Positions 1 to 64,000 of a DNA stretch of 64,000 bases are shown in pieces. Source of the stretch: Natrinema salsiterrestre (GTDB lineage Archaea; Halobacteriota; Halobacteria; Halobacteriales; Natrialbaceae); NCBI RefSeq assembly GCF_029502005.1, contig NZ_JAMQOT010000002.1, forward strand, positions 620,001 through 684,000, read 5' to 3'. The number at the start of each line of letters is the position of its first letter. Positions within the stretch are counted from its first letter, which is position 1. The notes under the pieces were generated by a model. That model was not told the DNA's origin. It searched no databases and saw nothing but the letters and a program-made list of their open reading frames with translations. The position numbers were made by a program, and so were the translations under genes.

Positions 1-131
1 GTGACGCGAAACGAGCGATGCGTTCAGTAGGCCGCTTCCGTGTCGCCGTGAAGACGGCGAGGTGCGACCGGAGGCCGTCTCGAGTGACGCACGTATGCCG
101 ACCGACGGCCGACGGACCCCCCTGCCGAAGC

Positions 132-150
132 CAGACCCATTATATCCCCG
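132..150 (+). promoter_or_regulatory. Probable aroE promoter (TATA box)
   Basis: An AT-rich element (attatatc, about 138-145) stands in otherwise GC-rich sequence 30-40 bases before the two in-frame ATG codons of aroE. This spacing fits an archaeal TATA box driving a leaderless or very short-leader transcript. Bases 1-130 hold no gene I can support. Confidence 0.5.
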
Positions 151-174
151 CCGCGACGAGTGACAGGGAGACCA

Positions 175-984
175 ATGGCTATGGACGTATACGGCCTCCT
201 CGGCAACCCGGTCGGCCACTCGCTGTCGCCGCCGATGCACGAGGCCGCCTACGACGAACTCGGACTCGAGGCCCGCTACGTGACCTTCGAGCCCGAACCG
301 AAGGAGATCGACGACGCGATTCGCGGGGCCGACGCGCTCGGGATCGCGGGGCTGAACGTGACGATCCCGTTCAAGCAGGACGCCCTCGAGATCGTCGCAC
401 CCGAGGACCTGGCGACCCGAATCGGCGCGGTCAACACGATCGACTTCTCGGGGTCGGGACCGCCGACGGGGTACAACACCGACGCCGTGGGCGCGTTGCG
501 CGCGCTGCGCGATCACGACGTCGAGATCGACGGCGCTCGAGCGGTCGTCGTCGGGGCCGGCGGTGCCGGTCGGGCGGTCGCCTTCGGCCTCGCTGACGCC
601 GGCGCGACGGTCGCGATCGCCAACCGAACCGAGCCGAAAGCCCACGACCTGGCCGACGAAGTACCCCGCGCGACCGGTCACGGGCTCGCCGACATCGAGC
701 AGCTGGTGGCCGGTGCCGACGTGCTCGTCAACGCCACGAGCGTCGGGATGGAAGAGGACGCGACGCCGGTGCCCGCAGACGCGCTTCACGGCGATCTCGC
801 CGTACTCGACGCGGTCTATCGGCCCCTCGAGACGCGACTGTTGCGCGACGCCGCCGACGCGGGCGCGACGACGGTCGACGGCGCGTGGATGCTGCTGTAT
901 CAGGGCGTCGAGGCGTTCGAGATCTGGACGGACCGGGACGCGCCGGTCGACGCGATGAACGAGGCGCTCCGCTCGCGGCTGTAA
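175..984 (+). CDS. aroE: Shikimate dehydrogenase
   Basis: NADP-dependent reduction of 3-dehydroshikimate to shikimate in the cytoplasm. The N-terminal substrate domain shows [16 protein letters not shown] and NVTIPFKQ, containing the catalytic lysine. The partner aspartate is in NTDAVG. The Rossmann domain has the glycine loop [11 protein letters not shown] followed by NRTEPKA, the usual NADP-binding basic strand. Length (about 269 residues) is normal for AroE. ATG 175 and ATG 181 are both possible; they are preferred over the upstream GTG at 160 because of their distance from the TATA box. Other aromatic pathway genes lie downstream at 2.0, 34.3, 37.3, 42.1 and 50.5 kb. Confidence 0.96.
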
Positions 985-1063
985 CCGGCTCCAGCGTACC
1001 GTCCTCCAGTTCCCCTGTCAATATCAGGCGAATTTAAGTGATGGAACCCACTACCACGAGATA

Positions 1064-1834
1064 ATGGCAATCTTGCAAAAGCTGAAGTCCCTGTTCGGGT
1101 TCGGCGAATCGAACTCGGAGCGCGGGGGCACTCGAGAGGTGGGGGTCACGGTCGAACGGGAAGGGTCGACGGACGACGGACCCGACGCCGCCGCGGAGTC
1201 CGATCGCGAGGAGACGACGACCGAAGGCGGGATCGCCGAACCGCCGCAATCGGCGACGGCCGGCTCGAGCTCGACAGAGTCGGCGGAGTCGGAGACGGAA
1301 TCGGAGGATGAGACCTCCGAACCGGCCGATGCGGCCGAATCGGAGACCGAAGATGCGGCGACGGCGGCGGGACAGACGCCGGCGGAGGCCGACGACTCGG
1401 CACCCGTCGAGGAGGCCGAACCCGACGACGACTCGGCCGCTGCGTCCGAGACGGACGACGCGTCCGCGGACGTCGAGAGCGAGACGGAATCCGAACCGGA
1501 ACCGGAGCCGGACTCGACAGCGGCCGACGACGAAGCGGCTGCTGTCGGCGCGGAATCCGCGGAGCCCGACACCGACGCGGAATCCGCGGTCGACGAGGAA
1601 GTCGAGCCCGAATCCGAGGAATCCGACGCTGACGAGGGGGAGGCCGACGAAGACAGTCAGGAATCCGTCGACGTGATCAAAGGGATCGGCCCGGCCTACG
1701 CCGACCGACTCACCGCTGCGGACGTCGAGACCGTCGGCGATCTCGCCGCCGCCGACGCCGCCGAACTGGCCGAGGAGACCGACATCTCCGAGAAGCGGCT
1801 GCAGGGCTGGATCGATCGCGCCGAAGTACGGTAA
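1064..1834 (+). CDS. Acidic protein with C-terminal helix-hairpin-helix domain
   Basis: 256 residues in three parts. A short amphipathic, basic-hydrophobic head (MAILQKLKSLFGFGE) is followed by a very long linker (about residues 25-200) made almost only of Glu, Asp, Ser, Ala, Thr and Pro. The C-terminal domain of about 50 residues has two HhH-like turns, VIKGIGPAYADRL and VETVGDLAAADAAELAE. Such HhH domains bind DNA non-specifically or act as protein modules. Similar haloarchaeal proteins are annotated only as HhH-domain proteins. Function unknown; the gene stands alone with its own upstream region. Confidence 0.85.
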   Translation: MAILQKLKSLFGFGESNSERGGTREVGVTVEREGSTDDGPDAAAESDREETTTEGGIAEPPQSATAGSSSTESAESETESEDETSEPADAAESETEDAATAAGQTPAEADDSAPVEEAEPDDDSAAASETDDASADVESETESEPEPEPDSTAADDEAAAVGAESAEPDTDAESAVDEEVEPESEESDADEGEADEDSQESVDVIKGIGPAYADRLTAADVETVGDLAAADAAELAEETDISEKRLQGWIDRAEVR

Positions 1835-1978
1835 TCCGTCGCCCGACTCTCGGCCCCCGGCCTCGCGTTCGAGACACCGCCCCCGAGGGACTCTTTTCCG
1901 GACGCGTTCGGCTCGGTACTCGATCGTCGATGCCCCGAAATCGCAAGAGGATTACTCCTCCGCTCCCTCTCGAGGCGT

Positions 1979-3631
1979 ATGAGCGATCCGCGCGTCGTCA
2001 CGACGCTGGACTCGTTTCGCGACGCCGTCCGCGACAGCGGTGCGCCGGACGCGACGGGATCCAAGTCGGCGACGCGCACCGGACTCCGGGTCCCCATCGA
2101 AGTCCGCGTCACCGTTTCGGATCCGTTTCTCGCCTATCGGCGGGCGCGCGACGGCCGCGAGGGATCGGTCTTCCTCGAGACGACCGGCGGCCAGCCCGGC
2201 TGGGGATACTTCGGCGTCGATCCGGTCGACGGACTCACCGTCGGCTCCGGTGCCGGCCTCCGCGACGCGACCGAGGGCCGATCGCCGAGCCTCGCCGCGC
2301 TCGAGGGCCTGCTCGCCGGCGATCGGCTCGCCCGGGGCGAGTGCGACGTCCCCTACCCCTGCGGAGCCGTCGGCTGGCTGTCTTACGATATCGCCCGCGA
2401 GCTCGAGGATGTGCCCGGCTCGGCGGTCGACGACCGGGAGCTGCCCCGCCTCGAGGTCGCGGTCTACGACCGTCTCGTCGCCTGGGAAGAGCCAGCTGAT
2501 GGTGACGTCACGCTGCGGATTACGGCCTGTCCGCGAATCGGCGGTCCCGACGCCGAGTTCGATCTCGAGGACGAGGCGGAACCGACGGACGCCGCCCTCG
2601 AGGCGGCCTACGATCGCGGCCGGGAGCGCGCGCTCGAGCTCGCCCGCGCCGCGCTCGCCGGTGATCCAGAGGTCGGTGAGCCGCCCGTCTCGCGCTCGGA
2701 AGCGACCTTCGAGAGCGACTGCGGTCGCGAGGCGTTCGCCGACCGGGTGCGCCGAGTCAAGGACTACATCCGCGACGGCGACACCTTTCAGGCGAACATC
2801 TCACAGCGGCTGGTCGCACCCGCCGCCGTCCATCCCGTCGCCGCTTACGACGCCCTGCGGCGGGTCAACCCGGCGCCGTACTCCTGTCTCCTCGAGTTCC
2901 GCTCGGCCGATCTGGTGAGCGCGAGTCCCGAGTTACTGCTCGAGCGCGAGGTGTCGGGCACCCCGACGTCTTCGAGCAGCCCGTGTCCGCGAGAGCGCGA
3001 CGGCGACTTCGTGCGAACGGAGCCGATCGCCGGCACGCGCCCCCGCGGCGAGACCCCCGAGGCGGACGCAGCGCTCGAGGAGGATCTACTGACGGACGAG
3101 AAGGAACGCGCCGAGCACGCGATGTTGGTCGATCTCGAGCGCAACGACCTCGGGAAGGTCTGCGAGTACGGCTCCGTCGACGTCGAGGAGTACCGCCGGA
3201 TCGACCGCTACTCCGAGGTGATGCACCTGGTCTCGAACGTCACCGGTCGGCTTCGGCCGGAGGAAACGCTGGCAGACGCGATCGCGGCGACGTTCCCCGG
3301 CGGGACGATCACCGGCGCGCCGAAGCCGCGGACGATGGAGATCATCGACGAACTCGAGCGCACTCGGCGCGGCCCCTACACGGGGAGCGTCGGCATCTTC
3401 GGCTTCGACGGGCGCGCGACGTTGAACATCGTCATTCGGACGCTGGTCCGCCACGCCGAGGAGTACCACCTCCGCGTCGGTGCGGGGATCGTCCACGATT
3501 CCGATCCGACCAGCGAGTACGACGAGACCCTCGACAAGGCCCGCGCGCTCATCACGGCGGTCGACGACGCGCTGGGCGAGCGGGCCGAACTGGGGCTCGA
3601 GGCGGAACGCGGAGGTGAGGAGTGTGAGTGA
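1979..3631 (+). CDS. pabB: Aminodeoxychorismate synthase component I (chorismate-binding, PabB type)
   Basis: Chorismate-utilising enzyme converting chorismate plus ammonia to 4-amino-4-deoxychorismate, the p-aminobenzoate/folate precursor. The chorismate-binding domain fills the C-terminal half: [47 protein letters not shown] and [20 protein letters not shown]. The [11 protein letters not shown] and GSxG...IRT signatures are PabB-like; TrpE has FPAGTLSGAPK and GGxG. However the active-site segment reads PIAGTRPRG, the TrpE form, where classical PabB has PIKGT. A Ser/Pro-rich insertion (around residues 325-340) precedes it. The next gene overlaps the stop, and pabC follows after an insertion. 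Anthranilate synthase is the alternative. Confidence 0.82.
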
Positions 3632-4322
3632 CGAGCATCGCACCCGCGACCGAGCGAACGCGAGCGACCGCAGCAAACGGTTGCTCGTCGTGGATAATTA
3701 CGATTCGTTCGCCTACAATCTCGTCCAGTACGTGGGCGAGCTCGCGGACGAGGTGATCGTCCGGCGAAACGACGCGATCGACCTCGAGGGCGTTCGCGAC
3801 CTCGAGCCGACGGGGATCGTGGTCTCGCCGGGGCCGGGGACGCCGCGGGAGGCGGGAATCTCGGTCCCGCTGTTCGCTGAGACCGAGTATCCGATCCTGG
3901 GGGTCTGCCTCGGCCATCAGGCGCTGTGTGCGGCCAACGGCGCGCCGGTCGTCCGCGCGCCCGACGTCGTCCACGGAAAGCCCTCGACGGTCACCCATGA
4001 CGGCGCGGGGCTGTTCGACGGCCTCCCCGACGCGTTTCAGGTCGGCCGCTACCACTCGCTCGCCGTCGAGCGGGCGAATCTGCCCGCCGCGCTCGAGGAG
4101 ACCGCGCGGACGACGGACGAACGCGGCGTCCTGATGGCGGTCCGACACCGCGAGAAGCCCCAGATCGGCGTACAGTTCCACCCCGAGAGCATTCTCACGC
4201 GGGCGGTACCGGACGGTGAGACCGGGGCGGCCGAGGACGGGACCGGCGACGACATCTCGCTCGAGCTGGGAAAACAGATGATCGGGAACTTCTGTCGATT
4301 CGCCGCTCGCGTCGACGCGTGA
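3624..4322 (+). CDS. pabA: Glutamine amidotransferase subunit of aminodeoxychorismate/anthranilate synthase
   Basis: Class I glutamine amidotransferase of about 232 residues that supplies ammonia to the chorismate-binding partner. [16 protein letters not shown] begins the domain. The nucleophile Cys lies in [10 protein letters not shown] and the catalytic His and Glu in [11 protein letters not shown] 3624 overlaps the pabB stop by eight bases, indicating translational coupling and a heteromeric complex. The first 20 or so residues are a poorly conserved polar extension, so an internal start is possible. By sequence alone it could equally serve TrpE; operon context favours PabA. Confidence 0.87.
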
Positions 4323-4367
4323 TCGGGCCGCCCGAATCGTCGCTCGGACGGGCCGATCGGCGGGCCG

Positions 4368-4586
4368 TCACCGCTCCCGATCGCTCACCGCGACCTCGTC
4401 GGGGCCGGGACCGAGCACGATGCGATAGCCCTCGTACTCGAAGCGGACGGTGACGGTTGGATTCGACTCGAGGACCGCGGTGAGGGCCTCGGCGTCCACC
4501 GCCTCGGACAGGGGTGGCAGGCCCGTCACGGCGCGGTCTTCACGGGCCGCGATACGTCTCAGTGCCGTAGCGAGTGCTGGGTACAT
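4368..4586 (-). CDS. HalOD1 output-domain protein
   Basis: 72 residues matching the haloarchaeal HalOD1 domain: an N-terminal helix (MYPALATALRRIAARE), then LPPLSEAVDAEALTAVL, and a two-strand end, VTVRFEYEGYRIVL. HalOD1 proteins are small signalling output modules often found near histidine kinases or bacterio-opsin activator type regulators; their partner is generally unknown. The start codon lies inside the preceding small zinc-ribbon gene (47-base overlap in another frame), so translation is probably coupled. No kinase or receiver is encoded nearby. Part of the accessory patch between pabA and pabC. Confidence 0.75.
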   Translation of the reverse strand: MYPALATALRRIAAREDRAVTGLPPLSEAVDAEALTAVLESNPTVTVRFEYEGYRIVLGPGPDEVAVSDRER

Positions 4587-4719
4587 TGTTATCCTCGGCG
4601 TGTTCGACGAGCGTGCATTCGAACGTCGTCTCGCAGTCCGGACACGCGGCCCGGTCGGTCGTCCTCTCGATACGAACGTCCGTTCCACAGGTGCAGTGGA
4701 TGGTGATGCTCGAGACCAT
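4540..4719 (-). CDS. Small zinc-ribbon protein
   Basis: 59-residue protein with two Cys pairs, HCTCGTDV and CPDCETTFEC, forming a one-finger zinc ribbon. It runs from ATG 4719 to TGA 4540-4542. It is first of a two-gene unit and its 3' end overlaps the start of the HalOD1 gene. Such single zinc-ribbon proteins are abundant in haloarchaea and are thought to mediate protein or nucleic acid contacts. The tail after the last Cys (about 20 residues, polar) has no recognised motif. Confidence 0.7.
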   Translation of the reverse strand: MVSSITIHCTCGTDVRIERTTDRAACPDCETTFECTLVEHAEDNNVPSTRYGTETYRGP

Positions 4720-5166
4720 GGATCGTTCTGTCTGGCCCCGACGCGGCGGTAGACAACCCAGCGAACGAGTCGGCGACAGGAGCGACTGGTCGGCGAGACG
4801 TCGGCACTTCTTTATTTCGCCAGCGTCAACGATGGATTGCTCCCGCTACGCGGGGGCGAGTGTTTGAGCCGGAGTGCTTGGTTGGTCCTGTGCACTCCGG
4901 CTCTTGCGCACTTTCGTGCGCGTCTGTTCGTTACGCAATCTATCCTAAAGAACGTTAGGATATTGACTGGTTGTCGATCCAAGCACGCGGCGCGATCGCG
5001 AGCCACTGGAATTGCAGATACCAGCCACCACAGCGGTCCTATCTCACAGATAGACCAGAACGACTCCCCGGAATCCGTCTTACGGGTTAGCTCCGCACCT
5101 AGATTGTAAATAACGGAATTCCAGATAAGCGGCAGTAGAACTCACCGCAATCGTGCACCGAGTAGA
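4720..5166. other. 447-base intergenic region with clustered hairpins
   Basis: No gene is supported here. The first part would hold the promoter of the minus-strand zinc-ribbon gene. Bases 4839-4962 carry four successive perfect or near-perfect inverted repeats, listed separately. The rest (4963-5166) is of lower GC than the flanking genes, with no recognisable motif. Confidence 0.6.
4839..4962. repeat. Cluster of four inverted repeats (candidate structured RNA or mobile-element end)
   Basis: Stem 1: gctcccgc (4839-4846) with gcgggggc (4850-4857), three-base loop, one G-U pair. Stem 2: gagccggagtgc (4866-4877) with gcactccggctc (4892-4903), a perfect 12-bp stem with 14-base loop. Stem 3: gcgcac (4906-4911) with gtgcgc (4916-4921). 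Stem 4: tatcctaa (4941-4948) with ttaggata (4955-4962). Their density in 124 bases outside any gene suggests a structured transcript, the remains of a hairpin-ended element, or strong transcription ends. Confidence 0.5.
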
Positions 5167-5364
5167 TCAGCGAGTGGTAGACTCTTCCCTGTCGATCCGC
5201 TCTTGCCGGGCCGATTTAATACCGAACCAGTTGAGGACTTTTCGGGCCAGTGGAGAGGTGTTCCCGATGTATTCATCCTCGGGCTCTTGCTGAGCGGACA
5301 TCGTCTCGTCCGGACCCACAGGGTAGAGAGTAATAACTCTGTCCCAGTTAAAAGAATAAGCCAT
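5167..5364 (-). CDS. Small hypothetical protein
   Basis: Up to 65 residues, downstream of the membrane protein on the same strand. The more protein-like part begins at an internal Met (residue 22, about 5301): acidic start, then ARKVLNWFGIKSARQERI, a short amphipathic helix. No family recognised. Base composition is lower in GC than the flanking core genes, as for the rest of this patch. It may be a real small gene or a chance ORF. Confidence 0.35.
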   Translation of the reverse strand: MAYSFNWDRVITLYPVGPDETMSAQQEPEDEYIGNTSPLARKVLNWFGIKSARQERIDREESTTR

Positions 5365-5426
5365 AGTACGAGGCCAAGGGCAAATTCACATATCGTTCTT
5401 CGGGTCGAGAGATCGCTGAGCAGGTG

Positions 5427-6032
5427 TCACAACGTCAACAGCGTAAGGAAAACGATCCCCTCTGCGACGCTCAGCTCTACGACAGGCTGTTCGAAACAGA
5501 GCCGTCCGCCCGGTGATTCACAGGCGGGGAGCAGGTTAGGGACAGCAATTTGGAGGCCCGCAATGAGCAGGAACAAGACACCCAAGAATATAGACGAAAC
5601 GGTGTACAAGACGTACGTTTTGTTCTTTTCAATTTCTTGGGCAGTTAGTCTGGTCCACCGTCGATACATTTGGATTAATTCATCTCGGTGAGTCCGGAAT
5701 TGGCCACTTTGGAGACTCTTCTGTCCAAATCTTCCGGGATACTCGGTAACGAGGTAAGTCGCAGACCCGATGAATACCGTTCCTGCGAGTAAGAGCAACC
5801 CGACACTCGAAAAGATGACTGGAATCCATCCGATGACGACGTCACCTTCGCGTGCGGCGATCCCTACTGCAGCAATAATGAACCCAGCGATAAGAATGGC
5901 AGTGCGAACAGACCGCATAGCCTTGTCGTCAATATCACGTAATTGATCGACTTGACGGCCGTATTCTCTGCGGAGTTCTTCAAGTACGTCATCTTCAGGA
6001 TCAGGTCCGTCAGACTGACTCGATTTCCGCAT
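5427..6032 (-). CDS. Four-helix membrane protein with cytosolic linkers (SLATT-like?)
   Basis: 201 residues. An acidic, helical N-terminus (residues 1-45, LEELRREYGRQVDQLRDID) leads to two adjacent membrane helices (about 46-68 and 75-98). A cytosolic stretch of about 50 residues with an amphipathic helix (RDELIQMYRRWTRL) follows, then a third helix (about 145-165) and a weak fourth at the C-terminus. A paired-helix unit with long cytosolic helices resembles SLATT and Pycsar-type membrane effectors, but no catalytic domain or cyclase partner is seen. Its moderate GC and position between pabA and pabC point to acquisition. Function unknown. Confidence 0.7.
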   Translation of the reverse strand: MRKSSQSDGPDPEDDVLEELRREYGRQVDQLRDIDDKAMRSVRTAILIAGFIIAAVGIAAREGDVVIGWIPVIFSSVGLLLLAGTVFIGSATYLVTEYPGRFGQKSLQSGQFRTHRDELIQMYRRWTRLTAQEIEKNKTYVLYTVSSIFLGVLFLLIAGLQIAVPNLLPACESPGGRLCFEQPVVELSVAEGIVFLTLLTL

Positions 6033-6457
6033 CTTATCTTATTCGAGAAGTCTCGTAAAGAGACTATGATTCTGACGATACGGTAGTAAGCGATTCGTCA
6101 ATTCGATCCAGAACTCCGGCAGAAACGGAGGGGTACGAAGCTGGTGGTGGTTAGTACGATCTCCGAGAGCAACGGTTCGACTCGCTCCAGTTGTAGCGAC
6201 GTGTATTCGTGAAGCGCTCCGATAGCGTCCGCGACGAGTGCGTCCGCCAGTTTCCCTTGCGGTCCTCGAGGTCTCGAGATCCGATCGGCGCTACGTACCA
6301 CTGAGAAACGGTACATCCTCGTTCGATCCGCCTCGAGTCCACGCCTCGTCAGGACCACCGGTTCCATCCGGATGATCCTGAGTCCACATCCGGACGAACA
6401 GCAGGTTCATACTCCTCCGAGTGCCACGACGAGATAACTCGACTCGAGCGCACCGCC
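6033..6457. other. 425-base region without a convincing gene
   Basis: The left end is the promoter region of the membrane protein (minus strand), with a small inverted repeat agtctc/gagact at 6049-6065. An open frame of 89 codons on the minus strand (6098-6367) has no recognised motif and a composition unlike a typical haloarchaeal protein; I treat it as unsupported. No tRNA or IS end seen. Confidence 0.5.
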
Positions 6458-7330
6458 ATGACCGACGACCACATCTACCACGTCGACGGCGAGCTTGTCC
6501 CCGCGAGCGAGGCGACCGTCAGCGTCGACGATCGGGGATTTCGCTACGGCGACGCCGCCTTCGAAACCCTGCGGGCCTACGGCGGGACGATCTTCGCGTG
6601 GGACGACCACGTCGAGCGCCTCGAGCGAACCTGCGAGGCCCTCTCGCTCGAGCACGGCCTCGACGCGAGCGACCTCCGAGAGCGGATCGACGAGACGCTC
6701 GCGGCGAACGACCTCGCGGACGCCTACGTCCGGCTCTCGATCACCCGCGGCGTCCAGCCCGGAAAACTCACACCCCAGCCCGAGGTCGATCCGACGGTCG
6801 TGATCTACGCGAAACCGCTGCCGCGGGGCGGGCTCGAGGGCGACCCCGTCTGGGACGAGCCGGCGACGGTCGAGACGGTCGAGACGCAACGGATCCCCGA
6901 CGAATCGCTCCCCGCCGCGGCGAAGACGCACAACTACCTGAACGGGATCCTCGCGCGCGCGGAACTCGGCAGCGACGCGGACGAAGCGCTCATGTGCGAT
7001 CTCGAGGGCGAGATCACGGAAGGTGCGACGAGCAACCTGTTTTTCGTCCGCGACGGTGTCCTCCACACGCCGACGACCGACGCCCCTGTCCTGCCGGGGA
7101 TTACTCGGGCGATCGTGCTCAAGCTCGCACGCGAAGACGGCATAGCGGTCCGCGAGGGGCGCTACGAGCCGGTCGACGTGCTCGAGGCCGACGAGGCGTT
7201 CCTCACGAACCGAACGTGGGAGCTCCGTCCGATCGCGACGCTCGACGGCCGCGATGTCGGCGGCGGTCCGGTCACGGAGCGGCTCTCTCGATTGTACGAT
7301 GAACGCGTCGAAAACGCGTGTTACCGGTAG
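6458..7330 (+). CDS. pabC: Aminotransferase class IV, probable aminodeoxychorismate lyase
   Basis: 290-residue PLP enzyme of fold type IV. Start region IYHVDGELVPASEATVSVDD and DRGFRYGDAAFETLRAY are typical. The PLP lysine is in AAAKTHNYLNG, and EITEGATSNLFFV plus LPGITRAIVLKL complete the family signature. It would convert 4-amino-4-deoxychorismate to p-aminobenzoate and pyruvate. Branched-chain or D-amino-acid aminotransferases share these motifs, but proximity to pabB-pabA (2.1 kb upstream, same strand) favours PabC. Confidence 0.88.
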   Translation: MTDDHIYHVDGELVPASEATVSVDDRGFRYGDAAFETLRAYGGTIFAWDDHVERLERTCEALSLEHGLDASDLRERIDETLAANDLADAYVRLSITRGVQPGKLTPQPEVDPTVVIYAKPLPRGGLEGDPVWDEPATVETVETQRIPDESLPAAAKTHNYLNGILARAELGSDADEALMCDLEGEITEGATSNLFFVRDGVLHTPTTDAPVLPGITRAIVLKLAREDGIAVREGRYEPVDVLEADEAFLTNRTWELRPIATLDGRDVGGGPVTERLSRLYDERVENACYR

Positions 7331-7507
7331 CGGCAGGCATCAGCCGAGGTATACCGGTGGCGGTCGTGGATCGCTTCCGCAACGACGTCTTCCTCGAGTG
7401 CTCCCTGACACCGGTCGAAGTCGTTCCGGTTGATCGTGACGGGATACCAGAGGGAAATGTCCGAACGTCGGGCTGACTGGTCACTCGACGGCGACTGGCC
7501 GGACGGC
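7328..7507 (-). pseudogene. Possible small-protein remnant (no start codon)
   Basis: One minus-strand frame ending at 7328 reads like protein: DISLWYPVTINRNDFDRCQG followed by ALEEDVVAEAIHDRH and a short basic end. It has no in-frame ATG or GTG before it runs into the 3' end of the next gene. It may be the C-terminal remnant of a decayed gene or use a rare start. Low certainty. Confidence 0.3.
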
Positions 7508-8617
7508 TCAGTCGGCGGATTCGACGGTCGACCGCGCCGGATCGCTCGAGTCGGCCGGCGCTTCCACCAGTTCCCGCTCGGTCCCCGTCAACTCGAGCGC
7601 GAACTCGCTCCCGAAGACCGACGCCGGCGTCTGGAACCCCGTCGGAATCCGATCCCCGCCCTCGAGCACCCGCTCGGCGGCCAGCACCGCCGACTCGGCG
7701 GTGAGCGCGTACGGGTTCGGCGTCCGGAGTCGGGCGCGGGCCCGCTGATCGCCGGCCTCGTCGCAGACTTCACCCCAGACGACGGCGGTATCGGTCGCCA
7801 GTTGCCGTTCGTCCGGGCCGTCGAGTCGGGCGTCGATCAGGCGCTTCAGGAGGGACTCGGCGGGTCGGCTGTCGAGGAGCCACTCGAGGGAATCGACCGC
7901 TGACAGCGCTTTGCTCGCCCACGACGGCGCGGCGGCGTAGACCTCGATTGACTCGATACCGGTGGTGTGAGCCGCCGTGACGACGTCGCCCCACGGCACC
8001 GTGACGGCGTGTTCGGGACCGTCGCCGAAATCGACCTCGCGGCTTCGGAACGCGGTCGGCACCTGAAGGAGTCGGCCGTTGCGCCGAACGACGCCGCCGA
8101 CACCGAGCTGTTCGACGAGCGTCCGAGCGGTGCCCCGCGAGAAATCGAGGCTCCCTTTGATTCCGAGGGCCAGTCGGTCCGCGTCGGGAACCCGATCGGC
8201 GAGAAACGCGGCCAGACAGTCCGACGGCACGACGTCGAAGCCGACGCCGGGAAGGAGCGTGATCCCAGCGTCGCGAGCGGCGGCGTCGTGCTGGCGGAGA
8301 CACTCGAACACGGGGAACTCGCCCGTAATGTCGAGGTAGTCCGTGTTCGTCTCGAGACAGGCCTCGACGAGCGGCTCGGCCGTCTCGACGAACGGCCCCG
8401 CACAGTTCAGGACGGCGTCGAACCGTGCCAGCTTGGCGTCGAGGTCGGCAGCGTCGAGGTCGAACGTCCGCCCTTCGACGCGGAGCGCGTCGGCTTGCTC
8501 AGCGACCGCGCGGCCGTTGCGGCCGGCGACGACCGGCGAGCCGCCCCGCGCGACGGCCTCGCGTGCGATCAGCCGCCCCGTGTAGCCGTAGGAGCCGTAG
8601 ACGAGAAGGGAGTCCAT
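7508..8617 (-). CDS. Saccharopine dehydrogenase-like NAD(P)-binding protein (trans-acting enoyl reductase type)
   Basis: 369 residues. The N-terminal Rossmann unit LLVYGSYGYTGRLIAREAV has the GxxGxxG loop. FDAVLNCAGPFVETAEPLVEACL and YLDITGEFPVFE are hallmarks of the saccharopine-dehydrogenase-like family that includes mycobacterial trans-acting enoyl reductase. GVGFDVVPSDCLAA continues the domain. True lysine biosynthesis is unlikely; a lipid or short-chain substrate is more probable. ATG 8617 is divergent from the Rieske gene. Confidence 0.85.
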   Translation of the reverse strand: MDSLLVYGSYGYTGRLIAREAVARGGSPVVAGRNGRAVAEQADALRVEGRTFDLDAADLDAKLARFDAVLNCAGPFVETAEPLVEACLETNTDYLDITGEFPVFECLRQHDAAARDAGITLLPGVGFDVVPSDCLAAFLADRVPDADRLALGIKGSLDFSRGTARTLVEQLGVGGVVRRNGRLLQVPTAFRSREVDFGDGPEHAVTVPWGDVVTAAHTTGIESIEVYAAAPSWASKALSAVDSLEWLLDSRPAESLLKRLIDARLDGPDERQLATDTAVVWGEVCDEAGDQRARARLRTPNPYALTAESAVLAAERVLEGGDRIPTGFQTPASVFGSEFALELTGTERELVEAPADSSDPARSTVESAD

Positions 8618-8711
8618 AGACGGCGTTGGAGAGAGAGGGGGTTAAAACTCCGTCAGACGTTCGCGCCCGCTGTCGAAACGTTCAGGACGACCGGCTGGTA
8701 ACGGAGGGGCA

Positions 8712-9179
8712 ATGGACGGAGAACGGATCACGGCGCTTTCCGAGGTACCCGACGACTCGACGGTACTGTTTCGCGTCGCCGACGACGTCGGCGAGGAACG
8801 GGAGGCAATTCTCGTCGCCGACGCCGTGGCAGCGACGGACGGCGGCGAACCGACCGGGTCGGAACCGGAGTCGAGCGGCGACGGCGTCGCGTGCTGGCTC
8901 AACTACTGTCAGCACCTCACCCATATCAAACTGGACAAGGGTTCGGGCGCGCCGATGCGAGACGGCGAACTCATCTGTGCGAACCACGGCGCGTACTTCG
9001 AGGCCGACACCGGGTACTGCAGCTACGGCCCCTGCGAGGGTGCCTACCTCACCGACCTCGAGGTCACCGTCTCCGAGGGCGAGGTCTACCTGACCGACGA
9101 CGAGTACGAGTTCGTCGGGATGGGCCCGGTAGAGAGCGACGATCTCGATCGGGCGTCGACCTCGAACGTGGAGTTCTAG
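8712..9179 (+). CDS. Rieske [2Fe-2S] domain protein
   Basis: 155 residues, soluble (no signal peptide or membrane helix). The cluster ligands are in NYCQHLTH (C-x-H) and ICANHGAYF (C-x-x-H), separated by about 24 residues; a CSYGPCEG segment follows. The fold is like small ferredoxin-type Rieske proteins serving oxygenases or unknown redox partners, not the membrane cytochrome bc complex. Its stop overlaps the 3' end of the convergent gene by four bases. Confidence 0.88.
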   Translation: MDGERITALSEVPDDSTVLFRVADDVGEEREAILVADAVAATDGGEPTGSEPESSGDGVACWLNYCQHLTHIKLDKGSGAPMRDGELICANHGAYFEADTGYCSYGPCEGAYLTDLEVTVSEGEVYLTDDEYEFVGMGPVESDDLDRASTSNVEF

Positions 9180-9544
9180 ACCGCGTCCGGCGCGACCAGG
9201 TCCCGCTCCTGATCGTACTCGAGCAAGCCGGCGTCGACCAGCCGCGGGAGGTGATCGTGATACAGGGAGAGATACACCTCTCTGACTCGTTCCGCCGAGA
9301 TCTCGGTCACGTTGTGTCCCGTTTCGCGAACCGCGACTTCCTCGGCCGCGTCCGGGAGCGTCAGCGCCTCCCCGTAGGTGCGCATGACCGCCAGCAGTAG
9401 CCGGCGGCGCTGATCGGCGAGGAGGGCGAACGCGTCGTCGAGCGATTCGGCCGACGCGTCTGGCTCGTCGGTCTCGTCGAGCCAGTCGAGCGCCGTCTGC
9501 ACGAACTCGACGCAGTCGTGCTCCGGGTGAGAGTCGGAAGTCAT
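9176..9544 (-). CDS. Winged-helix protein (DUF7344 type)
   Basis: 122 residues. The core LDDAFALLADQRRRLLLAVM is the usual opening of haloarchaeal DUF7344 winged-helix domains (xxxLLxxxRRRxxL). The recognition part is followed by REVYLSLYHDHLPRLVDAGL and LEYDQERDLV, the wing. These are presumed DNA-binding regulators with unknown targets. Convergent with the Rieske gene. Confidence 0.8.
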   Translation of the reverse strand: MTSDSHPEHDCVEFVQTALDWLDETDEPDASAESLDDAFALLADQRRRLLLAVMRTYGEALTLPDAAEEVAVRETGHNVTEISAERVREVYLSLYHDHLPRLVDAGLLEYDQERDLVAPDAV

Positions 9545-9739
9545 GTGTGGTCCCTATTCCTCGAGTCGAACGGTTGCGACTGAGAACGGAAGTGCCAGTC
9601 GCCGTCGATCGAAGCCGAGTCCGCGTTCGCTCGAGGGTTCGTATCGGGTTCTCGCCGGCGGCCTAAATATTAGTGTCGAATCTGTGCCGGAATTATCAGT
9701 CGACGCTGACACTCCGCCCTCGGTGACGATCGGACGCCG

Positions 9740-10030
9740 TTACTCGATCGTGAACGTGGGTTCGTCGATCGACTCGCTCTTGCAGTCGGGACACCGCGAG
9801 GGGAGGTTCAAGAGGTCGTCGTAGTCGTCGAATCCGCACTCCCGACACGCCGGCGGTGCGACGAGCAGTCGTTCGTCCGATCCGTCGACCGACTGGGAGA
9901 CGTGTTCGACGTGACCGACCACCGCGTGGGGCGTGAGATCGAACTGGGTGGCCAGTTCGCTGGGCGTCGCCGGCTCGGCGCGGAGCGCGTCGGCGAGTTT
10001 CTGCCGCGTCGTTTCGTCGGCCTCTCGCAT
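9740..10030 (-). CDS. Winged-helix regulator with C-terminal zinc ribbon
   Basis: 96 residues from ATG 10030 (GTG 10042 is an alternative). The N-terminal HTH (TRQKLADALRAEPATPSELA, then FDLTPHAVVGHVEHV) is followed by a zinc ribbon with CRECGF and CPDCKSESI. This two-part layout is common among archaeal small regulators where the ribbon closes an ArsR-like wHTH. Divergent from the nucleotidyltransferase gene, with a 136-base shared region. Confidence 0.85.
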   Translation of the reverse strand: MREADETTRQKLADALRAEPATPSELATQFDLTPHAVVGHVEHVSQSVDGSDERLLVAPPACRECGFDDYDDLLNLPSRCPDCKSESIDEPTFTIE

Positions 10031-10166
10031 ACGGGACGCCACGAGGGGGAGCGGTTTTACCGTTTTGCTCTTTCAGCGACCGGCTCGTCGCCTCGGTGAA
10101 TCCGTCGACAGTTTCGGCTTCAGCGAAAGGGCAAGTAACTTACCCCCCGCAGGTGAACACCGGGCT

Positions 10167-11141
10167 ATGAAGGCCGTCGTCCTCGCAGGCGGGTACGCGA
10201 CGCGAATGTGGCCGATCACCAAACATCGGCCCAAGATGTTCCTCCCGATCGGTGAATCGACCGTCATCGATCGCATCTTCACGGAACTCGAGGCTGACGA
10301 CCGGATCGATGAGGTCTACGTCAGCACGAACGAGCGGTTCGCCCCCGACTTCGAGGCCCACCTCGCCGACAGCGAGTTCGACAAGCCCCGGCTCTCGGTC
10401 GAGGAGACGACCGAAGAGGACAACAAGTTCGGCGTCGTCGGCGCGCTCGCACAGCTGATCGACCGCGAGAACGTCGACGACGACCTGCTGGTCATCGCCG
10501 GCGACAACCTGATCAGCTTCGACGTGTCCGACTTCCTCGATTACTTCCGGGACCGCGATGCGCCCACCCTCGCCGCCTACGACGTCGGCTCCCGCGAGAA
10601 GGCCAAGTCCTACGGGCTGGTCGAACTCGAGGGTGACCGCGTCGTCGACTTCCAGGAGAAACCCGACGACCCCAAGAGCACGCTCGTCTCGATCGCCTGC
10701 TACGCGTTCCCCGAGGAGTCACTCGACCTGCTGCCGACCTACCTCGAGGACGGCAACAACCCCGACGAGCCGGGCTGGTTCGTCCAGTGGCTGCAGAACC
10801 GCGAGGACACCTACGCCTACACGTTCGAGGGCGCGTGGTTCGACATCGGAACCCCCGAGAGCTACCTCGACGCCGTCGCCTGGCACCTCGACGGCGACTC
10901 GCTGGTCGCCGACTCCGCCACGCTCGAGAATGCCACCATCGGGGACAACGTCCACGTGATGGACGACGCGACGCTCGAGGGAACCGACCTCGACCACACG
11001 ATCATCTTCTCGGACGCGACGGTCCGGAACGGCGATATCCGCCGCTCGATCATCGACCGAGGAACCCACATCGAGGACCTGGACCTCGCCGGGGCGCTCA
11101 TCGGAGCCCACACGACGATCACGAACGGGGCGGACGAGTAG
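10167..11141 (+). CDS. Sugar-phosphate nucleotidyltransferase
   Basis: 324 residues. The NTP-transferase start MKAVVLAGGYATRMWPIT contains the GGxxTR loop; PKMFLPIGESTVID and the metal-binding VIAGDNLISFD follow. The C-terminal part (from about residue 245, TLENATIGDNVHVMDDATLE) is a left-handed beta-helix of hexapeptide repeats, as in glucose-1-phosphate thymidylyl/uridylyltransferases. It would form an NDP-sugar for surface glycans or protein glycosylation. Substrate cannot be told from sequence. No glycosyltransferase is adjacent. Confidence 0.88.
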   Translation: MKAVVLAGGYATRMWPITKHRPKMFLPIGESTVIDRIFTELEADDRIDEVYVSTNERFAPDFEAHLADSEFDKPRLSVEETTEEDNKFGVVGALAQLIDRENVDDDLLVIAGDNLISFDVSDFLDYFRDRDAPTLAAYDVGSREKAKSYGLVELEGDRVVDFQEKPDDPKSTLVSIACYAFPEESLDLLPTYLEDGNNPDEPGWFVQWLQNREDTYAYTFEGAWFDIGTPESYLDAVAWHLDGDSLVADSATLENATIGDNVHVMDDATLEGTDLDHTIIFSDATVRNGDIRRSIIDRGTHIEDLDLAGALIGAHTTITNGADE

Positions 11142-11258
11142 CTGCGAGTTGCGGTTCGATTTTGCCGTCGATATCACGGCACACTCTCGTACGGGCCTGT
11201 AGCGGCACGGAAACGGTACATCGCGGCGCTCTCGAAGCAGTCGATACAGCTATCAGTC

Positions 11259-11277
11259 CCCCGCGTGATACGTGGGG
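11259..11277 (+). repeat. Hairpin just upstream of start codon
   Basis: ccccgcgt (11259-11266), loop gat, acgtgggg (11270-11277): an eight-pair stem with one G-U pair ending nine bases before ATG 11287. It could mask translation initiation or act at DNA level. It also covers the alternative GTG at 11272, which argues for the ATG. Confidence 0.4.
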
Positions 11278-11286
11278 ACAACGCGC

Positions 11287-12039
11287 ATGAACTGCGAGCA
11301 GACGGTCGAGGCGGTCCTCGAGCCCTATGCCGACGACGTGCCGTTTCGGGAACTCGCAGCGGAGTTCCACGAGTACCGACGCTGGACCGGTGACGATCCG
11401 TTGTTGCTGATCGCCGAGGCCGCTGCCTCGACGACGGGCCAGAGTTTCATCGGCGGCATCGAACCGACCGTCAGCAGGTTTCGCGACGCGTTCGTCGAGA
11501 CCGACCGCGTCGATTCGGTCGCGGATCTCGCTGCGCTCGACCTCGCGGACGACGAACTGGTTGCCGTCTTCGGTGCCAAACGAAAGCGACACGTCCTCCT
11601 CGAGATCGCCCGCGTCCTCGCCGACCGGCCCGAAGACGACGGATTGGACGCGCTGATCGCGTGGGCGAGCGCCGCCGACCACTACCGGTACGACGAGGAC
11701 CCCATCGGCTCGATCGCCGGCGTCGGCCCGTCGAGTTTCCAGTACCTCCGTCAGCTCGCCGGCGTCGAGACCATCAGGCCGCTCCCGCAGGCCGTATCCC
11801 TGATCGACGCCGTCGCCGGCGACCTCGAGGACTCACCGCTCGACGCGGCGACCGATCTGCGGACGATCGCGTCCGGCGAGTGGCTGGCCTTCTTGTCGTC
11901 GTACACGCCGCTCGAGATCGATCGCATCGCGTGGTGGGCGTTCACGGACGAGGCCGATCGCGACGCGGTGAAGAGAATACACGAGACGGGGATCGAGGGT
12001 GGGACTGCGGGCGACGCACCCCCGGAATCGGACGGGTAG
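11287..12039 (+). CDS. HhH-type hypothetical protein
   Basis: 250 residues, helical. The middle segment IGSIAGVGPSSFQYLRQLAG resembles the helix-hairpin-helix of HhH-GPD DNA glycosylases. The rest of that fold is only vaguely recognisable, and no catalytic Lys/Asp arrangement could be placed with confidence. Start chosen at ATG 11287 rather than GTG 11272. Likely a conserved haloarchaeal protein of unknown role; DNA repair is possible but unproven. Confidence 0.65.
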   Translation: MNCEQTVEAVLEPYADDVPFRELAAEFHEYRRWTGDDPLLLIAEAAASTTGQSFIGGIEPTVSRFRDAFVETDRVDSVADLAALDLADDELVAVFGAKRKRHVLLEIARVLADRPEDDGLDALIAWASAADHYRYDEDPIGSIAGVGPSSFQYLRQLAGVETIRPLPQAVSLIDAVAGDLEDSPLDAATDLRTIASGEWLAFLSSYTPLEIDRIAWWAFTDEADRDAVKRIHETGIEGGTAGDAPPESDG

Positions 12040-12143
12040 CGCCCGTACCTCCTCGAGTCGCGCATCCATACTGGAGGGATCGGAGAACCGATCACAGTTC
12101 TGGATTGTGCGAGTCAGGAGGTCATCGCCTACAGGTAGTGAAT

Positions 12144-12581
12144 TTAACAGGCGTACCACGAATCGATCGAATCGTCCCCCTGCAACGTGATCCCGATATC
12201 TTCGCCGTCACAGTCGATATCTAAATCGGGGGCGTACTCCCACGTAGCGGATGTGCCATCCGGAGTGAAAACTGTCACCGTTGACGGGATCGTTTCGATA
12301 CCGGCGGACGAATCGAGGTGACCCGGTTCGAGTTCGTACACTCGACTAAACAACAGTTCACCTTCAGCATCCTCTACCCGGACACCGATCGTTGCGAGTT
12401 CGTCCGTCCGATTCTCGACCATTATTTCGATCGTATCACCTTCTCCCCCTGAATCGTTGGACAGGACAGAATCAGCACAGCCCGAAACCGGAACGGATGC
12501 CACTACTCCCGTCAAAGCAATCACTTCTCGTCGAGAAACGCGTTCGAGCAGTGCAGCAGGCGGTGAGAACCACGCAACCAT
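12144..12581 (-). CDS. Tat-type lipoprotein, small secreted domain
   Basis: 145 residues from ATG 12581 (an upstream in-frame extension has membrane-like but non-conserved sequence). SRREVIALTGVVASVPVSGC combines a twin-arginine start with a lipobox ending in the Cys to be lipidated, typical of haloarchaeal Tat lipoproteins. The mature part is an acidic beta-rich domain (TIEIMVENRTDELATIGVRV), probably immunoglobulin-like, held on the outer face of the membrane. Function unknown. Confidence 0.75.
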   Translation of the reverse strand: MVAWFSPPAALLERVSRREVIALTGVVASVPVSGCADSVLSNDSGGEGDTIEIMVENRTDELATIGVRVEDAEGELLFSRVYELEPGHLDSSAGIETIPSTVTVFTPDGTSATWEYAPDLDIDCDGEDIGITLQGDDSIDSWYAC

Positions 12582-12676
12582 TATATGACTGTTTGTCAAC
12601 AATAGGTAAATAATTTCGCACACTACAGCTCTCCAGACGCTCAATAAGCACACTGAGCAGCTGATTCGTGGTGTCA

Positions 12677-12718
12677 CTACCGTCGATCCATGTGCGGCCC
12701 GTCCACCACGAACGTCTC
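12677..12718 (-). pseudogene. Duplicated fragment of dph6
   Basis: 42 bases encode ETFVVDGPHMDRR followed by TAG. The same peptide occurs near the C-terminus of Dph6 just upstream on the same strand. DNA at 12687-12718 matches 12901-12932 at 30 of 32 positions, and the flanking codons differ only synonymously (GAT/GAC, CGA/CGG). It is a gene fragment left by partial duplication or replacement, not a functional gene. Confidence 0.75.
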
Positions 12719-12818
12719 ACGAACCACCTTTTTCCTCTCGGGTCAGTCTTCGGCCGACCGCTCGAGCAAAAAAACCCCGCTCGCTCACTACGTTCGCTCG
12801 CGGTACACCCCCCTTTAC

Positions 12819-13544
12819 TCACTCCAGTTTCGCGTCCGTAATCCGCACTCGCCCGCGCGTTCCGTCCCACTCCGTGTCGTACTCGAGGTCGATCCGCCGG
12901 TCCATGTGCGGTCCGTCCACCACGAACGTTTCGAACTCGCCACCCTCACCCAGAATGTGGACGCCGTACTCGTCGTTGAGCGCCTCGAGCTCCGCGATCG
13001 CCTCCCGGTCGAGCGTTCGGCCGAGCCACGACTCGTCCAGACCGTGCGCTGCGACCTGAATGATGATGATTTCGAACCCCGCCTCGAGCATCGCATCGGC
13101 CAGCTCGCGGGGGTCTTCCCGCCAGAGCGGGGCGAACAGGTCACACTCGAGGCGGTCGCACATCCCCCGAATGCGGCTCGTCTGGTACTCGCTCTCGACG
13201 GCTCCCGCCGTGACGCCGGCGATGCCGTCCGGGAGCTCGCGATCGAGATCCTCGAGCGCCGCCTCGAGGGGCTCGAGTTCGTCGTCGCCCTGCGCGCTCG
13301 AGTCGGTGGCCGCGTCGGCAGCGAAGTCGTCGGGTTCGACGTCGACCAGTTCGATCCCGATGCTCTCGGCCGCCAGCGCCGCCAGCTCCGTCGCGGGCAC
13401 GTGATACATGTACGAGTCGCCGGTCGGGTGGACGGTGACGAGGCGGTCGACCGGGAGCCCCCGCTCGAGGGCCCGGAAGAGCGCCCACGACGAGTCTTTG
13501 CCGCCCGAAAAGAGGCTCACCCACGCGCCGTCTGCGTCGCTCAT
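12819..13544 (-). CDS. dph6: Diphthine--ammonia ligase
   Basis: 241 residues, ATP-dependent amidation of diphthine on elongation factor 2, the last step of diphthamide synthesis. The N-terminal PP-loop WVSLFSGGKDSSWALFRAL is diagnostic. VHPTGDSYMYHVP, EYQTSRIRGMCDRL and APLWREDPRELADAML follow in family order, and GGEFETFVVDGP lies near the end. ATG 13544 places the P-loop at residue 10, as in relatives; the longer upstream frame has no homology features. A fragment of this gene is duplicated beyond its 3' end. Confidence 0.93.
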   Translation of the reverse strand: MSDADGAWVSLFSGGKDSSWALFRALERGLPVDRLVTVHPTGDSYMYHVPATELAALAAESIGIELVDVEPDDFAADAATDSSAQGDDELEPLEAALEDLDRELPDGIAGVTAGAVESEYQTSRIRGMCDRLECDLFAPLWREDPRELADAMLEAGFEIIIIQVAAHGLDESWLGRTLDREAIAELEALNDEYGVHILGEGGEFETFVVDGPHMDRRIDLEYDTEWDGTRGRVRITDAKLE

Positions 13545-13593
13545 GGTCGGTGGTCGCCGGGGAGGGCTAAATGGGTACCGAGTCCGGGTGGGG

Positions 13594-14898
13594 TCAGCGA
13601 GTGCGCTCCTCGGAGGGGTCGACGTCCGCGCCCGCGTCGGCACCGCCGTCCGTGAGCTCGGGGTCGGTCCGATCCGCTGGCGGCTCGGAGTCGGGCGTCC
13701 CGGTCGCGTCGGCGGCGGCCTCGGGTTCGCGGTCGGCACCGGTTTCGGACGGTGCCCCGCCGTCGGCACTATCGAGGTCGTCGCGCTGACCGCTGAGCGA
13801 GGACGCGATCCGGGCACCGACCAGACTCACCACGATCGCGGTGACGACGAACAGCGCGAGTCGCTGGCCGGCACCCATCGCGAACCGCTCGTTCGAGAGG
13901 ACCCAGAGCGTATGGGCCGGAACGACGAACGGCTCGATCGCGTCCTGTTGCTCGAGGAAGTACGCGGAGAACCCGCGAACGACCAGACTGACGGCGACGA
14001 CAATAAAGGGGAGGTTGAGGAACGAGGTTCGGATCGGCTCGTCGCTGATCGCCTCGTCGAGCAGTCGACCGGCGCTGGCGGTCAGCGCGGCCATCGCCAG
14101 CCAGGGAATGCTGTCGAAGGCGAACCGCGTCGCGGGGATCACCACGCCGGGCGTCTCCCCGACGTTCGAGACGCCGAGCGCACCCACGAACAGTCCGACG
14201 AACGTCAGTCCAGCGGCGACGACGTAGGTGACGACCGACACCTGCCCGGAGTACAGCGATTCCTGGGTCTGGTGGGCCAGTCTGGCCAGGATCTCGTCGA
14301 CGTTGAAGCCCTTGTAGAGCAGGAACAGGCCGATGACGGTGGTGATCGCGGCCGCACCCGTCGCGGGCCCGACGGTGGTCGCGAGGAGCGGAAAGACGAG
14401 CAGGGTCAGCCCGATCGGGACCAGCACCGTCTGGCGGAGTTCCTCGTCGGCGAGGAACTGTTTGAGCAGGTAGTACGTCGATTCGATATCGCGGGCCTGC
14501 CGGACGACGACCCGATCGACGGAGTCGACGCGGACGCGGCTCTCGACGATCGGGATCAGCCGTTCGTCCTCCGCACTGTCCGTTACCACGATCGCCGACT
14601 CCGGTTCGTACTCGGTGATGAGATCGTCGAGTTGGTCAGCGACCGCTCGATCGGCCGACACCATCGACTCGTGGTCCCCCGAGACCACCGCGACGACGAC
14701 CTCTTCGCTCTCGTCGCGCAGGTTCTGGGCGACCCGCAACGACTCGAGCAGGGTATTGACGCCCGAGTCCTCCGGATCCGCGAGGCCGACGTCGGTCACG
14801 AGCGCGCGGACTGCCTCCCAGCCGACGACGGGCGAGCGGAGACCGGTCTTGCGGCCCACGTCGTCGGTCCGGTCGAGGCAGACGACCAGCGTTGTCAC
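13594..14898 (-). CDS. DUF373 multi-spanning membrane protein
   Basis: 434 residues from GTG 14898. The N-terminal cytosolic domain starts TTLVVCLDRTDDVGRKTGL, the DUF373 signature. After about 160 residues come six to seven membrane helices (first LVPIGLTLLVFPLLATTVG). A C-terminal acidic, Asp/Glu/Ser-rich tail of about 65 residues ends the protein. DUF373 proteins are widespread in Euryarchaeota and functionally uncharacterised. The upstream in-frame extension to 15015 would overlap the divergent promoter and is rejected. Divergent from the pectate-lyase-like gene. Confidence 0.82.
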   Translation of the reverse strand: MTTLVVCLDRTDDVGRKTGLRSPVVGWEAVRALVTDVGLADPEDSGVNTLLESLRVAQNLRDESEEVVVAVVSGDHESMVSADRAVADQLDDLITEYEPESAIVVTDSAEDERLIPIVESRVRVDSVDRVVVRQARDIESTYYLLKQFLADEELRQTVLVPIGLTLLVFPLLATTVGPATGAAAITTVIGLFLLYKGFNVDEILARLAHQTQESLYSGQVSVVTYVVAAGLTFVGLFVGALGVSNVGETPGVVIPATRFAFDSIPWLAMAALTASAGRLLDEAISDEPIRTSFLNLPFIVVAVSLVVRGFSAYFLEQQDAIEPFVVPAHTLWVLSNERFAMGAGQRLALFVVTAIVVSLVGARIASSLSGQRDDLDSADGGAPSETGADREPEAAADATGTPDSEPPADRTDPELTDGGADAGADVDPSEERTR

Positions 14899-15020
14899 GA
14901 TAGGCGTTGGAATCCCTGCGACGATAAATCCACTCACTCGGGCGCGGTTGCCCTCCCCCGTCGCTCGGGACACCGACCCGACGAGGGGGACCCCATATTT
15001 CATCGTGTAAATCACGGATC

Positions 15021-15062
15021 AAATACCTTTATTTACCCTCGATATAGTTATTATAGTGATTC
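15021..15062 (+). promoter_or_regulatory. Promoter of the pectate-lyase-like gene
   Basis: AT-rich stretch aaataccttt atttaccc (15021-15038) followed by gatatagttattatag, in a region otherwise about two-thirds GC, ending just before ATG 15066. The ctttattta core is a plausible TATA box with start of transcription around 15055-15062. A second AT-rich block could serve the divergent DUF373 gene. Confidence 0.45.
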
Positions 15063-15065
15063 AAT

Positions 15066-18000
15066 ATGGAGAAACAAATGCGCAGGACGTTCATGCAGGC
15101 GGTCGGCGCGGGGGGACTCGGTACCCTCGGGGCGGTCGGGAGTGCAACGGCGACGACGACGATCGCGATCGAAGGGGGTGGACACGACATCTGGAGCGAT
15201 ACCGACGCGTTCCACTACTACTACGAGGAAGTCGACGGCGACTTCGACGTCACGGTGAAGATCGACGACCTCGAGAACACCGACGGCTGGGCCAAGGCCG
15301 GCCTGATGGTCCGGCAGACGCTCGCGGACGACGAGGAGCACGCAATGATCCGGAAGACGCCCGGAAACGAGACCTCGGTCCAGTGGCGCTCGGACGGGGG
15401 CGACGAGGCCGAGAGCACGACGTCGGGCAGCGGCGAACACCTTCGCGAAGTCTCGGGCGGAACGATGGCGGCCGAGTGGCAACGCATCGTCCGAACGGGG
15501 GAGACGATCCGGTCGTACGGCTCCGACGACGGCGAGAACTGGACGCTCATCGCGGAGCTATCGCCGTCGGCGGGGACGATCGACTTCGCCGGCAGCGCCT
15601 ACGTCGGGCTCGCGGTGACGAGCCACGACGAGGGAACCCTCGCGACGGCGAAATTCTCGAATCTGTCGGGACTGTCACCGTCGAGCAACGCCGATATCGG
15701 CGACGTCGAGGTTCCCGGCAGCGTCAGCGGTTCCGGCGGCAGGGACCCCGCTCCGGTCGTCTCGACGGGATCGGCCTCGAACGTCACCGCTTCCTCAGCC
15801 AGCCTCGGCGGTGCCGTCGACGAGCTGGCCGAGGACGACTCGGCGACCGCATACTTCGAGTACCGCCCGCGCGGTGCGCGGTCGTGGACCGCGACCCCGT
15901 CACAGACGCTCTCATCGACGGGATCGTTCAGCTACCAGGTCGGCGACCTCTCGAGTGACACGGTCTACGAGTTCCGCGCGGTCCTCGAAGCGGACGACGG
16001 CGACGGGGACAGGGGATCGATCAATACGGTCGAGACGGCGGTCGACGAGACGGACGGCTTCGTCGTCGAGGGTGCCGGTGTCGACATCTGGAACCGGTCG
16101 GACGAGGGGCATTTCTACTTCACCGACGTCAGCGGCGACTTCGACGTCGCGGTGGAGGTCGACGGGCTCGAGGACACCGATCCCTACGCCAAGGCCGGGT
16201 TGATGCTCCGCGAATCGCTCGATCCCGAGGCCAAGAACGTCATGATCCGACGGACCCCCGGCCACGACACGTCCGTGCAGTGGCGTCCCGAGAGCGGCGG
16301 CGAGTCGACGAGCCTGACCTCCGAGGCGGGCGACGGAGAGAGCGAGATTTCCGGCGGAACGATCGACGCGAGTTACCAGCGACTCGTCCGGAGCGGCGAC
16401 ACGCTCGCGGCGTACGCGTCCGCGGACGGCGACGACTGGACGCTCCTGGCTGACCTCTCGAGCGACGCGATCGACCTCGCGGAGAGCGGCTACCTCGGGC
16501 TCGCGGTCACGAGCCACAACGCGGGGACCCTCTGTGCCGCCGAGTTCTCGGAACTCGATGGCGTCTCGCCGACCCACAATCGGGATATCGGTGACGTCGA
16601 CGTCGCCGGGAGCGTCTCCGGGGACGACGGCGCACCCGTCGACACGAACCCGGTGGTCGCGACGGGATCGCCCGCGGACGTGTCCGCGACGACGGCGACC
16701 CTCACCGGACAGCTCGACTCGCTGGGACGGGCGTCCTCGGCGAGAGTCGGGTTCGAGTACCGTGCAGCCAGTGCCGGATCGTGGACCGCCACGGACGGGC
16801 AGACGGTGTCCGATCCCGGGTCGTTCGACGCCGAGATCGCCGACCTCTCGAGCGAGACCGACTACGAGTTCCGCGCGGTCGTGGAGGCCAGCGACGGCGA
16901 CACCGATACCGGCGCGGTCGCCACGTTCACCAGCGGCGGGCCGGACACGGCTCCCGTCGTCACGACCGGCGAGGCGACGGAGATCGACGGCACGTCGGCC
17001 ACTCTGAACGGGAACCTCGAGCGGATCGGAACCGAGGCGTCCGCGGCGGAGATCGCGTTCGAGGTCCGTCCCGTCACCGACGACGACGAGGACGACGCCG
17101 AGTGGACGCGCTCGAACGCCGAAACGCTCGAGGAACCCGGCGAGTTCCGCGGGGACGTCGTCGGCCTCTCGGGCGAGACCGACTACGAGTATCGCGCGGT
17201 CGCCGAGGCGGACGACGGCGACACCGCCACCGGCGATATCGCGACGTTCACGACCGAGGAAGCGCTCAACGAGGGCGGGTCGCACTACGACTACACCGAC
17301 GGGTTCACCACGCCGGCACCGTGGCTCGAGGACGGGGACGTCGACGTCTATCGGGTGCAGGAAGCGACCCGGAGCGCGGTCGAAGAGCCGTTCCAGGCGA
17401 GCGGCCCGCGCGTGGTCGTCTTCGAGACCAGCGGCGTCATCGACCTCGGCGGCGACACGTTGCGCGTCACCGAGGACAACTGCTGGATCGCCGGCCAGAC
17501 CGCCCCCTCGCCGGGAATTACGTTCATCAACGGCATGCTCCAGGTCGACGCCGATAACTGCGTCGTCCAGCACGTCCGTTCGCGGATCGGCCCCGGCGCC
17601 GACGGGAACATTCAGGGCAACGACTCGTTCAACACCCAGGATGACACGACGAACAACGTCGTCGATCACGTGACGGCATCGTGGGGGACCGACGAGTGCA
17701 TGTCCATCGGCTACGATACGGACAGAACCACCTACACGAACAACCTGATCTACGAGGGGCTGTACGATCCCTACGGCGACGAGTCCGACCACAACTACGG
17801 CACGCTCGTCGGTGACGGCGCCTCGAACGTCACCATGGCGGGCAACGTCTGGGCGAAGGTCCGCGGGCGCGTTCCGCGACTCAAAAGCGACACGGAGTCC
17901 GTCGCCGTCAACAACCTCGCGTACTTCTACGACTACGCGGCCGCCACCGACGGATCCGCCGTCACGAGCTTCGTCGGTAACGTCTACACCGGTCTCCTCG

Positions 18001-18428
18001 ACACCGAAGACGCCCCACTCGAGGGTGGCTCGGCCTACCACGAGGACAACGCCACTGCCGATCCAGCGCTGGACGACGGCCAGCCCTTCGCGGAGACCGA
18101 CTCACTGCGTTCGCCGCCCCTGTGGCCCGACGGGCTCGAGACGATGCCCTCGAGCGAGGTCGAGAGCCACAATCTCCGGTACGCCGGCGCGCGGCCGGCC
18201 GACCGGACGGTCAACGACGAGCGAATCATCCGTGAGATCACCGAGCGTGCGGGCAACGACCGACTCGACTCGCCGTACGACTACTGGCTCGGCCATCCCG
18301 ACGAGATCGGCGGCTACCCCTCCCTCCCCGAGAACACGCACTCGCTGTCCGTTCCCGATTCGGGCCTGCGCGAGTGGCTCGAGGGCTGGGCGCTGGCCGT
18401 CGAGGAGCCGGGAGCGAGCCCGCCCTGA
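15066..18428 (+). CDS. Tat-exported multidomain pectate-lyase-like protein
   Basis: 1120 residues. MRRTFMQAVGAGGLG opens a twin-arginine signal peptide (cleavage near 28-30). Domains: A (about 31-215), concanavalin-like, with GDFDVTVKIDDLENTDGWAK, AGLMVRQTL and VGLAVTSHDEGTLA; Fn3-like (229-325); B (331-518), a second copy of A (AGLMLRESL, LGLAVTSHNAGTL); two more Fn3-like repeats (530-620, 632-728). A C-terminal right-handed beta-helix (about 740-1105) shows pectate lyase family 1 features: VVVFETSGVIDLGGDTLRV, DNCWIAGQTAPSPGITF and VVDHVTASWGTDE. It probably degrades plant or algal polyuronides outside the cell, with A/B as carbohydrate-binding or spacer modules. Activity is inferred from fold. 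Confidence 0.85.
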   Translation: MEKQMRRTFMQAVGAGGLGTLGAVGSATATTTIAIEGGGHDIWSDTDAFHYYYEEVDGDFDVTVKIDDLENTDGWAKAGLMVRQTLADDEEHAMIRKTPGNETSVQWRSDGGDEAESTTSGSGEHLREVSGGTMAAEWQRIVRTGETIRSYGSDDGENWTLIAELSPSAGTIDFAGSAYVGLAVTSHDEGTLATAKFSNLSGLSPSSNADIGDVEVPGSVSGSGGRDPAPVVSTGSASNVTASSASLGGAVDELAEDDSATAYFEYRPRGARSWTATPSQTLSSTGSFSYQVGDLSSDTVYEFRAVLEADDGDGDRGSINTVETAVDETDGFVVEGAGVDIWNRSDEGHFYFTDVSGDFDVAVEVDGLEDTDPYAKAGLMLRESLDPEAKNVMIRRTPGHDTSVQWRPESGGESTSLTSEAGDGESEISGGTIDASYQRLVRSGDTLAAYASADGDDWTLLADLSSDAIDLAESGYLGLAVTSHNAGTLCAAEFSELDGVSPTHNRDIGDVDVAGSVSGDDGAPVDTNPVVATGSPADVSATTATLTGQLDSLGRASSARVGFEYRAASAGSWTATDGQTVSDPGSFDAEIADLSSETDYEFRAVVEASDGDTDTGAVATFTSGGPDTAPVVTTGEATEIDGTSATLNGNLERIGTEASAAEIAFEVRPVTDDDEDDAEWTRSNAETLEEPGEFRGDVVGLSGETDYEYRAVAEADDGDTATGDIATFTTEEALNEGGSHYDYTDGFTTPAPWLEDGDVDVYRVQEATRSAVEEPFQASGPRVVVFETSGVIDLGGDTLRVTEDNCWIAGQTAPSPGITFINGMLQVDADNCVVQHVRSRIGPGADGNIQGNDSFNTQDDTTNNVVDHVTASWGTDECMSIGYDTDRTTYTNNLIYEGLYDPYGDESDHNYGTLVGDGASNVTMAGNVWAKVRGRVPRLKSDTESVAVNNLAYFYDYAAATDGSAVTSFVGNVYTGLLDTEDAPLEGGSAYHEDNATADPALDDGQPFAETDSLRSPPLWPDGLETMPSSEVESHNLRYAGARPADRTVNDERIIREITERAGNDRLDSPYDYWLGHPDEIGGYPSLPENTHSLSVPDSGLREWLEGWALAVEEPGASPP

Positions 18429-18595
18429 GCAGGGACGAATCGAAATCGATCCACAGCAAAAGGGGACGGCTCGTCGACGGGCAGATCGGTACCGGCTCGA
18501 ACGCGTTTCGATCGCAGCCGGCGACCGCGTCGACGGTCGCCCCCGACCGATCGCGAACTGTTCTATCGGACGCTCGTGCGCTCCGAGTCCGATTC

Positions 18596-19600
18596 TCAGG
18601 TCCGGAGTCGGAACCCGCGCTCGTCGGCGACGCCGGCGATACCGGCACCGAGCGCGTACGCGACCGCTTGCGCTCCCGCACCGACGCGGGCCATCAGCGG
18701 CCGCTCGGGCTCGAACTCCTCGATCACGACCTCGTCGGCGTCGAGCCGATCCGCGAGTTCGGCCTCGATCTCCCGACGGGTGCCGAGGTGATCGACCAGC
18801 TCCATCTCGTGGGCCTCTTCGCCGAGGTAGATCCGCGCCTCGGTATCCCGGACGAACTCCGGCTCGAGATCGCGCCCGTCGCTGACCCGCTCGACGAAGG
18901 TGTCGTAGTAATCGTCGATCAGGCCCTGGAGGTACTCGCGTTCCTCGTCCTCGAGTTCCTTCAGCGGGGTGCCGGCGTCCTTGAAGTCGCCGGCGGCGAA
19001 CCGTTCGTAGGAGAGGCCGACCTTCTCGGCGAGGTCGCTGGCGTTGACCCGGGAGCCGATGACGCCGATCGAGCCGACGATGCTCCCCTCGCGGGCCCAG
19101 AGTTCGTCACAGCCGCTGGCGATCCAGTAGCCGCCGCTGGCACAGACGTCGGTCGCGTAGGCGACGGTCGGCCCGTCGAACCGCTCGGCCGCGAGCCGGA
19201 TGTCGTCGCTGGGAACGACCTCGCCGCCGGGCGTGTTCAGCTTCACCAGCAGCGCTTGCACGTTGTCGTCCTCGTCCGCACGATCTATCTGTTCGACGAC
19301 GTCGTCGGCCGGGGTCGAACCCGGACTCGTCGGGAGCGGGCCGCCACCGCCGTCTCGACTGATCGGCCCCTCGACGGCGACCTCGGCGACGTCGTAGGTC
19401 GGAAACAGCGAATCGGCGGCGTTGCTCGCGAACCGCAGGCCGACGAGTCCGACGACGAGCGCGAGCACGACGCCCAGTAGCTCCGACAGCGTGTCCGGAA
19501 CGAGCAGAAACAGGACGACGCCGATGACCGCGAACGCGAGGCCGCCGCCGACGACGATCGCGAGTCGTTCGATACCCTCACCACTGACCACGGACAGCAC
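18596..19600 (-). CDS. sppA: Signal peptide peptidase SppA (S49 family)
   Basis: 334 residues. Two N-terminal membrane helices (about 10-30 and 35-55) anchor an external serine-lysine protease domain. VKLNTPGGEVVPSDDIRLA leads in; the catalytic Ser is in DVCASGGYWIASG and the general-base Lys is in FAAGDFKDAGTPL. It degrades remnant signal peptides and membrane-embedded fragments. Single-domain (archaeal/Bacillus) form rather than the double-domain E. coli form. GTG start. Tail-to-tail with the lyase gene; the 167 bases between hold no gene. Confidence 0.92.
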   Translation of the reverse strand: MLSVVSGEGIERLAIVVGGGLAFAVIGVVLFLLVPDTLSELLGVVLALVVGLVGLRFASNAADSLFPTYDVAEVAVEGPISRDGGGGPLPTSPGSTPADDVVEQIDRADEDDNVQALLVKLNTPGGEVVPSDDIRLAAERFDGPTVAYATDVCASGGYWIASGCDELWAREGSIVGSIGVIGSRVNASDLAEKVGLSYERFAAGDFKDAGTPLKELEDEEREYLQGLIDDYYDTFVERVSDGRDLEPEFVRDTEARIYLGEEAHEMELVDHLGTRREIEAELADRLDADEVVIEEFEPERPLMARVGAGAQAVAYALGAGIAGVADERGFRLRT

Positions 19601-19701
19601 CTCGAGTCATATCCGTATCTGGGCCCGGTTCCCGTTAAGGGTTGCCGGTCTGAGATGAGACGCGGACCCACCGATTCCGGAGGCTCACGCCCCCGATCGC
19701 G

Positions 19702-21066
19702 TCAGGGCCGCCACGAGTCGGATCGACCGCCGCCGTCGGTCTGGGCCGACCGCGTCGGCTCGCCGTCTGCGGCCGGACTCGACTCGGCCGGCTCCGCCCC
19801 GTCGTCGGCGATCTCGGTCTCGACGTCCGCCTCGAGCGTCGGTTCGGCCTCGGCGGCTCCCTCGCCGGACCCGCCGTCGAACCACTCCCGCAGGAGGTTC
19901 ACGCCGTCCTGAACGAACGGTATCGGATCGGCCGCGACTGCGTAATCGAATCGGGGGTGGCAAACGAGCGACGTGGCGACCTCGCGCACAGCGGTTCCGA
20001 ACGACGGTCGATCCACGAGCGGGTACTCCTCGGTGACCACGCTGTGAAGGTAGCTGAGTTCCCCGCGGAGGAGATGCCCCCCCATCCCGACCTCGTAGGT
20101 CGGCTCCGACGCGATCGGTTCGTCCGTCGCCAGCCGCCAGTAGTAGTAGGGAAAGTCGGCACCCGCACGAACCGAAAACGGAAGCGACGACCAGAAGCGC
20201 GGGTTGATCTCCATCAGCTTGAACTCGCCGTCGGCCGGATCGCGGAGGAACTCGACCATCGCGAGCCCGTGCCACTCGAGTTCGTCCAGCAGGGCGCGCC
20301 CGGCGGCCTCGAGTTCCGGAATGTGAACCGATTCCCGGTACGCGCTGGGCCCGCCGCAGTACTTCCAGCCCCGGCGTTGACAGTGCTGAAACGTCGCGAC
20401 CGGCTCGCCGCGGTCGTAGAGCGCGAAGAAGCCGAACTCCCGCGAATCGGGGATCAGCTCCTGGACGATCGGGACGTGGCCGCGTTTCTCGGCGGCCGCC
20501 TGCGGGTCCGGTCGCGTGCCGGGCTGCTGGTATTCGGTCGAGCCGATCTCCGCATCGTCGAACCGGGGGCCGAGATAGGCGGGCGCGGCCACGGTATAGC
20601 GCGGTTTGACGATGACTTCCCGATCCCAGTCGTCCCACTGGTCGAGGAGTTCGGTTTCGGGGACGCCGACACCGGCCGCATCGGCGGCGTCGAAGAGTTC
20701 GACGCGGTCCTGAACGCGTCGAAGGGTCTCGAACGCCGGCCACGGCGTCGCGATCTCGTCGGCGAACGCGTCTCTGTGCTTCGCGAGAACGTAGACGTCT
20801 TCCTCGCGGACCGGAACGATCGTCCGTACGGCCGGCTGTTCGGCGAGCGAGAGCAGGGCATCCCCGTATGCAGCGAGGTCCGTGTCCGGGTCCGGGAGAC
20901 GAACGAACGCATCGCGATACGCCGAGGTGGCCGCCGGGGTCGACCGCGACTCGGACCCCACGATGGTTCGGACGCCGCGCGGATGCAGCGAGCGGAGACA
21001 CGCAACGGTGCTCGGCGCGTCGATTCCCGGCACGAGCACGCTCGCGTCGTCCCTTTGACGTTGCAT
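19702..21066 (-). CDS. ATP-grasp superfamily protein
   Basis: 454 residues from ATG 21066. The N-terminal domain VLVPGIDAPSTVACLRSLH and VREEDVYVLAKHRDAF is like carbamoyl-phosphate synthase or carboxylate-amine ligase pre-ATP-grasp regions. The ATP-grasp core has REVIVKPRYTVAAP (nucleotide lysine), VPIVQELIPDSREFGFFALY, MVEFLRDPADGEFKLMEINP and RFWSSL, including the metal-binding Glu and Asn. It joins a carboxylate to an amine or similar; the substrate is unknown. Close relatives are common in haloarchaea, often near cell-surface genes. A Glu/Ala/Pro-rich tail of about 45 residues is not conserved. Confidence 0.82.
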   Translation of the reverse strand: MQRQRDDASVLVPGIDAPSTVACLRSLHPRGVRTIVGSESRSTPAATSAYRDAFVRLPDPDTDLAAYGDALLSLAEQPAVRTIVPVREEDVYVLAKHRDAFADEIATPWPAFETLRRVQDRVELFDAADAAGVGVPETELLDQWDDWDREVIVKPRYTVAAPAYLGPRFDDAEIGSTEYQQPGTRPDPQAAAEKRGHVPIVQELIPDSREFGFFALYDRGEPVATFQHCQRRGWKYCGGPSAYRESVHIPELEAAGRALLDELEWHGLAMVEFLRDPADGEFKLMEINPRFWSSLPFSVRAGADFPYYYWRLATDEPIASEPTYEVGMGGHLLRGELSYLHSVVTEEYPLVDRPSFGTAVREVATSLVCHPRFDYAVAADPIPFVQDGVNLLREWFDGGSGEGAAEAEPTLEADVETEIADDGAEPAESSPAADGEPTRSAQTDGGGRSDSWRP

Positions 21067-21601
21067 GAATGATAGTTTGGGACCGCGTCGCATTGTTATG
21101 GATCGACTACGCTGCGCCGCCGATCCCTCCTGCGATTTCGTCCTGGATACGGACCGTTAGGAACCGAATAGCTGCCGTTCGAGGGCCGTCTCCCCGTCCC
21201 CCGTCCATCCCGTATTCGTCCCTCTCGAAGGGCGAACACGATATCGAAGGCGGTTCCGTCGACAGTCCCCGACGTAAGTTCCCGTTACGACGACCGTTTC
21301 GCCCGCATCGACGACCCGTTCGACCGCGTCCGAGCGTGATCGGCTCGCCGTTCCGACGTCACACCCACGTACTCGATGCCGGTTCGTCCACAGGACCGGT
21401 CCGTGAGAACGTGACCGGTGAGAACAGCGGGGAGACTATCACGAGGGTGCAGCGGACGAACGGACGACTAGCGACTGGGGGTGCCGGTTGCCGACCGGCA
21501 GTTCACGCTCTGCTCGGACAGTCTCGTCGGGAGAGAACAAACTACACGAACGCTCGAGAAACCCGAAAATCGGGGAGAAAGTCGCGGTAGACGGAATCGA
21601 C
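21067..21601. other. 535-base intergenic region
   Basis: The left end carries the promoter of the ATP-grasp gene on the minus strand. A plus-strand open frame of 173 codons (21069-21590) lacks hydrophobic core segments and family motifs and is rich in Arg/Pro/Thr, typical of non-coding reading frames here. I see no RNA gene, repeat or mobile element. Confidence 0.55.
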
Positions 21602-22483
21602 TTAGAGCAGTCCCGTCTTCTGAAGCTTCATCAGGTCCTCGGTCTCGAGGGTTTCGCCTTCCTTGAACTTCTGGTAGATTTCCTCGGCCTCTTCCTTGGC
21701 CTCCTCTTTCTTCTTGTCGCGCTCGGACTTGCGCTCCTCCTCTTCCTTCTTGTCCAGTTCGCGCAGGCGCTTCTGGACGCGAACGAAGTCCTCGTGGTGG
21801 CGGTCGGCGGCCTCCTGAGCCTCGACGAACTTCTCGTGCATCTCGTCGGCCTCGTCGCGGATGTCGTCGGCCTCGCGATAGGCCTCGATCATCTGGTTGT
21901 GATGTTCCTGGGCCTTGTCGGCGAGCTCCGTGACTTTCTGGTGGTGCTGGGAGGCCTCCGATCGCACTTCCTCGGCTTCCTCGACGAGCTCTTCGAGGTC
22001 CTCGTTCTGATCGAGCTTCTGCTTGCGCTCCTCGTACTCCTCACGCTTTCCCTCGATCTTCTCGATGAGCTCCTTCTCCTCCTCGCTCGAGAGGACCTCG
22101 GTCTGCTGTTTGAACTCGAGATCTTCGATCTCCGACTCGAGCTCCTCGAGGTCTTTGCCCTCGTCGAGCTCCATGTCCGATTTGAGCTGCTCGACTTTGT
22201 CGAAGAGCTCGTTGGCTTCGGCGTTGAGCTCGTTGCGGCTCTCCTTGTGCTCCTGGACCTGCTCGTTGAGCTCGTCGCGTTTCTCGCGGTGTTCCTGGGC
22301 TTCGTCGACCTTCTCGCGAGTCTTCGCGTTGAGATCGTCGCGCTTGGATGCGCGGTCGGAAGCCATCTGGTTCAGCTCGTTTCGCCGGTCTCGCAGTTGA
22401 CCGGCCATCTTGATGAGCTGTCCTTTCGATTTGTTTTCGAGGTCGTCCTCTGTCAGTTCGATGTTTTTCGATTCGTCTACCAT
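21602..22483 (-). CDS. Long coiled-coil protein
   Basis: 293 residues, nearly all charged helix (Glu, Lys, Arg, Gln, Asp) with heptad patterns, e.g. LKSDMELDEGKDLEELESEI and KRLRELDKKEEEERKSERDK. The start MVDESKNIELTEDDLENKS matches an archaeal family of conserved coiled-coil proteins that sometimes carry phosphatase-like names by error. No enzymatic domain. The short C-terminal segment LETEDLMKLQKTGLL is the most conserved-looking part and may bind a partner. ATG 22483 is preferred to an upstream ATG because of the MVDES start. Probable scaffold; role unknown. Confidence 0.8.
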   Translation of the reverse strand: MVDESKNIELTEDDLENKSKGQLIKMAGQLRDRRNELNQMASDRASKRDDLNAKTREKVDEAQEHREKRDELNEQVQEHKESRNELNAEANELFDKVEQLKSDMELDEGKDLEELESEIEDLEFKQQTEVLSSEEEKELIEKIEGKREEYEERKQKLDQNEDLEELVEEAEEVRSEASQHHQKVTELADKAQEHHNQMIEAYREADDIRDEADEMHEKFVEAQEAADRHHEDFVRVQKRLRELDKKEEEERKSERDKKKEEAKEEAEEIYQKFKEGETLETEDLMKLQKTGLL

Positions 22484-22794
22484 GTTAGTTAATCCTCTGT
22501 GCCATACCCGCACCGGAGAACCGATCGGACGGCGGCCCGAGTCCCTCGCCGACGGCTCGACGGGAGAGTCAGGGATAGCCGACCGACCGTTCGAAGCGAC
22601 TGCTCACGATCTGCGAAACCTCGGTGAATAAGATTTCCTGTCATCGATCGTCGAGCGATACGCGCCCCGGTGGCGTTCTGGTGACTGATACTATTGGGGC
22701 CTATAATTTAAATGTATCGGTCACCACACCCCTGAAAACCGTTAGCAGGGACCTCGTTCCCCCATGCTGGACCGTGGCACGGCTCGCGAGATGC
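22484..22794. other. 311-base intergenic region with promoter
   Basis: No gene. It holds a long untranslated stretch before the coiled-coil gene and the inverted-repeat-flanked AT-rich promoter element listed separately. Confidence 0.5.
22679..22726 (-). promoter_or_regulatory. TATA element framed by an inverted repeat
   Basis: tggtgactgata (22679-22690) and tatcggtcacca (22715-22726) form a 12-bp inverted repeat with one mismatch. The 24-base spacer contains tataatttaaat (22702-22713), the only strongly AT-rich block here. The arrangement suits a dimeric regulator controlling the minus-strand coiled-coil gene, with a leader of about 190 bases. Confidence 0.45.
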
Positions 22795-24726
22795 TTATAA
22801 ATTGTACCGATTACGAACCGTCAGATCGTCGACCGCCACCTCGAGGTCGACCGTCTCTGCGTCCCGGGGAATCCGCGCCGTTCCTGCGGGGACGGTCTCG
22901 AGCGGTCCGACGCTCACCCGTTCGGTGTCCGTCTCGTCGCCCGCCCGCCAGCCGACGATCGCCTCGAGCGCATCGTGTGTGTCGTTACAGAGGGTGATAC
23001 CGACCGTTCCGGGGGTCGCCCGTCCGTCGAGGACGGCCTGAACGGGCTCGTACGACCGTGCGATCGCCGCCGCCGCCGGTTTCGAATCGCCGTCGATAGT
23101 GTAGATCCCCATTCCGCCGCCCGACGCGGTATCTCGGAGCGTCGACGCCGCGACGATGCCGGATCCCCGCCGGCGAAGCGCCTCCGCGACCGTCTTGAGC
23201 GTGTCGGCCTGTGACGCCTGTGAGGACTCGGGTGCGATCCCGCCAGCGCCCGCCTGCCGCTCGAGCAGCGCCGGCTCGAGCCCGGGAATCGTCGCCGGAT
23301 CAGCGTCGTCGGTCAGCGAGCCGGCACCGAAGCCGCCGACGACGTCGCCGAGCGACGGGTAGGTCTCGAGCAACCAGTCCGCGTCCTCGGCTGCGAGATA
23401 TCGCCACCCGGGGAAGAGCTGGGCGGCGTCGGGGTCGGTTCCCGGGGGACCCGTCACGGGGACGACCGGCAGGTCGCCAGGGATGGCGTCGGCGATGTCC
23501 GCGGCGGGATCGCGATCGACCGACGTCCGCCACGCCCGATACCGAAGGGCGAGCTTCGCGAGCAGACCGCTCCCGAGGGGCTCCGCGTACGGGTCCATCG
23601 GCTGATCCTGCACGCCGTACATCGCGAGACTGGGGTGGGAACCGTACGTCTCGGCGATGGCAGCGGCCAGTTCCGTCCCCCGTTCGACCGGTAGCTCCGG
23701 GCCGCTCGCCGGCAGGTCCTGCCAGACGAGGATCCCGGCCTCGTCGCAGGCCTCGTAGAACGATCGCGGCGGTACGTGGGCGCGCGCCCGGAGCAGCGTC
23801 GCGTTCGCGTCGACGGCCCGACGAACGTCCGCCTCGGGATCGCCGCCGGGCAATCGCGTGAATCCGCGGGCTCGGACGCGCCGACCGTTGACCAGGAGAC
23901 CGTCCTCGTCGCGCTCGACGCGGCGGAGCCCGACGGTTCGTTCGGCGCTGTCGCCGCCGAGCTTCGCCCGCACCGTGTACCGGTCCTGCGGGCCGTACTT
24001 CCGGGGCCACCACAGCGAGGGCTCCCTGATCGAGAGCGTCTTCGATACCGTCACCCGCTCGCCGGCCTCGGCCGTGACCGGCACGCGTTCCATGGCGGCA
24101 CCGCCGCGAAACCCCTCGGGTCGAAGCGACAGCGTCACCGCGTCGTCGATCGCCGCCCCCGCGTCGACCTCGAGCGTGACGTCGATCGCCGCCCCCGCAC
24201 CGTCCGTCGCCGCGTTCGCGGCCGAGGCCGCGGACGCGTCCGCGCTCGCGTCCGATTCGGAATCCGTGCCCAGGCGAGGCTGCACGTCGAATCGGCGAAT
24301 AAAGCACCGAGGTCGGGACTCGACCTCGACGCCCCACCGAACGCCGGGCGTTTCGAAGTGATCCGGAACCGCGTCGGTCTCGTCGATCCCGGCGAACGAC
24401 TCGGGCCGTTCGCAGACGACGATCAGTTCGTTCTCGGAGCGGGGTTCGAACTCGAACCGGGCCGGGACGACGGGCGAGTCGTGGGACCCCAGCCGCGTGC
24501 CGTTCAGCCAGATCTCCGCGCGGCCGGAGACCCCGCGGAGTTCGAGCAGCGCGCGTTCGGTCTCGTCGTCCCGCGGATCCGCGACCGTCGTTCGATACGC
24601 GATCGGCCCCTCGTCGCCGAACCCCGAGGGCCGTTCGGGACCCGAAACCGAGACCCACTCCTCGACGGTCGGCGGCCCGTCACCGCCGCGGTCCGTGACG
24701 ATCCCCCCAGTCCACTCGTCAGTCAT
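22795..24726 (-). CDS. Glycoside hydrolase family 2-like protein, probably catalytically altered
   Basis: 643 residues. The N-terminal jelly-roll sugar-binding domain (LLELRGVSGRAEIWLNGTRL) and Ig-like middle domain (SLWWPRKYGPQDRYTVRA, NGRRVRARGFTRLPGGD) follow GH2 order. The TIM-barrel shows FYEACDEAGILVWQDLPASG and HPSLAMYGVQDQP. In active GH2 enzymes the last motif is HPS...WxxxNEP; here the Asn-Glu acid/base pair is replaced by Gln-Asp, and no clear nucleophile segment was found. It may be a binding protein or use other residues. No signal peptide. ATG 24726. Confidence 0.78.
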   Translation of the reverse strand: MTDEWTGGIVTDRGGDGPPTVEEWVSVSGPERPSGFGDEGPIAYRTTVADPRDDETERALLELRGVSGRAEIWLNGTRLGSHDSPVVPARFEFEPRSENELIVVCERPESFAGIDETDAVPDHFETPGVRWGVEVESRPRCFIRRFDVQPRLGTDSESDASADASAASAANAATDGAGAAIDVTLEVDAGAAIDDAVTLSLRPEGFRGGAAMERVPVTAEAGERVTVSKTLSIREPSLWWPRKYGPQDRYTVRAKLGGDSAERTVGLRRVERDEDGLLVNGRRVRARGFTRLPGGDPEADVRRAVDANATLLRARAHVPPRSFYEACDEAGILVWQDLPASGPELPVERGTELAAAIAETYGSHPSLAMYGVQDQPMDPYAEPLGSGLLAKLALRYRAWRTSVDRDPAADIADAIPGDLPVVPVTGPPGTDPDAAQLFPGWRYLAAEDADWLLETYPSLGDVVGGFGAGSLTDDADPATIPGLEPALLERQAGAGGIAPESSQASQADTLKTVAEALRRRGSGIVAASTLRDTASGGGMGIYTIDGDSKPAAAAIARSYEPVQAVLDGRATPGTVGITLCNDTHDALEAIVGWRAGDETDTERVSVGPLETVPAGTARIPRDAETVDLEVAVDDLTVRNRYNL

Positions 24727-24779
24727 TACCACCGTCAGTGCGCCCGAAGTAAAAAGCCCTTCCGACGTTTCAGAACGGA

Positions 24780-25862
24780 CTAGAAGAGGTTCTCGAGCCG
24801 GTCGTCGGTGAGCCGGTCGGCGTGGTCGGTCGATTCCGACTCCGCCTCGTCCGTCGCTTCGCGAGCGCGGTCCATGAACGCCTGAACCCGGTCGGACCGT
24901 TCGGCCCCGCCGAGCAGTACCAGCGCGCCGAGGCGGTCGCTGTCGAGCGGGAAGTCGCCGCCGCGGACCTGCATGCTCCCGGTCTCGTCCTCGAGCCAGT
25001 GGCGCGCCTTCTCGACACCCTTGCGCGGGATCGCGTCCGGCCGGCCCGCGACCACCAGCAGCGCCGAGTCGGCCGTCGTCGCCTCCGGCAGGCTCGTCCC
25101 GGTGAGCAGCGCCTGTCTGGAGACGGTCATGGCCGTGGTGATGTTCTCGCTGCTGTCCTCGCTCGCGATCTCGGTCGCGTAGCCCAGCGCCGCGACGCCG
25201 CCCGCGCGGAGGGTGTTGATGACTTCGCTCGAGTCGACCACGCTCTCCCCGACGCCCTCGACGGCCTCGCCGGAGGCGAAGAGCAGACCGACCCGTTTGG
25301 CGATCTTCTCGTTGATGGTCTCGAATGCCCCCTCGACGCTCTCGCCCTGTTCGTGCCAGGCGTCGTTGTCGATCAGGAGCGTCGAATCGGCTTCCCGGAG
25401 GAGCGTCTTCAGGGATCGGCCGGCGTTGGCCTGATAGAGCGCCCCCTCGTTGCGGCCCGGCAACACGCCGAGCGCGTAGACGGGGATGTCGTAGATCTGC
25501 TGGAGGTGGTGGACGAGGACCGGCGCGCCGCCGCTGCCCGTCCCGCCGCCGAGACCGGCGACGACGAAGATCGCCTCGGCCTCCGATGTGACGCGGCCGT
25601 CGAGGCCGTCGAGGATCTGCTGTATATCCGACTGCATCACTTCCGTGCCGAGTTCGTTGTCGGCACCGACGCCGTGGCCGTTGACGCGGTCGGCACCGAT
25701 CAGCTGCGTGTCGACGAACTCGAGGGACTGGAGGTCGGTCTCCGCGGAGTTGACGGCCAGCGCACCCTGCACGGCTCCGTACCCCATGTTCGCGTCGAAC
25801 CGGGCGAGCCGTTCGGTGACGTTTCCGCCGGCCTGACCGACTCCGATCAGGGCTACTTTCAT
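24780..25862 (-). CDS. cetZ: CetZ-family tubulin-like GTPase
   Basis: 360 residues. MKVALIGVGQAGGNVTERLA begins the GTPase domain; VNGHGVGADNELGTEVM and the tubulin signature GLGGGTGSGGAPVL bind nucleotide. The co-catalytic T7-type loop is VVDSSEVINTLRAGG with conserved acidic residues. CetZ proteins polymerise at the haloarchaeal envelope and affect cell shape and motility rather than division. The start LIGVGQAGG and lack of FtsZ-type N-terminus separate it from FtsZ1/2. The acidic C-terminal tail ends DDRLENLF, possibly a partner-binding tip. Confidence 0.92.
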   Translation of the reverse strand: MKVALIGVGQAGGNVTERLARFDANMGYGAVQGALAVNSAETDLQSLEFVDTQLIGADRVNGHGVGADNELGTEVMQSDIQQILDGLDGRVTSEAEAIFVVAGLGGGTGSGGAPVLVHHLQQIYDIPVYALGVLPGRNEGALYQANAGRSLKTLLREADSTLLIDNDAWHEQGESVEGAFETINEKIAKRVGLLFASGEAVEGVGESVVDSSEVINTLRAGGVAALGYATEIASEDSSENITTAMTVSRQALLTGTSLPEATTADSALLVVAGRPDAIPRKGVEKARHWLEDETGSMQVRGGDFPLDSDRLGALVLLGGAERSDRVQAFMDRAREATDEAESESTDHADRLTDDRLENLF

Positions 25863-26030
25863 ACCACTCACATACGAGTGGGACCTGTTGAACGTTCCGG
25901 TAATCTGATACGCCGCTCGGAGGGATCGGGCCCGCGTTCGGCTATCGGTACCGAGAGAAAGTGACATGCAACCGGAGTCCCGTCGGCGAAGGTCACAATA
26001 CATTTCCGCCGCATTCCCCTCGTGTTCGGT

Positions 26031-26456
26031 ATGTTCTACGAACAGCGGATGACCGTCCCCGACTCCCCGGACGACCTCCGGGCCGAGTACGAGGACGATC
26101 TCGCAGCGATCGTCGACGACCGCGGCGCCGCGGCCGTCGCAGCCGAAACCGACGTCGATCGGGAGATCCTCGAGTCCCTCGCCGCGGGCGACTCGCCCGA
26201 CATCTCGCTCGAACAGGCGGCCCGGATCCAGTCGCTCGCCGAGGGCGAGCCCGATCCGGAGACGATGGTCACGATGGCCCTCGAGCACCTGCTGCTCGGG
26301 ATGTCGACGGCGGTCCTCGACGTCGACGCCGTCGAGACCGAGCTCGAGCTCGATCTGGACGCGAAGGAAGTCCATCAGAAGATCGAGGGGCGAGCGCCGA
26401 TGTCGTTCGACGAGTTCGTCCACGTCCAGTACGTGATCGCGGACGGGGCCCCTTGA
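26031..26456 (+). CDS. Conserved haloarchaeal protein (DUF5791-like)
   Basis: 141 residues, acidic, all-helical. ATG 26031. A central segment (EILESLAAGDSPDISLEQAA) resembles a small HTH-like bundle; the C-terminus PMSFDEFVHVQYVIADG is characteristic of the family as I recall it. No catalytic residues. Function unknown; single gene unit divergent from cetZ. Confidence 0.65.
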   Translation: MFYEQRMTVPDSPDDLRAEYEDDLAAIVDDRGAAAVAAETDVDREILESLAAGDSPDISLEQAARIQSLAEGEPDPETMVTMALEHLLLGMSTAVLDVDAVETELELDLDAKEVHQKIEGRAPMSFDEFVHVQYVIADGAP

Positions 26457-26629
26457 GTCGGACCGGCGGTCAGCCTCGCCGGATCACCGGCCGTCGACCG
26501 CGGACCGCGAGAGCGGTCCGCAACCGGACCCTCCGGATCGATTATCCGTTCGGTCGGCAATTCTCGGGAAGAGGACCGGAATGTAGCCTCGAGCGGTGAA
26601 ATTATGTATACTCGACCACGAGTTCGGCT

Positions 26630-27520
26630 GTGAACGTCGCAATTCTCGGCTGCGGTCACGTCGGTATCGAACTGGGCAGACAGCTCGCGGCTCGCGGTCA
26701 CGAGCCGATCGGCGTCCGCCGGTCCGACGAGGGCATCGAGCGGATCGAGAGCGCCGGGTTCGACGGGGTTCGGGCGGACATCACCGACGGCGAGGCGCTC
26801 GCCGCGGTCCCGGACGTCGACGCGATCGTCTTCGCAGCGAGCAGCGGCGGGCGGGGTGCCGCGGCCGCTCGCGAGGTCTACGTCGACGGGTTGCGAACGG
26901 CGATCGAGGCGTTCGGCGACCGCGAGAACGCGCCCGATCGGCTGGTGTACACCTCCTCGACCGGCGTCCACGGCGACCACGACGGCGACTGGGTCGACGA
27001 GGAGACGCCGCTCGAGCCCACCACCGAAAAGACCGAGGTGCTCGTCGAGGCCGAGCGGATCGCGCTCGAGCACCCCGAGCGATACGGCTTCGACGGGACC
27101 GTGGCGCGCTATGCGGGCCTGTACGGTCCGGATCGATACCGGCTCGAGCGCTACCTCGAGGGACCGGTGACCGAGGGCTATCTGAACATGGTCCACCGGG
27201 ACGACGCCGCCGGCGCGGTTCGCTACCTGCTCGAGGAGGATCTCGCTCGCGGCGAAGTCGTCCAGGTGGTCGACGACGAGCCGGTCTCGAAGTGGGAGTT
27301 CGCGGACTGGCTGGCCGACGAGTGCGACGTCGAGCGGCCGCCGAAGCGGACGAAGTCCGAGCGGCTCGCGGACGGCGATCTCTCCGAGGCGGGCCGACGC
27401 CGGATCCTGACGAGCAAACGCTGCTCGAACGAGAAACTGCGAGCGCTCGGCTACGAGTTCGCCTCCCCCACCTTCCGCGAGGGGTATCGGGACGCGATCG
27501 ACGCCTATCGTAGCCGTTGA
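26630..27520 (+). CDS. NAD-dependent epimerase/dehydratase-like protein (extended SDR)
   Basis: 296 residues, GTG start. NVAILGCGHVGIELGRQLAA is the Rossmann GxGxxG loop. VYTSSTGVHGDHDGDWVDE supplies the catalytic-type serine region and RYAGLYGPDRYRLERYL is an atypical-SDR feature. The canonical YxxxK dyad is not obvious (EKTEVLVEAERIALE occupies that place), so it is probably an atypical SDR like YeeZ. It may act on a sugar nucleotide or only bind dinucleotide. No operon partner. Confidence 0.82.
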   Translation: MNVAILGCGHVGIELGRQLAARGHEPIGVRRSDEGIERIESAGFDGVRADITDGEALAAVPDVDAIVFAASSGGRGAAAAREVYVDGLRTAIEAFGDRENAPDRLVYTSSTGVHGDHDGDWVDEETPLEPTTEKTEVLVEAERIALEHPERYGFDGTVARYAGLYGPDRYRLERYLEGPVTEGYLNMVHRDDAAGAVRYLLEEDLARGEVVQVVDDEPVSKWEFADWLADECDVERPPKRTKSERLADGDLSEAGRRRILTSKRCSNEKLRALGYEFASPTFREGYRDAIDAYRSR

Positions 27521-27633
27521 ACCGGTTTCCGCACCGGGCTACGGTACCGTGAGGAGTCGGCCGCCCGAGAGTCTCCGACCGTAGCGGGGGAAATCGGGGG
27601 AAATTTCTTGGTGATCGGATTTGATCTCATGGT

Positions 27634-28824
27634 ATGAGCTATCGGCGCGCTCCGGCGGGCGGTGCCTTCGTCGGGGCAACCCCGCTGGTAACCGAGTCAG
27701 TGAGCGACTCGGTCCGTTCCCTCGATCCGCTCGTTCTCTCGCTTCTCGTTCTCGTCGTCGTCGGGCTCGCGCTCGGTGGCTGGTGGCTGATTCGCTGGTT
27801 TCGTCGACCGCCGGGCGTCCGGCTCCAGCGCATGCTCGCCACGCACGACGAAGTGACCGTCCTGATGCATCCGAACCCCGATCCCGACGCCATGTCGTGT
27901 GCGATGGGCGTCGCGGCGATCGCGGACGCCGTCGATACCGACACCACGTTGCAGTTTTCGGGCGAAATCCGCCACCAGGAGAACCGCGCGTTCCGGACCG
28001 TCCTCGACCTGGACCTCGAGTCCATCGACGCGAGCTCCCAGCTCGCCGCGGGCCCGGTGGTGCTGGTCGATCACAACACGCCGCGGGGATTCACCGGAGC
28101 CCAGACCGTCGAGCCGATCGCGGTCGTCGACCACCATCCCGGCAACGGGGCCGGGACGGAGTTCACCGACGTGCGAACGGACTACGGCGCGGCGTCGACG
28201 ATCATCGTCGAGTATCTGAACGACATCGGTGCGACGATGGCCGGCGAGGACGGCTCGAACGACTTCGAGATCTCGCCGGAGCTGGCGACCGGGCTCCTCT
28301 ACGGCATCCAGTCCGACACGAATCACCTGACGAACGGGTGTTCCCGGGCCGAGTTCGACGCCTGCGCGACGCTGTTTTCCGGGATCGACGAGGACCTGCT
28401 CGATCGGATCGCCAACCCGCAGGTCAGCGACGACGTCCTACAGGTCAAGGCGACGGCGATCACGCAAAAGCGGGTCGAGGGCCCCTTCGCCACCTGCGAC
28501 GTCGGTGAAATCAGCAACGTCGACGCGATTCCACAGGCCGCGGACGAGCTGATGCAGCTCGAGGGCGTCACGGCGGTCGTCGTCTACGGCGAACACGACG
28601 GGACGCTCCACCTGTCGGGGCGCTCGCGCGACGACCGGGTCCACATGGGCGAGACGCTGCGTCACGCCATCAGCGACATTCCGATGGCAAGCGCGGGCGG
28701 TCACGCGCGAATGGGTGGCGGTCAGCTCTCGGTCGACCACATGAACGGAATCGGCCCCTCCGACGGGATCAGCCGCGAAGAGTTCGAAGAACGGCTCTTT
28801 TCCGCGATGGCCGGCGAACGCTAA
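27634..28824 (+). CDS. Membrane-anchored DHH-family phosphoesterase
   Basis: 396 residues. One membrane helix (about 32-53, LVLSLLVLVVVGLALGGWW) is followed by a cytosolic DHH domain: VTVLMHPNPDPDAMSCAMG, VVLVDHNTPRGF and VVDHHPGNG, the DHH motif. The DHHA1 domain ends with SAGGHARMGGGQLS. It probably hydrolyses nanoRNA, pAp or cyclic dinucleotides near the membrane, like bacterial NrnA or GdpP; no PAS or GGDEF domain is present. ATG 27634 follows the AT-rich element gaaatttctt (27600) at the right distance. Confidence 0.88.
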   Translation: MSYRRAPAGGAFVGATPLVTESVSDSVRSLDPLVLSLLVLVVVGLALGGWWLIRWFRRPPGVRLQRMLATHDEVTVLMHPNPDPDAMSCAMGVAAIADAVDTDTTLQFSGEIRHQENRAFRTVLDLDLESIDASSQLAAGPVVLVDHNTPRGFTGAQTVEPIAVVDHHPGNGAGTEFTDVRTDYGAASTIIVEYLNDIGATMAGEDGSNDFEISPELATGLLYGIQSDTNHLTNGCSRAEFDACATLFSGIDEDLLDRIANPQVSDDVLQVKATAITQKRVEGPFATCDVGEISNVDAIPQAADELMQLEGVTAVVVYGEHDGTLHLSGRSRDDRVHMGETLRHAISDIPMASAGGHARMGGGQLSVDHMNGIGPSDGISREEFEERLFSAMAGER

Positions 28825-28990
28825 CGGTTCAGCTGGAACGCTCGTCGGCAAAAAGTAACGGCTAGCACGACGGCTCGGGTATCTACCGGATCGCTCGAGC
28901 CGGCGTCCGTTCTACCCGCGCGTTTCCCTGTCCGTTCGCCGATCGCGCCAACGCCACCCTCGCGTCCCCGTCGACGCCGGGTTTCGGGAC

Positions 28991-29161
28991 CTACCGGATC
29001 TCCTTCCACTCGGCCCCGCACTCCGGACAGATGCGAACCGTCTTGATCTCGTCCGGATCGTTTTCCGTCTTCAACGGTTTCTCACACTCGCCACAGACGA
29101 GTCGATCGTAGGTGTCCTTCTCGAGGTCGCCGGCGCGGAGTGCCTTCCGGACTGATTTCAT
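28991..29161 (-). CDS. Small zinc finger protein (HVO_0758 type)
   Basis: 56 residues. MKSVRKALRAGDLEKDTYDR leads into two zinc knuckles, CGECEKPL and CPECGAEWKEIR. This matches the haloarchaeal HVO_0758 family of one-domain zinc finger proteins; small zinc finger proteins of this kind have been tied to stress and biofilm phenotypes in Haloferax. ATG 29161, divergent from the MFS gene. Confidence 0.85.
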   Translation of the reverse strand: MKSVRKALRAGDLEKDTYDRLVCGECEKPLKTENDPDEIKTVRICPECGAEWKEIR

Positions 29162-29299
29162 GTTCTCCCTGTAGGGAGGAGGGGAAGAAAAAGACCGGTG
29201 CTTTATCGGATCTCAGGCGATGGGGTCCTCTCCGGCCGCTGACGTGTCTCCCCCGCTGCGATTCGTAAGGGTTGACCCCCTCGACGAGACAGCGGCAGT

Positions 29300-30520
29300 G
29301 TGAACGAGACGGCGAGCGGACGGCGACGGCACGCCGGTCGGACGGGCGTCTTCGGGACGCTGTGTGCCATGGTCTTCCTGGTGAACCTCGGCCGAGTGAT
29401 CTACGCGCCGCTGCTCGAGCCGTTCCGGACGACGTTCGACGCGAGCGCCGCCGCCGTCGGGTTGCTGGCGACGCTGGCCTGGCTCGGGGCCGCGGCGCTG
29501 CAGATCCCGACGGGCTATCTCCTGACGCGACTGCCCCGTCACTGGCTGATCCTCGCCTCGGGCGGGCTGTTGGCCGCCGGGTCGGCGTTCGCGGCCACCG
29601 CGCGGAGTCTCGAGGTGCTCTACGTCGGCGCGCTCTGTATGGGGATCGCGAGCAGCGCCTACTTCGTCGCTGCGAACCCGCTGGTCAGCGAACTCTACCC
29701 GTCTCGCGTCGGGCGCGCGATCGGGATCCACGGGACCTCGAGCCAGACCGCCGCGGTGGTCGCGCCGTTGCTGGTCGGCGCGTTCTTCGCGGTGACGTGG
29801 CCGATCGCGGCGTGGCGCGCGCTCTTTCTCGCGATCGCGGTCGTGGCGATCGGATCGACGGTCGCTCTCTTCCTCGCCGCGAGGCGCGCGACGCTGCCGG
29901 AGGCCGGGAAATTGGATCGCGATCTCGTCGGCGCCCTCCGTCGCCAGTGGCCGATCGTCGCCACGGCCGTGGCGATCGTCAGTACGGCGATGCTGGTCTG
30001 GAACGGCGTGTTCAACTTCTACGTGACGTATCTCGTCGAGGTCAAGGAGTTCTCCGAGGGCTTTTCGAGATCGGTCCTGACGCTGCTCTTTCTGGCCGGC
30101 GTCCCGGCGTTCGCCATCACCGGCCGGATCGCCGACCGGGTCCGGTTCCTGCCGCTCTTGCTGGGGATCGTCGGCGCGTTTCTCGTCTCCCTGCTCGCGC
30201 TGACCGTCGTCGAGGGAACGGTGGCGATCCTCGCCGTCACGGCGTGCATGGGCTATATCATTCACAGCATCTTCCCCGCCTCCGACACCTACGTCCTCGC
30301 GTCCGTCCCGGACGAGAACCGCGCGAGCGCCTACGCGCTGTTCAGCGGCACGATGATGCCGATTCAGGCGACCGGGAGCGCGATCCTGGGGGCGATGGTC
30401 GACGCCGGCATCTCCTTCGACGACTCCTTCCGGCTCCTCGCCGTCGGCATCGCGGTCGTCTTGCTCGTCACGCTCGCGCTCGCCGCCGCCGGTCGGCTTC
30501 CGACGGGCGCGAACGGCTGA
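29300..30520 (+). CDS. MFS transporter
   Basis: 406 residues, GTG start, with twelve predicted membrane helices. Loop 2-3 has TGYLLTRLPRHWLIL, the degenerate motif A of the major facilitator superfamily, and the second half has TGRIADRVRFLPLLL. Substrate unknown; the sequence resembles the nitrate/oxalate-formate type only in overall layout. A glycosyltransferase-like gene follows about 110 bases later on the same strand. Confidence 0.87.
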   Translation: MNETASGRRRHAGRTGVFGTLCAMVFLVNLGRVIYAPLLEPFRTTFDASAAAVGLLATLAWLGAAALQIPTGYLLTRLPRHWLILASGGLLAAGSAFAATARSLEVLYVGALCMGIASSAYFVAANPLVSELYPSRVGRAIGIHGTSSQTAAVVAPLLVGAFFAVTWPIAAWRALFLAIAVVAIGSTVALFLAARRATLPEAGKLDRDLVGALRRQWPIVATAVAIVSTAMLVWNGVFNFYVTYLVEVKEFSEGFSRSVLTLLFLAGVPAFAITGRIADRVRFLPLLLGIVGAFLVSLLALTVVEGTVAILAVTACMGYIIHSIFPASDTYVLASVPDENRASAYALFSGTMMPIQATGSAILGAMVDAGISFDDSFRLLAVGIAVVLLVTLALAAAGRLPTGANG

Positions 30521-30632
30521 GCGGGCCCCGCTCCGCCCGACGGCCGGTCCCGCGATTCGGCCGCCGGCTTCAGGACCGTCCCCCTCTGCCGCATCCGTGG
30601 CCGTTTTACCGGTCCGCTCGAACACCCCACCG

Positions 30633-31781
30633 ATGGAGTACGTCCAGGAGCGGATCGCCACGCTCCACGAGTTCGGCGAGGGCAACGGGGGACGGGAAAC
30701 CGATCTCGCCAGCAACGCGGTCGCCGCAGTCGCCGACGCGGCCGTCGTCGTCCCGATGACGGGCCGCGAGCTCGAGAGCCCCGCCGCCGAACGCGTCCTG
30801 GGCGAACTCGAGCGCCTCGAGCCGGCACCGGAAGCGGTCTTCGTCCCCGTTCGCGCCGAGCCGGAGCGAATCGGTCCGTTTCGGGACTGGCTCGACTCGT
30901 TCGCGCTGCCGACTCGGGTGCTGTGGTGTAACGCACCCGGTATCGACGCGTTGCTCGCCGACGCGGGACTGGGCGGCGAGTTCGGAAAGGGACGGGACGT
31001 CTGGCTCGCGCTCGGCCCCGCGGCCGACGCCGCCGACGCCGTCGTCGTCCACGACGCCGACGCCCGCAGCTACGAGGCCGCACACGTCCACCGCCTGCTC
31101 GCCCCGCTGACGATGGCCTTCGAGTTTTCGAAGGGGTACTACGCTCGCGTCGAACGCGACCGGCTCTACGGTCGCCTCTTCCGACTGTTCTACGAACCGC
31201 TCGTTCGCTCGCTCGCGGACGCCCACGACGCCCCGATCGTCGACTACCTCGGCGCGTTCCGGTACGCGCTGGCCGGCGAGTTCGCCGCGACCGCCGACCT
31301 CGCTCGACGCCTGCGAGCGCCGCGTGCGTGGGGACTCGAGGTCGGGACCCTCGGCGACGCCTACGAGGTCGCCGGCTTCGGCGGCAGCGCGCAGGTCGAC
31401 CTCGGTCGCCACGAGCACGACCATCGCGCGGTCGCCGGCGACACCGGCCTCGAGGGGATGAGCCGCGAGGTCGCCGCCGCGCTCTTGCGCGTCGTCGAGG
31501 AACACGGCGTCGATCCGGCGTACGAGACGCTGCCGGAGCGGTACCTGTCCGCCGGCGACGAGCTGATCGACCAGTACCGCGCCGACGCGGCGTTCAACGG
31601 GCTCGAGTACGACCCCGCCGGCGAGCGGAATCAGCTGGCCCGCTACGCCGAGTCGATCTCGCCGCCGGGACCGGACGCGCGCCTGCCGCGGTGGACCGAC
31701 GCCCCGTTCGAACCGGCCGACGTGCTCGCGGCGGCCCGGCCGTGGCGGGAGCGCCGCATCGGCTCGCGCTCGCAAGACTAA
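30633..31781 (+). CDS. GT-A fold glycosyltransferase, glucosyl-3-phosphoglycerate synthase-like
   Basis: 382 residues from ATG 30633 (MEYVQERIATLHEF, a typical start for GpgS/MpgS-like enzymes). VVVPMTGREL opens the nucleotide-sugar domain; DAVVVHDADARSYEAAHVHR gives the metal-binding DxD (DAD). YYARVERDRLYGRLFRLF and PRAWGLEVGTLGDAYEV complete the family pattern. Likely product is glucosyl- or mannosyl-phosphoglycerate, a compatible-solute precursor. The usual phosphatase is not adjacent. The neighbouring MFS gene and the downstream DUF7109-type and NUDIX genes lie on the same strand. Confidence 0.8.
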   Translation: MEYVQERIATLHEFGEGNGGRETDLASNAVAAVADAAVVVPMTGRELESPAAERVLGELERLEPAPEAVFVPVRAEPERIGPFRDWLDSFALPTRVLWCNAPGIDALLADAGLGGEFGKGRDVWLALGPAADAADAVVVHDADARSYEAAHVHRLLAPLTMAFEFSKGYYARVERDRLYGRLFRLFYEPLVRSLADAHDAPIVDYLGAFRYALAGEFAATADLARRLRAPRAWGLEVGTLGDAYEVAGFGGSAQVDLGRHEHDHRAVAGDTGLEGMSREVAAALLRVVEEHGVDPAYETLPERYLSAGDELIDQYRADAAFNGLEYDPAGERNQLARYAESISPPGPDARLPRWTDAPFEPADVLAAARPWRERRIGSRSQD

Positions 31782-31807
31782 TCCCCCTCTCGTCCGTTGG
31801 GGGGCGT

Positions 31808-32305
31808 ATGGACGCGACCGCCGACGAACTGGCCGGCGTGGTCGACCTCTTCGGCGGGTTGACTCGCTCGGAACTCGAGCGAGCGCTCGCCGAGGCCGCC
31901 TACCGCGCCGACGGTCAGTCCGTCGACGACGCGGCGCTCGGAGCGGCGATCGACGAGGCAGTCGAGTCGTTCGCCCTCGTTCGGCACGATCCCGCCGACG
32001 AGGGCGCGGCCCCGACGACCGACGGCGAGGCGCTGCTGGTCGCCGGCCCGACGGCCTTTCCCGCGGTTCCCGAACACGCGGAGGACGTCCCCCACATCCT
32101 CGATATCGACCGGCGACGGGTCGACCGCGAGACGCTGGGGAAGACGGCCCGCGAGCGCGTGATCGCGGCCGCCGACGAGGCCATCGCCGCGGCGGACGAG
32201 GAGCGGATCCGGTCCCTGATCGACGTCAGCTACGACGTCGAGGCCTGGGCACCGGTCGACTGCACCGACGAACGGACGCGACTGGAGGACGCACTCGAGG
32301 AATGA
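31808..32305 (+). CDS. Conserved haloarchaeal protein (DUF7109-like)
   Basis: 165 residues, ATG 31808. The N-terminus LAGVVDLFGGLTRSELERAL resembles a helical regulator-like domain; ARERVIAAADEAIAAADEER is a charged helix near the end. The last four bases overlap the NUDIX start (ATGA), so the two are co-translated. The function is unknown. Confidence 0.7.
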   Translation: MDATADELAGVVDLFGGLTRSELERALAEAAYRADGQSVDDAALGAAIDEAVESFALVRHDPADEGAAPTTDGEALLVAGPTAFPAVPEHAEDVPHILDIDRRRVDRETLGKTARERVIAAADEAIAAADEERIRSLIDVSYDVEAWAPVDCTDERTRLEDALEE

Positions 32306-32895
32306 CGGGCCCGAGACTGACGCTCGAGCCGATCGCGAGCTACGAACCGACCGAGATCGCCGATCAGGAGTACGACGCGGCGGTGCTCGCCCCGATCGTC
32401 GACCGCGACGGCGAGGACCACCTGCTCTTTACCCGGCGTGCGGACCACCTCGGCGAACACCCCGGTCAGATGAGCTTTCCCGGCGGCGGAGCCGAGCCCG
32501 AAGACGAGACGATCCTCGAGACCGCGCTCCGGGAGGCCAACGAGGAAATCGGGCTCGAGCACAGCGAGGCGGAACTCGTCGGCCAGCTCGACGACATCCG
32601 GACGGTCACCGAGTACGCCGTGACTCCCTTCGTCGCACACGTCCCCGATCGGGAGTACGTTCGCGAGGAGAGCGAGGTCGCCGAGATCGTCGTCCTGCCG
32701 CTCTCGGGGCTGCTCGATCCGGACAACTACGAGTACGAGCGCCGCTCGCACCCCTACTACGGCGAGATCGTGATCCACTACTTCCACGTGAACGGCTACA
32801 CCGTCTGGGGCGCGACCGGTCGGATTCTGGTGCAACTGCTCGAGCTGGCGACGGATTTCGAAGCGCCCGAGAAGGTCGAGCGGTCGGAGTTCTGA
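32302..32895 (+). CDS. NUDIX hydrolase, CoA pyrophosphatase type
   Basis: 197 residues. The Nudix box spans about residues 55-80: PGGGAEPEDETILETALREA ending in the metal-binding REANEEIGL. The preceding GQMSFPGG is the CoA-pyrophosphatase (NudL/YeaB) signature. It would cleave CoA or related diphosphates to phosphopantetheine and 3',5'-ADP. Start overlaps the previous gene by four bases. Confidence 0.9.
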   Translation: MTGPRLTLEPIASYEPTEIADQEYDAAVLAPIVDRDGEDHLLFTRRADHLGEHPGQMSFPGGGAEPEDETILETALREANEEIGLEHSEAELVGQLDDIRTVTEYAVTPFVAHVPDREYVREESEVAEIVVLPLSGLLDPDNYEYERRSHPYYGEIVIHYFHVNGYTVWGATGRILVQLLELATDFEAPEKVERSEF

Positions 32896-33181
32896 ACCGC
32901 AACAGAGGGACCCCTCACTTGTTTCGTCTCGTTTCTCCGTCTCACTCGGACCGACCAATCTTCAGCGGTGGCGCGCGCTGAGCCGCGGCGAACGGCTGTG
33001 AGACGCGGCTCGATACTGCGCGAGGGATGAGTGAGGGAGCGGAGCGACCGAGGGAATCGGCTGGGGAGGGCGTGGCCATTCCCTGTTGCCAGTGTGAGCA
33101 GAACGTCCCTTCGGGCGATGATTTCGTACCGGTACCCACTTCATTCGAAACCACAGAACAGAATCAGGCTTTCAACGAGCC

Positions 33182-33652
33182 TTACAGACCTTCGAGCGAC
33201 CGCAGCTTCTGCTCGACGTCCGGCGGGGCGGCGCTCGGGCCGTCGCGCACGCGGTGGTCGGGGATCAAAAGCGGAGCGGGGTTCTCGTCGAGCGCGGTTC
33301 GGACGAGGATGATATCGTCCTCGTCGGTGTGGTCGAGTCCCGAGGTCATTCGGGCAAGCGTCTCGACGGTGACCTGATCGCCGTAGGGAACGTCCTGTAC
33401 GCCCTCGAGGACCGCCCGCTGGTCGGTCGGCATGGTCATCGCGACCGTGACGTCGTCGAAAGTGATCTCCTCGAGGCCGTCGAGGTACTCGAAAATCCGG
33501 TCGAGAACGGCGTGCTCGTCCTCGGCATTGTCGTCCGGAATCTCGGGGAACGAGACGCTCAGGACCCGCCCGCTGGCGGCGCCGAGCTGGACGTACCGAT
33601 CGAGGTACTGCGATTCCCGCGCGTAGATTCCGGCGTCCGTAACGTCCTCCAT
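33182..33652 (-). CDS. MGMT/ATL-like DNA-binding protein lacking the acceptor cysteine
   Basis: 156 residues from ATG 33652 (the longer frame upstream is rejected). The C-terminal half matches the alkylguanine-DNA alkyltransferase DNA-binding domain: VPYGDQVTVETLARM, VRTALDENPAPLLIPDHRV. In active MGMT the last motif is PCHRV; here it is PDHRV, so no cysteine can accept the alkyl group. Alkyltransferase-like proteins bind O6-alkylguanine and pass it to excision repair, which is a plausible role. The first 70 residues are not like the MGMT N-domain. Confidence 0.82.
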   Translation of the reverse strand: MEDVTDAGIYARESQYLDRYVQLGAASGRVLSVSFPEIPDDNAEDEHAVLDRIFEYLDGLEEITFDDVTVAMTMPTDQRAVLEGVQDVPYGDQVTVETLARMTSGLDHTDEDDIILVRTALDENPAPLLIPDHRVRDGPSAAPPDVEQKLRSLEGL

Positions 33653-33806
33653 ACCGGATAGAACTGCTGCGATCATATAGTGGTTGTCTAAAACTGCGGT
33701 AGATTCGGTGCCGTCTACTTCACGAACCGGAGAGCCACCGAAGGAATGACGTTTTTCATTCCAGCATCGAGAAGTCTTATGTTTTCGTTCGTGTTTCTTA
33801 GACGCA

Positions 33807-34232
33807 ATGAACTTACTGGTGGACAACGCTACCGTTGTCGAGTCAGCGGTGGCAGCACTCGTTCTGCTCGTGTTTGTGAGTATATTCGGTACTCCTCCGG
33901 AATGGATAACCGGCCAGTCGGATACCGCCATTGGAGCAGCGATAGCGGCGGGCGTCTGGATTCTGCCGTCACTGCTCAGTGGTCTCGTACTCTATCGGAT
34001 TCGCCACAGGGGCTTCCAGTGGAACTCTCTCCTTCTGGGGGGCGTCAGTCTCGCAATTCTCTCTCTCACCGTTACGGGTGTATACGCCGTTTATCGGTCC
34101 AACGGCCTCGTAACGTACGAGGGCCGCGGCGTGCTCGTCGGTCCGTTACTAGCATTGGTCGCGGGCTGTCTTCTCGCTATCACGATCCTGATTAGCAACG
34201 TGAGACAGTACTCGGACCGGAAACTGCCGTAG
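33807..34232 (+). CDS. Small four-helix membrane protein
   Basis: 141 residues with four hydrophobic segments (about 10-28, 42-62, 74-95, 108-128). No signal peptidase or lipid site, and no family recognised. Lower GC than its neighbours. Sits divergent from the ATL-like gene and just upstream of trpC, with the trp promoter following its stop. Confidence 0.65.
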   Translation: MNLLVDNATVVESAVAALVLLVFVSIFGTPPEWITGQSDTAIGAAIAAGVWILPSLLSGLVLYRIRHRGFQWNSLLLGGVSLAILSLTVTGVYAVYRSNGLVTYEGRGVLVGPLLALVAGCLLAITILISNVRQYSDRKLP

Positions 34233-34273
34233 GCCCCTCCGGAAACCGAGCGATCCGTTACAATGACGCAAGC

Positions 34274-34305
34274 CTTATGTACATATGAGTACGTCGATGT
34301 ACAAT
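34274..34305 (+). promoter_or_regulatory. trpCBA promoter with two TGTACA boxes
   Basis: tgtacat (34278-34284) and atgtaca (34297-34303) form an inverted pair twelve bases apart, each containing the palindrome TGTACA. The first overlaps the probable TATA box (cttatgta, 34274-34281) and the second overlaps the presumed transcription start a few bases before ATG 34307. TGTACA is the known TrpY box of Methanothermobacter trp genes. Repressor identity here is not shown. Confidence 0.55.
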
Positions 34306-34306
34306 A

Positions 34307-35116
34307 ATGAACTCCGATACGGAGCTCGCTCCCGCGGTGCGGTCGATACTCGAGGCGGCACGGGAGCGCTCGGGCGGGGAGGGCGTCGTCGCGGTCGAGG
34401 CGCGCTCGCTGCCCGAGGCGCTGGCCGACGCCGAGGCCGACGGGCGAGTCCCAGTGATCGCGGAGGTGAAGCCGACGAGTCCGACGGCCGAGGGCACTCG
34501 AGACGACGATCCGGTCGAACTGGCGCGGGCGATGGTCGACGGCGGGGCGGCGGCGATTTCCGTGCTGACGGAGCCGACCCACTTCGGCGGGTCGGCCGAG
34601 GCGCTGACCCGCATCCGCGAGGCCGTCGACGTCCCCGTCCTGCGCAAGGACTTCGTCCTCGACGAAGCGGGGATGGACGTCGTCGAGGCCGATCTGCTCC
34701 TGCTGATCGTCAGGTTCGTAGACGATCTCGAGGGGCTCGTCGCGGCCGCCCGGGAACGCGGCTTTCAGCCCCTCGTGGAGGTCCACGACCGCGCTGAGCT
34801 CGAGACCGCGCTCGAAGCGGGCGCAGAGATCATCGGAGTGAACAACCGGGATCTGGCGCGACTCGAGGTCGACCTCGAAACCTTCGAGTCAGTCGCACCC
34901 CACGCTCCGGACGACGTAACGCTGCTCGCCGAGAGCGGGGTCTCGTCGCCGGCCGACGTTCGGCGAATGCGCGAGGCGGGTGCCGACGCCCTGCTGGTCG
35001 GCAGCGCGATCATGGACCACGGCGCGGGCGACAGCGACGTGACCGCGAACACGCGGCGACTCACGCGAGCGGAATCGGAAGACCAGGCGAACGACGACGA
35101 CACCACCCAGACATGA
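34307..35116 (+). CDS. trpC: Indole-3-glycerol-phosphate synthase
   Basis: 269 residues, TIM barrel. Ring closure of carboxyphenylamino-deoxyribulose phosphate to indole-glycerol phosphate. [14 protein letters not shown] carries the catalytic Lys of strand 1 and [15 protein letters not shown] the second essential Lys. [15 protein letters not shown] and [15 protein letters not shown] complete the active and phosphate sites. First gene of trpCBA; its stop overlaps trpB. Leaderless or nearly so. Confidence 0.96.
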
Positions 35117-36378
35117 GCACGGAACGCGAACGCGACGACGAGTACGAATCGGGCGGGGGCACGTTCGGCGACTACGGCGGCCAGTACGTCCCCGAGGCGC
35201 TGATGCCGGCCCTGCAGGAACTCGAGGACGCCTACGAGCGCTACGTTCTCGAGAACGAGGACGGCTTCATGGACGAGTTCCGCGATCGGATGCGGGACTT
35301 CGGCGGCCGGCCGACGCCGCTCCAGCGCGCGGATCGGCTGAGCGAGCGCTACGACCGGGAGGTCTACCTCAAGCGCGAGGACCTCCTCCACGGCGGGGCC
35401 CACAAGCTCAACAACGCGCTCGGCCAGGTCCTCCTGGCGAAGTACATGGGCAAAGAGCGGATCATCGCCGAGACCGGTGCCGGGCAGCACGGCACCGCGA
35501 CGGCGATGGCCGCGGCCCACCTCGACATGCCCTGCGAGATCTACATGGGTCGAACGGACGTCAACCGCCAGCGCCCCAACGTCTACCGCATGCGGATGAA
35601 CGGGGCCGAGGTGAACCCGGTCGAGGCCGGCAGCGCGACGCTGAAGGAGGCGATCAACGAGACGATGCGCGACTGGGCGACCACCGTCGAGCGGACCCAC
35701 TACGTGATCGGGTCGGTCGTCGGCCCGCACCCGTTCCCGCGGATGGTCCGGGACTTTCAGGCGGTAATCGGCGAGGAGATTCGCGACCAGATTCGGGAGA
35801 AGGCGGGACGGCTGCCCGACAGCGTCGTCGCCTGCGCCGGCGGCGGCTCGAACACGATGGGCACGTTCCACGCGTTCGTCCCCGACGAGGGCGTGGATCT
35901 GTACGCCGTCGAAGCCGGCGGCTCGAGCCTCGAGATCGACGAGGAAAACGGAATGGCCCCCAACTCCGCGACGCTCTCGACGGGGACCGACGGCGTCCTC
36001 CACGGCGCGATGACGAAGCTCCTCCAGGCCGGTGACGGCCAGATCGTCGAATCCCACAGCGTCAGCGCGGGGCTCGACTACGCCGGCGTCGGCCCCGAGC
36101 TGTCGCATCTCGTCGATATCGGGCGAGTTACGCCCACGAACGTCGACGACGACGACGCGCTCAACGGGTTCCACCGACTCTCGCGACTCGAGGGGATCAT
36201 CCCCGCGCTCGAGTCGAGTCACGCGCTCGGGTATCTCGAAGAAGAACACGACGAACTCGGCGACCTCGTCGTCGTCAACGTCTCCGGGCGCGGCGACAAG
36301 GACCTCGAGACCGTGCTCGAGGAGACCGAGAAACGCGATCTCGAGGCCGCACCCGAAATCGAGGTGTTCGACGGGTGA
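35113..36378 (+). CDS. trpB: Tryptophan synthase beta chain
   Basis: 421 residues; joins indole and serine with [19 protein letters not shown] and LYLKRED-type sequence are followed by [15 protein letters not shown] with the PLP lysine. [14 protein letters not shown] and [12 protein letters not shown] (phosphate-binding glycines) are present, as is [16 protein letters not shown]. It is of the classical TrpB1 type that pairs with TrpA. Four-base overlap with both trpC and trpA. Confidence 0.97.
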
Positions 36379-37244
36379 GCGATACGTCGTCGGAATACGA
36401 CAGCGACATCGAAGCGGCCATCCGCGGGAACCACCCCGCGCTCATCACGTACATCACCGCGGGCGATCCCTCGCTCGAGGACACCAAGGCGTACGTCGAG
36501 GCCCTCGACCGCGGCGGCTCGGACCTGATCGAGCTCGGACTCCCGTTCTCGGAGCCGATCGCGGAGGGGCAGACGATCCAGGCGGCGATCAATCGCGCGC
36601 TCGCGGCCGGGACGACCCCCGAGGGGTTCTTCGAACTGGTCGAGGACCTCGAGACCGAGGCACCGCTGCTGGTGATGACGTACTACAACATGATTCTCCA
36701 ATATGGTTCGGAGCCGGACGTGCGGCCCTTCGTCGAACGCGCTGCCGAAGCCGGGCTCTCGGGGATCATCGTCCCGGACCTGCCCGCCGAGGAGGCCGAT
36801 CCGCTGCGGGACGCCTGCGACGACAACGGACTCGACCTGATCTTCATCATCGCACCGACGACCGAGGGCGAGCGCCTGGACGCCGTCATGTCCCGGGTCT
36901 CGGGCTTCGCCTACGTCCAGGCTCGCCTCGGGACGACCGGCGCACGCGCGAACGTGTCGGGCGCGACCTACGACAGCCTCGCGCGGCTCTCGAAGTACGA
37001 CGTCCCCAAAGCCGTCGGGTTCGGGGTCAGCGAGGGCGATCACGCGGCCGAGATCATCGAGGCCGGTGCCGACGGCGTCATCGTCGGCAGCGCGCTCATC
37101 GACATAATTGCATCGAGCGACGATCCGAGCGACGCGGTCGACGCGCTCGAGGCCAAAGCGGCGGAACTCAAACGGGGCGCACGTCGCGGCGCGGAGACCC
37201 TCACGGACGATCCGGAAGATACACCGGAACCAGAACAGCCATAA
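36375..37244 (+). CDS. trpA: Tryptophan synthase alpha chain
   Basis: 289 residues, GTG start inside the trpB stop. TIM barrel cleaving indole-glycerol phosphate. [16 protein letters not shown] leads in; [20 protein letters not shown] holds the catalytic region. The acid Glu of ELG is kept, whereas the second acid, Asp in bacterial PLADG, is Glu here (PIAEG). [15 protein letters not shown] and [11 protein letters not shown] follow. A charged 30-residue tail is extra. A short 24-base gap leads to the ADTH synthase gene. Confidence 0.96.
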
Positions 37245-37268
37245 CTGCAAGCTTGCTACACTCCCGCA

Positions 37269-38063
37269 ATGACCACAGGAATTGACGCACGACTCGAGCG
37301 AATCGGTACGGACGGATCGTACGTGATCGTCCCGATGGACCACGGCATCACGATGGGTGCCGTCACGGGACTGAAAGACATCGAATCGACGATCGACGGC
37401 GTAACCAGCGGCGGGGCGGACGCGGTGCTCACGCAGAAGGGGATCGCGCCTCGCGTTCACGACAACAAGAACGGCAAGGGCTATATCGTTCACCTCAACG
37501 GCTCGACGACGATCGGGCCCGACGAGGAGGACAAACGGATGACCGGGACCGTCGAGGAAGCCATCCGTGTCGGTGCCGACGCCGTCTCCTTTCACATCAA
37601 CGTCGGCTCGGATCACGAACCGGACCAGATCAGCCAGCTTTCCGAGGTCACCGAGCGAGCCCAGCGGTTCGGCATCCCCGTGCTCGCGATGGCTTACGCT
37701 CGCGGCCCCGGCGTCGACTCGGCGGACCCCGAAGCGCTGGGGCACGCGGTTCGACTCGCCGAGGAGCTCGGCGCCGACATCGTCAAGACGGGCTACAGCG
37801 GCGACGCGGAGAGCTTCCAGCACGTCGTCGAGTCGACCCGGCTCCCGGTCGTCATCGCCGGCGGGTCGAAGGGAACCGACCGCGAGACGATCGAGATGGT
37901 ACGCGGCGTGATGGACGCCGGCGGCGCCGGTATCTCCATGGGCCGATCGATCTTCCAGCACGAGGATCCCGAGGCCATCGCCCGAGCGGTCGCCGGCGTG
38001 ATTCACGACGATCTCTCAACGGAGGAAGCGCTGGCCGAAGCGGGACTGGCGCTCGAGGCCTGA
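37269..38063 (+). CDS. aroA': 2-amino-3,7-dideoxy-D-threo-hept-6-ulosonate synthase
   Basis: 264 residues, class I aldolase-like TIM barrel. This is the first step of the archaeal shikimate route that replaces DAHP synthase. YVIVPMDHGITMGAV, VLTQKGIAPRVHDNKNGKG and ADIVKTGYSGD (Schiff-base Lys) are typical; VIAGGSKGTDRETI and GISMGRSIFQHEDP form the phosphate site. Its closeness to trpCBA and to 3-dehydroquinate synthase II separates it from true fructose-bisphosphate aldolase. Confidence 0.93.
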   Translation: MTTGIDARLERIGTDGSYVIVPMDHGITMGAVTGLKDIESTIDGVTSGGADAVLTQKGIAPRVHDNKNGKGYIVHLNGSTTIGPDEEDKRMTGTVEEAIRVGADAVSFHINVGSDHEPDQISQLSEVTERAQRFGIPVLAMAYARGPGVDSADPEALGHAVRLAEELGADIVKTGYSGDAESFQHVVESTRLPVVIAGGSKGTDRETIEMVRGVMDAGGAGISMGRSIFQHEDPEAIARAVAGVIHDDLSTEEALAEAGLALEA

Positions 38064-38192
38064 CGCGTCGCTCTTCGACTTCGATTTTCTCCGACGATCA
38101 CGCAGGGCCGACCGCGGGCCCTCCGCAGTCGCGCTGTACCTCTCGCCTCGGCTACCGGAAGAATTTCGGCGGCCGTCTCCCTTTGCGAACCC

Positions 38193-38765
38193 GTGACCGA
38201 CGCCGAGGAGCTCACGCTCGCGGACGAGATCGTCGCCCGCGCGCGGATTCACGCCCGCGAAGTCGTCGACGAAGACGAGTTGGCCGTCGATCTCGAGGCC
38301 CTCGAGTGGGACGTGTCGGAGCGAGCGCGTCGCCGAGCGGGGCTCTGTCGGTGGGACGCCGACCGCGAGGTGGCGACGATCGTCCTCGCTCGACGCGCGT
38401 ACGACCGCTACGACTGGCCCGAGTTCGCCGAAATCGTCCGCCACGAACTGGTCCACGCCTGGGAGTTCCAGCGTTTCGGCGAGTCCGGGCACGGCGACCG
38501 GTTTCGCGAGCGGGCGGCGGCGCTCGAGGCCCCGCGTTACTGCGAGTCGTTCGCGGAGCCGCGGTACGTGCTCCGGTGTCGCTCGACGGACTGTGACTGG
38601 CGGGCGGCGCGACACCGCGCGTCGAAGCCGGTGAAGGCTCCCGACCGGTATCGCTGCGGGGCCTGCGGTGGGTCCTACGAGGTCGAACACGCGGATAGCG
38701 GTCGGACGTGGACGACCGCGAGCGGGTACGGCGGCGCGAAGGCCGCGCTCGGCGACGAGTGGTAG
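38193..38765 (+). CDS. SprT-like zinc metallopeptidase domain protein
   Basis: 190 residues, GTG start. The metal motif is IVRHELVHAWEFQ (HExxH), followed by GESGHGDRFRERAAAL, whose His is the likely third ligand. The C-terminal zinc ribbon has CRSTDC and CGACGGSYEV. This is the SprT/Spartan layout; eukaryotic relatives cut DNA-protein crosslinks. An archaeal protease role is plausible but not shown. Confidence 0.87.
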   Translation: MTDAEELTLADEIVARARIHAREVVDEDELAVDLEALEWDVSERARRRAGLCRWDADREVATIVLARRAYDRYDWPEFAEIVRHELVHAWEFQRFGESGHGDRFRERAAALEAPRYCESFAEPRYVLRCRSTDCDWRAARHRASKPVKAPDRYRCGACGGSYEVEHADSGRTWTTASGYGGAKAALGDEW

Positions 38766-38824
38766 CGAGGACGGGGCGAGTCGACCGCGGAAGGCTTATT
38801 CGCCTCACGATGCCTGTTTCGAGT

Positions 38825-39361
38825 ATGAGAATTGTCGATCTGATGCTGGGGAAATCCGAGCCCGGCGAACACGGGATCGAGGGGAAGTCGTACGCGCTTC
38901 CCAAGGAGACCCACGACTTCGTCTATCCGATCGCGGTTCGCCGCGAGGAGGTCGAGGCCTTCGGTGACTTGCTCGAGGCGGCCGGCGACGGGCCGTCCGG
39001 CGAGACGGACCCCGAGGAGCTCCAGGCGGTCATCGACGACGTGGGCGGCGAGGACGCGGATATCGATACCGACGCACTGGTCGAGCGGCTGCAGCGGCCC
39101 CAGAACGCGGCCGCGTCGGTGATCGAGACCTGGAGCGAGGGGCTCGAGCGGGATATCGGGGTCGTCTACGCCCGCCGCGGGACCCGTCAGGTCCTGGTCG
39201 AGTTCGTCAAACGCTGCAAGGACCGCGACGAGGACTCCTCGGACTCGTTCGAGCTCCCCGAGAACTTCCAGGACGCGGCGGCGCTGCTCAAGCGACTCGA
39301 GGAGGGGACGGACACCCAGTATCGTGCCGTCGTACACACGGATCTGCTGCCGGAGGAGTAG
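38825..39361 (+). CDS. Conserved haloarchaeal protein of unknown function
   Basis: 178 residues from ATG 38825 (ATG 38810 in frame is possible). MRIVDLMLGKSEPGEHGIEG starts the protein; YALPKETHDFVYPIAVRREE follows. It is mainly alpha/beta with an acidic middle. The AT-rich gcttatt at about 38793 suits a leaderless start at 38825. No enzyme motif or family recognised. Confidence 0.7.
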   Translation: MRIVDLMLGKSEPGEHGIEGKSYALPKETHDFVYPIAVRREEVEAFGDLLEAAGDGPSGETDPEELQAVIDDVGGEDADIDTDALVERLQRPQNAAASVIETWSEGLERDIGVVYARRGTRQVLVEFVKRCKDRDEDSSDSFELPENFQDAAALLKRLEEGTDTQYRAVVHTDLLPEE

Positions 39362-39374
39362 GAGCCGTCGTCGG

Positions 39375-40049
39375 CTAGACGATCGTCTCGAAGGACTCGA
39401 GCGACGCGAGTTCGTAGGTCGGCTCGTGGTCGCGCGGCCCGTCGTCGCGGCCGGTATCGAGCCAGGCCGAATCGAGTCCCATCGCGTTGGCGCCCGCGAT
39501 ATCGGCGTGGAGCGAGTCCCCGACGTGGATCGCCGCGTCCGGCGCGACGTCGAGTTCTCCGAGCGCGCGTTCGAACGGCGCGGCGTTCGGCTTCGGGAGG
39601 ATGCCAGCGCTCGGCTCCGTAAACACCCGCACGTCGAAGGCGTCCGCGATCCCCAGCGCCCGGAGTTTTCGGGTCTGCGTTTTCCGTCCGCCGTTCGTGA
39701 TGAGCCCGACGGAGCCTCGAGTCCGGGCGTACTCGAGCGCCGCGTTCGCCCCGGGTCGGAACCGGACGGCGGTCGGGTCCCGCCGCTCGAGGTACGCCGC
39801 TGCAAGCGTCGGCGCGACGTCTGGATCGACGCCGGCTCGTTGCGCGACTTCGGTGAAGAGGTGGTCGTAGAACTCCCGATCCGTTTCGGCCGTCGGCAGG
39901 TCGGGGACGGCAGCGCGAAGGTCCGCGGGCGTACAGAACCGCTCGCAGCCGGCGCGCTCGAAGGTCGACTCGAGCAGCGCCGCGGGGTCCTGCGTGGATT
40001 CACAGAGGGTGTGGTCGAGATCGAAACAGATCGCGTCGTAGGCGGCCAT
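39375..40049 (-). CDS. HAD-superfamily hydrolase
   Basis: 224 residues. Motif I is ICFDLDHTLCEST with the nucleophile Asp, motif II LITNGGRKTQTRKL, motif III Lys in GILPKPNAAPF, and motif IV HVGDSLHADIAGANAMG. A helical cap of about 70 residues lies after motif I (subfamily IA). It is probably a phosphatase for a small phosphorylated metabolite; the substrate is unknown. Confidence 0.9.
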   Translation of the reverse strand: MAAYDAICFDLDHTLCESTQDPAALLESTFERAGCERFCTPADLRAAVPDLPTAETDREFYDHLFTEVAQRAGVDPDVAPTLAAAYLERRDPTAVRFRPGANAALEYARTRGSVGLITNGGRKTQTRKLRALGIADAFDVRVFTEPSAGILPKPNAAPFERALGELDVAPDAAIHVGDSLHADIAGANAMGLDSAWLDTGRDDGPRDHEPTYELASLESFETIV

Positions 40050-40361
40050 CTGTCGCGTCCTACGAGCGGGGGCGTTCTCAACGTTTCGCCGACTAGGTGG
40101 ATGGCTCTCGAAAGAGACTGCTACTACCGACGCGAACGCTCCGAAAGCCCCGACGCTCTCCGTCGGCTGCAGCTCGCTGCGATCCTCGCCTCGCTCCGCT
40201 CGGCTGCGGTTCTCGCGTCGCTTCGCCGGACGAGAGCGTCGCCCCTTTCAGTCCCGCCCGGCGGTGGGTTGCCGAGATAGCCGAAACGGGGTCGTCGCTG
40301 CAATTCGAGCCGACACCGACGATTCCGCAGCAGTTATTTTTACTGACACGCCTCACGGCGT
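40050..40361. other. 312-base intergenic region with repeat-like GC-rich segment
   Basis: No gene. About 40130-40235 is a run of short, imperfectly repeated ctcgcttcg/cgctccg-like units (e.g. cgctccgaaagccccgacg, then cctcgcctcgctccgctcgg). I recall such segments scattered between haloarchaeal genes. The right end (agttatttttactg, 40333-40346) is the promoter of the next gene. Confidence 0.5.
40331..40346 (+). promoter_or_regulatory. TATA box of the CARF-wHTH gene
   Basis: agttatttttactga, the only AT-rich block in the region, stands about 16-30 bases before ATG 40362, fitting a leaderless transcript. Confidence 0.5.
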
Positions 40362-41231
40362 ATGGAGGTCGTCAAGCGAGTGCACGTCGTGCCGCTGGGC
40401 TACGAGTTCGATCGGATCCTCGAGCCGATCAGGACCCAGCGGGCGGATCTGGTCTATCTCCTCGAGGGCGACAGTACGGGCGGAAGAGGGAGAACAGACG
40501 AACGAGACGGTGAAACAGACGGTGGAACCGGCGAGCGGAACGCGACGGCGAGGGCCGAGTATCACGACGAGTTGCGCGAGGAACTCGAGTCGATCGTGCC
40601 GGAGGTTCGGACCCGCGAGTGCGACCTGACGGACGTCTACGCCGTCCTCGGCGACGTGACGACGATCGCGGACGTGCACGCGGACGATCAGGTGTACGTC
40701 AACGTCTCGGGGGCCGGGACGATTCCGGCGATCGGCGCGACGATCGCGTGCATGGACGTCTCGACGGACGCCCACGCCTACTACGTCGAGCCCTCGGAGT
40801 ACGCCCACGACGGAACGACCGAACCCATCTCGTTCGGCCTCGACGAGATGGAGGAGGTGCCGACGTATCCGATCGAGTCGCCGACGCGCGATCAGGTCGC
40901 GATCATGGAGTTGCTCTCCGATCCCGGCGCGTGGGAGGGGTTCCACGAGGATCGAACGGCCCCGCCGAAGAAGAAGGACCTCATCGAGTACGCGCGGGAC
41001 CGCGAGCTCTCCTTTATGGCCGATCGGCGCTCGCCCGACGAGCGCTCCGGCGAGGACAAGGGCGCGTTTCGAGTACTGGATACGCACGTCCTCGAGCCCC
41101 TCGCCGAGGACGGCTACGTCACGATCGAGTCGGTCGGCCGTCGGCGCGTCGTCGAGCTGACCGAGCGGGGCGAAAACGCCTACCGCGCGTTCCGGCACAA
41201 GCTCATGGAGGACGCGGGAGAGCTGCGGTAG
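40362..41231 (+). CDS. HFX_2341-type regulator (CARF-like domain plus winged helix)
   Basis: 289 residues. The N-terminal Rossmann-like domain (about 1-150) begins KRVHVVPLGYEFDRILEPI and contains YVNVSGAGTIPAIGATIAC, the nucleotide-loop region of CARF-like folds. The C-terminal wHTH includes KKKDLIEYARDRELSF and VTIESVGRRRVVELTERGEN (the wing). Family members are annotated as HFX_2341 family regulators (DUF6293). Residues 38-66 are a low-complexity Gly/Thr/Glu/Arg insert inside the sensor domain. No CRISPR-cas genes are in the window. Confidence 0.78.
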   Translation: MEVVKRVHVVPLGYEFDRILEPIRTQRADLVYLLEGDSTGGRGRTDERDGETDGGTGERNATARAEYHDELREELESIVPEVRTRECDLTDVYAVLGDVTTIADVHADDQVYVNVSGAGTIPAIGATIACMDVSTDAHAYYVEPSEYAHDGTTEPISFGLDEMEEVPTYPIESPTRDQVAIMELLSDPGAWEGFHEDRTAPPKKKDLIEYARDRELSFMADRRSPDERSGEDKGAFRVLDTHVLEPLAEDGYVTIESVGRRRVVELTERGENAYRAFRHKLMEDAGELR

Positions 41232-41264
41232 GACGCTGCGTCAGCGGGGAGGCGCGAGGGCGGC

Positions 41265-41849
41265 TCAGTCGCCGTCGTGGACCAGTAGGTACAGCTTCGT
41301 CCCCAGCCGAGCGAGCTCGAGGTCGGCCTCGAGACGCTCGATGTGAGCACGAAGCGCCGCCGCGTCGAGCCCCGGGAACTCGCGGTCGGTGCGGGCGTCG
41401 AGGTGGCTGCTCGCGCGAGCGAGCAGGAAGGGCGCGGCGTCAGCGAGGTGCGAGCCCGGGAGCTCGGGGCCAGCGGCGCGGCCGCGCTCGACCGCGGCCA
41501 GGACCTCTCGGGCCGCGATGAGCGTCCGTCGCAGCGAGCGGATCTCGGCGGCGTCCGCGGGCGGCGACAGGTACCGCGTCAGCAGTTCCTCGGCCGCGAC
41601 GACGTCGTCGGGATCGACGTCGAACGCGTCCGCGAACCGCTCGCGCTCGAGGTCGCCGACGTCGATGCGCCGAGCGGCGAGGCGGAGGGACCCGAGCACG
41701 GCCGCCGATCGGCCGTACTCGAGGGCCGCCAGCTCGCCCGCGTGGTCGAACGCGGCTCGCGCGACCTCGGCCGCAGGACCCACCCCGAGCCGGCGGGCGG
41801 CGCAGTCGATCGACAGTTCGGCGTCCGTCTCGAGGTGGCGCTGACCCAT
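41265..41849 (-). CDS. Hypothetical helical protein, possibly TFB-like cyclin fold
   Basis: 194 residues, helical and Ala/Arg/Leu-rich. The segment from about 10 to 100 recalls a TFB cyclin repeat pair in spacing: AARRLGVGPAAEVARAAFDH, then YGRSAAVLGSLRLAARR and FDVDPDDVVAAEELLTRYL. The zinc ribbon and B-reader of TFB are absent. The last third (LRAHIERLEADLELARLGTK) is a long helix. The resemblance is my reading and needs a profile search; otherwise it is of unknown function. Divergent from 3-dehydroquinate synthase. Confidence 0.6.
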   Translation of the reverse strand: MGQRHLETDAELSIDCAARRLGVGPAAEVARAAFDHAGELAALEYGRSAAVLGSLRLAARRIDVGDLERERFADAFDVDPDDVVAAEELLTRYLSPPADAAEIRSLRRTLIAAREVLAAVERGRAAGPELPGSHLADAAPFLLARASSHLDARTDREFPGLDAAALRAHIERLEADLELARLGTKLYLLVHDGD

Positions 41850-41900
41850 ATTCGAACGATCGGCCGAACAGGTATTATCAATTTCTGAGAAAGTATTTCA

Positions 41901-41954
41901 ACTATCGTTACTATCGTGAGTGTCGTAACTAACGGGATAGTAGCGATAGTAACG
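41901..41954. promoter_or_regulatory. Inverted repeat in divergent promoter region
   Basis: cgttactatcg (41906-41916) and cgatagtaacg (41944-41954) are perfect 11-base inverted repeats. An extra actatcg (41901-41907) and gatagt (41936-41941) repeat the half-site. It lies in the 297-base gap between the divergent genes, closer to the minus-strand gene start. It looks like a multi-site operator or a cruciform-forming element. Confidence 0.45.
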
Positions 41955-42146
41955 ACTGATACGGATCGGGAAGCGAGGCGGCGACCCGGAGCTGCCGGCC
42001 GTCGCTGTGCGATCGGTCTCACAGCGATTCACGATCGATAGCGGGGCTCGATCGGTATCGGAGGGCGGTATCCCGGACCGGGGGAGCGATCCGCCGCCCT
42101 TGTTCGATCCGCCACGTTCAAGCCCGTTCCCTTCGAGGGTCGATGC

Positions 42147-43346
42147 ATGACGCGATCTGTTTGGGTCAAAGCCGACGACACCGTCGGTGACTGGGACGAC
42201 CGCCGGGCGCGGATCACCGCCGCGCTCGAGGCGGGTGCAGACTGGGTACTGGTCGACGAGGGAGACGTGGAACGCGTCCGCGAACTCGGCGATATCAACG
42301 TCGCGGCGTTTCGAACCGACGGGGACGTGACCCTCGTCGACGACATCGACGACGCCGAAGGCGGGAGCGACGACGCCGAACCGGCCGCACGGGCGGACGC
42401 GGTGGTCGTCGGCAAGAACGGCGAGGGCGACGCGACGATCGACCTGCCCGAGGACTTCTCCGGATCGGCCGACCTCTCGACGCTGCGCCGCGACGGCGAC
42501 TTCCAGCGCGGCGCGTACGTCCGCATCCTCGGCAAGGAGTACGAGCGCTTCGCCGAAACCGCCGCCGAGGAGGCCGACCACACGATCGTCGTCGGCGAGG
42601 ACTGGACGATCATCCCCCTCGAGAACCTGATCGCGCGCATCGGGGAGGAGACGGACCTCGTGGCGGGCGTCACCAGCGCCGAGGAGGCCAAAACGGCGTT
42701 CGAGACCCTCGAAATCGGGTCCGACGCCGTCCTGCTCGACTCGGACGACCCCGACGAGATCCGCGAGACCGTCGCGGTCCGCGACGAGGCCGAACGCGAG
42801 AGCCTCGATCTCGAATATGCGGAAGTGGTCGACATCGAACGAGCGGGCAGCGCGGATCGAGTCTGCGTCGATACCGGGAATCTGCTCGAGCACGACGAGG
42901 GAATGCTCGTCGGATCGATGAGCCGGGGGCTGGTCTTCGTCCACGGCGAGACCGCCGAATCGCCGTACGTCGCCTCCCGTCCCTTCCGCGTCAACGCCGG
43001 CGCGGTCCACGCCTACGTCCGGACGCCCGACGGCGGCACGAAGTACCTCTCCGAACTCCAGAGCGGGGACGAAGTCCAGATCGTCGATCTCGACGGCAAC
43101 ACCCGCGAGGCCGTCGTCGGCCGGGTCAAGATCGAACAGCGACCGATGTTCCGGCTCGCCCTCGAGACCGAGAGCGGCGACCGCGTCGAAACGCTGCTCC
43201 AGAACGCCGAGACGATCAAGGTCCCCACTTCGGAGGGACGCAAAGCGGTGACGGACGTCGAAGCCGGCGACGAGATCCTGCTGTACGCCGAGGACACGGC
43301 GCGACACTTCGGCGAGCCGGTCGAGGAGAGTATCATCGAGAAATAG
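42147..43346 (+). CDS. aroB': 3-dehydroquinate synthase II (archaeal type)
   Basis: 399 residues. Oxidative deamination and cyclisation of ADTH to 3-dehydroquinate, NAD-dependent, in archaea lacking DAHP synthase and AroB. MTRSVWVKADDTVGDWDDR, IIPLENLIARIGEETDLVAG and VGSMSRGLVFVHGETAESPY are characteristic of the family. RPFRVNAGAVHAYVRTPDG and TKYLSELQSGDEVQIVD follow. Normal family length. Works directly after the synthase encoded at 37.3 kb; transcribed on its own here. Confidence 0.95.
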   Translation: MTRSVWVKADDTVGDWDDRRARITAALEAGADWVLVDEGDVERVRELGDINVAAFRTDGDVTLVDDIDDAEGGSDDAEPAARADAVVVGKNGEGDATIDLPEDFSGSADLSTLRRDGDFQRGAYVRILGKEYERFAETAAEEADHTIVVGEDWTIIPLENLIARIGEETDLVAGVTSAEEAKTAFETLEIGSDAVLLDSDDPDEIRETVAVRDEAERESLDLEYAEVVDIERAGSADRVCVDTGNLLEHDEGMLVGSMSRGLVFVHGETAESPYVASRPFRVNAGAVHAYVRTPDGGTKYLSELQSGDEVQIVDLDGNTREAVVGRVKIEQRPMFRLALETESGDRVETLLQNAETIKVPTSEGRKAVTDVEAGDEILLYAEDTARHFGEPVEESIIEK

Positions 43347-43563
43347 GTGCTTTCGTCGAGCTTTCGCCTCGCCACCATAGTTAATTGGTAACATACCTCT
43401 CGTCAGTCGGGTTCCTGAATCGAAATACGCCCGCGTCGTCTCAGTCGTGCAAATAGTTCGTCGCCGTTACACTGCTCCGAGAATCAAAATGCAGTTTTGC
43501 TAGGCATTCAGGACGACGGTAACTACAATCTATGAGGGCTGGTACCGTGCCATTCTCTCGGGT

Positions 43564-44820
43564 ATGAGCGTCACTCGAGAGAAAGTCAGCGCGGTCGAGC
43601 CGCCCGAGTTCGCGGTGACGTTGCGCAACGCCGGCCTGGCGGGGGCGGGCGGGGCCGGGTTCCCGACGTACGCCAAGTGGGACAGACTCGAGGAGGTCGA
43701 CTCACTGCTGGTGAACCACCAGGAGAGCGAGCCGAACTACTACATGGACAAGTGGCTGGGCCGGGAGCGAACCGACGAGCTCGTCGCACTGTTCGAGGGG
43801 CTGCTCGATCGCGCGTTCGACCGGATCGTCATCAGCGTCAAGCGAGCGAACCGCGAGGAGTGGATGGGGGACCTCGAGGCCGCGACCGACGCGACGATCT
43901 ACGAGCCGAGCGATCTCCCGATCGACGGGGACGAGACGGGGATCGTCGTCGCCTCCACCGCTGACAAGTACGAGTTCGGGATGGAGACCGTGCTCATGCG
44001 GATCGTCGCGGACGTCGTGATGCAGGGGGACGAGCTCCCGATGGATCACGGCTGGATCGTCCAGAACACGGAAACGCTCTACAACGTCTACCGCGCGCTC
44101 GTCGACGGCGAGCCGACGACCGAGAAGTTCGTCCACGTCGACGGCCGCGTCCCGACCCATCGGTTCCTTCGGGTGCCGATCGGGACGCCCGCGACGGCCC
44201 TCCTCGAGGCGGCGGGTCGAACCGACGGGCTCGCGGAGAACGAGGTCATCCTCGACGGCGGGCCCGGGTGGTGTTTCGAGATCGAGCGGCCGCCGGAGCG
44301 CTTCGGCGTCCGCAAGCGGACGAACTGTCTGCTCGTGATGGAGGAGTCGGTCGTCGCGGAGAACCGAATCGGGAGCGGCGGGCGAGTCAACGTCCTCGCG
44401 CCGGCGGCGTGGAAACAGTCGAGTCACGAGACGGAGCCGACGGAGACGCTCGAGCCCGATCGGGTCGAAGTCCCGCTGATCACGAACCCCGACTTCGAGG
44501 GCGTGGTGACGCCCAGCGAGCCGATCGTCCGGGCCGACGACGAGGTCGAGTCGGGCGAAATGATCGCCCAACCGGCCGACGGAATCAGCGTCGCCCAGCA
44601 CGCGTCGATCACCGGGACGGTCGCGGGCGTCGGCGATCGGTCGATCACGATCGAGCGCGACGAGGACCCGTCGACGGGCGCAGCCGAGACGGACGCCGCG
44701 GACGCGGCCGACCCACATCGAATCTACTGGACGTGGTGCGCGGAGTGTGGCCGGTACCTCCCGGAACCACAGCTGAGGGCGATCAGTCCGACCGAATTCG
44801 TCTGTAGCCGCTGTCGGTGA
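43564..44820 (+). CDS. RnfC/PduS/NuoF-like SLBB-domain protein with C-terminal zinc ribbon
   Basis: 418 residues. GLAGAGGAGFPTYAKW is the FMN/NAD-site glycine motif of RnfC, PduS and NuoF-like proteins. LLVNHQESEPNYYMDKWLG, WIVQNTETLYNVYRAL and RFLRVPIGTPATALLEAAG (SLBB region) keep the family order. The ferredoxin-type CxxCxxC clusters of RnfC and NuoF are absent. Instead the C-terminus has a zinc ribbon (CAECGRYL and CSRCR). Probably a soluble flavin-linked electron carrier or regulatory derivative; annotated elsewhere as NADH dehydrogenase-like. No partner subunit nearby. Confidence 0.8.
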   Translation: MSVTREKVSAVEPPEFAVTLRNAGLAGAGGAGFPTYAKWDRLEEVDSLLVNHQESEPNYYMDKWLGRERTDELVALFEGLLDRAFDRIVISVKRANREEWMGDLEAATDATIYEPSDLPIDGDETGIVVASTADKYEFGMETVLMRIVADVVMQGDELPMDHGWIVQNTETLYNVYRALVDGEPTTEKFVHVDGRVPTHRFLRVPIGTPATALLEAAGRTDGLAENEVILDGGPGWCFEIERPPERFGVRKRTNCLLVMEESVVAENRIGSGGRVNVLAPAAWKQSSHETEPTETLEPDRVEVPLITNPDFEGVVTPSEPIVRADDEVESGEMIAQPADGISVAQHASITGTVAGVGDRSITIERDEDPSTGAAETDAADAADPHRIYWTWCAECGRYLPEPQLRAISPTEFVCSRCR

Positions 44821-44856
44821 CGCCGCTATCGGCGCTGGCACCCGTCGATAGCCCCG

Positions 44857-45018
44857 CTACCGTAAACACGGTCGAACGTCCGTCGACCGGATCCACGCGG
44901 CCGGATTCTCGCGGTCGCAGATGACCGTCCCGTCGCTCGCGGCGTAACTCACGTACTGGTCGAACGCTCCGTCGGCCGGTACAACCTCATCGTCGCGTCG
45001 TTCGGTGTTCGTTCGCAT
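44857..45018 (-). CDS. Small haloarchaeal protein (DUF7331-like)
   Basis: 53 residues from ATG 45018. FDQYVSYAASDGTVICDREN followed by PAAWIRSTD matches the compact haloarchaeal family (DYVSYxxxDG...DRENPxAW) that I recall as DUF7331. Function unknown. The annotated upstream extension has no conserved features. Confidence 0.72.
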   Translation of the reverse strand: MRTNTERRDDEVVPADGAFDQYVSYAASDGTVICDRENPAAWIRSTDVRPCLR

Positions 45019-45198
45019 TGGGTGACTCCTGCCGGTCACAGCGGGTGGCCGGTGGCTGACTGCCGTATCGGACGAGCGGGGAAAAGGGCTCCGTGGAAGC
45101 ACTACTAGTGTGGTTATATCTCTCCCGCGCAGGCCGCCGTCACCGACCGCCCCGAAACCAGAGAGCGGTGCGATCGCCGACCGCAGCGGAGCTCGTAC

Positions 45199-45636
45199 CT
45201 ACGAATGAGCCGGCTCTTCGTCGGACGCCTCGGACTCGAGTCGCGTCGTACACCAGTGACAGAACGCGAGGTCCTCGTCGATCTCCTTCCCGCATTCGGG
45301 ACAGGTCGGACCGTCCGTCGTGTCGGCCCCGCTCGGCGGGTACCCGAGCGCGCGAAACGTCGCGTCGATCGCGGCGAACAGGGCGATAAACGAGAGGAGG
45401 AACTGCGTCATCGAGTCGGTCTCTTCGGACATCACGTCCGCGTACGCGGTGATTTCGTCGACACTCGTTATCGGGCCGGCGGCCGCGAGCTGTTCGATCG
45501 GGAGGAAGAGGGCGCTCGCCGAGAGGAAGAGGCCGGCGAACAGGGCGGCGCGGAGCCAGTCCCGAACGAGGACGTGGCCCGCACCGGGCATGATCACCGA
45601 CAGGCCGGCGGCGAGAAGCGCACGGAGCCATGTCAT
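45199..45636 (-). CDS. Membrane protein with C-terminal zinc ribbon
   Basis: 145 residues from ATG 45636. Two or three membrane helices (about 3-22, 30-47, 78-97) are followed by a cytosolic zinc ribbon, TCPECGKEIDEDLAFCHWCT, with CxxC twice. It resembles DUF7575-type haloarchaeal proteins of unknown role. GHVLVRDWLRAALFAGL lies between helices 1 and 2, as in TM2-like small membrane proteins. Confidence 0.78.
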   Translation of the reverse strand: MTWLRALLAAGLSVIMPGAGHVLVRDWLRAALFAGLFLSASALFLPIEQLAAAGPITSVDEITAYADVMSEETDSMTQFLLSFIALFAAIDATFRALGYPPSGADTTDGPTCPECGKEIDEDLAFCHWCTTRLESEASDEEPAHS

Positions 45637-45734
45637 TGTACGTGAGGATGGTAGGGGACCCCGTCCCTTAACATTCCGATTTCGATCACTCTCGAGCGAA
45701 ACGATGGCACTGCTTCGCGAAAACGGACCGCTGT

Positions 45735-46178
45735 CTATTCGTCGCACGCGACAGCAGCGTCGACGGTCGTCTCGATCGTCATCGATCCCGACTCGACCGT
45801 GATTTCGATCGGCAGGCCGCCCGCGGCCACGGCGTCGCCGCAGGGAACGTCGGTAACGTCGATCGATGCGTTCGATCCCGGATCGGCCGACGCGCGGGTC
45901 CGGTCGACGCTCACGTTCTGCCCCCAGTCGCCGACCCGAGATTCGTCGACGGACGCTTCCGTGACCGTTAACTCTTCGTCAACTCGATTCGTCACCGTGA
46001 TCCTCGAGTCGTTCTCACCGCTCGCCTCCGTGTAGAAAGCGACGGGCTGTGCCGACGGATCGTCAGTGACCGCCACCTCGATCGATCGTTCGACGGCGAC
46101 CGAACTCGCGCCGCCGCTCGCGGCGACGAGCGAGACGATCGCGAGGGCGATCATCGCGAGCCCGACTTTCCGGATCAT
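45735..46178 (-). CDS. Secreted DUF1102/CalY-like protein
   Basis: 147 residues. A signal peptide (MIRKVGLAMIALAIVSLVAA) is followed by an all-beta acidic domain beginning VERSIEVAVTDDPSAQPVAF, the pattern of first strands in DUF1102-type proteins. Two Cys (VPCGDAV and VACDE) could form a disulfide. It overlaps the preceding regulator gene by four bases, and the signal peptidase gene lies divergently 0.9 kb upstream. A possible extracellular subunit handled by that peptidase. Confidence 0.65.
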   Translation of the reverse strand: MIRKVGLAMIALAIVSLVAASGGASSVAVERSIEVAVTDDPSAQPVAFYTEASGENDSRITVTNRVDEELTVTEASVDESRVGDWGQNVSVDRTRASADPGSNASIDVTDVPCGDAVAAGGLPIEITVESGSMTIETTVDAAVACDE

Positions 46179-46765
46179 CGCGGCGGCTCACCCCGTCCGA
46201 TTCGGTTTCGGTGAGCGTAGCACGTATGGACGAACGCGGTCACGCCGAACATCGCGACGAAGATCGCCGCGAGCGCCGTCCCGCCGAGTTCGACGAACGG
46301 GAAAATCGCGTACCGGGCGAGGACGGTCAACACCACCCCGATCCCTGCCAGTCCGAGATAGACCTCACTCCAGGGAATGTCGTCGGCCGGAACGTACTCG
46401 AGATACATCTGGAGTTCCGCCGCTTCGTCGGTCAGTTCGACGACGCCTCGAGTCTGATCGTACTCGATCGCCCCGGCGTCGTCGAGCTTCGGCAGGTGTG
46501 ACTGCCGGAGCGCGGTGTAGACCCGCTTCCGTTTCTTCCAGGGAAGCTCGTCAGCCGGGACGTCGTACTCCCAGGACGAGACCGAATCGACGAGCGTCCG
46601 CAGCTCGACTCGTTCCTCGTCGGTCCGCTTGAGATAGTGGAGTACCCACCGCCGCCGTCGATTGCTCAGCATCGTGAATATTTCGTCGCGTGTCAGTTCG
46701 TCAGTCCGTGAATCTCCTCTCGAAGAGAGGTCGTCGGTCACCCCTTCATCCCCCCGTCGGTTCAC
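46175..46765 (-). CDS. Membrane-anchored winged-helix regulator (DUF7344 type)
   Basis: 196 residues. DEIFTMLSNRRRRWVLHYLK is the DUF7344 winged-helix opening; VYTALRQSHLPKLDDAGAIE and YDQTRGVVELTDEA complete the wing. Two membrane helices follow (about 135-155 and 160-180) with a short basic tail. Membrane tethering suggests sensing of envelope state. First gene of a two-gene unit with the secreted protein, divergent from the signal peptidase operon, which it might regulate. Confidence 0.82.
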   Translation of the reverse strand: MNRRGDEGVTDDLSSRGDSRTDELTRDEIFTMLSNRRRRWVLHYLKRTDEERVELRTLVDSVSSWEYDVPADELPWKKRKRVYTALRQSHLPKLDDAGAIEYDQTRGVVELTDEAAELQMYLEYVPADDIPWSEVYLGLAGIGVVLTVLARYAIFPFVELGGTALAAIFVAMFGVTAFVHTCYAHRNRIGRGEPPR

Positions 46766-46782
46766 TCGCCGGTTGCATTGTT

Positions 46783-46885
46783 AAATAATTGTAAACTATA
46801 GCGATCGAACCAGTAATCAGAAGGTTACTTCCGCGTTCTCGGTTGCGAATTAGTTACTATTGGTACCATTCGCGATTATATAAAC
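46783..46885. promoter_or_regulatory. Divergent promoter region of the signal peptidase cluster
   Basis: Two AT-rich blocks: gttaaataattgtaaactata (46780-46800) close to the minus-strand gene and gattatataaacg (46874-46886) facing the plus strand. A six-base inverted repeat gcgaat/attcgc (46845-46850, 46868-46873) sits directly before the second. It is a plausible shared regulatory region. If attatataaa is the TATA box, the signal peptidase mRNA has a leader of about 150 bases. Confidence 0.45.
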
Positions 46886-47061
46886 GAAATGAATTGAACG
46901 GGGACAGAGAGAAAGAAGACGTTACCGAGCGGTCCGCTGACTGCAATCCTCGCCAGCAGTGACGGAAGCCCACCCATAGCAAAAGTGAACAGTCCCGTTC
47001 GGATGAACGACGCGCCGGCGCAGCTCGACGATACGTCGCCGCGTCAGCCGGAGCGTAGAAT

Positions 47062-48225
47062 ATGGCACGAATCAGAACAGACGGTGGGACGGGGCTTCGG
47101 CGAGCGGCGGCGATCGGTATCGTCGCCCTCGTCGGTCTACTGGCGGTCGGTCACGTGCTCGGCGTTCCGATCGGACTCGGCTACGTGGAGACCGGAAGCA
47201 TGGAGCCGACGATCGACGCCGGTGACGGGTTCGTCGCCGTTCCGTCGGCCGTCGCCGGTCCCGTCGAAAACGGAGACGTGGTCGTCTACGACGCACAGGA
47301 GATCGAGGACGGCGGTCTGACGACCCATCGGGTCGTCGAGGAAACGGATCACGGTTACGTGACCCGCGGGGACGCGAATCCGTTCACGGATCAGGACAGC
47401 GGCGAGCCACACGTCACTGACGGACAGATCGTCGCGACGGCGTTGCAGGTAAACGGCGAGGTCGTGACGATCCCTCACCTCGGGACGGTCGCGATGACCG
47501 TCCAGGGGGGACTCGAGTCGGCCCAGTGGTGGCTCGCGTCGACGCTCGGCATCCGAGCGTTGGCAGGCAGTCAGGGACTCTCGTATCTCCTGCTCGGGTT
47601 CGGGCTGCTCGTGACCGGCCTCTCGGTGGTACTGGACGGGCGTGGAACGCCCGATCGCGGACGCTCTCGATCGCACGCGCGCAAAGACGCGTTCGACGCC
47701 CGACGGCTCGTCGGCGGAATGGCCGTCCTGCTCTTCGCGGTCACGCTCGTGACGATGGTCGCGATGTCGGGATCGGTGGAGATCGGACTCGTGAGCGCGG
47801 AGTTCGACTCGGAACGGCCCGACGTCGTCCCCGTCGGTGAAACGAAGACCCACTCCGCGGAACTGCGAAACGGCGGCGTGTTGCCCGTCGTGTCGATCAC
47901 GGAACCGGCAAGCGACGGGATCGACGTCGACGACGACCCGAGAGTGCTCACTCGCGGCGAGCACGTCGACGCGACCGTCTCGCTGACCGCACCGCCCGAG
48001 ACGGGATACTACCTGCGCTCGTACACGGACCGCCGGTACTTCGCGGTGCTCCCACCGCCGATGATCGCCCGGCTGCACGCCGTCCACCCCTGGGTGGCGA
48101 TGACCACCGTGGCGACCGTCGCTACCGGACTGTTCGTACTGCCGTTCGCGCTCCTCGCGGGCACCGGGACGATCAGGACCCGCTCGCGACAGCGCTCGAG
48201 TTCGACAGGGGGACTTCTGAGGTGA
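47062..48225 (+). CDS. Signal peptidase I (archaeal type) with extended C-terminal membrane domain
   Basis: 387 residues. After a first membrane helix (about 14-34), YVETGSMEPTIDAGDGFVAV holds the catalytic Ser; the archaeal His replacing Lys is in LTTHRVVEETDHGY and the conserved Asp in VTRGDANPFTD. Further helices at about 165-190, 213-237 and 345-370 bracket an external beta domain (240-335). The length is about twice that of a minimal archaeal enzyme. It resembles SipW-type peptidases serving specific substrates; neighbours encode such candidates. Followed after 43 bases by the DUF5305 gene. Confidence 0.88.
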   Translation: MARIRTDGGTGLRRAAAIGIVALVGLLAVGHVLGVPIGLGYVETGSMEPTIDAGDGFVAVPSAVAGPVENGDVVVYDAQEIEDGGLTTHRVVEETDHGYVTRGDANPFTDQDSGEPHVTDGQIVATALQVNGEVVTIPHLGTVAMTVQGGLESAQWWLASTLGIRALAGSQGLSYLLLGFGLLVTGLSVVLDGRGTPDRGRSRSHARKDAFDARRLVGGMAVLLFAVTLVTMVAMSGSVEIGLVSAEFDSERPDVVPVGETKTHSAELRNGGVLPVVSITEPASDGIDVDDDPRVLTRGEHVDATVSLTAPPETGYYLRSYTDRRYFAVLPPPMIARLHAVHPWVAMTTVATVATGLFVLPFALLAGTGTIRTRSRQRSSSTGGLLR

Positions 48226-48268
48226 CAGTTATGCACACGAGAGTTTCGACACCAGAGAGGGATCGACA

Positions 48269-49420
48269 GTGAACAGCGATCGGCTGCTCGTACGGGCGCG
48301 AGCCGTACTGGACGAGTGGTTCGTCGTCGCCGTCGTCGCGTTGCTCGCGCTCGCGCTCGTCGGCGGCTGGGGTGCCTACGCGTCTGCCACCGGTCCCGCC
48401 GAGCAAACGGACCGAGAGACGGTTGCGGCGTGGTCCGGGGTCGGCGGCTTCGACCACAGTGCAGAAGTACGGGCGGACAACGAGGTATACCCGGTCGGAA
48501 CGGAGCTTTCGGACCGATCGGTCTACTTCACTCGAGTGACGCCCGAACTCGAGGGTACCTTTCAGTACCGATACGACGCCGATGCCGGCGACCTGACCGT
48601 CGACATCGAGCTCGAGCGGGTGATACGAGCCGCCGACGACGAACGGGAGTACTGGGAAGTGAACGACACGATCGCAGCGACGACGGCCGAGGGCCTCGAG
48701 CCCGGCGAGGAGGCCACGACCTCGTTCGCGGTCGACGTTCCCGCGACGGTAAACGAGAGCGAGCGCATCGAGGAGAGCCTCGGCGGGTCGCCCGGTTCCG
48801 TGGAGACGGCCGTCGTCGCGAACGTAACGATGGAGGGAACCGTCGATGGCGAACCCGTCGAGCGGACCGAGCGCTACGAACTCGCGATCGCGCCGGACGG
48901 CTCCACGTACGGCGTCGACGGGCCGACGGCGGACCGACGCACACAGACACGCGAGCGGGCGGAAACCGTCCAGACGGCGAGTTCGGCCGGATTCGGCGGT
49001 CCGCTCGGCTCCGTCCTCCTGCTGTTCGCCTCGGTCTGTGGGCTCGGCGGGCTCGCGATCGCCCGAGTCAGGGGGACGCTCGCGCCCTCCGAACGGGAAC
49101 TCGAGCGCCTCCGTGCCGAATACGAACGCGAAGAGTTCGACGACTGGATCTCGCGAGGCTCGCTCCCCGCCGACATCCGCGAGCGGTCGCAGATTACGGT
49201 GTCGACGCTCGAGGACCTGGTCGATATCGCGATCGACTGCGATCGGCGCGTGCTCGAGGACGAATCGGCCGGTGGGTATTACGTGGTCGACGGGGAGTCG
49301 CTGTACGCGTACGAGCCGGAGGCGTTTGAGGACGGCTCGAGCGACGGTGTCCATCTCTTCGAGGAGGAACGAACCGACGACGGGGACGCTGGTACTGACG
49401 CGTCGAACGACGACTCGTAA
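48269..49420 (+). CDS. DUF5305 membrane protein
   Basis: 383 residues. One N-terminal helix (about 17-38), an external beta-rich domain (about 40-240, with YFTRVTPELEGTFQYRYDAD), a second helix (about 245-265) and a cytosolic C-terminal domain (280-383, with ELERLRAEYEREEFDDWISR). DUF5305 proteins are found almost only in haloarchaea beside signal peptidase I genes, as here. It may assist substrate handling or assembly. Function not established. Confidence 0.82.
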   Translation: MNSDRLLVRARAVLDEWFVVAVVALLALALVGGWGAYASATGPAEQTDRETVAAWSGVGGFDHSAEVRADNEVYPVGTELSDRSVYFTRVTPELEGTFQYRYDADAGDLTVDIELERVIRAADDEREYWEVNDTIAATTAEGLEPGEEATTSFAVDVPATVNESERIEESLGGSPGSVETAVVANVTMEGTVDGEPVERTERYELAIAPDGSTYGVDGPTADRRTQTRERAETVQTASSAGFGGPLGSVLLLFASVCGLGGLAIARVRGTLAPSERELERLRAEYEREEFDDWISRGSLPADIRERSQITVSTLEDLVDIAIDCDRRVLEDESAGGYYVVDGESLYAYEPEAFEDGSSDGVHLFEEERTDDGDAGTDASNDDS

Positions 49421-49892
49421 GCGATCGACGGACGCCGTAGTCCGTACCGATCGCTCTGTTTTCGACTCGAGTCACTACCGATCGTTCGGTGGGTCGTGGC
49501 GGCTCTCGGACAGCGACGGGTCCGAGCGTAATAATCTGCCCTGAATTTCCGATTCGCTAACCGTTCGGGACTGTTTTCGAACGACTACAGACGGTCCCTG
49601 TCAGTGAATCCGCTGCGAATTGGGTCTGGTACCCTCGAGATTGCTCGAGTATGAGGAAACAGAGTCCCCGGCTTATCACTCGACTAGTATCGCTGCAGTC
49701 AGTGGCTGAATTCGATTAGGCGGAGTACGGAGTGTCGATACCGAACTGCAGGGCTCGTGTGTCGAACCTCCTGTCAGTGTATACACAAGGTGTGGGACGG
49801 GCATGGGCTGGAATGCATGCGTTCGGATACGATGCCATGCCGTCGGGCGATGATTGGCCGGAGAGCCGAGCGCACAGGAAGTGGTGAAAACT
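49421..49892. other. 472-base region before the DUF1102 gene
   Basis: No gene supported; both long frames lack family features. It contains a perfect palindrome gtgtatacac (49777-49786) about 107 bases before ATG 49893 and a ctgcagt/actgcag pair (49693-49699, 49745-49751). GC is lower than in nearby genes. Confidence 0.5.
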
Positions 49893-50507
49893 ATGGAACG
49901 ACGTAAATTCATGCTCGGTGTGGGATCGCTCGCTGCCGGCTCGGCGGCTACAATCGGAACCGGTGCGTTCAACGAAGTACAGGCGGATCGAACCGTGTCG
50001 ATTGAAACTGCGTCCGACGCAGACGCGTACCTCAAATTCGTAGATCAGAGTCACTACGCGCAGATGACCGGCACCCCGGGAACGATTCAACTGAACTTCG
50101 ACAGTAGTAATCAGACCGGCGAGGGGGGAACGGGGTTGAATGCGAATGCGACGACACAGTTCCTTCACCTGTTTGATATCGAGAACCAAGGAACCCAGAC
50201 GGTCGGGATTCAGATCGACACTGATGCGCTGAACGCTGCGCTGGATGCACAATCTTCGAACGGTGACCCTCAGTTCCACTTCTTCGTCGGCGAACACGGG
50301 GGATCTACCCTTGATGGTTACGACAAGAGTGATATGAGAAGTACACTACCGTATAATAATCCATCCGCAGACCCGCGGGTCCTGAAGCCTGGTGAGACAC
50401 TCAAGGTTGGCTGTTACATAGTCTCCCACGATGGCAACTGGGATGTTGAGGAGACTGTAACAGTCAACGCACTAACGAAATCGAACGCTGCGGCGGTCTC
50501 AAACTAG
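49893..50507 (+). CDS. Secreted DUF1102 (SipW-dependent CalY/TasA-like) protein
   Basis: 204 residues. MERRKFMLGVGSLAAGSAAT is a short signal region followed by GTGAFNEVQADRTVSIETA, the characteristic junction of haloarchaeal DUF1102 proteins, where the mature chain starts with a first beta strand. The rest is beta-rich and Asn/Asp/Gly-rich (TTQFLHLFDIENQGTQTVGI, then PRVLKPGETLKVGCYIVS) and less GC-rich than the window. Bacterial TasA/CalY and archaeal bundling pili share this general design. It is likely a matrix or pilus-like subunit processed by the peptidase encoded 1.7 kb upstream. Converges on aroD. Confidence 0.75.
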   Translation: MERRKFMLGVGSLAAGSAATIGTGAFNEVQADRTVSIETASDADAYLKFVDQSHYAQMTGTPGTIQLNFDSSNQTGEGGTGLNANATTQFLHLFDIENQGTQTVGIQIDTDALNAALDAQSSNGDPQFHFFVGEHGGSTLDGYDKSDMRSTLPYNNPSADPRVLKPGETLKVGCYIVSHDGNWDVEETVTVNALTKSNAAAVSN

Positions 50508-50524
50508 ATCGTCTCCAGTTAGTC

Positions 50525-51211
50525 CTATATTTTACAATCACAGATAGTACTTACAATAGCGTCTAGTGTTTTCAAATCGTACTGCCCCGGCGCAGTCGCC
50601 TCCTCGGGATCGACGGGCGCGTACCCGATCTTCGAACCGTATACAGGCGCCACCGCCCGCGTGTGACTCCCCACTTCACCCATCGCCATCGTCGCGACGG
50701 TATCGCCGTGCGAGGTCAGTTGCTCAGTCGCGGACAACAACGCGATCGTATCGGCCTTCGACTCGGCCGTGACGGCCAGCTTCGCGACGTCCGCGTACTT
50801 GCTCGCCTCGGTCAGCGTCCGCACCAGTTCATTCCGAGGCGGCGTGCCCTCGAAGTCGTGAGCCGACGCGACGATCGAGACGTCGCGATCCCGAGCCGTC
50901 TCGAGCAGGTCGTCGGCCGCGCCCTCCAGAATCGACTCGAGTTCCACGTCGATCGCGCCGACGTCGTCGAGCGCGCTCGCGTCGGCCAGCGCCTCGAGCC
51001 GCCCCTCGTCGCCGGCCTCCCCGCCCTCCCATTCGGCGCGGTTCGTCGCGAGGATCGGCAACTCGCCGTCGTACGCCTCGAGCGCGGCCAGCGGCTCGTC
51101 GGTCAGGTCCATTCGAAACTCGATCGCGTCGGCGTGCTCGCGGGCCGCGGTTTCGTCCGAGAGATCCGCCGTCGACGCTGCGAGGACGAACGAATCGAAC
51201 TGTAGTCCCAT
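50525..51211 (-). CDS. aroD: 3-dehydroquinate dehydratase, type I
   Basis: 228 residues, TIM barrel, dehydrating 3-dehydroquinate to 3-dehydroshikimate. AIEFRMDL gives the substrate-binding residues; the catalytic His is in IVASAHDFEGTPP and the Schiff-base Lys in ADVAKLAVTAES. MAMGEVGSHTRAVAPVYGSK and YAPVDPEEATAPGQY close the active site. Normal length. It links 3-dehydroquinate synthase II (42.1 kb) to aroE (0.2 kb). Followed upstream on the same strand by TFB. Confidence 0.95.
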   Translation of the reverse strand: MGLQFDSFVLAASTADLSDETAAREHADAIEFRMDLTDEPLAALEAYDGELPILATNRAEWEGGEAGDEGRLEALADASALDDVGAIDVELESILEGAADDLLETARDRDVSIVASAHDFEGTPPRNELVRTLTEASKYADVAKLAVTAESKADTIALLSATEQLTSHGDTVATMAMGEVGSHTRAVAPVYGSKIGYAPVDPEEATAPGQYDLKTLDAIVSTICDCKI

Positions 51212-51268
51212 TGCTCCCCAGTGGGAGCGAGACCGACAAAAACGGTATCGGTTCGATGCGGTCCGAAC

Positions 51269-52249
51269 TCAGGCCATCCCGATTGTCTCCTCGGCCTCGA
51301 GGAGCTCGTGGTAGCGGTTGCGGATGGTGACTTCGGAGATGTCGGCGACGTCGGAGACCGCGGCCTGCGTGGTCTTCTCGTTCGTCAGCAACGCGGCGGC
51401 GTACACTGCGGCCGCGGCGAGGCCGACCGGCGACTTGCCCGAGTGGACGCCCTTCTCCTTGGCGTTCTGGAGGAGACTGCGCGCGCGGTGTTCGGCCTCG
51501 TCGGAGAGCTCGAGCCCCGAGGCGAAGCGGGGGACGTAGCTCTCGGGGTCGGCGGGCTGGACCTCGAGCCCGAGTTCGCGGACCACGTAGCGGTAGGTGC
51601 GCGCGATCTCGTTTTTCTCGACGCGGGAGACGTCCGCGATCTCGTCGAGGCTCCGGGGGACGCCGGCCTGACGGGCGGCGGCGTAGACGCAGGCCGTCGA
51701 GACGCCCTCGATGGAGCGGCCCGGGAGGAGGTCCTCGTCGAGCGCGCGGCGGTAGATCACCGACGCGGTCTCGCGGACGTTCGTCGGGAGCCCCAGCGCG
51801 GACGCCATCCGGTCGATCTCGCCGAGCGCTTGCTTCAGGTTGCGTTCCTTGGAGTCGCGGGTCCGGAAGCGCTCGTTCCACTTGCGCAGGCGCTGCATCT
51901 TCTCCCGTTGCCGGGATCCCAGGGAGTTCCCGTAGGCGTCCTTGTTCCGCCAGTCGATGTTGGTCGAGAGTCCCTTGTCGTGCATCGTGTTCGTCGTGGG
52001 CGCGCCCACGCGGGACTTCTCGTTCTTTTCCGCGGCGTCGAACGCGCGCCACTCCGGCCCGCGGTCGACGGAGTCCTCCTCGACGACCAGTCCGCAGTCC
52101 TCACAGACGGTTTCGCCGTGTTCGTCGTCGACGACGAGATTGCCGGCACACTCGGGACAGGCCAGCTCCTGCTCCTCGCTTTCGGTCTCCTGTTCGTTCG
52201 TTTCGGGTTCGCTACGTCGTACTCTCGTGTTCGATGGTGCGTTAGTCAT
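51269..52249 (-). CDS. tfb: Transcription initiation factor IIB
   Basis: 326 residues from ATG 52249. N-terminal zinc ribbon: LACPECAGNLVVDDEHGETV then CEDCGLVVEEDSVDRGPEWR (B-reader). Two cyclin repeats: LPTNVRETASVIYRRALDED with GRSIEGVSTACVYAAARQAG, and LELSDEAEHRARSLL with GKSPVGLAAAAVYAAALLTN, ending in DISEVTIRNRYHELLEAEET. It recruits RNA polymerase at TATA/BRE promoters. Haloarchaea carry several TFBs; which paralogue this is cannot be told. Confidence 0.96.
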   Translation of the reverse strand: MTNAPSNTRVRRSEPETNEQETESEEQELACPECAGNLVVDDEHGETVCEDCGLVVEEDSVDRGPEWRAFDAAEKNEKSRVGAPTTNTMHDKGLSTNIDWRNKDAYGNSLGSRQREKMQRLRKWNERFRTRDSKERNLKQALGEIDRMASALGLPTNVRETASVIYRRALDEDLLPGRSIEGVSTACVYAAARQAGVPRSLDEIADVSRVEKNEIARTYRYVVRELGLEVQPADPESYVPRFASGLELSDEAEHRARSLLQNAKEKGVHSGKSPVGLAAAAVYAAALLTNEKTTQAAVSDVADISEVTIRNRYHELLEAEETIGMA

Positions 52250-52491
52250 ACGATGGCGATTGCTGCCCGGCCGAACCGATCGCAAAAGCCCGGACGGTTC
52301 CGTTACCTCCCACGTTCAGAGACTCGATGGTTAAGGGTTTCGGAATCCCGGCCCCACATCCCGCGAAAACGGGTAATTCGGGCGAAAGAGCATGATAGAT
52401 ATGAACAGTGACCCGGCGGATAACGTGTCGGCTGACAGCCAGTGTGCGGTCGAAGCGGAGGTGCCAACTGTCGCCCGTTCGAACTGCCGAC

Positions 52492-53016
52492 ATGGAACTC
52501 GCAGTCGGGAGCACGAACCCCGTCAAGATCGACGCCGTCGAGCGGACCCTCGAGCGATACGAACCGACGGTGATCGCGGTCGGTGTCGACTCCGGCGTCG
52601 ACGAACAACCGCGGTCGATCGCGGAAACCGTCACCGGTGCGGAGAACCGCGCCCGACGAGCGCTCGCGGCGACCGACGCCGACTACGGCGTGGGGTTAGA
52701 GGGCGGGGTCGCCCGCCTCGAGGGGGTGCCGGGGCTCTCCCTGATCATGTGGGGTGCCGTGACGGACGGCGATCGCACGGAGCGAGGCGGCGGGCCGACG
52801 CTTCGACTTCCGGAGTCCGTCGCGAGGGAGGTTTCGGACGGGGCGGAGCTGGGGCCGGTGATGGACGACCTCCTCGGGACGGAGAACGTCGCCCAGAGGG
52901 AGGGCGCTGCGGGCGCACTCACCGGCGGGTTGACGGATCGAACGCGAGCGCTCGGTGACGCGGTTGCGACTTCGTTCGGACCGTTCGTAACGGAGTATTA
53001 CGACACCGATCGCTGA
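52492..53016 (+). CDS. yjjX: Inosine/xanthosine triphosphatase
   Basis: 174 residues from ATG 52492. MELAVGSTNPVKIDAVERTL is the typical nucleotide-binding start of the YjjX/NTPase PRRC1 family. GVDSGVDEQPRSIAETVTGA, YGVGLEGGVARLEG and NVAQREGAAGALTGGLTDRT follow in order. It removes non-canonical ITP and XTP. Divergent from TFB. Confidence 0.92.
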   Translation: MELAVGSTNPVKIDAVERTLERYEPTVIAVGVDSGVDEQPRSIAETVTGAENRARRALAATDADYGVGLEGGVARLEGVPGLSLIMWGAVTDGDRTERGGGPTLRLPESVAREVSDGAELGPVMDDLLGTENVAQREGAAGALTGGLTDRTRALGDAVATSFGPFVTEYYDTDR

Positions 53017-53248
53017 CTGTCACTCACTTATTCTGGCGCGTCGGGTTCGCTATCGACGATCCGATACCGTCGGCCGGAAACGATCACGAACTGATGACAG
53101 TTCCGTTCGGATATATTTTAACCGACTATACCAACGAAAGCTTTCCGCTCGGTTATTCATCGATTACTCCCGGCCGAAATCGCAAGACTGCGGCGACTTA
53201 ACCGCGCGTACCAAACCCCCTAAGGGCGTTCCTGTCGTTCGGTCGTGT

Positions 53249-53482
53249 ATGAGCACTGCAATGGCCCCCGACCTCACGAGTAAACAACAGCGGATTCTGG
53301 AGTACCTCCGGAACAACGCGGCGACGAAGACGTACTTCAAATCCCGCCTCATCGGCAAGGAACTCGGGATGACGGCGAAAGAGGTCGGTTCGAACATCAC
53401 AGCGCTCCAGGAAGGTGACTACGACGTCGAGATCGAAAAATGGGGTTACTCGTCGAGCACCACCTGGAAAGTCGATATGTAA
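53249..53482 (+). CDS. Small winged-helix protein (DUF7123 type)
   Basis: 77 residues; ATG 53249, with an internal ATG four codons later also possible. LTSKQQRILEYLRNNAATKT and KELGMTAKEVGSNITALQEG form the HTH, and VEIEKWGYSSSTTWKV the wing. Very conserved in haloarchaea as I recall. Presumed DNA-binding; target unknown. Confidence 0.82.
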   Translation: MSTAMAPDLTSKQQRILEYLRNNAATKTYFKSRLIGKELGMTAKEVGSNITALQEGDYDVEIEKWGYSSSTTWKVDM

Positions 53483-53598
53483 CTCGCGGACGGCGACCCG
53501 GTTCGTCGAGTTCGTATTTTACTCATCGTAACGAGCGAACACCGGCGGTGCACGGCGACGCCGAACGCTCTTGTATCACAGGCCCGCAGTATCACTGC

Positions 53599-54264
53599 AT
53601 GACGGTCGTACTGTTCGACATGGACGGCGTCATCCTCGAGGGGCTCCGGACCGACCCGCAGGTGTACGCCGACGCCGCCGACGCGGCACTCGCCGAACTG
53701 GACGCCGACCCGACGCCGCCCCAGCGTCGCGATTTCAGGAATCACGACGAGGAACGGATCCGGACCCACTGCACGGAACTCGGGATCGATCCGTCGCAAT
53801 TCTGGGAGCGCAAGGAAGCATACGCCTCGAGTGGCACCCACGATCGCCTCCGGTCGGGCGAGCGCGACCCGTACGACGATATCGACGCGATTCGCGACCT
53901 CGGCGATCGGACCGCGATCGGGCTCGTCACCAACAATCGCCACGAAACGGCCGAATTCGTCGCCGACTACTTCGGGTTCGACTTCGACGTCGTCCGCGGT
54001 CGCGATCCGACGTTCGACGGGTACGACCGACGCAAACCGGATCCGTACTACATCGAAGACGCCCTCGCCGACCTCGGCGTCACCGACGGCCTGTACGTCG
54101 GCGATTCCGTAACAGACGTGACGGCGGGACACGCGGCTGGCCTCGAGACGGCGTTCCTCCGACGGCCGCACAATCGCGATCGGGAGCGACCGCCGAACGC
54201 GACGCACGAGCTCGAGTCCCTGACGGAGCTTCCGTCGATCGTCGAGCCGAGCGACTCCTCGTGA
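53599..54264 (+). CDS. HAD-superfamily hydrolase
   Basis: 221 residues from ATG 53599. Motif I VVLFDMDGVILEGLRTD, motif II GLVTNNRHETAEF, motif III Lys in RRKPDPYYIEDAL, motif IV YVGDSVTDVTAGHAAG. Subfamily IA cap of about 80 residues. Probable small-molecule phosphatase; substrate unknown. The second such enzyme in the window (other at 39.4 kb), not close copies. Confidence 0.9.
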   Translation: MTVVLFDMDGVILEGLRTDPQVYADAADAALAELDADPTPPQRRDFRNHDEERIRTHCTELGIDPSQFWERKEAYASSGTHDRLRSGERDPYDDIDAIRDLGDRTAIGLVTNNRHETAEFVADYFGFDFDVVRGRDPTFDGYDRRKPDPYYIEDALADLGVTDGLYVGDSVTDVTAGHAAGLETAFLRRPHNRDRERPPNATHELESLTELPSIVEPSDSS

Positions 54265-54300
54265 GACCGTAATACGAAATTACCGGCGGGCAACAGCGCC

Positions 54301-54918
54301 TCAGCCCTGATACTCGAGGAACTGATCCGCGTCCCGCGCGAGCCGTTGCGCTCGGTCGCCGAAGGAATCCGCGTGACGGACGACCAGGACCAGCACCGTC
54401 TCCGGTCGTTCGACCGCGTAGCCGTCCGCTCGGGAGAGCAGCCCGGCTTCCTCGAGCTCGCCGGCGTACTTGCTCACCGTCGGCGGTGAGACGTCAAGCG
54501 CCTCGGCGAGGTCGCCGGCGGTGGGGTCCGACCGCAGGAGGAGTTCGATGAGCATGCCCCGTGGCGTCTCCCGCCGCAGGTACCCGAGCGCTCGTTTTTC
54601 GAACTCGTCGAATCGGCCGGCGGTGACGAACCGCTTGTAGTCGCCGTCGCGGTAGCGCTCGATCGCCTCGAGGTCCTCGAGGCGGCGGAGGTGGTGTTGG
54701 GTTTCACCGGTCCCGAGCTGGAGATCGTCGCGGATCTTGGAGAAGTGCGCGCCCGGCGTCGTGGAGAGATAGCCCGCGATCGCATCGCGAGCGTCGCTTT
54801 CACCCGTGTCAGCCGCCGCTGAGTCCGACCGACCGACCAGCGAGGAGGCGGCACCGAGGGCGGCGAATCGGCGCAGGGTCGCTCGTTTCTCGTCGTCGAC
54901 CCCATCGGGTGGTGTCAT
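54301..54918 (-). CDS. Regulator with two winged-helix domains
   Basis: 205 residues. After a short hydrophobic stretch (LRRFAALGAASSLVG) the first wHTH (about 45-100) holds FSKIRDDLQLGTGETQHHLR and the second (about 110-175) DLAEALDVSPPTVSKYAGEL. The pair is common in haloarchaeal MarR/ArsR-like regulators. The hydrophobic start might anchor it to the membrane or be part of a lost signal. A palindrome lies 66 bases before the start. Confidence 0.82.
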   Translation of the reverse strand: MTPPDGVDDEKRATLRRFAALGAASSLVGRSDSAAADTGESDARDAIAGYLSTTPGAHFSKIRDDLQLGTGETQHHLRRLEDLEAIERYRDGDYKRFVTAGRFDEFEKRALGYLRRETPRGMLIELLLRSDPTAGDLAEALDVSPPTVSKYAGELEEAGLLSRADGYAVERPETVLVLVVRHADSFGDRAQRLARDADQFLEYQG

Positions 54919-54946
54919 AACTACCTACCGTCCCGAAGGGGCTGAC

Positions 54947-54994
54947 CAGTAAAACAGGTTTCGCTCCGCGTCGTTGCTCGTTATTACTCAGTAA
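54947..54994 (-). promoter_or_regulatory. Promoter and palindrome of the dual-wHTH gene
   Basis: Read on the minus strand, ctgttttactgg (54945-54956) about 30 bases before ATG 54918 fits a TATA element. Upstream, TTACTCAGTAA (54984-54994) is a perfect 11-base palindrome, with further AT-rich sequence beyond. A simple candidate operator. Confidence 0.4.
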
Positions 54995-55090
54995 GTAGCC
55001 GATAATTCAATAAAACTGGCTAGTTCGAGGATCTCGGTTCGTCTCGGCGCGGACCGAACGGAGCCGCGGGCGGACGGTTCCCGGCGGGGG

Positions 55091-56272
55091 TCAGTCGCTC
55101 GTCGACGGTTCGTCGTCCTCGTCGACCGGCACCTCGGTACCGCCGTCGGCCTGACTCTGGAAGTCCTGATCCATCTCCTCGATGACCTCCTCGGGGTCGG
55201 AGATCTCCGCGGGATCCTTGCCCTCCTTGATCGCCTGGGCCTCCTGCTCCATCGCTTCGACGTCCATGTCCGCTTCCTGATCGATTTCGCCGATGATCTC
55301 CGCGATGTCGTCCAGACCGATCAGTTCGCGCGTTTCGTCGTCGAACTCGCGGCTCTCGAGTTCGGAGCCGTTCTCTTTCACGTCGCTGCCCGAGAGGTGC
55401 TTGCCGTAGCGGCCGACCAGCGAGGTGAGTTCCTGGGGCATGACGAACGTCGTCGACTCGCCCTGCCCGATGTCGCCGAGCGTCTCCATGCCTTTGTCGA
55501 TGATGGCGCGCTCACCCATCGATTCGGCGGAGCGAGCACGGAGGACGGTCGAGATCGAGTCACCCTGCGCTTCGAGGATCTGGCTCTGCTTTTCACCCTG
55601 TGCGCGGATGATTTCGCTCTGTTTGTCACCTTCCGCCTTCTCGACGGCGCTGCGGCGTTCACCCTGCGCCTCGAGGATCATGGCGCGGCGTTTCCGCTCG
55701 GCGGAGGTCTGTTGCTCCATCGCGCGCTGGACGTCCTTGGACGGGTTGACCTCGCGGACCTCGACCGACTCCACTCGAATGCCCCACTCGTCGGTGGGCT
55801 CGTCGAGCTCCGTGCGGATGCGGGCGTTGATCTCCTGGCGCTTGTTCAGCGTGTCGTCGAGTTCCATGTCGCCCAGCACGGCGCGCAGCGTGGTCTGGGC
55901 GAGGTTCGAGACGGCCATCTTGTAGTCGTCGACCTGCAGGAACGCCTTCTTGGCGTCCATCACCTTGATGTAGACGACGGCGTCGGCGGTCACGGGCGAG
56001 TTGTCGCGCGTGATCGCTTCCTGTCGGGGCACGTCAAGCGTCTGGGTACGCATGTCGAACGCGTACGTATTGGAGACGAACGGCGGGACGAAGTTGATCC
56101 CCGGCTCGAGGAGTTTTCGGTACTCCCCGAAGACGGTCAGGGCACGTTTCTCGTAGGCGTCGACGATCTCGATCGCGCTGAGGAGCGCGGCGATGACGAC
56201 GACGAGGACGAGCGCACCGACGAGCAGTGCTGCGCCGCCGAGGGCTTGCATCGGGAACAATTGTACTACCAT
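55091..56272 (-). CDS. SPFH/band 7 (stomatin/prohibitin-like) membrane protein
   Basis: 393 residues. One N-terminal helix (about 12-36) precedes the SPFH domain: ALTVFGEYRKLLEPGINFVP, RTQTLDVPRQEAITRDNSPV and TLRAVLGDMELDDTLNKRQE. VESVEVREVNPSKDVQRAME leads into a long coiled coil with repeated A/E-G-E/D-K units (SAVEKAEGDKQSEIIRAQGE). The acidic tail of about 100 residues is extra. It would organise membrane microdomains. NfeD is encoded 70 bases upstream on the same strand, the usual partner. Confidence 0.9.
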   Translation of the reverse strand: MVVQLFPMQALGGAALLVGALVLVVVIAALLSAIEIVDAYEKRALTVFGEYRKLLEPGINFVPPFVSNTYAFDMRTQTLDVPRQEAITRDNSPVTADAVVYIKVMDAKKAFLQVDDYKMAVSNLAQTTLRAVLGDMELDDTLNKRQEINARIRTELDEPTDEWGIRVESVEVREVNPSKDVQRAMEQQTSAERKRRAMILEAQGERRSAVEKAEGDKQSEIIRAQGEKQSQILEAQGDSISTVLRARSAESMGERAIIDKGMETLGDIGQGESTTFVMPQELTSLVGRYGKHLSGSDVKENGSELESREFDDETRELIGLDDIAEIIGEIDQEADMDVEAMEQEAQAIKEGKDPAEISDPEEVIEEMDQDFQSQADGGTEVPVDEDDEPSTSD

Positions 56273-56342
56273 ATTTCGAGCTTACGGCGGCGGGGAGAAA
56301 AGCGTTCCCTTATTTCGTCAACATATCAGATCCCGACAGTCG

Positions 56343-56942
56343 CTACTTCGATTTCTCGGTTTCCGTCTCGGTATCGGTTCCGTCGATCGATTCACCGCCG
56401 TCGGCGGCCTCCCGATCGGGTTCGTCGGACCCGGCCTTGTCGCGTGCGAGCGCGCGATCGATCTCGTCTTCGCCGATCGCGGAGACCGATTCCACCGTGA
56501 GAACGTTCCCGCCGCCGGGGTCGAGGACGATGACCTCCTCGCCCTCCTCGATCGTTCCGTCGGTCGTTCGCGCGCTGTAGTAGGGCGCGAACCCGCCCTC
56601 TTCGAGCTTGACTTCGCCGCTGCGGGTCGTCACGGTCTCGGTGACGTAGCCCGTCGCGCCGGACAGCGAGTCCGAGTCGGAGGTCTGGGCCGTCCCCTTT
56701 CCGCCGTAGAAGTCGAACTCCCGGTAGACGTAGGCGGCAGCGGCACCGATCGCGAGCGTCAGCACTGCCAGGATTAACACGTTCGCTGCCGGCGGAAAGA
56801 GCACGCCGATCAATCCCGCCCCGACCAGGGCGATCCCGATGACGATGAGGTGGGCACCCGGCGAGATCGCCTCGAGTACCATCAGTACGAGACCCACCAC
56901 CAGGAGCAAGAGCGGCGCGTTTCCCACGAGGGATTCGACCAT
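56343..56942 (-). CDS. NfeD-family membrane protein
   Basis: 199 residues from ATG 56942. Three or four close membrane helices (about 8-25, 30-48, 52-75) are followed by an OB-fold domain: GATGYVTETVTTRSGEVKLE and TIEEGEEVIVLDPGGGNVLT. A charged tail (DGTDTETETEKSK) ends it. Short NfeD1b-like form without the ClpP-like protease. Pairs with the adjacent SPFH protein. The AT-rich aattaaat (56965-56972) is a likely TATA element. Confidence 0.88.
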   Translation of the reverse strand: MVESLVGNAPLLLLVVGLVLMVLEAISPGAHLIVIGIALVGAGLIGVLFPPAANVLILAVLTLAIGAAAAYVYREFDFYGGKGTAQTSDSDSLSGATGYVTETVTTRSGEVKLEEGGFAPYYSARTTDGTIEEGEEVIVLDPGGGNVLTVESVSAIGEDEIDRALARDKAGSDEPDREAADGGESIDGTDTETETEKSK

Positions 56943-57189
56943 ACTTAGAGCTAGCGTCCCGCGCGAATTAAATGTTGTCGAGTGCGCCGGTAGTGATCCG
57001 ACGGTCGACCGCCCAGCCAACGAACGTCCGCACGAACTCGCTCGAGACCCAGCGCGAGACCCTGCCAGTCGGTTCGACACCGATCGCCTCCGGTGGTGAT
57101 CGAGGCGGGCGGGCAGATCGTAACTACTGACCGGAACGATCGGGGAAAATTTTTGGTTCCGGAGTCGAGAATTCCAGCAAGTTTCCTCC

Positions 57190-58281
57190 ATGAACCTCCG
57201 GTTGCGAATCTCTGCCGTCCTCGGCGTGTTCGTCGCGGTCAGCGCCGCCTTCGTCCTCGCAGTGCTGTGGGCGTACGGCGTCCTGTTACCGGGATTCGTC
57301 GGCGGCGCGATCGTTCTCCTCCGGTACGGAACCGTCGACGTCGACCTCCTCCGGCTACCGGTCTCGTGGCGAACGGCACTGGTGGTCGTCGTCGGCTTCC
57401 TCGCCGCACAGACGTATTACGGCTATCAGCGCGTCCTCTCCGGTACTGGCGGCGACACCGGCGACGCGGACCACGCGGTCGCCCGAACGGTCCGACGGCT
57501 CGCGATGACGGCCGACGTTCCGGAGCCGGCCGTTCGCGTCGTCGCGGACGACACCGAGAGCTGTTACACCGTCGGCCGGCTCACCGACGCGACGATCGTC
57601 GTCACGACGGGGCTGGTCGACTCCCTCGACGCCGACGAGCTCGAGGCCGTACTCGCCCACGAGATCGCCCACGTCGCCAACCGCGACGTGACGCTGATGA
57701 CGGTGACGACGCTGTTCCTCGAGATCGCCGATCGAGCGTATCACGCGGCGCGGCTCGCGCGCCGGGCGCTGGCCAACCCGGACGAACTGTCGGGCAGCGG
57801 TCGAATCGCACTGTACTGGTTTCTCCCACTCGTCGCACTCACGTACGTCTTCGTCGCACCGATCCTGTGGGTGTTCCCGACGATCGCCGACTGGGCGACG
57901 CGAACGCTCTCGCAGTCGCGGGAGTTCGCCGCGGACGCCGCGGCCGCCCGGATCACCGGGAAGCCGATGGCGCTCGCGAGCGCACTGGTGACCCTCGCGG
58001 AGACGGACGCGACGCCGGAGACCGATCTCCGAACGACCAGAACCCGCGCACTGTGCATCGTCCCGACCGATCTCGTCACGGGCGACGACACGACGTCCCT
58101 GCCCGATATCCGGCGGCCGATGGACGCCTCACGCCGGCGCGAGCGGGTGACGGCCTGGCTCGAGGCCGCCACGCCGTCGACCCCCGTCGACGCCGACGAT
58201 TCGTCTCCGACGCACCCGCCGGTCGACGACCGCGTCCGCCGCCTATCCGAACTGGCGGCACAACTGGAGGGAAGAGCGTGA
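57190..58281 (+). CDS. M48-family (HtpX-like) membrane metalloprotease
   Basis: 363 residues. Two N-terminal membrane helices (about 8-30 and 55-75) and later helices (about 200-225) anchor a zinc protease. The site is LEAVLAHEIAHVANRDVTLM (HExxH) with the third ligand Glu in SREFAADAAAARITGKPMAL. It cuts damaged or misfolded membrane proteins. First gene of a run of five with tight overlaps; the next starts within its stop codon. Divergent from NfeD/SPFH, which hints at a shared membrane-maintenance role. Confidence 0.9.
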   Translation: MNLRLRISAVLGVFVAVSAAFVLAVLWAYGVLLPGFVGGAIVLLRYGTVDVDLLRLPVSWRTALVVVVGFLAAQTYYGYQRVLSGTGGDTGDADHAVARTVRRLAMTADVPEPAVRVVADDTESCYTVGRLTDATIVVTTGLVDSLDADELEAVLAHEIAHVANRDVTLMTVTTLFLEIADRAYHAARLARRALANPDELSGSGRIALYWFLPLVALTYVFVAPILWVFPTIADWATRTLSQSREFAADAAAARITGKPMALASALVTLAETDATPETDLRTTRTRALCIVPTDLVTGDDTTSLPDIRRPMDASRRRERVTAWLEAATPSTPVDADDSSPTHPPVDDRVRRLSELAAQLEGRA

Positions 58282-59921
58282 CGGGGACGCGTCGCCTCCT
58301 GTTCGTCGTCGGCTGCCTGTGCTGTCTGCTCGCGGTCGCGAGCGCGCTTCCGGCGGCCGACCCGCGGATCGACGGCCCCGGAGACCGTACCGGCGAACCG
58401 GTCGCCGGCGACTGGGACGCGATGGAAGCGACGCCCGAGTTCGACGCGAACACGTCGGCCGACAGGGATGACTTGCCGGACGGTGACTCACAACCCGACG
58501 AGATCGAGATCGATGGGGCGGTCGAGCCGGGGAACGAGGTGACGGTCGATATCGGGGGCGTCTATCACTTTACGAACGTCGCCATCGCGGTAAACGGCAG
58601 GAACCGTACGCACGTCGACGAGCTCGGCAGAGCCAACGTGACCGTCCCGTACGCCGAGGAGATGACGGTTTCCGTTCCCGACGAGAACCGATCGCGGACG
58701 GTCGACGTCCGCACGGACGCGACGATCGAACCCCAGGAGGATGCGGCACCGAATCGCGGCCTCGAGATAACCGCGACCGTTGGATCGACGGACGTCCCCG
58801 ACGCGACGGTGACCCTCGACGGGGACCCCGTCGCGGAGACCGACGACAACGGCACGGCGACCGTGGCGATGCCGGAGGAAGCGGGACCGGTGGACCTTCG
58901 CGTCGAGCGCGGCCCGGTGACCGGGGATCGAACCGTCGACGTCGCCGAACCGACGGTCAGGTTCGTCACGCCCGTGTTGTTCCCGGGATCGCCCGCGGAG
59001 GTGCAGGTATCCGCCGACGGGAGACCGGTTTCGGGCGCGACCGTCTCCGTCGAGGGCGGCGGGAGGAAGTCGACCGACGGCGACGGCCGGGCGACGATGT
59101 GGCTGCCGATTAGCGACGCGGCGACCGTGAGCACCGAGGTCGGTGCGGAGTCCGCGACGACGAGCGTCGGGAACCTCTATCTCCGGTTGACGGCGGTCGT
59201 CGTCCTGGTCCCGGGATTCGCCATCGGCGTGGTGGTGTCCTACCTTCGGCTGGCCGCCGCCAGCGAGAACCGCCGCGAGCGGTCCGCCGCCGGGTTATTC
59301 CTCGCGTTCGCGGATGGCTTCGAGCAGTTCGCCGCCGCGCTTCGCGCGCTGACAGTGACCCTCAGCGAATTCAGCCTGCCGTCGATATCGGCCCCGACGT
59401 TCTCCGCGCCGCGCCTCGAGTTCGGCGGCGTCGGCGGCTTCGAGTTCCCGTCGCTCGGTCCGGCGCTCTCGTCGTTCGGACGCGCGTTCGGCACGCTCCC
59501 GTCACTCGGCTCGCTCGAGTGGTCGTCGAACACCAGCACCGGGTCGCCACTGAGGGACCTATTCGGGACGAGTGACGACGACGATGCGAGCGACGAGTCG
59601 ACGGGATCCCAGGACGACGGCCCCCGACTGGCCGCTCGACCGCTCGAGCCCCGCGGACCGCGCGCGGAGATCCGGGCGGCGTGGCACGCGTTCCTCGACC
59701 GACTCGAGGTGGACGACCGCGAGACAGCGACGCCGGGCGAGATAGCTCGCGACGCGCTCGCTTCCGGGTTCCCGGCCGATCGCGTGGACCGGCTCGTCGC
59801 GATCGTTCGCGACGTCGAGTACGGCGGGCGCGAGCCGTCGACGGACAGAGTGGCCGCCGCTCGAGCCGCGGTGCGAGAACTGCGCGAGCACGATCCGGAC
59901 GACGAGGAGGGAGCGACGTGA
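58278..59921 (+). CDS. DUF4129-domain membrane protein
   Basis: 547 residues from GTG 58278, overlapping the previous stop by four bases. A signal-like helix (TRRLLFVVGCLCCLLAVASA) is followed by an external region (about 75-300) of repeated carboxypeptidase-regulatory-like Ig units (VPDATVTLDGDPVAETDDNG and SGATVSVEGGGRKSTDGDGR). A membrane helix (about 300-322) and a cytosolic part follow; the C-terminal 90 residues (AEIRAAWHAFLDRLEVDDRE, TATPGEIARDALASG) are DUF4129. DUF4129 commonly sits with DUF58 and MoxR. The frame extends upstream to 57093, but that part is a shadow of the protease gene. Confidence 0.85.
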   Translation: MTGTRRLLFVVGCLCCLLAVASALPAADPRIDGPGDRTGEPVAGDWDAMEATPEFDANTSADRDDLPDGDSQPDEIEIDGAVEPGNEVTVDIGGVYHFTNVAIAVNGRNRTHVDELGRANVTVPYAEEMTVSVPDENRSRTVDVRTDATIEPQEDAAPNRGLEITATVGSTDVPDATVTLDGDPVAETDDNGTATVAMPEEAGPVDLRVERGPVTGDRTVDVAEPTVRFVTPVLFPGSPAEVQVSADGRPVSGATVSVEGGGRKSTDGDGRATMWLPISDAATVSTEVGAESATTSVGNLYLRLTAVVVLVPGFAIGVVVSYLRLAAASENRRERSAAGLFLAFADGFEQFAAALRALTVTLSEFSLPSISAPTFSAPRLEFGGVGGFEFPSLGPALSSFGRAFGTLPSLGSLEWSSNTSTGSPLRDLFGTSDDDDASDESTGSQDDGPRLAARPLEPRGPRAEIRAAWHAFLDRLEVDDRETATPGEIARDALASGFPADRVDRLVAIVRDVEYGGREPSTDRVAAARAAVRELREHDPDDEEGAT

Positions 59922-60595
59922 GCCGACGCTCGGCTCCGGGCCCGTGGCAGCGAGCGGTCGCCAGGATCGGCGCGATCGACCCCGAGCGGGTCGCGACGGT
60001 CGTGGTCAGTGCGGGTGCCGTTCTGGCCGTCGCCGCGGTGGTACTCGGCGGTTTCGTCCCGTCTGTGCGGCTCTTCGTCGCCCCGCTCTACCTGTTCGCG
60101 GTACTCCTCCCGGTGCTCGGCGTGGTGATCGCGGCGGGCGTGTGCTGGCGAGTGTGGACCGCCGATCGATCGCGGGCTCCCCCGCTGCTCGAGGGAGCAC
60201 CGCCCGAGGAGGCACCCATCCCGACGGAGCACGTCGCAGGTCGGGAGGCGGACCGAACGCTCACCGCCGCCGCACGCGGCTGGTACCGCTGTCGGCCGAA
60301 CGAGTCGATCGCGGACGTTCGTCGCCGGCTCACCGACGGTGCGGTTCGCGTGCTCACCACGAAACGCGGGCTCGCGGCCGATTCGGCCCGCGACGCCGTT
60401 CGGTCGGGAACGTGGACCGACGACCCGGTCGCCGCCGCGTTCCTCGCCGACGACGTGCGCCAGCCGCTCGGCGAACGGCTGCGCGCGCCCGTCGACCCCG
60501 GCGCAGCGCACGTCCGTCGCGTCCGTCGCACGCTCGCGGCGATCGATGCGATCGACGACGGGACGGCAGACGCGGACGCGGAGGTGGACGGATGA
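59918..60595 (+). CDS. DUF7269-like membrane protein
   Basis: 225 residues from GTG 59918, overlapping the DUF4129 stop. Two adjacent membrane helices (about 25-45 and 52-77) lead to a cytosolic helical domain with GWYRCRPNESIADVRRRLTD and DDPVAAAFLADDVRQPLGER. Found in haloarchaea between DUF4129 and DUF58 genes. Function unknown; likely a subunit of the same membrane complex. Confidence 0.75.
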   Translation: MSRRSAPGPWQRAVARIGAIDPERVATVVVSAGAVLAVAAVVLGGFVPSVRLFVAPLYLFAVLLPVLGVVIAAGVCWRVWTADRSRAPPLLEGAPPEEAPIPTEHVAGREADRTLTAAARGWYRCRPNESIADVRRRLTDGAVRVLTTKRGLAADSARDAVRSGTWTDDPVAAAFLADDVRQPLGERLRAPVDPGAAHVRRVRRTLAAIDAIDDGTADADAEVDG

Positions 60596-61911
60596 CCGGC
60601 CCGACCGCCGACCGGCTCGACGGCGGCGAGTGGGCCGTCGCGGCGACGCTCTCGCTCGCGGGGCTGGGCATCGCCGTCGGCAGCCAGCTGCTCGTCGCCG
60701 CCGCCACGCTCCCGCTGTGGTACGTCGCGGCGGCAGTCCTGGGAACCGAACCGGAAGCGATGGTCCGCGTGCAGCGCCGGCTCTCGGTTTCGGACGGCTC
60801 GACCGACGGGACCGCAGCAGAAGGCCCGATATCCGGGGCCCCCGGCGATACCGTCACGGTACGGACGATCGTCCGGAACACCGGCTCGGAGACGCTCCTC
60901 GACCTGCGCGTCGTCGACGGCGTTCCCGACGCGCTACCGGTGGTCTCCGGTTCCCCGCGTGCGTGCGAAACGCTCGAGCCGCTCGAGGAAACGACCCTCG
61001 AGTACGAGGTCGAACTCCGGCGCGGCGAGCACGCGTTCGACGACGCCACGGTCCGAGCGCGCGATCTCACGGGAACGGTGGCGGAGACGTGGGCGGCGAG
61101 CGTCGCCGGCGACGGCGCGATCGACTGTTCGCGGGTCGTCGAGACGGTTCCGCTCGGCGACGGGACGAACGACTACGCCGGCGACGTCCCGACGGACGAG
61201 GGCGGCACCGGCCTCGAGTTCCACTCCGTCCGCGAGTACGAGCCGGGCGATCCGGTGGGCGCGATCGACTGGCGGCGATACGCCAACACGCGAGAGCTGG
61301 CGACCGTCGAGTACCGCGCCGAGCGATCGACGCGGATCGTCTGCGTCGTCGACGCTCGCTCGAGCCAGTTCCGCGCGGCGACGAGTACGAACGTGCCCGC
61401 GGTCGTGCGTTCGGCCCACGCCGCCGAGCGAACGTTCGAGACGCTCGTGGGTGCGGGCCACCCGACCGGAGCCATCGCGATCCACGACAACGATCTCACG
61501 ACCGTCCCGCCGGGGACGGACCCCGCGACGCGACGAGAAGTCACTGGGCTCGTCGACGAGCTACGGGAGCCGGCGAACACGATTCACCTGTCCTACTCTC
61601 GAACGGAGACGGACGTCGCGGCTCTCGCCGGAAGACTGCCCGGCGAAGCGCAGGTGTACCTGTTTTCCTCGTTCATCGACGACGAACCGATCGAGCTCGT
61701 CGAGGGGCTCCGCGCGCGAGGGTACGCCGTCCGCGTCGTCTCGCCCGACGTCACCGCCGCCGACGACGTCGCGACGCGACTCGCGGCGCTCGAGCGGGGA
61801 ACGCGGCTCGCTCGAGCCCGCGCGGCCGGGGCCCGAGTTCTCGACTGGGATCGCGACGAATCGCTGGGCGTCCGTCTGCGCAATGCGACGGGGGAGGTGG
61901 GACGCCGATGA
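60592..61911 (+). CDS. DUF58-domain protein
   Basis: 439 residues from ATG 60592 (four-base overlap). Two N-terminal membrane helices (about 14-50), a beta-sandwich (about 75-150, VRTIVRNTGSETLLDLRVVD), then DUF58: EFHSVREYEPGDPVGAIDWR and RYANTRELATVEYRAERSTR. A vWA-like fold follows (IVCVVDARSSQFRA, DARSS as a MIDAS-like start). DUF58 proteins pair with MoxR AAA+ ATPases in bacteria and archaea, probably in complex maturation or envelope stress. Confidence 0.9.
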   Translation: MTGPTADRLDGGEWAVAATLSLAGLGIAVGSQLLVAAATLPLWYVAAAVLGTEPEAMVRVQRRLSVSDGSTDGTAAEGPISGAPGDTVTVRTIVRNTGSETLLDLRVVDGVPDALPVVSGSPRACETLEPLEETTLEYEVELRRGEHAFDDATVRARDLTGTVAETWAASVAGDGAIDCSRVVETVPLGDGTNDYAGDVPTDEGGTGLEFHSVREYEPGDPVGAIDWRRYANTRELATVEYRAERSTRIVCVVDARSSQFRAATSTNVPAVVRSAHAAERTFETLVGAGHPTGAIAIHDNDLTTVPPGTDPATRREVTGLVDELREPANTIHLSYSRTETDVAALAGRLPGEAQVYLFSSFIDDEPIELVEGLRARGYAVRVVSPDVTAADDVATRLAALERGTRLARARAAGARVLDWDRDESLGVRLRNATGEVGRR

Positions 61912-63287
61912 GCGCACCCGACGACCGGGTCCCCTCGACGACGAGATGGGGGATCGCGCTCGCGGCGCTCGTCGGGACAGTCGCGCTGGCCGTCCACGAT
62001 CCGATGGTCGCTCCCGCAGCCCTCGTCGGAACGGGGGTCGCGGCGACGATAGGCCTCTTTGCAGGGCCTCACCGTCGCATTTCGGCCGCAGCGATGCTCT
62101 TGCCGACCGTCGTTCTCGGCGGGGTCGCCGTCGTCGGTCTCGGAGGCGGACCGATCCGTGCCCTCACGAGCGCGGTGGGAATACTCGTCGCGAGCGTCAC
62201 CTGTAGCGTCGTTCGCGGTCGGCCGACGCCGTCCGCGCTCCGCCGGACGGGCGAAGCGGCGCTCTGTTCGGCGGTCGTCGCCGGCGGCGCCGCGTTACTC
62301 GCGTTCGGTATCGACGCGCTGAGCGGCCCTGCGCCGATGATCGACGCGATCCTGTGGCTCACCGGCGAGGGCGTTTCGGGACTGCTCGTTGGGCTCGTCG
62401 TCACGATCGCCGCGATCGCGTGCGCTCTCCTCTTCGTTCCACTGGCGGCCGTCACCGTCCCTTCTCGGGGGGACTCGGCACACAAAGCTCGAAACGCACT
62501 CCTGCTGGCTGCGGGGATCGCGATCTCGATCGTGGTCGCGATCGCCGTGTTGACGGTACTTTCCCCGTTGATAGCGTTGTTCGAGCCGGTCCTCGAACCG
62601 ATCGCCGCCAGTACCTTCGTTCGCGGCCTCCTGACGATCGCCACCGGATCGGCCGTCGCGGTGGCCGTTCTCGCGCTCGTCGTTCGCAAATCGTGGCTCG
62701 AGACGGACGGCTACCGCAATCCCACCGTCCCGATCGTCGTCGGCTCGGTCCTCGGAATCACCCTCCCGTTCGTGGGAGTAACCGGCGTCGGCAGCTTCGA
62801 CCCGGCCGTCGTGGCGGCGCTGTTCGCCGCAGCGGCGGTCGTGCTCGGCGTCGGCTGGCTGGCAGCGTGGCTCTACGAGGGTGCGGTCGTGAGAGGCGAG
62901 GCTCCCGGTCCCGAACTCGTACTCGCCGCCGGCCTCGCCGGGGGCAGCATCGTCGCCGGTGCGAGCGTCGAGACCGTCGCTCTCGAGCGCGAGACGATCC
63001 GAGCGGGAACCGCCACGTTCGTCGCGCTCGCGGCCGCGCTGTTCACGTACGACGTCGGTCGCTACGGCCGGACGCTCGCGACCGAAGTCGGCGCCGACGC
63101 GTCCCGCCGGCCACAGGTCGTGCGACTCGGCTGGAGCGGCACGGTAGCGGTCGTCGGCATCCCGATCGCGATCCTCGGTCTCGCGGGGGCGGCGGTCCTC
63201 GCGCCGACGCTGTCGGTTCCGGCGACGGCGGGCGTGATCGTCGCCGTGACGGCGACCGTCGGCGGAACGTGGTTACTGTTCCGCTGA
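61908..63287 (+). CDS. Multi-spanning membrane protein (DUF7519 type)
   Basis: 459 residues with about twelve membrane helices spread along the whole chain and few loops. ATG 61908 overlaps the DUF58 stop. No transporter motif recognised. It sits constantly with DUF58/MoxR modules in haloarchaea as far as I recall, so it probably forms the membrane core of that complex. Its last 15 bases overlap the 3' end of the convergent MoxR gene. Confidence 0.8.
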   Translation: MSAPDDRVPSTTRWGIALAALVGTVALAVHDPMVAPAALVGTGVAATIGLFAGPHRRISAAAMLLPTVVLGGVAVVGLGGGPIRALTSAVGILVASVTCSVVRGRPTPSALRRTGEAALCSAVVAGGAALLAFGIDALSGPAPMIDAILWLTGEGVSGLLVGLVVTIAAIACALLFVPLAAVTVPSRGDSAHKARNALLLAAGIAISIVVAIAVLTVLSPLIALFEPVLEPIAASTFVRGLLTIATGSAVAVAVLALVVRKSWLETDGYRNPTVPIVVGSVLGITLPFVGVTGVGSFDPAVVAALFAAAAVVLGVGWLAAWLYEGAVVRGEAPGPELVLAAGLAGGSIVAGASVETVALERETIRAGTATFVALAAALFTYDVGRYGRTLATEVGADASRRPQVVRLGWSGTVAVVGIPIAILGLAGAAVLAPTLSVPATAGVIVAVTATVGGTWLLFR

Positions 63288-64000
63288 GGGTCGTTCCATC
63301 GCCGGTACCTCGCAGTCCTCGAGCACGGCGTCGATGACCGCACGTCGCGAGACGCCGTCGACGCTGGCCTCCGGCGTCAACACGAGGCGATGGGCGAGCG
63401 TCGGGGCGGCGATCCGCTTGCTATCCTCCGGGACGACGTACTCGCGGCCCTCGAGGACGGCGCGGGCGCGACTCGCCTCGAACAGCCGCTGGACGCCGCG
63501 GGGTGAGACGCCGACGTCGACGCGACCGTCGGTTCGCGTCGTCCGACAGACCTCCGCGATGTAGTCCCGAACCGGCTCCTCGACTGCGACGTCCTCGGGG
63601 ACGCGCTGAAGGTCGAGCACGCGCTCGCGATCGATGACTCGCTCGACGGTCGGATCCGGACGGTCGCGGTCGGCCCGACGGTCGATCAACTCGCGCGTTC
63701 CCTCGGCGTCAGGGTACCCGAGCGAAGTCTTCACCATGAACCGGTCGCGCTGGGCTTCGGGGAGTTCGAACGTCCCCTCCTGCTCGACGGGGTTCTGCGT
63801 CGCGATGACGACGAACGGCTCGGGAAGTTCGTGGGTGTCACCGTCCACGGTCACCTGGCCTTCCGCCATCGCCTCGAGCAGCGCGGACTGGGTCTTCGGC
63901 GGCGCGCGATTGATCTCGTCGGCGAGAACTACGTTCGCGAACACCGGGCCCGGCGTGAAGTGGAACTCGCCCGTTTCCTCCTCGAACACGTACGACCCGG
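63273..64000 (-). CDS. MoxR-family AAA+ ATPase (N-terminus beyond window)
   Basis: At least 242 residues; the reading frame continues past the window end, so the Walker A part is missing here. GPVFANVVLADEINRAPPKT is the Walker B and following helix; QSALLEAMAEGQVTVDGDTH, FVVIATQNPVEQEGTFELPE (sensor 1) and EAQRDRFMVKTSLGYPD (Arg finger region) are classical MoxR. The lid domain has VGVSPRGVQRLFEASRARAV. It acts as a chaperone-like ATPase with the DUF58 protein encoded convergently. Confidence 0.93.
   Translation of the reverse strand, partial: GSYVFEEETGEFHFTPGPVFANVVLADEINRAPPKTQSALLEAMAEGQVTVDGDTHELPEPFVVIATQNPVEQEGTFELPEAQRDRFMVKTSLGYPDAEGTRELIDRRADRDRPDPTVERVIDRERVLDLQRVPEDVAVEEPVRDYIAEVCRTTRTDGRVDVGVSPRGVQRLFEASRARAVLEGREYVVPEDSKRIAAPTLAHRLVLTPEASVDGVSRRAVIDAVLEDCEVPAMERPSAEQ

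What the first reader, a model, noticed from the sequence alone, without database searches (positions are those of the whole stretch)
34274..34305. Two TGTACA (TrpY-box-like) sites over the trpCBA promoter
tgtacat and atgtaca at 34278-34284 and 34297-34303 flank the presumed TATA box and start site of a leaderless trpC. TGTACA is the published recognition sequence of the archaeal tryptophan regulator TrpY in Methanothermobacter. The hexamer is AT-rich and should be infrequent in this GC-rich DNA, so a symmetric pair exactly at this promoter is unlikely to be chance.
Basis: partly seen in the sequence, partly recalled or inferred. Interest (0 to 1): 0.65.

Follow-up and report, generated by a model that had tools for sequence, protein, structure and literature searches.

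The report
Conserved tryptophan-operon switch in haloarchaea
The short DNA repeats in front of this salt-loving archaeon's tryptophan genes are a real control site, kept almost unchanged in every haloarchaeal family examined and repeated at the other tryptophan operon, so haloarchaea very probably sense tryptophan with the same kind of regulator (TrpY) known from a heat-loving methanogen.

Summary
Confirmed and extended. The two TGTACA sites stand at 34278-34283 and 34298-34303; a third, weaker box (AGTACG, 34288-34293) was missed, so there are three boxes exactly 10 bp apart, from the TATA box to 3 nt before the trpC start codon. A perfect pair in one genome is only mildly improbable by chance, but conservation is decisive: in 90 haloarchaeal trpC promoters, 87 keep both outer boxes at 5/6 or better at fixed distance from the ATG, while flanking DNA is random. 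The trpDFEG operon has four boxes at 0/10/30/40 bp in the 30 genomes examined, and a second trpD of this genome has a four-box array. In methanogens of the same phylum TGTACA-N14-TGTACA precedes trpC, trpE and trpB2. The genome encodes one full-length TrpY-family protein (HTH+ACT; 242.7 bits, cut-off 180). Many haloarchaeal tryptophanase (tnaA) genes also carry 10-bp-phased boxes, upstream of the probable core promoter, suggesting activation and a candidate regulator of the p.tnaA expression tool. Best reading: a TrpY-type, tryptophan-responsive repressor covering the trp core promoters. Operator: near certain. TrpY as its binder: likely, untested. An Lrp-type regulator is the main rival.

The parts
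34278..34303 (+). Operator: three TGTACA-type boxes at 10-bp spacing over the trpC core promoter
   Evidence: Sequence; conserved in 90 aligned haloarchaeal trpC promoters; 134/194 genomes with at most one mismatch, control 0
34278..34283 (.). Box 1, TGTACA, overlapping the 3' half of the TATA box
   Evidence: TGTACA in 63/90 relatives, 5/6 or better in 88/90
34288..34293 (.).
   Evidence: G 0.99, T 0.94, C 1.00 conserved at its positions in 90 promoters
34298..34303 (.). Box 3, TGTACA, 3 nt before the start codon, over the expected transcription start
   Evidence: TGTACA in 56/90, 5/6 or better in 89/90
34267..34272 (+). Presumed BRE (CGCAAG)
   Evidence: Position and conservation only: C.96 G.89 C.94 A1.00 A1.00 G.82; inference from archaeal promoter anatomy
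34273..34280 (+). Presumed TATA box (CCTTATGT), overlapped by box 1
   Evidence: inference from archaeal promoter anatomy
34307..35116 (+). trpC, indole-3-glycerol phosphate synthase; probably leaderless
   Evidence: NF041303 431.8 bits, cut-off 380
35113..36378 (+). trpB, tryptophan synthase beta
   Evidence: TIGR00263 599 bits, cut-off 392
36375..37244 (+). trpA, tryptophan synthase alpha
   Evidence: TIGR00262 243 bits, cut-off 102
37269..38063 (+). 2-amino-3,7-dideoxy-D-threo-hept-6-ulosonate synthase (early step of the archaeal aromatic pathway), last gene of the presumed operon
   Evidence: TIGR01949 359 bits, cut-off 299; operon trpCBA-OE1472F reported for H. salinarum in PMC4162585

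Best explanation
The boxes are the operator of a TrpY-type tryptophan regulator. Shown by computation: three TGTACA-like boxes on one face of the helix (10-bp steps) cover TATA box to start codon of trpC; a four-box version (two 10-bp pairs, 20 bp between the starts of the inner boxes) lies just downstream of the TATA box of trpDFEG; both are kept across the order, and the genome holds a single full-length TrpY-family HTH+ACT protein. Inferred: dimers of TrpY, loaded with tryptophan through the ACT domain, fill the boxes side by side and block TBP/TFB or RNA polymerase, shutting off both trp operons when tryptophan is plentiful; without tryptophan the array is left and the genes are transcribed. 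A further, less certain inference is that the same protein binds 10-bp-phased boxes upstream of tnaA and switches tryptophan breakdown on.
For: Fixed operator geometry and conservation (relative entropy 1.41 bits per position in -40..-1 against 0.05 in -120..-50). Second operon with boxes at 0/10/30/40; the fourth box was not used for anchoring and still matches 3.8/6 against about 1-2 at most other offsets. Own second trpD: four-box array score 20.2, best of 2000 shuffles 9.9. TrpY_fam protein at G000:C24:214873-215361, one per haloarchaeal genome, found in all 60 haloarchaea of the phylum sample. Methanogen arrays at trpC-trpB, trpB2 and trpE, i.e. classes of gene reported for TrpY in Methanothermobacter (trp operon: PMC6737238; trpB2 and the sequence TGTACA: own knowledge of Xie & Reeve 2005 and Karr et al. 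2008). HTH residues 40-56 nearly invariant between haloarchaeal and methanogen TrpY; model = HTH (helices 44-51, 55-67) + ACT fold. H. salinarum trpCBA and trpDFEG rise together without aromatic amino acids (PMC4162585).
Against: No binding or mutant data for any haloarchaeal TrpY. The Thermococcus TrpY does not bind its trp promoter and the haloarchaeal branch of the family is said to be separate and unexamined (PMC6737238). The trpY gene of haloarchaea has no box array, so the autoregulation known in Methanothermobacter is not seen. 44 of 60 sampled genomes of the rest of the phylum, nearly all with TrpY, lack a perfect 20-bp pair. Methanothermobacter itself could not be fetched.
Confidence: 0.75

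Rival explanations
1. The same arrays are bound by an Lrp/AsnC-type regulator (for example LrpA2/Trh1) rather than by TrpY. Lrp-type multimers also read phased sites and bind amino acids.
For: LrpA2 (OE2776F) is induced 14.9-fold without aromatic amino acids in H. salinarum and was proposed as the regulator of the pathway (PMC4162585). 10-bp phasing suits any multimeric regulator. The TrpY model itself has weak matches to Lrp folds, so fold gives no discrimination.
Against: The box is TGTACA, the TrpY box by own knowledge, and arrays of it mark trpC, trpE and trpB2 in methanogens too. LrpA2 induction may be a consequence of starvation.
Confidence: 0.12
2. The arrays are a real tryptophan operator but read by a regulator of neither family.
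For: No haloarchaeal binding data; trpY is not linked to trpCBA or trpDFEG in this genome.
Against: A universal single-copy TrpY-family protein is present and TGTACA arrays extend to methanogens that share it.
Confidence: 0.1
3. Only the core promoter (BRE, TATA, start) is conserved, and TGTACA is a by-product or chance.
For: Box 1 overlaps the TATA box; single TGTACA sites are common and about 0.8 pairs are expected per genome.
Against: Boxes 2 and 3 lie downstream of the TATA box and are about as conserved as it; the same boxes recur at other positions relative to the TATA box at trpDFEG; trpY promoters of the same genomes show nothing.
Confidence: 0.02

Closest known systems
TrpY / TRP-box regulation of trpY-trpEGCFBAD and trpB2 in Methanothermobacter thermautotrophicus
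   Same: TGTACA boxes over trp core promoters; TrpY-family HTH+ACT protein encoded; targets include trp operon genes and, in methanogens of this phylum, trpB2
   Different: Haloarchaeal arrays are strictly 10-bp phased (three boxes at trpC; two pairs at trpD); trpY is unlinked and carries no boxes; two split operons are covered; possible extra target tnaA. Box layout in M. thermautotrophicus was not compared (genome not reached)
Thermococcus kodakarensis TrpY (TK1227) and Tar (TK0271)
   Same: TrpY homologue present; aromatic amino acid operons under common control
   Different: There TrpY does not bind the trp promoter and Tar, an activator, does the job (PMC6737238)
Bacterial TrpR/trpO
   Same: Tryptophan-loaded repressor covering a trp promoter (by analogy)
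   Different: Unrelated protein and operator sequence (own knowledge)
Haloarchaeal Lrp/Trh regulators (LrpA2)
   Same: Amino-acid-responsive archaeal regulators, linked to aromatic starvation in H. salinarum (PMC4162585)
   Different: No known TGTACA recognition; other ligand domain (own knowledge)

Membership tests
TrpY / TRP-box regulon | A TrpY-family protein is encoded | tested here: met
   NF053754 242.7 bits, cut-off 180, full length 1-163/163
TrpY / TRP-box regulon | HTH plus ACT architecture | tested here: met
   ACT matches below Pfam cut-off; AlphaFold2 of a Methanosarcina member: HTH helices 44-51/55-67 and ACT fold, best PDB matches ACT domains; haloarchaeal member aligns without gaps
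TrpY / TRP-box regulon | Repeated TGTACA boxes over a trp promoter | tested here: met
TrpY / TRP-box regulon | Boxes conserved at trp genes in relatives | tested here: met
   methanogens
TrpY / TRP-box regulon | Autoregulation: boxes in the trpY promoter | tested here: not met
   No array in 25 haloarchaeal trpY upstream regions. This feature is known from Methanothermobacter, where trpY is divergent from trpE; I do not treat it as essential to the family, but it lowers the claim of full membership
TrpY / TRP-box regulon | Close phylogenetic grouping with MtTrpY | tested here: inconclusive
   Methanobacteriales sequences could not be fetched; the published tree places haloarchaeal members in another, unexamined branch (PMC6737238)
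TrpY / TRP-box regulon | TrpY binds the boxes and responds to tryptophan | not testable with these tools
   Needs EMSA, ChIP-seq or a deletion mutant
Lrp/AsnC regulon | Lrp-type protein bound to the array | not testable with these tools
   Only expression data in H. salinarum (PMC4162585)

The most novel reading that the evidence does not exclude
One TrpY-type protein is a two-way tryptophan switch in haloarchaea: bound over the core promoters it represses trpCBA, trpDFEG and accessory trpD, and bound to 10-bp-phased boxes upstream of the core promoter it activates tryptophanase (tnaA). It would then be the unnamed regulator behind p.tnaA, the tryptophan-inducible promoter widely used in Haloferax genetics.
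Probability: 0.42. Interest if true: 0.75.

Novelty: new variant of a known kind. Interest (0 to 1): 0.6.

Why it matters
Regulators of the trp operon have been identified in very few archaea (TrpY in Methanothermobacter, Tar in Thermococcus), with opposite mechanisms, and the haloarchaeal branch of TrpY was explicitly left open (PMC6737238). Here is a testable regulon in genetically tractable hosts, with exact operators, a single candidate regulator gene, and a possible explanation of the p.tnaA promoter, for which the papers read here name no regulator. The phased arrays also offer a simple system for how archaeal repressors compete with TBP and TFB.

Tried and rejected
Chance, judged on one genome: not excluded, excluded by relatives. 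Boxes in the trpY promoter: none. Methanothermobacter TrpY and its operator for a direct comparison: the one genome-contig scan returned only methanogens and relatives of the window's phylum. Literature with TrpY plus TGTACA or haloarchaeal TrpY: nothing beyond PMC6737238 in the library; the TGTACA box itself rests on my own knowledge of papers not held. Hits away from trp genes: G138 and G031 only among those checked, no sensible target, taken as chance. The signature test missed true trpC loci in genus g29 because its regular expression was too narrow; their positions match. Solved structures by sequence: none useful. tnaA was added as a further tryptophan-related gene and showed the 10-bp signal.

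Full report
Observation. The sequence reads CGCAAG CCTTATGTACA TATG AGTACG TCGA TGTACA ATA ATG, with TGTACA at 34278-34283 and 34298-34303 and the trpC start at 34307. The genes downstream are trpC, trpB, trpA and 2-amino-3,7-dideoxy-D-threo-hept-6-ulosonate synthase. Box 1 overlaps the presumed TATA box and box 3 ends 3 nt before the ATG. A central AGTACG at 34288 makes three boxes with starts exactly 10 bp apart.

Chance. TGTACA is not rare enough to carry the argument alone: 4 sites in the window against 1.68 expected, 415 in the 4.79-Mb genome, about 0.83 pairs expected at spacings of 4-26, one found. Conservation settles it. TrpC was found in 193 of 194 genomes of the order. In 90 aligned upstream regions from about a dozen families, both outer boxes keep at least 5 of 6 letters in 87, at a fixed distance from the start codon, with no such pair at any control offset; mean relative entropy is 1.41 bits per position from -40 to -1 and 0.05 from -120 to -50. 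A search of 194 genomes with the 26-bp motif and at most one mismatch hits 134, nearly always once, at trpC wherever compared; the reversed pattern hits none. Exceptions seen: the trpB promoter in G010, and G138 and G031, which look accidental.

Second operon. trpDFEG, unlinked in the genome, carries TGTACN at 0, TGTACA-like at 10, CGTACA-like at 30 and TGTTCA-like at 40 just downstream of its TATA box in the 30 genomes examined, the last box being weaker and not used for anchoring. This fits the joint induction of trpCBA and trpDFEG without aromatic amino acids in Halobacterium salinarum (PMC4162585). A second trpD of the window's genome (G000:C27) has TGTGCA/AGTTCA/AGAACT/TGAACA at 10-bp steps ending 3 nt before the ATG; score 20.2, maximum of 2000 shuffles 9.9, other steps negative.

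Wider occurrence. Among 60 genomes of other groups in the phylum, 16 hold TGTACA-N14-TGTACA (one genome with the control). Eight of the 16 loci read lie directly before trpC-trpB (three), trpB2 (three) or trpE (two), as checked by position and, for six of them, by NCBIfam or Pfam. By own knowledge, TrpY of Methanothermobacter controls the trp operon and trpB2 through TGTACA boxes; PMC6737238 confirms the trp operon part.

Candidate regulator. The genome encodes one TrpY_fam protein (G000:C24:214873-215361, 167 aa, 242.7 bits, cut-off 180). All 60 haloarchaea of the phylum-wide sample have one, and 279 of 296 genomes of that sample exceed the cut-off. Its HTH segment IEIPxTxIAxExxVDRR is nearly invariant between haloarchaea and methanogens. 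An AlphaFold2 model of a Methanosarcina member (mean pLDDT 85.5) shows HTH helices followed by an ACT fold, with ACT domains as best PDB matches.

Tryptophanase. tnaA homologues (below the curated cut-off of the E. coli-type model, E down to 1e-143) occur in 115 of 194 haloarchaea. In 46 non-redundant upstream regions, 29 exceed the 95% shuffle level for three boxes at 10-bp steps, against 1-7 at steps 7-9 and 11-14. Control segments from the same loci and from trpD loci give 0-4 of 30 at 10 bp, and trpY upstream regions show no three-box excess. The best arrays (L348, L369, L401) sit at about -60 to -35; others near -90, i.e. upstream of the likely core promoter. In the window's own genome the tnaA array is weak (score 0.6, just over the 95% shuffle level of -0.1). 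p.tnaA of Haloferax is tryptophan-inducible (PMC10448506, PMC8305020, PMC6741144); those papers name no regulator in the passages read.

Mechanism. Shown: conserved, phased arrays at promoters of tryptophan synthesis, and a universal TrpY-family gene. Inferred: tryptophan-bound TrpY covers the TATA-to-start region and blocks initiation. More speculative: the same protein activates tnaA from upstream sites. Step not shown anywhere: binding of haloarchaeal TrpY to the boxes.

Limits. Positions relative to transcription starts are inferred from promoter anatomy. The relatives are anonymous genomes of one order, drawn evenly but related; relatedness does not explain conserved boxes beside randomised flanks. 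No complete regulon scan was possible. Direct comparison with Methanothermobacter was not reached.

Noticed in passing
L364 (G000:C24:248724-249114) and L330-L403: 10-bp-phased TGTACA-like boxes upstream of haloarchaeal tryptophanase genes, strongest in L348, L369, L401; candidate activator site behind tryptophan induction of p.tnaA.
   Followed up: partly
L327 (G000:C27:117500-121500): A second full-length trpD in this genome with its own four-box array ending 3 nt before the start codon.
   Followed up: partly
window 33807-34232: Small membrane-protein-like ORF between trpC and the divergent gene; weak sub-threshold Acyl_transf_3 match. The upstream DNA of the relatives aligned here does not resemble it, so it may be a local insertion or remnant.
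   Followed up: partly
window 33182-33930, minus strand: Divergent gene that looks like a methylated-DNA--protein cysteine methyltransferase (by eye, no family search); its start region (MEDAGIYARES-like) recurs upstream of trpC in many relatives.
   Followed up: no
trpY and tnaA lie on one contig within about 120 kb in roughly 20 of 27 haloarchaeal genomes where both were listed (33 kb in this genome); counted by hand.
   Followed up: no
L196:1501-1526: In methanogen G218 a TGTACA pair precedes an unannotated membrane protein followed by an ECF-type ATPase (by eye); candidate tryptophan transporter.
   Followed up: no
L246 (G010:C39): A TGTACA array lies between trpC and trpB, apparently as a promoter of trpB of its own.
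   Followed up: no
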